Source: an uncultured Oscillospiraceae bacterium
Lineage (GTDB): Bacteria > Bacillota > Clostridia > Oscillospirales > Oscillospiraceae
Reading direction: 5' to 3'
DNA length: 14,423 nucleotides
NCBI GenBank assembly: GCA_934621665.1
Contig: CAKTUT010000025.1
Location: 1 to 14,423 of the forward strand
The notes under the pieces were generated by a model, which did no database searches, was not told where the DNA came from, and saw nothing but the letters and a program-made list of their open reading frames with translations. Below are positions 1 through 14,423 of this stretch, piece after piece. Both the position numbers and the translations under genes were made by a program. How positions within the stretch are numbered: position 1 is the first letter of the stretch; every line of letters begins with the position of its first letter.

Positions 1-529
1 CGACGAGCGTGCGATCTTTCGGCAGCGTCTCATACCACTCGTCATACAGCGCCTTGAGCTCATACACATACATCAGATCCAAATCGTCCTCATACGCCCG
101 GCCGCGGCCGCGCATATGCTCAATAATCGTCCCGACAGAGCAGTTGAGATAGATATACTTGTCAATCGGCGGCATCAGCGACACGATCCCCTCACCCAGC
201 CGCAGAAGCGTCTGATACTCGTCCTCGGTCAGGTCGCCCTGATCGCGGCGATAGCGCGCAATGACCAGATTCTCTGCAAAGCTGCGGTCAAAAAAGAACA
301 GCTCCACTGTGTCGTCTTTCCACTTCGGGTCGGCAAAATACAGCGACAGGAATGACACCTGCGCATGGAATGTCCAACGCTTGGTATCGGCATAGTAGTC
401 GGTGATGTAGGGATTATCTTGCGGGCGCTCCTCATGAAAGGCCGCGCGGCTGCCGAAATAGCCGGTCAAACGCGAAAGCATTGTCGTCTTTCCCGAGCCG
501 ACCGTTCCGCAAATTGCAATATACTTCAT
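1..529 (-). CDS. Deoxynucleoside kinase (dNK family), 3' end outside the window
   Basis: Predicted cytoplasmic kinase that phosphorylates deoxynucleosides (purine or pyrimidine) to the 5'-monophosphate for nucleotide salvage. The 176 visible residues begin MKYIAICGTVGSGKTT, with the P-loop at residues 8-16. An E-R-P motif at 34-36 lies in the position typical of dNK enzymes. DRS at 81-83 is the family's substrate/metal-binding motif, and an Arg-rich lid (RGRGRAYE, 140-147) matches the RxRxxE lid that contacts ATP phosphates. Family members are about 200-220 residues, so perhaps 30-40 are missing. The start at 529 is supported by GGAGGA 5-6 bases upstream. The gene is divergent from hsp20 across a 250-base control region. 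The family is clear; whether it prefers dA, dG or dC cannot be decided from this fragment. Confidence 0.88.
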   Translation of the reverse strand, partial: MKYIAICGTVGSGKTTMLSRLTGYFGSRAAFHEERPQDNPYITDYYADTKRWTFHAQVSFLSLYFADPKWKDDTVELFFFDRSFAENLVIARYRRDQGDLTEDEYQTLLRLGEGIVSLMPPIDKYIYLNCSVGTIIEHMRGRGRAYEDDLDLMYVYELKALYDEWYETLPKDRTLV

Positions 530-584
530 ATCTGTCCTCCCGGCCTCACAGAAATACCCGCCTCCGGCGGAAGCGAGCCTGATT

Positions 585-613
585 ATTCTACACGAAACTG
601 CCGCCGGAAGCAA
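585..613 (-). promoter_or_regulatory. Putative sigma-A promoter of the deoxynucleoside kinase
   Basis: On the minus strand TTGCTT (608-613) and TAGAAT (585-590) are separated by 17 bases, followed by a leader of about 50 bases to the start at 529. The -10 box is 5/6 to consensus and the -35 is 3/6. The CIRCE element lies more than 20 bases upstream of the -35, so it is not in a classic blocking position for this gene. Confidence 0.5.
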
Positions 614-634
614 CCCTTATTTCCCGCCCTCATT

Positions 635-661
635 TTAGCACTCACGCATATGGAGTGCTAA
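635..661. promoter_or_regulatory. CIRCE element, HrcA repressor operator
   Basis: TTAGCACTC (635-643), nine bases, then GAGTGCTAA (653-661): a perfect 9+9 inverted repeat identical to the CIRCE consensus. HrcA binds this site and represses class I heat-shock genes such as groESL and dnaK operons. Here it sits between the kinase and hsp20, 118 bases before the hsp20 start codon. The natural target is hsp20. The distance to the best -10 candidate (718-723) is larger than usual, so the hsp20 start site or the mode of repression may differ from the groE pattern. Confidence 0.93.
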
Positions 662-663
662 AA

Positions 664-723
664 TTCACAAACCGTTCACACAAGAATGCAGAATTGTTCA
701 CAACCCGGGCTTATCATGATAAT
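664..723 (+). promoter_or_regulatory. Phased TTCACA repeats and putative hsp20 promoter
   Basis: TTCACA occurs three times at 664-669, 675-680 and 697-702, with steps of 11 and 22 bases, so all copies face the same side of the helix. The first pair reads TTCACA-AACCG-TTCACA and fits the pattern seen before htrA and before the response-regulator gene. A -10 candidate GATAAT (5/6) lies at 718-723; the last TTCACA would sit near its -35 position but 15 bases away, which is short. Direct repeats with an 11-base period are typical sites for OmpR/PhoB-family regulators. The repeats are seen directly; the regulator and exact promoter are inferred. Confidence 0.5.
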
Positions 724-779
724 TGTTAAAAGAACAGCGAAGCAATCCGCTGAGATCAGAATTTTGGAGGTTATGACTT

Positions 780-1211
780 ATGTTGGTACCTTATATGCGT
801 AAAAATAATTCCGTTTCTAACTATAATCCATTCCGCAGCTTTGATGATTTTGAGCGTGCTTTCTGGAACGACAATTCTCTGGAAGCATTCCACACCGATA
901 TCGTGGACAACGGTTCGGAGTTCGTGCTGGAGGCCGACCTGCCCGGCTTTAAGAAAGAGGACATTCACGTTGATCTGACCGGCGATCAGCTGACCATCAG
1001 CGCCGAGCGTCATTCCAGCTATGAGGACAAGGATAAGAAGAACCATTACGTCCGCTGCGAGCGCTCGTATGGCTCGTTCAGCCGCAGCTTTGACACCACC
1101 GGCATCAATACCGACGGGATCAAGGGCACATATGAAAACGGCGTTTTGAAGCTGACACTTCCGAAACGCGTAGAGACGCAGCCCGAAAGCCGCCGTCTGA
1201 ATCTGGAATAA
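780..1211 (+). CDS. hsp20: Hsp20/alpha-crystallin small heat-shock protein
   Basis: ATP-independent holdase that binds unfolding proteins in the cytoplasm and keeps them refoldable by DnaK/ClpB. The 143-residue length is normal. A short N-terminal arm with NPFRSFDDFER (16-26) precedes the alpha-crystallin domain (about 38-130), which carries ADLPGFKKEDI (52-62), RSYGSFSRSF (95-104) and the family signature ENGVLKLTLPK (119-129). The C-terminal tail ends RRLNLE, an L-x-L version of the I-x-I motif that docks neighbouring subunits. The start is chosen because GGAGG (766-770) lies nine bases upstream; an earlier ATG at 773 is in another frame. It is monocistronic: a CIRCE element and phased TTCACA repeats lie upstream and a strong terminator directly downstream. 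Control by HrcA is well supported; a second input from the nearby two-component system is inferred. Confidence 0.96.
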   Translation: MLVPYMRKNNSVSNYNPFRSFDDFERAFWNDNSLEAFHTDIVDNGSEFVLEADLPGFKKEDIHVDLTGDQLTISAERHSSYEDKDKKNHYVRCERSYGSFSRSFDTTGINTDGIKGTYENGVLKLTLPKRVETQPESRRLNLE

Positions 1212-1232
1212 TTCTACATGCGAAATCATCTT

Positions 1233-1264
1233 GCGGCCGCTCCATTCGGAGCGGCCGCTTTTTT
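1233..1264 (+). terminator. Rho-independent terminator of hsp20
   Basis: Perfect 11-base-pair stem GCGGCCGCTCC / GGAGCGGCCGC (1233-1243 and 1248-1258) with loop ATTC, followed by six T. It starts 21 bases after the hsp20 stop. Confidence 0.95.
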
Positions 1265-1357
1265 GTGCACAAAGCGCATCGCCATCAATGGTACGCACAC
1301 TTGCCAGCAATACCATTCAGGCCCTGACTTCGCCCCTTGCGCTCCGTCCCGCTGCAC

Positions 1358-1391
1358 AAAAAAAGCCTCGCTCCGGTATTCGGAGCGAGGC
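1358..1391 (-). terminator. Rho-independent terminator of htrA
   Basis: On the minus strand an 11-base-pair perfect stem (1381-1391 with 1365-1375, GCCTCGCTCCG / CGGAGCGAGGC) has a five-base loop and is followed by seven T (complement of A 1358-1364). It lies 12 bases past the htrA stop and closes the regulator-kinase-protease unit. The roughly 90 bases between this and the hsp20 terminator show nothing else. Confidence 0.94.
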
Positions 1392-1403
1392 TTCGTCCAT
1401 TTT

Positions 1404-2747
1404 TTATTGCAGCGCCTGATCCATCAGGATCACATCCACGGCGTAATACTGTCCGCCGCGGTAGATGGTCAGCGTGACGGTATCACCGGCAGAGAAGTCG
1501 TTCTTCACGGTGTTCATCTCATCCACGCTTGTAACCTGCGTGTCGTTGATGGCCGTGATGATATCCCCCTCCTGAATGCCCTTTGCAGCGGCATCGCTCT
1601 TAGGGTTGACATACGTCAGATAGATGCCGTTCGGCAGACGATAGTAGGCGCGGAACGCCGTGGGCAGCGTCTCACCCGTGATGCCGATGGCCGGACGACC
1701 AGCCACATAGCCGTTCGCAATCAACTCGTCGATAATTGGCTTTGCCGACGAGATTGGGATGGCAAAGCCCAGTCCCTCCACGGCAGCGCCGTTATAATAC
1801 GAACTCATCTTGATCGTGTTGATGCCGATGACCTGACCGTAACAGTTAATCAGCGGGCCGCCGGAGTTGCCGTTATTGAGCGCTGCATTCGTCTGAATCA
1901 GCGTCATCTTGCGGTCATTGACAGTAAGGTCACGGTTAATGGCCGAGATAATACCATCTGTCATTGTGCCGCGCAGCTGAACGCCCAGCGGGTCGCCGAT
2001 GGCGACCACCAGATCGCCCACCCGCAGCGAATCCGAATCGCCGAATTCTGCTGCCGTCAGATCGTCTGCATCCACTTTCAGCACAGCAAGGTCGCTTGCC
2101 TCGTCGCTGCCGATCAGCGTAGCGGAATAGATCTGATCACCGGAAGTCATCACGCTGATGCTCAGCGCGCCGCTGATGACGTGGTGGTTCGTGATGATAT
2201 AGCCGTCGGACGACATGATGATGCCCGTGCCGGTGGCTGTGCCGTTTGACAGCGTGCTCGAGATGGACACAACGCTCGGGATCATCTTTTCATAGATTGC
2301 CTGTAGACTCAACGCGTCGTCTGCCTCGGACTGATAATTCTCCGCGCCCTTGTGTCCCTCTGAAAGCTCCAGATGCGTCTCGCTCTTCGGCTGCTCGCTG
2401 TTCGTCTGCTGCGTGGGTGTTTCCGCCTGCGTGGGTGCTTCCGGCTGCATAGTTTCCTGCGATGCGGCTCCCGGCTGCGTATCGGTATCGGACGATGCCG
2501 CAACGGAGACGTTATTGGGCTGGCTTTCACTCGGCGCAACACTGCGCACCGTGCGCATGATGCCATGGCCCGCGCCCACCAGCACCAGTACCACCACCAG
2601 CGCAATCAGCCATCCGCCGCTGTGGCGGCGCTTTGGCGCGCCCATAGGCGTACAGCGGCGGTAGTCCTCATACTGCCACGGCTCGTGATACGTATACTCA
2701 TTGTCCTCATGGAAGCCGCCGGAACGGTCCTTTTCCTCATAGCTCAT
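1404..2747 (-). CDS. htrA: HtrA/DegP-type membrane-anchored serine protease with one PDZ domain
   Basis: Extracytoplasmic quality-control protease that degrades misfolded exported proteins. The 447 residues run as follows: a charged, aromatic cytoplasmic N-terminus (1-44); one membrane segment (about 46-63); a low-complexity S/T/Q/E/P-rich tether (about 70-145); a trypsin-like domain (about 147-345); and one PDZ domain (about 352-442). The catalytic triad is visible: His189 in TNHHV, Asp219 in SDLAVLK and Ser295 in NGNSGGPL. This is the usual layout of Gram-positive HtrA (type II membrane anchor, single PDZ). The start at 2747 follows AAGGTG at good spacing. It lies 121 bases after the histidine kinase in the same direction with no terminator between, so it can be read from the kinase operon and also from its own promoter (TATCAT) preceded by the shared TTTACA-N5-TTCA repeat. 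Its place beside the regulator-kinase pair resembles CssRS/htrA and CiaRH/htrA. Confidence 0.96.
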   Translation of the reverse strand: MSYEEKDRSGGFHEDNEYTYHEPWQYEDYRRCTPMGAPKRRHSGGWLIALVVVLVLVGAGHGIMRTVRSVAPSESQPNNVSVAASSDTDTQPGAASQETMQPEAPTQAETPTQQTNSEQPKSETHLELSEGHKGAENYQSEADDALSLQAIYEKMIPSVVSISSTLSNGTATGTGIIMSSDGYIITNHHVISGALSISVMTSGDQIYSATLIGSDEASDLAVLKVDADDLTAAEFGDSDSLRVGDLVVAIGDPLGVQLRGTMTDGIISAINRDLTVNDRKMTLIQTNAALNNGNSGGPLINCYGQVIGINTIKMSSYYNGAAVEGLGFAIPISSAKPIIDELIANGYVAGRPAIGITGETLPTAFRAYYRLPNGIYLTYVNPKSDAAAKGIQEGDIITAINDTQVTSVDEMNTVKNDFSAGDTVTLTIYRGGQYYAVDVILMDQALQ

Positions 2748-2785
2748 AAAGACACCTTCTTACTTTCATTCAGATTCTATTTGGG

Positions 2786-2828
2786 ATGATACCCCTTTTT
2801 CTGCGCGGAATGTTGAACGATCTGTAAA
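2786..2828 (-). promoter_or_regulatory. htrA promoter with direct-repeat regulator box
   Basis: Reading the minus strand, TTTACA (2823-2828), GATCG and TTCAAC (2812-2817) form a direct repeat with an 11-base step. A -10 box TATCAT (2786-2791, 5/6) follows after 20 bases, and there is no recognisable -35, as expected of an activator-dependent promoter. The 17-base pattern matches the one before the response-regulator gene in sequence, spacing and orientation. Confidence 0.55.
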
Positions 2829-2868
2829 TCCTGCGTTGGAAGTTATTTCCGCTCCATAATCCTTTTTC

Positions 2869-4299
2869 TTACCGGACAACCGGCAGCGTAAAGGTAAACG
2901 TGGTCACACCGTCCTGACTTTCGGCGTGGATGTCCTCGCCGTGCGCGCCAACAATCGTCTTGGCGATATAAAGGCCGAGTCCCCAGCCCTCGCGGTCGGC
3001 TGAGCGGCTCTTGTCCGCCTTGTGGAAGCGGTCAAACAGCAGTGGCAGCTCCTCGGGCGAGATGGTCGGGCCGGTATTGCGCACCATGACATAGGCCTTA
3101 CTTCCCTCGGTCGTCAGGCCGAGCGTCAAAAGCCCATGCTCAGGGCAGAACTTGATGGCGTTGTCCACCAGATTATAGATGACCTGTGTGATCGAGTCGC
3201 GCTCGGCGCGCGTCCATACCGTCTTTTCCGGCAGATCAACGCTGACCTGCAAATTCTTTGCATTGATTTTCTGCTCAAATGCAATCAGCACGTCGCTCAT
3301 CGCCTCGCCCACGTCAAAGCGCGTCTTGCGCGACTCGTCTACGCCCTGCGCCTGAAGCTTGGAGATGTCCAGCATATTGCGCACCAGGCGTGAAAGCCGG
3401 CGTACCTCGCTGGAGACAATCTGCATATAGTGCCGCTGCTTGTCGGGCGGAATTGTACCGTCGAGCATGCCGTCCACATAGCCGCCGATGGTCGTCATGG
3501 GCGTTTTCAGCTCATGCGACACGTTCGCAATAAACTCCTGACGGCGCTGCTCCGATTTTTCAAGCGAATCGGCCATATAGTTAAACGACTGCGCAAGATC
3601 GGCAATCTCCTCCGTGTCGCGCGGAGAAACCTGCACGCGCGTGCTCATATCGCCATGGCCGAAGCGGCGCGCAGCGTCGGCCACGCGGTGAAGCGGCTGC
3701 ACCTGGCTGCGCGAAAGGAACGTGGTTGCCACCAGCGCAAGGCCTAGTACAACGATGGCGCAGTAGATAAACAGCACCGCGCTGTGCGACATAAAGCCCG
3801 TCACCTGCGTCATGGGCGCAGAGACGACCACATAGCCAATCTGCCCGTCCGTTACCGCCGAGACAATCGGCGCGCCGGCGATGAACTTTTTCTCGGTATA
3901 AATTCCGGGCAGAACGCCGGTAATAAACGCCTTGCCGTTTGACGCAATATTCGATGCAAAGGATGCGTCCAGCGTCTGTCCCAAATGGTCGCAGCTGAAC
4001 TGCTCACACGAGCACAGAATCACCGTTCCATCCTCGTCGCAGATAAGCGCCTCGGCGTTGCCGATTTTGGAGATGAGCGAAAGGCTCATCAGAAAGTCCC
4101 AATTTTCCTGCAAATCGCCCGCAGTATCATACGCGCTTGCAAAATTTGCGATTGCCGCCGCGTCGCGGCAGAGCGTCTGCTCATTTTCCGCGCGCACCGA
4201 TCGGCGCATCAGGAACCAGAACGATACGCCCGTAATGAGCATACAGATCAGAAGCAGCACGGCAATCAGCGTAAACTGCCGTCTGAACGTTGTTTTCAT
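2869..4299 (-). CDS. Two-component sensor histidine kinase (HAMP, HisKA, HATPase_c)
   Basis: Membrane sensor that autophosphorylates on histidine and passes the phosphate to the response regulator encoded just upstream. The 476 residues show TM1 (about 8-30), an extracytoplasmic domain of about 140 residues, TM2 (about 173-195), a HAMP linker (about 196-248), and the H-box FIANVSHELKTP with phospho-acceptor His262. They also show the N-box NLVDNAIKF (377-385) and the G-box GWGLGLYIAK (438-447). All catalytic motifs are intact. The extracytoplasmic domain holds a cluster with Cys96, Cys98, Cys103 and His105 (CSCEQFSCDH), a possible metal or redox centre. The start lies two bases after the regulator's stop, so translation is probably coupled. 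The signal sensed is unknown; linkage to htrA and shared promoter boxes suggest envelope or secretion stress. Confidence 0.95.
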   Translation of the reverse strand: MKTTFRRQFTLIAVLLLICMLITGVSFWFLMRRSVRAENEQTLCRDAAAIANFASAYDTAGDLQENWDFLMSLSLISKIGNAEALICDEDGTVILCSCEQFSCDHLGQTLDASFASNIASNGKAFITGVLPGIYTEKKFIAGAPIVSAVTDGQIGYVVVSAPMTQVTGFMSHSAVLFIYCAIVVLGLALVATTFLSRSQVQPLHRVADAARRFGHGDMSTRVQVSPRDTEEIADLAQSFNYMADSLEKSEQRRQEFIANVSHELKTPMTTIGGYVDGMLDGTIPPDKQRHYMQIVSSEVRRLSRLVRNMLDISKLQAQGVDESRKTRFDVGEAMSDVLIAFEQKINAKNLQVSVDLPEKTVWTRAERDSITQVIYNLVDNAIKFCPEHGLLTLGLTTEGSKAYVMVRNTGPTISPEELPLLFDRFHKADKSRSADREGWGLGLYIAKTIVGAHGEDIHAESQDGVTTFTFTLPVVR

Positions 4300-4301
4300 G
4301 A

Positions 4302-4991
4302 TTACACAACCTCGAATTTATAACCTACACCCCACACGGTTTTCAGCGACCACTTGTCCGACACGCCCTCCAGCTTTTCGCGCAGGCGCTTGACGTGCAC
4401 ATCCACCGTCCGGCTGTCGCCGAAGTAGTCAAAGCCCCACACCTCATCGAGCAGCTGGTTTCGCGTGTACACGCGGTTGGGTGATGACGCAAGGTGGTAC
4501 AGAAGCTCCATTTCTTTCGGCGGCGTTTCCACGCGCTTGCCGTCTACAATCAGTTCAAACGCGTCAAGGTCAATAATCAGCTTGTCAAAGACCAGACGGC
4601 GCTTTTTCTCCTTATTCCCGGACGCATCGCCGCTGCGGCGCAAAACCGCCTCCACACGCGCGAGCATCTCTTTCATCTCAAACGGCTTTGCAATATAATC
4701 GTCCGCGCCCTGCTTGAGTCCCGTGACCTTGTCGTCGGTCTCGCCCTTGGCCGTGACCATGATAACCGGCGTCTGGCTTGTCTGGCGGATGGCTTTCAAA
4801 ACGCCCCAGCCGTCCATGACCGGCAGCATCACGTCCAACAGCACAAGATCTGGGCTGTATTTGCGGAACAGATCCACAGCCTGCCCACCGTCAGGCGCAA
4901 TATGTGTGGTATAGCCCTCATTTGTCAGATACATCTGCTCAAGATCGGCGATATTCTTGTCGTCCTCTACAATCAGAATCGTCTTTGCCAT
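4302..4991 (-). CDS. OmpR/PhoB-family response regulator, partner of the adjacent kinase
   Basis: DNA-binding regulator activated by phosphorylation. The 229 residues are a CheY-like receiver (1-118) with acidic pocket Asp10/Asp11, phospho-acceptor Asp53 (LLDVMLP), Thr80 and Lys102 (AKPF), then a winged-helix OmpR-type DNA-binding domain (about 132-228) with the usual RTVDVHVKRLREKL recognition region. The start at 4991 (MAKTILIVEDD) is preferred over longer forms because GGAGG lies seven bases upstream. A longer reading from 5168 would begin upstream of the likely promoter (-10 at 5067-5072). It is first of the regulator-kinase pair and is followed by htrA. A direct repeat of the kind bound by this family stands at its own promoter, suggesting autoregulation. 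Family assignment is certain; a named orthologue (CssR, CiaR or other) cannot be assigned from sequence alone. Confidence 0.96.
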   Translation of the reverse strand: MAKTILIVEDDKNIADLEQMYLTNEGYTTHIAPDGGQAVDLFRKYSPDLVLLDVMLPVMDGWGVLKAIRQTSQTPVIMVTAKGETDDKVTGLKQGADDYIAKPFEMKEMLARVEAVLRRSGDASGNKEKKRRLVFDKLIIDLDAFELIVDGKRVETPPKEMELLYHLASSPNRVYTRNQLLDEVWGFDYFGDSRTVDVHVKRLREKLEGVSDKWSLKTVWGVGYKFEVV

Positions 4992-5066
4992 ACGGATTCC
5001 TCCCTCAACCGGCTGATTCAGCCATCTTTTCTCAGTTTGCCGCACTGCGGCGTCCATTATTTTTAT

Positions 5067-5108
5067 ATTATAATCGGTATCGTGCCGTTTGCGTGAACAT
5101 TTTGTAAA
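5067..5108 (-). promoter_or_regulatory. Response-regulator operon promoter with direct-repeat box
   Basis: On the minus strand TTTACA (5103-5108), AAATG and TTCACG (5092-5097) form a direct repeat with an 11-base step. A perfect -10 TATAAT (5067-5072) follows after 19 bases; no good -35 is present. The box closely resembles the one before htrA (TTTACA-NANNG-TTCA in both). The leader to the start at 4991 is about 70 bases. Confidence 0.6.
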
Positions 5109-5154
5109 AACACGGTCTTGTTTGCACAAGGAACGCAGATTTCCGTTTTTTCCG

Positions 5155-5183
5155 TTTCCCAAATGCAAAATCTGTGATAGAAT
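5155..5183 (+). promoter_or_regulatory. Putative extended -10 promoter of the GH3-like gene
   Basis: TAGAAT (5178-5183) is preceded by TG one base away (5175-5176), an extended -10. TTTCCC at 5155-5160 is a poor -35 at 17 bases. It is divergent from the regulator promoter. Confidence 0.5.
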
Positions 5184-5226
5184 AGCGGCAGAAGATCGCG
5201 TAATGATTTACGACAGGAGATATATC

Positions 5227-7335
5227 ATGGAACTGACACCCCGAATGAACCATGCCGCACTCACTGCCCGCACCGCCGCGGCGGGCAGCATGGTGCTGTT
5301 AAAGAACACCGGCAATACGCTCCCGCTCCGCCCCACTGGAGCAGAGCCGCTCCACGCGGCCGTTTTTGGCTGCGGCCAGATCTTTACTGTCTGTGCAAGC
5401 GCCCGGATGCAACCGTGGCGCACCGTCAACGTCCTTGACGCGCTGTGTACATCCGACGCCGTCCGTCCCGACGGTCTGCTTGCGCACAAATACCGCGAGT
5501 GGTGTCTTGCGCACCCGGCAGGCGAGGAAATGCCGCTGACGCGCCTGAGTATGGAGGAACTGGCGGAAAACAACGAGGCCGCGATCATCGTCATCTCCCG
5601 CACCGAAGAGGACTATCGTCCGCAACTGTCACAGCTTGAGCAAGACATGATCAAAACCGTCTCGGGTGCATTTTCGCGCACGGTTCTGGTGCTCAATACG
5701 CCGGGCTATCTGGAGCTTGGCGAGAACGCACAGCTGCCCGGCGCAATTTTGTTTATGGGCATTGCCGGTCAGGAGGGCGGCGGCGCGCTGACCGATATTC
5801 TCACGGCCAAGGTCATGCCCTCCGGCCGTCTGGCGCACAGCTGGCCGGTCTCGCTTTCCGACTTTGACGAGGCGGCCTGCATCTATGACAGCTTTGTCGG
5901 CTACCGCTGGTTTGACTCGTTTGGCACAGACGTGCGCTATCCCTTTGGCTATGGCCTTGGCTATGGCAAATCGGAGCTTACGTCGGTGGCCGTTGGCCTT
6001 GACGGCTGCGATGTGGTGGTCTCGGTCGAAGTGTCCAACACCGGCAGCACCTGGCCAGTGCAGGAGGTTGTGCAGGTCTATTTCTCCAATCCCGCAAGTG
6101 CAAATGGCGGCTGCGTATACCAGCTGGACTGCTATCAAAAGACGCGCCCGCTTGACCCGGGCGAGAGCCAGCATGTCACGCTGCGCTTTCCCATTACGGA
6201 GATGGCCGTTTTTTCGCAGAGCGCGTCGGCTTTCGTGCTGGAAGAGGGCTATTATGACATCCGCGTGGGCACGAACAGCCGCGCAACGTATATTGCCGGT
6301 TCAATCCGCCTGACGCGCAGCGCGGTGGTACAGGCGCTTGCACCTATGCAGATGGCAGACGCAGCCGACCGCACGCGCACCGGCGCGGGCTTTACCTATC
6401 CGGAGGAGGCCGAGGAGCTTGCCGCGGCGCACCGCCGTGCCATCCGCTTCTCCGACCGCAATCTGCCGCGCCGGAGCGTAAAAAAGGGCCGCAAATTTAC
6501 CGGCTGCCGTGCCGACGGCAAAGAGCACACGTTCAGCGATGTGCTGCGCGGCTGGTGCTCGCCGTTCCAGCTGATCGCATCCATGGATGACCACAGTCTG
6601 CGCACGCTGGTGTATGACTTTGGCACGCAGCCGTCCGCCATCCCCGGTGCGCTTGGCGCGTCGGCCGCGCTTGAACGCTATGAAATCCCGGCCATGAACA
6701 TTGCGGACGGTGCTGAGGGACTGCATCTTCTGCGCGAGGTGCGCGACGACGAGACAGACAAGGTTGTCCGCCGTCAGTACTGCACTGCATTCCCGGCAGC
6801 AAGTCTGCTTGCCTGCTCGTTTGACCCGGATCTTATCCGCGCCGTTGGCACGGCAATCGGCAGGGAGATGCGTGAATACGGTGTTGACCTGTGGCTCACA
6901 CCGGGCTGCAACCTGCTGCGCACACCGCGCCAGCACGCGTTTGCAAGCAGCTGGTCAGAAGATCCTGTTGCCTCCGGCCTTTGCGCCATGGCTCTGGCCA
7001 GCGGCGTGCGCGCCTATGGCGCGCCGGTGCTGCGCAGCTGCGCTAATATGCCCGTCACGCTGTCGCAGGCAGCATATCGAAGCGTCTACGCGCTGCCGTT
7101 CGAAATTGCCTGTGGCGCATATCCCGCCGCGCTTATCCCGGCGCAGCCGGTCAACGGTGAGGCTGTGGGCGAGGACAGCGTACTGGTGCGCTCAATGATC
7201 CTCGACTGGCACTTTGCCGGAATGTTCCTTGCAGACAATGAGCGCTACGCAGCCGAGCCCGACCGTGTGACGCTGGAAAAATCGGCTCTGCGCATCCTGC
7301 GGCTGATGCAGGAGCAGAAAAAACCGCTCCGCTGA
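5227..7335 (+). CDS. Glycoside hydrolase family 3-like protein, reversed domain order, eroded active site
   Basis: Related to beta-glucosidases and beta-xylosidases of family GH3. The 702-residue chain begins with what is normally the C-terminal part: an alpha/beta sandwich (about 15-245, with SMVLLKNTGNTLPL and FVGYRWFD...VRYPFGYGLGY), then a fibronectin III-like domain (about 250-365). A linker follows, and the (beta/alpha)8 barrel comes last (about 440-700). Reversed GH3 proteins are known from Butyrivibrio and Ruminococcus. The barrel is recognisable (ADGAEGLH 493-500; FDPDLIRAVGTAIGREMREYGVD 532-554; SEDP 577-580) but short and diverged. The K-H of the usual KHF motif is Arg603-Ser604, the MTAYN-like stretch is lost, and the segment after the nucleophile position (Asp670 in FLAD) is nearly absent. 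No signal peptide, so probably cytoplasmic. The start at 5227 has AGGAGA eight bases upstream. It may have an altered substrate or be inactive. Confidence 0.88.
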   Translation: MELTPRMNHAALTARTAAAGSMVLLKNTGNTLPLRPTGAEPLHAAVFGCGQIFTVCASARMQPWRTVNVLDALCTSDAVRPDGLLAHKYREWCLAHPAGEEMPLTRLSMEELAENNEAAIIVISRTEEDYRPQLSQLEQDMIKTVSGAFSRTVLVLNTPGYLELGENAQLPGAILFMGIAGQEGGGALTDILTAKVMPSGRLAHSWPVSLSDFDEAACIYDSFVGYRWFDSFGTDVRYPFGYGLGYGKSELTSVAVGLDGCDVVVSVEVSNTGSTWPVQEVVQVYFSNPASANGGCVYQLDCYQKTRPLDPGESQHVTLRFPITEMAVFSQSASAFVLEEGYYDIRVGTNSRATYIAGSIRLTRSAVVQALAPMQMADAADRTRTGAGFTYPEEAEELAAAHRRAIRFSDRNLPRRSVKKGRKFTGCRADGKEHTFSDVLRGWCSPFQLIASMDDHSLRTLVYDFGTQPSAIPGALGASAALERYEIPAMNIADGAEGLHLLREVRDDETDKVVRRQYCTAFPAASLLACSFDPDLIRAVGTAIGREMREYGVDLWLTPGCNLLRTPRQHAFASSWSEDPVASGLCAMALASGVRAYGAPVLRSCANMPVTLSQAAYRSVYALPFEIACGAYPAALIPAQPVNGEAVGEDSVLVRSMILDWHFAGMFLADNERYAAEPDRVTLEKSALRILRLMQEQKKPLR

Positions 7336-7369
7336 GCGGTTGACGCGCCCATCCGAACACAGATTTTTT

Positions 7370-7413
7370 GCCGCTGGTTTCTGAATTTTCCACAGAAACC
7401 GGCGGCGTATTTT
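7370..7413 (+). terminator. Likely rho-independent terminator of the GH3-like gene
   Basis: A 14-base-pair stem (7370-7383 with 7393-7406, one G-T pair) and nine-base loop are followed by gTATTTTA. A smaller 8-base-pair hairpin (7322-7341) overlaps the stop codon just before it. The T tract is interrupted, so efficiency is uncertain. Confidence 0.65.
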
Positions 7414-7462
7414 ACTTCGCTTTGTAAAAAGCGCGAAAAAAACAATTTTTTCAAAAAATCAC

Positions 7463-7492
7463 TTGACAGATCGCAGAAAACGCGCCTATAAT
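7463..7492 (+). promoter_or_regulatory. Consensus sigma-A promoter of the riboswitch-controlled importer operon
   Basis: TTGACA (7463-7468) and TATAAT (7487-7492), both perfect, are 18 bases apart. A/T tracts from 7434 to 7460 resemble an UP element. Transcription should start near 7499, just ahead of the riboswitch. Confidence 0.93.
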
Positions 7493-7520
7493 GAGCGCAA
7501 TTAAATAACAGTCAAACAAA

Positions 7521-7690
7521 GATATAGAGGCGCGGAAACAATCAGTATCTCCCAGCAGGCTCTCAAAAGCCGACGATGGGGAGCGAAAGGTGCTTCCGCC
7601 GAAATGATCACGCGATTGAGCGCGGGATTGTTGGGCGTCTGGAGAACATCCATTCGACTGTCGCAATTTGATTGCGGAGTGCTATCATCG
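7521..7690 (+). promoter_or_regulatory. Lysine riboswitch (L-box) aptamer
   Basis: The leader carries the conserved L-box blocks in order and spacing: AGAGGCGCG (7526-7534), AGTA (7544-7547), GGGGAGCGAAAGG (7578-7590), CCGCCGAA (7596-7603), GACTGTC (7656-7662) and GGAGTGCTATC (7676-7686). The P1 stem can form between ATAG (7524-7527) and CTAT (7682-7685). This matches the pattern of the Bacillus subtilis lysC leader, including the ATAG-AGG opening and the GCTATC closing. Free lysine should stabilise P1 and favour the downstream terminator. The switch controls the ABC importer genes that follow, giving lysine as the predicted substrate. Confidence 0.92.
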
Positions 7691-7725
7691 GTTTCGGAAA
7701 TTCCCCCTTTTCGGGCAGCCATTTC

Positions 7726-7761
7726 AACGGTCGAAGCACTTTGCTTTGACCGTTATTTTTT
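7726..7761 (+). terminator. Riboswitch-controlled terminator (expression platform)
   Basis: A 12-base-pair stem AACGGTCGAAGC / GCTTTGACCGTT (7726-7737 and 7743-7754, one G-T pair), loop ACTTT, then A and six T. The competing antiterminator is visible: GCGGAGTGC (7674-7682), on the 3' side of the aptamer, pairs over nine bases (two G-U) with GCACTTTGC (7736-7744), which spans the terminator loop. The two folds exclude each other, and the antiterminator also consumes the P1 3' side. From 7762 to 7848 no further structure or gene is evident. Confidence 0.93.
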
Positions 7762-7862
7762 CGGCATGCGGCTGCACACGATGCGCGCCCTGAGACACAC
7801 CGCCCCGCCGTCTGCCGCACAAAAAAATACTGCACTCAGGGAAAATTCAGGAGGAAATCATT

Positions 7863-8729
7863 ATGAGAAGAACATTATCTGTTATTTTGGTATGCGTACT
7901 GCTGATTATGTCGCTGGCCGGCTGCGGCTCGCGCGAAAAGGTTGATCTGAAGAACGCCAAGTCGCTTGCCGACCTCAAGGGCGCAACGCTCGGCGCACAG
8001 ACCGGTACGTTCCATCTGACCGCGCTCGATCAGGTGGAGGGCATCACGAAAAAGGACTTTGCCGACTTTACCGACCTGCTCAACGCGCTCAAGTCCGGCG
8101 CAATCGACGGCTATGTGGCCGAAGAACCCACAGCGCTTGGGGTCTGCGGCAAGGACGATACGCTGACGTATCTGCCGCTTCAAAACAATTCCACCGGCTT
8201 TACCGCTACCGACGAGGAAACCGGCATTGCCATCGCTTTCAAGACCGGCTCTGATATGGTTGCGCCCGTCAATGAAATCCTGTCCGGCATTTCGCAGGAA
8301 ACCCGTCAGGCACTGATGGCACAGATCGTGGCCATGAGCGCCGACCCCGACAAGATCGGCGAGGTGTCCGTTTTGAGCTATGACGACAGCGACACGTCGA
8401 ACGGCACGCTGAAGATCGCCATGGAATGCGCCTATGCGCCGTTTAACTGGACGCAGACGACCGATGCAAACGGCGCTGTCCCCATTCAGGGTCAGAACGG
8501 CATGTACGCCAACGGCTATGACGTGCAGGTTGCAAAGTATGTTGCCGCATCACTCGGCATGGCGCTTGAGGTTTACGCCTATGAGTGGGATTCGCTGATT
8601 CCTGCCGTCCAGTCCGGCGCGGTGGACGCCATTGCCGCCGGTATGAGCCCCACGGCCGAACGTGCCGAGCAGGTCGATTTCACCGACTGCTACTATAACA
8701 GCAACCTCGTCGTCATCATTAAAAAGTAA
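7863..8729 (+). CDS. Solute-binding lipoprotein of a lysine ABC importer, circularly permuted SBP_bac_3 fold
   Basis: Binds the amino acid outside the membrane and delivers it to the permease. The 288 residues start with a lipoprotein signal peptide (LAGC, lipid anchor Cys21). The order of the mature part is unusual. Residues 34-160 are lobe 2 (SLADLKGATLGAQTGT, DGYVAEEPTA, GIAIAFKTGSD, a C-terminal helix); after a linker, residues 180-288 are lobe 1 (GTLKIAMECAYAPFNW, GYDVQVAKYVAASLGM, EWDSLIPAVQSGAVDAIAAGMSPTAERAEQVDF) and the protein ends in YYNSNLVVIIKK. In relatives such as GlnH and LAO-binding protein lobe 1 comes first, and this last segment runs directly into the SLADLKG segment. Ligand contacts are kept: Arg267 for the carboxylate, Glu87 at the alpha-amino Asp position, Tyr191, and Glu188 where LAO-binding protein has side-chain-binding Asp11, fitting a basic ligand. 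RBS AGGAGG at 7849-7854. First gene after the lysine riboswitch. Confidence 0.93.
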   Translation: MRRTLSVILVCVLLIMSLAGCGSREKVDLKNAKSLADLKGATLGAQTGTFHLTALDQVEGITKKDFADFTDLLNALKSGAIDGYVAEEPTALGVCGKDDTLTYLPLQNNSTGFTATDEETGIAIAFKTGSDMVAPVNEILSGISQETRQALMAQIVAMSADPDKIGEVSVLSYDDSDTSNGTLKIAMECAYAPFNWTQTTDANGAVPIQGQNGMYANGYDVQVAKYVAASLGMALEVYAYEWDSLIPAVQSGAVDAIAAGMSPTAERAEQVDFTDCYYNSNLVVIIKK

Positions 8730-8774
8730 GCTTTTTGTGTATCCCGGCTTTGCCAGGAGCGCCATTTACAGGGC

Positions 8775-8803
8775 GGATTATCCCGGCAGCGCCGGGATAA
8801 TCC
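8775..8803 (+). repeat. Perfect 13-bp hairpin between binding protein and permease genes
   Basis: GGATTATCCCGGC (8775-8787), loop AGC, GCCGGGATAATCC (8791-8803), followed by AAAAACG rather than T. It is not a rho-independent terminator. It lies in the only sizeable gap (about 95 bases) of the importer operon. Such hairpins often protect the upstream message, giving more binding protein than permease; this role is inferred. An imperfect partial copy (CCCGGC-TTT-GCCAGG) precedes it near 8743-8757. Confidence 0.8.
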
Positions 8804-8825
8804 AAAAACGATTTAGGAGTTCATG

Positions 8826-9590
8826 ATGGAATTTTTATCGGAAGTTGTTGCACTGGTGCGTCAGTACTGGTCCTACCTGCTCACGGGCGTGGGCTACACA
8901 ATGCTGCTTGCGCTGGTCGGCACGATTGTCGGCTTTCTCATCGGCCTGCTGACGGGCGTAATCCGCACTGCGCCGCAGTCAAAAAACGGCGCGGTACGCG
9001 TCTTGCAGAAAATTTTGAACGCGATCATCGCGGTCTATATTGAAATTTTCCGCGGCACGCCGATGATGGTGCAGGCAATGGTGATTTACTGGGGTTATGC
9101 ATTTCTCAATGACGGCAGCACGCTGCCGCTCATCCCGGCAGGTCTGTTCATCGTCTCAATCAACACCGGCGCGTATATGGCCGAAATTGTCCGCGGCGGC
9201 ATTTTGTCGGTAGACAAGGGGCAGCTGGAGGCAGCCTATGCCGTCGGCATGACGCACAGCCAGTCGATGTGCAAGGTCATTCTGCCGCAGGTGGTGCGCA
9301 ACATTCTCCCGTCGGTCAGCAACGAATTTGTCATCAACATCAAGGACACCTCCGTTCTGAACGTCATCGGCGTGACGGAGCTGTATTATATGGCGGGCGT
9401 CATCAAGCGCATCAATTTGCAAACGTTCCAGGCCTATACGGTTATCTGCGTACTGTATTTCATTCTGACGTTTACCGTCACACGTCTGCTCCGTCTGGTG
9501 GAAAAGAAGCTGGCCGGTTCTGACAACTATACCATCTGCGGCTCGGGCTCTGACTCGCAGGCCGAGATTCACATTCAAAAGGAGGCGTAA
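8826..9590 (+). CDS. Amino acid ABC importer permease (HisM/GlnP type), predicted lysine
   Basis: Integral membrane subunit that forms the translocation channel, probably as a homodimer. The 254 residues show an N-terminal membrane helix (about 12-35), the polar amino acid permease signature region and about five helices in all. The cytoplasmic EAA loop begins at residue 135 (EAAYAVGMTHSQSMCKVILPQ spans the conserved EAA, G and LP positions) and docks onto the ATPase. A hydrophilic tail follows the last helix (about 230-254). AGGAG (8815-8819) lies six bases before the ATG at 8826; an ATG at 8823 is possible but only three bases away. It follows the binding protein after a hairpin-containing gap, and the ATPase starts three bases after its stop. 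Substrate is inferred from the riboswitch. Confidence 0.94.
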   Translation: MEFLSEVVALVRQYWSYLLTGVGYTMLLALVGTIVGFLIGLLTGVIRTAPQSKNGAVRVLQKILNAIIAVYIEIFRGTPMMVQAMVIYWGYAFLNDGSTLPLIPAGLFIVSINTGAYMAEIVRGGILSVDKGQLEAAYAVGMTHSQSMCKVILPQVVRNILPSVSNEFVINIKDTSVLNVIGVTELYYMAGVIKRINLQTFQAYTVICVLYFILTFTVTRLLRLVEKKLAGSDNYTICGSGSDSQAEIHIQKEA

Positions 9591-9593
9591 GGC

Positions 9594-10331
9594 ATGGCGG
9601 AAATTCTGAGACTGGAGCATCTGGAAAAGTCATTCGGCACGCACGCCGTCCTGCGCGATGTGAGCTTCTCGGTCAGCAAGGGCGACGTAATCAGCGTCAT
9701 CGGCCCATCTGGCTCGGGCAAGAGCACAATGCTGCGCTGCATTAACCTTTTGGAAGAGCCGACCGGCGGCAAAATCATCTTTGAGGGAAATGACATCAGT
9801 GGCAAGGCTACAAACCTTTCACAGTACCGCGCGCGCGTGGGCATGGTATTCCAGCAGTTTAACCTGTTCAACAACATGAACGCGCTGGAAAACTGCGTCA
9901 GCCCGCAGATGACCGTTCTGCACCGCTCGCGCGCCGAAGCCGAGCGCATTGCACATGGCTATCTTGCCCGTGTTGGCATGGACGCATACTGCAACGCCCG
10001 TCCGGCGCAGCTGTCCGGTGGGCAGAAGCAGCGCGTGGCCATTGCGCGGACGCTCTCGATGAGCCCGGACATCATCCTGTTCGACGAGCCGACAAGTGCG
10101 CTTGACCCCGAGATGGTGGGCGAGGTTCTGGACGTTATGAAGTCGCTTGCCGCAGAGGGCTTTACCATGCTGGTAGTGACGCACGAGATGGCCTTTGCCC
10201 GCGACGTATCCAGCCACGTGATCTTTATGGACGGCGGCTATATTTTGGAAGAGGGCACGCCCGAGGCGCTGTTCGGAAGCCCGAAAGAAGCACGCACAAA
10301 GGAGTTTCTTGCCCGCTATTTACAACGATAA
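9594..10331 (+). CDS. Amino acid ABC importer ATPase (GlnQ/HisP type), predicted lysine
   Basis: Cytoplasmic motor of the importer. The 245 residues contain every active motif: Walker [10 protein letters not shown] (37-45), Q-loop MVFQQFN (84-90), signature LSGGQ (140-144), Walker B IILFDEP with Asp164 and catalytic Glu165, D-loop SALD and switch His197 (THEM). Length and sequence are those of polar amino acid uptake ATPases (PAAT). RBS GGAGG (9581-9585) lies within the end of the permease gene with eight-base spacing. It is the last gene of the importer operon and is followed by a strong terminator. Confidence 0.97.
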
Positions 10332-10336
10332 AAATG

Positions 10337-10366
10337 ACCGGCAGCTCGGAAAAGCTGCCGGTTTTT
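10337..10366 (+). terminator. Rho-independent terminator of the importer operon
   Basis: Ten-base-pair perfect stem ACCGGCAGCT / AGCTGCCGGT (10337-10346 and 10353-10362), loop CGGAAA, with T at 10362-10366. It starts six bases after the ATPase stop. Confidence 0.93.
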
Positions 10367-10396
10367 CTCTATAGGCGAAAGCGGCGCTGTCCCCTC

Positions 10397-10424
10397 TTGA
10401 CAGCGCGTTTGATTATTCTATAAT
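10397..10424 (+). promoter_or_regulatory. Consensus promoter of the MarR/exporter operon, possible operator
   Basis: TTGACA (10397-10402) and TATAAT (10419-10424), both perfect, 16 bases apart. An 8-base palindrome ATGTACAT (10427-10434) and the inverted pair ACAT/ATGT (10431-10434, 10441-10444) lie over the transcription start, where a MarR-type repressor could bind. The promoter is clear; the operator is a guess. Confidence 0.88.
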
Positions 10425-10481
10425 AGATGTACATACAACGATGTCTCTACAACAAATAGCTCATTTCGCGGAGGTCTGCCG

Positions 10482-10931
10482 ATGGACATCACAGAACGGA
10501 AAATCACGAAAATTGCGCGAGAGGCGGAAAAGCTGGTTCTTCTGGCGCTGCGCGAGGAGGGTGTCGGCACAGCGGAAATTGATCTGATTCATGCGCTGCG
10601 CCACAATCCCGGCTGCACACAGGCGATGCTGGCAGAAATTCTGCACGCGGACAAGGCGGCAATTGCGCGGCGGACAAAAAATCTGGAGGCAAAGGGCTTC
10701 CTTGTGCGAAAAGCCAATCCGAACGACCGCCGCAGCCAGCTGCTGTATCCGACCTTGCGGGCGGAAACACTGAAATCGTCCAAGGCCGAAATTGAGGCCG
10801 CCTTTTACGAGTATCTGACCACTGCACTGAGCGCGGAGGAAGCAAACACATTTGCAGCGCTGCTTGACAAGGTGTATACCGCGTCAAAAACGGAGAGCCG
10901 TGCGGGCTTCCCGCACCTGATTGGGAGATAA
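10482..10931 (+). CDS. MarR-family transcriptional regulator
   Basis: Predicted homodimeric repressor of its own operon and of the exporter genes behind it. The 149 residues fit the family: N-terminal dimer helices, a winged helix with the HTH at about 45-70 (CTQAMLAEILHADKAAIARRTKNLE) and a wing with NPNDRRSQLL (79-88), where the D-R-R triad is typical, then C-terminal dimer helices. GGAGG (10470-10474) stands seven bases before the start. The first exporter gene begins six bases after the stop. MarR genes placed this way usually answer to a small toxic ligand that the transporter exports; the ligand here is unknown. Confidence 0.93.
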   Translation: MDITERKITKIAREAEKLVLLALREEGVGTAEIDLIHALRHNPGCTQAMLAEILHADKAAIARRTKNLEAKGFLVRKANPNDRRSQLLYPTLRAETLKSSKAEIEAAFYEYLTTALSAEEANTFAALLDKVYTASKTESRAGFPHLIGR

Positions 10932-10937
10932 ACGTAC

Positions 10938-12686
10938 ATGAAGCAAGCAGAGAAACAGACGTTCTGTCCCAACAAAATCAGCTCTTATTTCCGTGCGGAA
11001 TGGCTGACGTTGAGCTTTGTGACAATCTCGGGACTGATTTATAACGTGGGGCTGCTTGCTGCACCGTGGTTTGAGGGCTGGCTTACACAATGCCTTGCCG
11101 ACATTCTGGGTGGAAGCAGGACTGGCGGTGCAATGGCGGCGCTGGTAGCAGCCTATCTCGGCGTGACGCTTCTTGTACAGGCAGCGCGCTTTCTCAAGCG
11201 CTTTTACGTCCGCCGCTTTGCCAACAACATCAACCGCCGGATGAAAGGCGTGCTCTATGCCAATCTTCTGCGCGAAAGCCGTGCGTCTTTGCAGCACGAG
11301 GGCGCGGGTGCGCTGATGACAAAGGCCATCTCCGACGTGGACGACTGCGTAGAGGGAATGCGGAAATTCACCACCGAAATTTTTGACACCGGTGTGGCGC
11401 TTGTCGGCTACGCGGTGATGCTGCTTGTATACGACTGGCAGCTGGCGCTGCTCAGTCTGATTTTTACACCATTTTCCTATTTTTGTGCCGCGCGGATGAA
11501 GAAAACCGTCCAGCGCGCGGGCGCAGCCTATAAAAAAGCCGCAGGCGCGCTGAGCGCAGCCACGCTTGACCGCGTGGAAAACGCCGTGACCTACCGCATC
11601 TACGGCTGCGAGGACGCATGGGCGGTGCAGTATGAGGAAAACCTGCGGGCCTATGAAAAAACTGCAGTTCGCTCCAACGTATGGCAGTCTGCATTGCCGC
11701 CGCTGTATCTGGCGGTGTCGGGCGCAGGCGTGCTGTTTATCCTGTGGTTCGGCGCGAAAAACGTACTTGGAACAGGCTGGCGCACATGGGATATTGCGGC
11801 GTTTACTACATTTCTCTCCTGCTTTACAAAGCTGACGGTAAAGTCCTCCAAAGCTGCGAAGCTGTTTAACGCAGTGCAAAAGGCCGAGGTTTCATGGAAG
11901 CGCATCCAGCCGATGATGCGCCCGCCCGAGAACCTGTCGCCACTTGCGATTCCCGCACCCGCGGACGTGACGCTCAAGCAGCTTTCCTTTGCCTATGGTG
12001 ACGAGACGATTTTCTCCGGGCTATCGCTTACGGCACACCCCGGTGATATCATCGGCGTGACCGGCCCGGTTGCCTGCGGCAAGTCTACATTTGGACGCGT
12101 ATTTCTCTGTGAAGCGCCGTATGGCGGCTGTGTCCAATTTGGAACGCGGGAGCTTTCCGGCCTTTCCGCAAGGGAAATTGCCGCAACGGTCGGCTATCTC
12201 GGCCACGATCCGGAGCTTGCGGCCGACACGGTAGAACATAATGTTCTTTGCGGAAGTAAGCAGGACGCCTTGGTGTACCTGTCGGCAACGGCGCTCAAGG
12301 ACGAGGTGCTTGCCATGGAAAACGGGCTGGATACTGTAATCGGCAGCAGCGGCGTGCGTCTTTCCGGCGGACAGGCGCAGCGGCTGGCGCTGGCAAGGAC
12401 GCTGGCACATCCGCGCCCGGTGCTGATTCTGGACGACCCGTTTTCCGCGCTTGACCGTAAAACAGAGGACACGGTATTTGCGCATCTGCGGCGCTATGCA
12501 AAAGACAAGGTCGTTTTCCTGATTTCCCACCGGCTGTACCACTTCCCGCAGCTCAGGCAGATTGTTTTCATTGAAAACGGAAAAACAGCCGTCGGCACAC
12601 ACGACGAGCTAATGACGCGCGTTCCGGCCTATCGCCATCTTTATGAAAGCCAGACAGGAGGTGCGCTGCATGAGGCACAACGCTAA
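10938..12686 (+). CDS. Heterodimeric ABC exporter, subunit 1 (degenerate ATP site)
   Basis: A transmembrane domain with about six helices (about 20-320) fused to a nucleotide-binding domain (about 345-575), 582 residues. Walker A is GPVACGKST (376-384), with Ala in place of the fourth-position Gly. The signature LSGGQ (475-479) is canonical. Walker B LILDD ends in Asp500 where the catalytic Glu is expected, and the switch His531 is present. Asp for Glu is typical of the non-consensus subunit in exporters such as BmrCD, LmrCD and TM287/288. GGGAGA (10923-10928) lies at the end of the MarR gene. The next gene overlaps this one by 17 bases in another frame, so the two subunits are coupled. Likely a drug, lipid or peptide exporter under MarR control; the substrate cannot be told from sequence. 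Confidence 0.93.
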   Translation: MKQAEKQTFCPNKISSYFRAEWLTLSFVTISGLIYNVGLLAAPWFEGWLTQCLADILGGSRTGGAMAALVAAYLGVTLLVQAARFLKRFYVRRFANNINRRMKGVLYANLLRESRASLQHEGAGALMTKAISDVDDCVEGMRKFTTEIFDTGVALVGYAVMLLVYDWQLALLSLIFTPFSYFCAARMKKTVQRAGAAYKKAAGALSAATLDRVENAVTYRIYGCEDAWAVQYEENLRAYEKTAVRSNVWQSALPPLYLAVSGAGVLFILWFGAKNVLGTGWRTWDIAAFTTFLSCFTKLTVKSSKAAKLFNAVQKAEVSWKRIQPMMRPPENLSPLAIPAPADVTLKQLSFAYGDETIFSGLSLTAHPGDIIGVTGPVACGKSTFGRVFLCEAPYGGCVQFGTRELSGLSAREIAATVGYLGHDPELAADTVEHNVLCGSKQDALVYLSATALKDEVLAMENGLDTVIGSSGVRLSGGQAQRLALARTLAHPRPVLILDDPFSALDRKTEDTVFAHLRRYAKDKVVFLISHRLYHFPQLRQIVFIENGKTAVGTHDELMTRVPAYRHLYESQTGGALHEAQR

Positions 12687-14313
12687 ATCTGGCGTGTTTG
12701 CCGCGGTTCGGACGGCGGCGGTAACGCACCGACTGCTCACCGTGGGGACGATTTTATGCGTGGCCGCATCGGTTGGCGCCTCGCTTGTGCCGCCGCTGCT
12801 GCTGGCGCGCGTAGTTGACCGGCTGACTGGAGGACTGTCGCTGTCGTTTGGCGCAGTGCTGGTCTATTTTGGAAGTCTCGCGCTGGAAGGCGTGCTTTCC
12901 TCGGCGCAGGAGACGCTCCTGGTGCTGTTCGGGCAGAAAATGACCCACGCTCTGCGCTCGGAAATGTCACAAAAACTCACGCGGCTTCCGGCGGACACGC
13001 TTGCAGGGCAGAAACCCGGCGAGGTTGCCGCGCGCTTTTTGGGCGATGTCGATACGGTGGAGGCGCTTTTCACCTCCGGCATCATCAGTATGGTGGCAGA
13101 CGTTTGCCGGATCGTCTCGATTCTGGTGGTAATCGCGGCCAAAAATATTGGTCTTGCATTTATTTTGCTGTTGGTGCTGCCGCTCTTCGCTGTGTTCACG
13201 CGGCACGTGCAGAAGAAGATACTGGCTGCGCAGCTGGATAACCGCCGCGCTGTTGCGGCAGTCTCCGGGCAGGTACCGGAGACGCTTCACAACATCCGCA
13301 CCATCCGTCTGCTCGGGCTGGAACAATACATGGAGCAGCGCTATGACCGCCGCATCGGTAAAAGCTATGCTGCTTTGGAAAAAACGAATTTTTACGACGC
13401 AATCTACTCGCCCGTTGTGCTGCTGCTGGAGGCAGCGGTGGTTGGCATTGTGATGCTGCTCTCGGCCTCGGGCAATGCGGAAATTCTAACGCTGTTTGGA
13501 ATGTCAGTCGGCACATCGGTTGCCATAATCGACTACATTCGCCGCATTTTTTCACCAATTGAAAGCCTCGGCATGGAAATTCAGACGATTCAGTCGGCCA
13601 TAGCGGGCGTCAAACGCATTGACGCGTTTCTTGACCAGCCGGAGCGTGAAATTTCTCCGGAACGAAATGAAGCGGCGCGCGGCGACGTCGTTCTTTCCCA
13701 TGTTACCTTTGGCTATGGAGAAAAGCCGGTGCTGCGCGATTTCTCCATGACTGTCAAGTCGGGCGAGCAGGTCACGCTGATTGGCAGAACGGGCGCAGGC
13801 AAGAGCACAGTGTTCCGGCTTTTGCTGGGGCTCTATCCGCCGGAGGCCGGCCGCGTCACCATCGGCGGCGTAGACGTCTCCAAGATCACCGATTGCGAAC
13901 GTCGGGCAGCGATCTGCTGCGTGGAGCAGCATTTTTCACGCGTGCCGGGGACGGTGCTTGACCAGATTACGCTCGGCGATGCGCGCATTACGCGGGAAAT
14001 GGCACAGAATGCAGCGCGGCTTGCCGGAATTGACGGTGCAATCTCGGCGCTCCCAGACGGCTACGACACCGTATGCACTGACGGCATTTTTTCGCAGGGA
14101 GAGTGGCAGCTTTTGTCTATTGCCCGCGCTGCGGCAGCAGACCCGGCGGTGCTTTTGCTGGACGAGATCACGGCAAATCTCGACGCCGAGACCGAAGCGC
14201 ACGTTCTGGAAGCGCTGCGCCGCGCGTCAAAGGGGCGCACGGTGCTGTCCATCTCGCACCGCATCTATGAAAATCTCGGCGGCAGGACAATCGAAATTAC
14301 GCCGCAATCATAA
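12670..14313 (+). CDS. Heterodimeric ABC exporter, subunit 2 (catalytically competent Walker B)
   Basis: Partner of the preceding gene: a six-helix transmembrane domain (about 15-310) and a nucleotide-binding domain (about 335-545), 547 residues. Walker A GRTGAGKST (372-380) is canonical, Walker B LLLDE has catalytic Glu499, and His530 is present. The signature motif is FSQGE (474-478) instead of LSGGQ. In the dimer this pairs a good site (its Walker A/B with subunit 1's LSGGQ) and a poor site (subunit 1's Asp500 with FSQGE), the usual asymmetry of heterodimeric exporters. The start at 12670 is chosen because AGGAGG (12656-12661) lies eight bases upstream; an in-frame ATG at 12643 has no such site. 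Two hairpins follow the stop. Confidence 0.93.
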   Translation: MRHNAKSGVFAAVRTAAVTHRLLTVGTILCVAASVGASLVPPLLLARVVDRLTGGLSLSFGAVLVYFGSLALEGVLSSAQETLLVLFGQKMTHALRSEMSQKLTRLPADTLAGQKPGEVAARFLGDVDTVEALFTSGIISMVADVCRIVSILVVIAAKNIGLAFILLLVLPLFAVFTRHVQKKILAAQLDNRRAVAAVSGQVPETLHNIRTIRLLGLEQYMEQRYDRRIGKSYAALEKTNFYDAIYSPVVLLLEAAVVGIVMLLSASGNAEILTLFGMSVGTSVAIIDYIRRIFSPIESLGMEIQTIQSAIAGVKRIDAFLDQPEREISPERNEAARGDVVLSHVTFGYGEKPVLRDFSMTVKSGEQVTLIGRTGAGKSTVFRLLLGLYPPEAGRVTIGGVDVSKITDCERRAAICCVEQHFSRVPGTVLDQITLGDARITREMAQNAARLAGIDGAISALPDGYDTVCTDGIFSQGEWQLLSIARAAAADPAVLLLDEITANLDAETEAHVLEALRRASKGRTVLSISHRIYENLGGRTIEITPQS

Positions 14314-14316
14314 TCA

Positions 14317-14345
14317 GAGCCGCAGTTCAGATTGAACTGCGGCTC
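14317..14345. terminator. Perfect 13-bp hairpin after the exporter operon, likely terminator
   Basis: GAGCCGCAGTTCA (14317-14329), loop GAT, TGAACTGCGGCTC (14333-14345), three bases after the stop. No T tract follows directly, so it would be a weak intrinsic terminator alone; it probably acts with the next hairpin. Confidence 0.6.
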
Positions 14346-14347
14346 AT

Positions 14348-14379
14348 GAGCTTGTCAAAAAAGTATTTTTGACAAGCTC
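14348..14379. repeat. Perfect 14-bp palindrome, possible dispersed repeat or bidirectional terminator
   Basis: GAGCTTGTCAAAAA (14348-14361), AGTA, TTTTTGACAAGCTC (14366-14379). The A and T runs are inside the stem, so when only the outer nine base pairs form the run of T can act as a terminator tail from either side. The remaining bases to 14423 hold no recognisable gene start or motif; a minus-strand reading frame is open across them but too short to assess. Confidence 0.7.
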
Positions 14380-14423
14380 TCAAACGCGATCCGCTTCGCT
14401 GGGTTCTCGTCGCAACAAACTGC

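Follow-up and report, generated by a model that had tools for sequence, protein, structure and literature searches.

The gene at positions 7,863 to 8,729 of the window, by which we mean the whole stretch of 14,423 nucleotides analysed here, raises the question of how an amino-acid solute-binding protein (SBP) encoded behind a lysine riboswitch came to carry its two lobes in exchanged order, and whether such a protein could serve the importer encoded beside it. The answer that we consider very probable is that the gene encodes a predicted permuted lipoprotein of the SBP_bac_3 family, that this is likely the lysine-binding protein of the adjacent importer and likely arose through tandem duplication, and that separate permutations likely took place elsewhere.

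Operon context and order of the halves

The features of the gene and its surroundings are the following.

7463..7492, +: sigma-70 type promoter, TTGACA - 18 - TATAAT, 12/12 to the consensus (consensus scan)
7517..7692, +: lysine riboswitch aptamer, RF00168 (cmscan, 105.2 bits against a gathering score of 30, E 1.3e-27)
7726..7754, +: intrinsic-terminator-like hairpin between aptamer and gene, a 13-pair stem followed by a T run
7863..8729, +: predicted permuted SBP_bac_3 lipoprotein gene, 288 amino acids (ORF, Pfam, PDB matches, rotation scan)
7863..7925, +: signal peptide with lipobox LAGC and Cys21, read from the translation; lipidation predicted
7953..8342, +: segment X, residues 31-160, canonical C-terminal part (AncQR chain 109-217; TmArgBP domain 2, SocA 141-225)
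8343..8399, +: linker, residues 161-179, from the old C-terminus to the old N-terminus (rotation optimum 152-181; high dN)
8400..8726, +: segment Y, residues 180-288, canonical N-terminal part (PF00497 at 204-288; AncQR chain 15-104; LAO domain A)
8823..9590, +: single amino-acid ABC permease gene (PF00528, 82.6 bits; TIGR01726, 59.3 bits against a cut-off of 42.2)
9594..10331, +: ABC ATPase gene of the importer (PF00005, 125.5 bits; best NCBIfam model GlnQ, below its cut-off)

The RF00168 match bears out the lysine riboswitch that the earlier note had placed ahead of the gene, and the hairpin behind the aptamer is likely its expression platform, with a presumed regulatory role. A permease of the His/Glu/Gln/Arg/opine type and an ATPase lie adjacent to one another (TIGR01726, PF00528, PF00005), which is the arrangement of a PAAT-type importer operon. 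By the lobe anatomy of GlnH and LAO, segment X comprises most of lobe 2, hinge 2 and the old C-terminal helix, and segment Y comprises lobe 1, hinge 1 and the first strand of lobe 2.

The order of lobe 2 before lobe 1, which had been read from the motifs of the protein, was confirmed by crossed matches to known structures and by rotation. In a phmmer search of the PDB, residues 186-288 aligned with positions 15-104 of the AncQR chain (4zv1) and residues 32-143 with positions 109-217, and the matches to 6h30, 4ymx, 4prs and 6svf were crossed in the same way (all five printed alignments). Against an HMM of 243 positions made from 67 canonical-order units, permuted proteins being excluded, the unrotated protein scored 137.3 bits over profile positions 11-112, and the same protein rotated to residue 162 scored 216.1 bits over positions 11-237. 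All rotation starts from 152 to 181 lay within 5 bits of the optimum, which places the linker at about residues 161-179 and agrees with the proposed junction of the old termini near residues 160-180. Rotation gained at most 0.1 bit for E. coli ArgT and HisJ, which are outside the profile, and for the canonical proteins of L120, L121, L098, L053 and L167, which are inside it. The gain was at least 24 bits in 14 of the 15 permuted relatives scanned, the remaining one being L103 (1.5 bits), the ORF start of which was probably called too early (335 amino acids, the same protein being 277 amino acids long as P0181), so that extra residues probably lie between the joined halves. Once unpermuted, the window protein is identical to one canonical-order sister at 121 of 250 positions. 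With both halves matching the same protein crosswise and an end-to-end match restored by rotation, the protein reads, from its sequence, as a circular permutant.

Family models see only part of this protein. PF00497 matched residues 204-288 to profile positions 19-92 of 132 (75.8 bits against a gathering cut-off of 26.4), and residues 34-172 alone gave no Pfam match up to E 1. The separate Pfam alignment of the two halves, which had been proposed as a check, therefore works for the C-terminal half only. Up to E 1 the whole protein matched SBP_bac_3, Lig_chan-Glu_bd, Drf_DAD, DctP and LptM_cons, and none of these five is a periplasmic sugar-binding family; TIGR01096, the lysine/arginine/ornithine SBP subfamily, scored 92.9 bits, below the NCBIfam cut-off of 256.35. 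A single collinear SBP_bac_3 domain was rejected, since the Pfam match reaches only profile positions 19-92 and a canonical-order profile is covered from end to end only after rotation.

Cut site, selection and candidate ligand

The new termini had been placed where a hinge strand leaves lobe 1, and this part of the earlier reading has to be revised. The C-terminus retains the whole hinge and the strand that follows it, and the gap between the crossed AncQR matches (chain 105-108) lies in lobe 2. Strands are predicted at residues 272-279 and 282-287 at the C-terminus, and the first helix past the signal at residues 35-38. The gap and the two strands rule out a cut at the hinge; together with the helix they place the cut inside lobe 2, the chain being predicted to open in the loop that links the first strand of that lobe to its first helix, past hinge 1, so that both inter-lobe hinge crossings should be kept. 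In the canonical sister L120 the corresponding position is occupied by the loop ADSKYVDAKS, between LVVVVR and IGDF. The predicted single-chain model of the window protein has a pTM of 0.80, and its halves matched separately, X to TmArgBP domain 2 and SocA 141-225 and Y to LAO domain A. The top full-length structural matches were OpuAC chains; TM-scores by query length from Foldseek, a sequential program, were at most 0.42 among the 50 rows listed. Segment X follows the lipobox Cys21, in agreement with the view that the predicted lipid anchor is now attached at lobe 2.

One genome scan yielded 22 loci of close relatives, and in 21 of them the SBP gene is complete or almost so. X precedes Y in all 21; the permease gene comes next in 21 and the ATPase gene follows in 20, being absent from the fetched stretch of L014. 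A lysine riboswitch was found in 20 of the 22 loci, the other two (L020 and L022) beginning at or inside the gene, and also in two further relatives (L116 and L117), which brings the count to 22 of 22 relatives with upstream DNA. At the gathering score it was found in none of the eight distant loci with the same cut (L102-L109). That homologues of the same order all lie in L-box operons, a point that the earlier note had proposed to check, thus holds for the close relatives with upstream DNA but not for the distant ones. At least 3 of 300 genomes of one family, the centre included, have the close type seen in the window.

Identity to the window protein across the 21 loci ranges from 52.8 to 74.0% in X and from 65.8 to 86.5% in Y. 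In five species pairs dN/dS was 0.03-0.13 for X and 0.03-0.17 for Y, and the dN of the linker was 0.22-0.39, exceeding that of the flanking halves 1.9- to 25-fold in all five pairs (linker dS was undefined in four of the five). These values indicate purifying selection on both halves and a far freer linker.

A permutation-corrected alignment with E. coli ArgT placed ArgT Asp11, Tyr14, Phe52, Ser72, Arg77, Ser120 and Asp161, which we take to be ligand contacts in LAO, at E188, Y191, W242, S262, R267, T49 and E87 of the window protein. All seven positions are invariant in an alignment of 22 sequences that includes the window, and at none of them do the canonical sisters L120, L121 and L098 differ from the window protein. 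Three of the seven presumably face the following parts of the ligand.

8121..8123, +: Glu87, counterpart of LAO/ArgT Asp161, presumably facing the ligand amino group
8424..8426, +: Glu188, counterpart of LAO/ArgT Asp11, presumably facing the ligand side chain
8661..8663, +: Arg267, counterpart of LAO/ArgT Arg77, presumably facing the ligand carboxylate

Because these residues are conserved and the gene lies behind a lysine riboswitch, the ligand is likely lysine. The residues that we take to contact the ligand in LAO would suit any basic amino acid, and TIGR01096 spans lysine, arginine and ornithine binders, so it has to be weighed whether the ligand is instead arginine or ornithine, or several cationic amino acids, with lysine as one ligand or as a regulatory signal only. 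We consider this unlikely, given the lysine riboswitch ahead of all 22 relatives with upstream DNA and of 17 of the 20 canonical-order relatives scanned, even though neither of the two canonical sisters L120 and L121 has one called. It is far less probable still, and we regard it as extremely improbable, that the order itself is an artefact of sequencing or assembly, or that of a pseudogene. Most of the records are metagenome-assembled and three hybrid half-unit records exist; however, the ORF is continuous, the order recurs in all 21 loci and in 117 of the best 120 of 6338 homologues (the others being two X-Y-X and one Y-X-Y), and a distant family with the same cut has records under the names Papillibacter cinnamivorans and Pseudoflavonifractor sp. 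524-17. The conserved order and the purifying selection on both halves led us to set this reading aside. The halves could also pair between molecules as a swapped dimer, or the protein could be an accessory binder rather than the delivery subunit, but the single-chain pTM, a linker of about 19 residues that connects the old ends, and the fact that BLAST with the halves found no other SBP gene in any of the 21 fetched loci make either arrangement quite improbable.

If the protein is the lysine-binding subunit, scarce lysine would lead the riboswitch to let transcription through the terminator, and the lipoprotein would fold as the usual two-lobed clamp, since the permutation merely joins the old ends and reopens a lobe-2 loop past hinge 1, keeping both crossings. 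The clamp would close on lysine with the same residues of both lobes as in the canonical-order sisters, and the loaded protein would dock on the permease while its lipid anchor hangs from lobe 2 rather than lobe 1. The single permease gene points to a likely symmetric permease dimer. As the lobes share a fold and a single permease gene is present, either lobe could bear the tether, and the shift of the anchor is likely tolerated.

Origin of the permutation in the window

The careful tree was made from 78 permutation-corrected rows, reduced from 127 units by removing those at least 70% identical to a kept one; half-order labels were assigned before tree building, and the changes counted on the tree may be either gains or losses. 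Since permuted proteins served as queries for most of the relatives, the proportions of permuted and canonical rows should not be read as frequencies, and lists and tree alike lean towards what such queries retrieve. The nine-row clade of the window (support 100/99) is joined with four canonical rows at 100/97. In a quick tree these four are L053, L098, L120 and L121, within a set of 18 rows, nine canonical and nine permuted. Three of them are the canonical lysine-type sisters named above (L098, L120 and L121), which are 42-48% identical to the permuted forms once these are unpermuted, have the binding residues of the window protein, and have the SBP gene followed by the permease gene as in the window, with the ATPase gene next in L120 and L121. 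They differ in having lobe 1 first and the anchor on lobe 1. A lysine riboswitch is present in L098 but, at the gathering score, in neither L120 nor L121. In identity to the window permease, the permeases of L120, L098 and L121 reach 51-56% and those beside L102-L109 28-36%. The nesting in the tree, the riboswitches of the canonical relatives and the permease identities together suggest that canonical lysine-type importers were the likely setting in which the permuted protein arose.

As to the step itself, the permuted order likely came about when a gene was duplicated in tandem and the outer halves were then lost, as had been suggested. Three records would fit this route: P0106 (418 amino acids) reads Y'-X-Y, and P0113 and P0115 (425 amino acids) read X-Y-X', each mixing permuted and canonical paralogues. 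Their pieces are 89-99% identical to the permuted gene of L002, and the odd half matches canonical proteins, with best identities of 59% to L053 and 45% to L120. They may resemble half-steps of duplication and trimming, but may equally be later recombinants or assembly hybrids, so that the route is unproved. The tandem SBD1-SBD2 of GlnPQ (6h30) gives a picture of the presumed intermediate, in that its middle consists of lobe 2 of SBD1 and lobe 1 of SBD2, the order of the window protein, although it comprises two complete canonical domains. If each lobe had come from a parental gene of its own, and not from duplication of one gene, this could account for the lower identity of X than of Y across the 21 loci, and the hybrid records indicate that joining of paralogues may occur; on balance we find this doubtful, since X and Y both have a good match in one and the same canonical sister, L120 (43% and 60%, respectively).

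Permuted importers elsewhere and known systems

In other genomes of the family and phylum there are proteins with the same cut, proteins cut at two other places in lobe 2, SBP-permease fusions and tandem arrays. The cut of the window (X-Y) recurs in L102-L109, which are 31-35% identical to the window protein, and in L162 and L165; the placement of L162 is unsure, as the quick tree pairs it with L069, the longest row. Among the best 120 of 464 homologues of L107, 97 are X-Y (including the two named organisms mentioned above), 15 canonical Y-X and eight single halves. A second site in the middle of lobe 2 was found in 8 of the 21 genomes searched, and a third in one; tandem X-Y-X-Y units occur in L163 and, with permease and ATPase domains in one polypeptide, in L110-L114, L118 and L119.

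L049 1264-2127, +: stand-alone lipoprotein, mid-lobe-2 cut (same gene as L063)
L056 1266-2123, +: stand-alone lipoprotein, mid-lobe-2 cut
L057 1187-2047, +: stand-alone lipoprotein, mid-lobe-2 cut
L058 1011-1874, -: stand-alone lipoprotein, mid-lobe-2 cut
L071 1033-1878, +: stand-alone lipoprotein, mid-lobe-2 cut
L054 1217-2803, +: SBP-permease fusion, mid-lobe-2 cut
L055 1309-2949, -: SBP-permease fusion, mid-lobe-2 cut
L066 262-1836, +: SBP-permease fusion, mid-lobe-2 cut
L166 1793-2599, -: third cut, closer to where lobe 2 starts, some 29 profile positions into X (one genome only)
L110 613-4017, -: one-polypeptide tandem importer
L115 2036-5552, +: tandem permuted importer gene split over two ORFs, with the break after the first X

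In the three fusions the position of the cut means that the permease is attached to lobe 2. All of the best 120 of 1389 homologues of L058 have the mid-lobe-2 cut, and in the quick tree L049, L056 and L071 each have canonical neighbours in other parts. The tandem importers L110-L114, L118 and L119 (about 1,134 amino acids) consist of a signal, lobe 2 - lobe 1 - lobe 2 - lobe 1, permease, ATPase and an extra C-terminal part; AlphaFold2 gave a poor model of residues 1-520 of L110 from seven sequences (pLDDT 61.4, pTM 0.38). A single origin was rejected for the 16 same-cut rows (AU p 6.6e-67), for the eight mid-lobe-2-cut rows (AU p 2.6e-9) and for all 35 permuted rows (AU p 6.1e-45). Permutation is unusually recurrent in these SBPs, and in other amino-acid importers of the phylum similar permutations likely had origins of their own. 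More broadly, and with moderate confidence, we suggest that amino-acid SBPs may be regarded as half-domains arranged in a ring, which can be opened at almost any point of lobe 2 and which in this phylum has been reopened repeatedly, at no fewer than three places and also in SBP-permease fusions and in lobe 2 - lobe 1 - lobe 2 - lobe 1 importers, the window being one such event in a conserved lysine-riboswitch operon. If so, lobe order and the choice of the anchor-bearing lobe would be evolvable traits of ABC importers.

Ribose-binding protein has reportedly been retraced and halved in earlier studies (PMC10601554; PMC9815098). The novelty that had been claimed for the arrangement stands in part: no description of a permuted amino-acid SBP was found in searches of the open-licence literature, outside which most subscription papers fall, and the available portions of PMC2861598 and PMC2912341 hold nothing on such proteins, but permuted SBPs of other classes have been published (PMC4990184; PMC2395249, both as available in part). 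The literature that pairs circular permutation with SBPs, as far as its available text goes, concerns mostly engineered sensors or fluorescent proteins. One natural counterpart, according to the accessible part of PMC4990184, is TpMglB-2 (Tp0684) of Treponema pallidum, a circularly permuted, lipid-anchored ABC binding protein that, permuted and tethered, binds its ligand and alters its shape on binding; its authors propose a "Type Ic / Cluster Bc" for it and suggest that there may be a connection with tethering. This protein and that of the window are both natural permuted ABC binding proteins with a lipid anchor (predicted in the window). TpMglB-2, however, is a type I sugar binder in which the permutation adds a fourth crossover, whereas the window protein is a type II amino-acid binder with a lobe-2 loop cut, and it falls outside Type Ic / Cluster Bc, matching no type I (cluster B) sugar-binding family in Pfam up to E 1. 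Glycine-betaine binders, including OpuAC (2b4l) and ProX, were related by circular permutation with CPSARST (PMC2395249, in its accessible text); they belong to another family, with less than 24% identity among the set given there, as against the 42-48% between parent-type and permuted forms here.

LAO/ArgT, HisJ and GlnH are of the same family (PF00497), with both lobes recognisable and key polar residues equivalently placed; their order is canonical, the identity of the window protein to ArgT is about 20% (47/231), and E. coli has two permease genes (hisQ and hisM) where the window has one. As a natural pair that differs in chain order and in the anchor-bearing lobe, the permuted and canonical SBPs of the same kind of operon are suited to a controlled experiment, by which the sensitivity of an importer to the tethered lobe, the symmetry of docking on a one-gene permease and the dependence of closure on chain connectivity could be tested. 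They also carry the warning that canonical-order family models may see only half of such proteins, as PF00497 does here.

Among the neighbouring genes, the one just before the riboswitch (5089-7335, +) encodes a family 3 glycosidase with its domains also swapped, in the order Glyco_hydro_3_C (68-292), Fn3-like (326-397) and Glyco_hydro_3 N (553-642). Reversed domain orders of GH3 enzymes are known in some Clostridia. The remaining genes are ordinary: an HSP20 (+), an HtrA-like protease with a PDZ domain (-), a sensor kinase (-) and a response regulator (-) within 780-5168, and a MarR-type regulator with two ABC exporter-type half-transporters after it at 10482-14313 (+).
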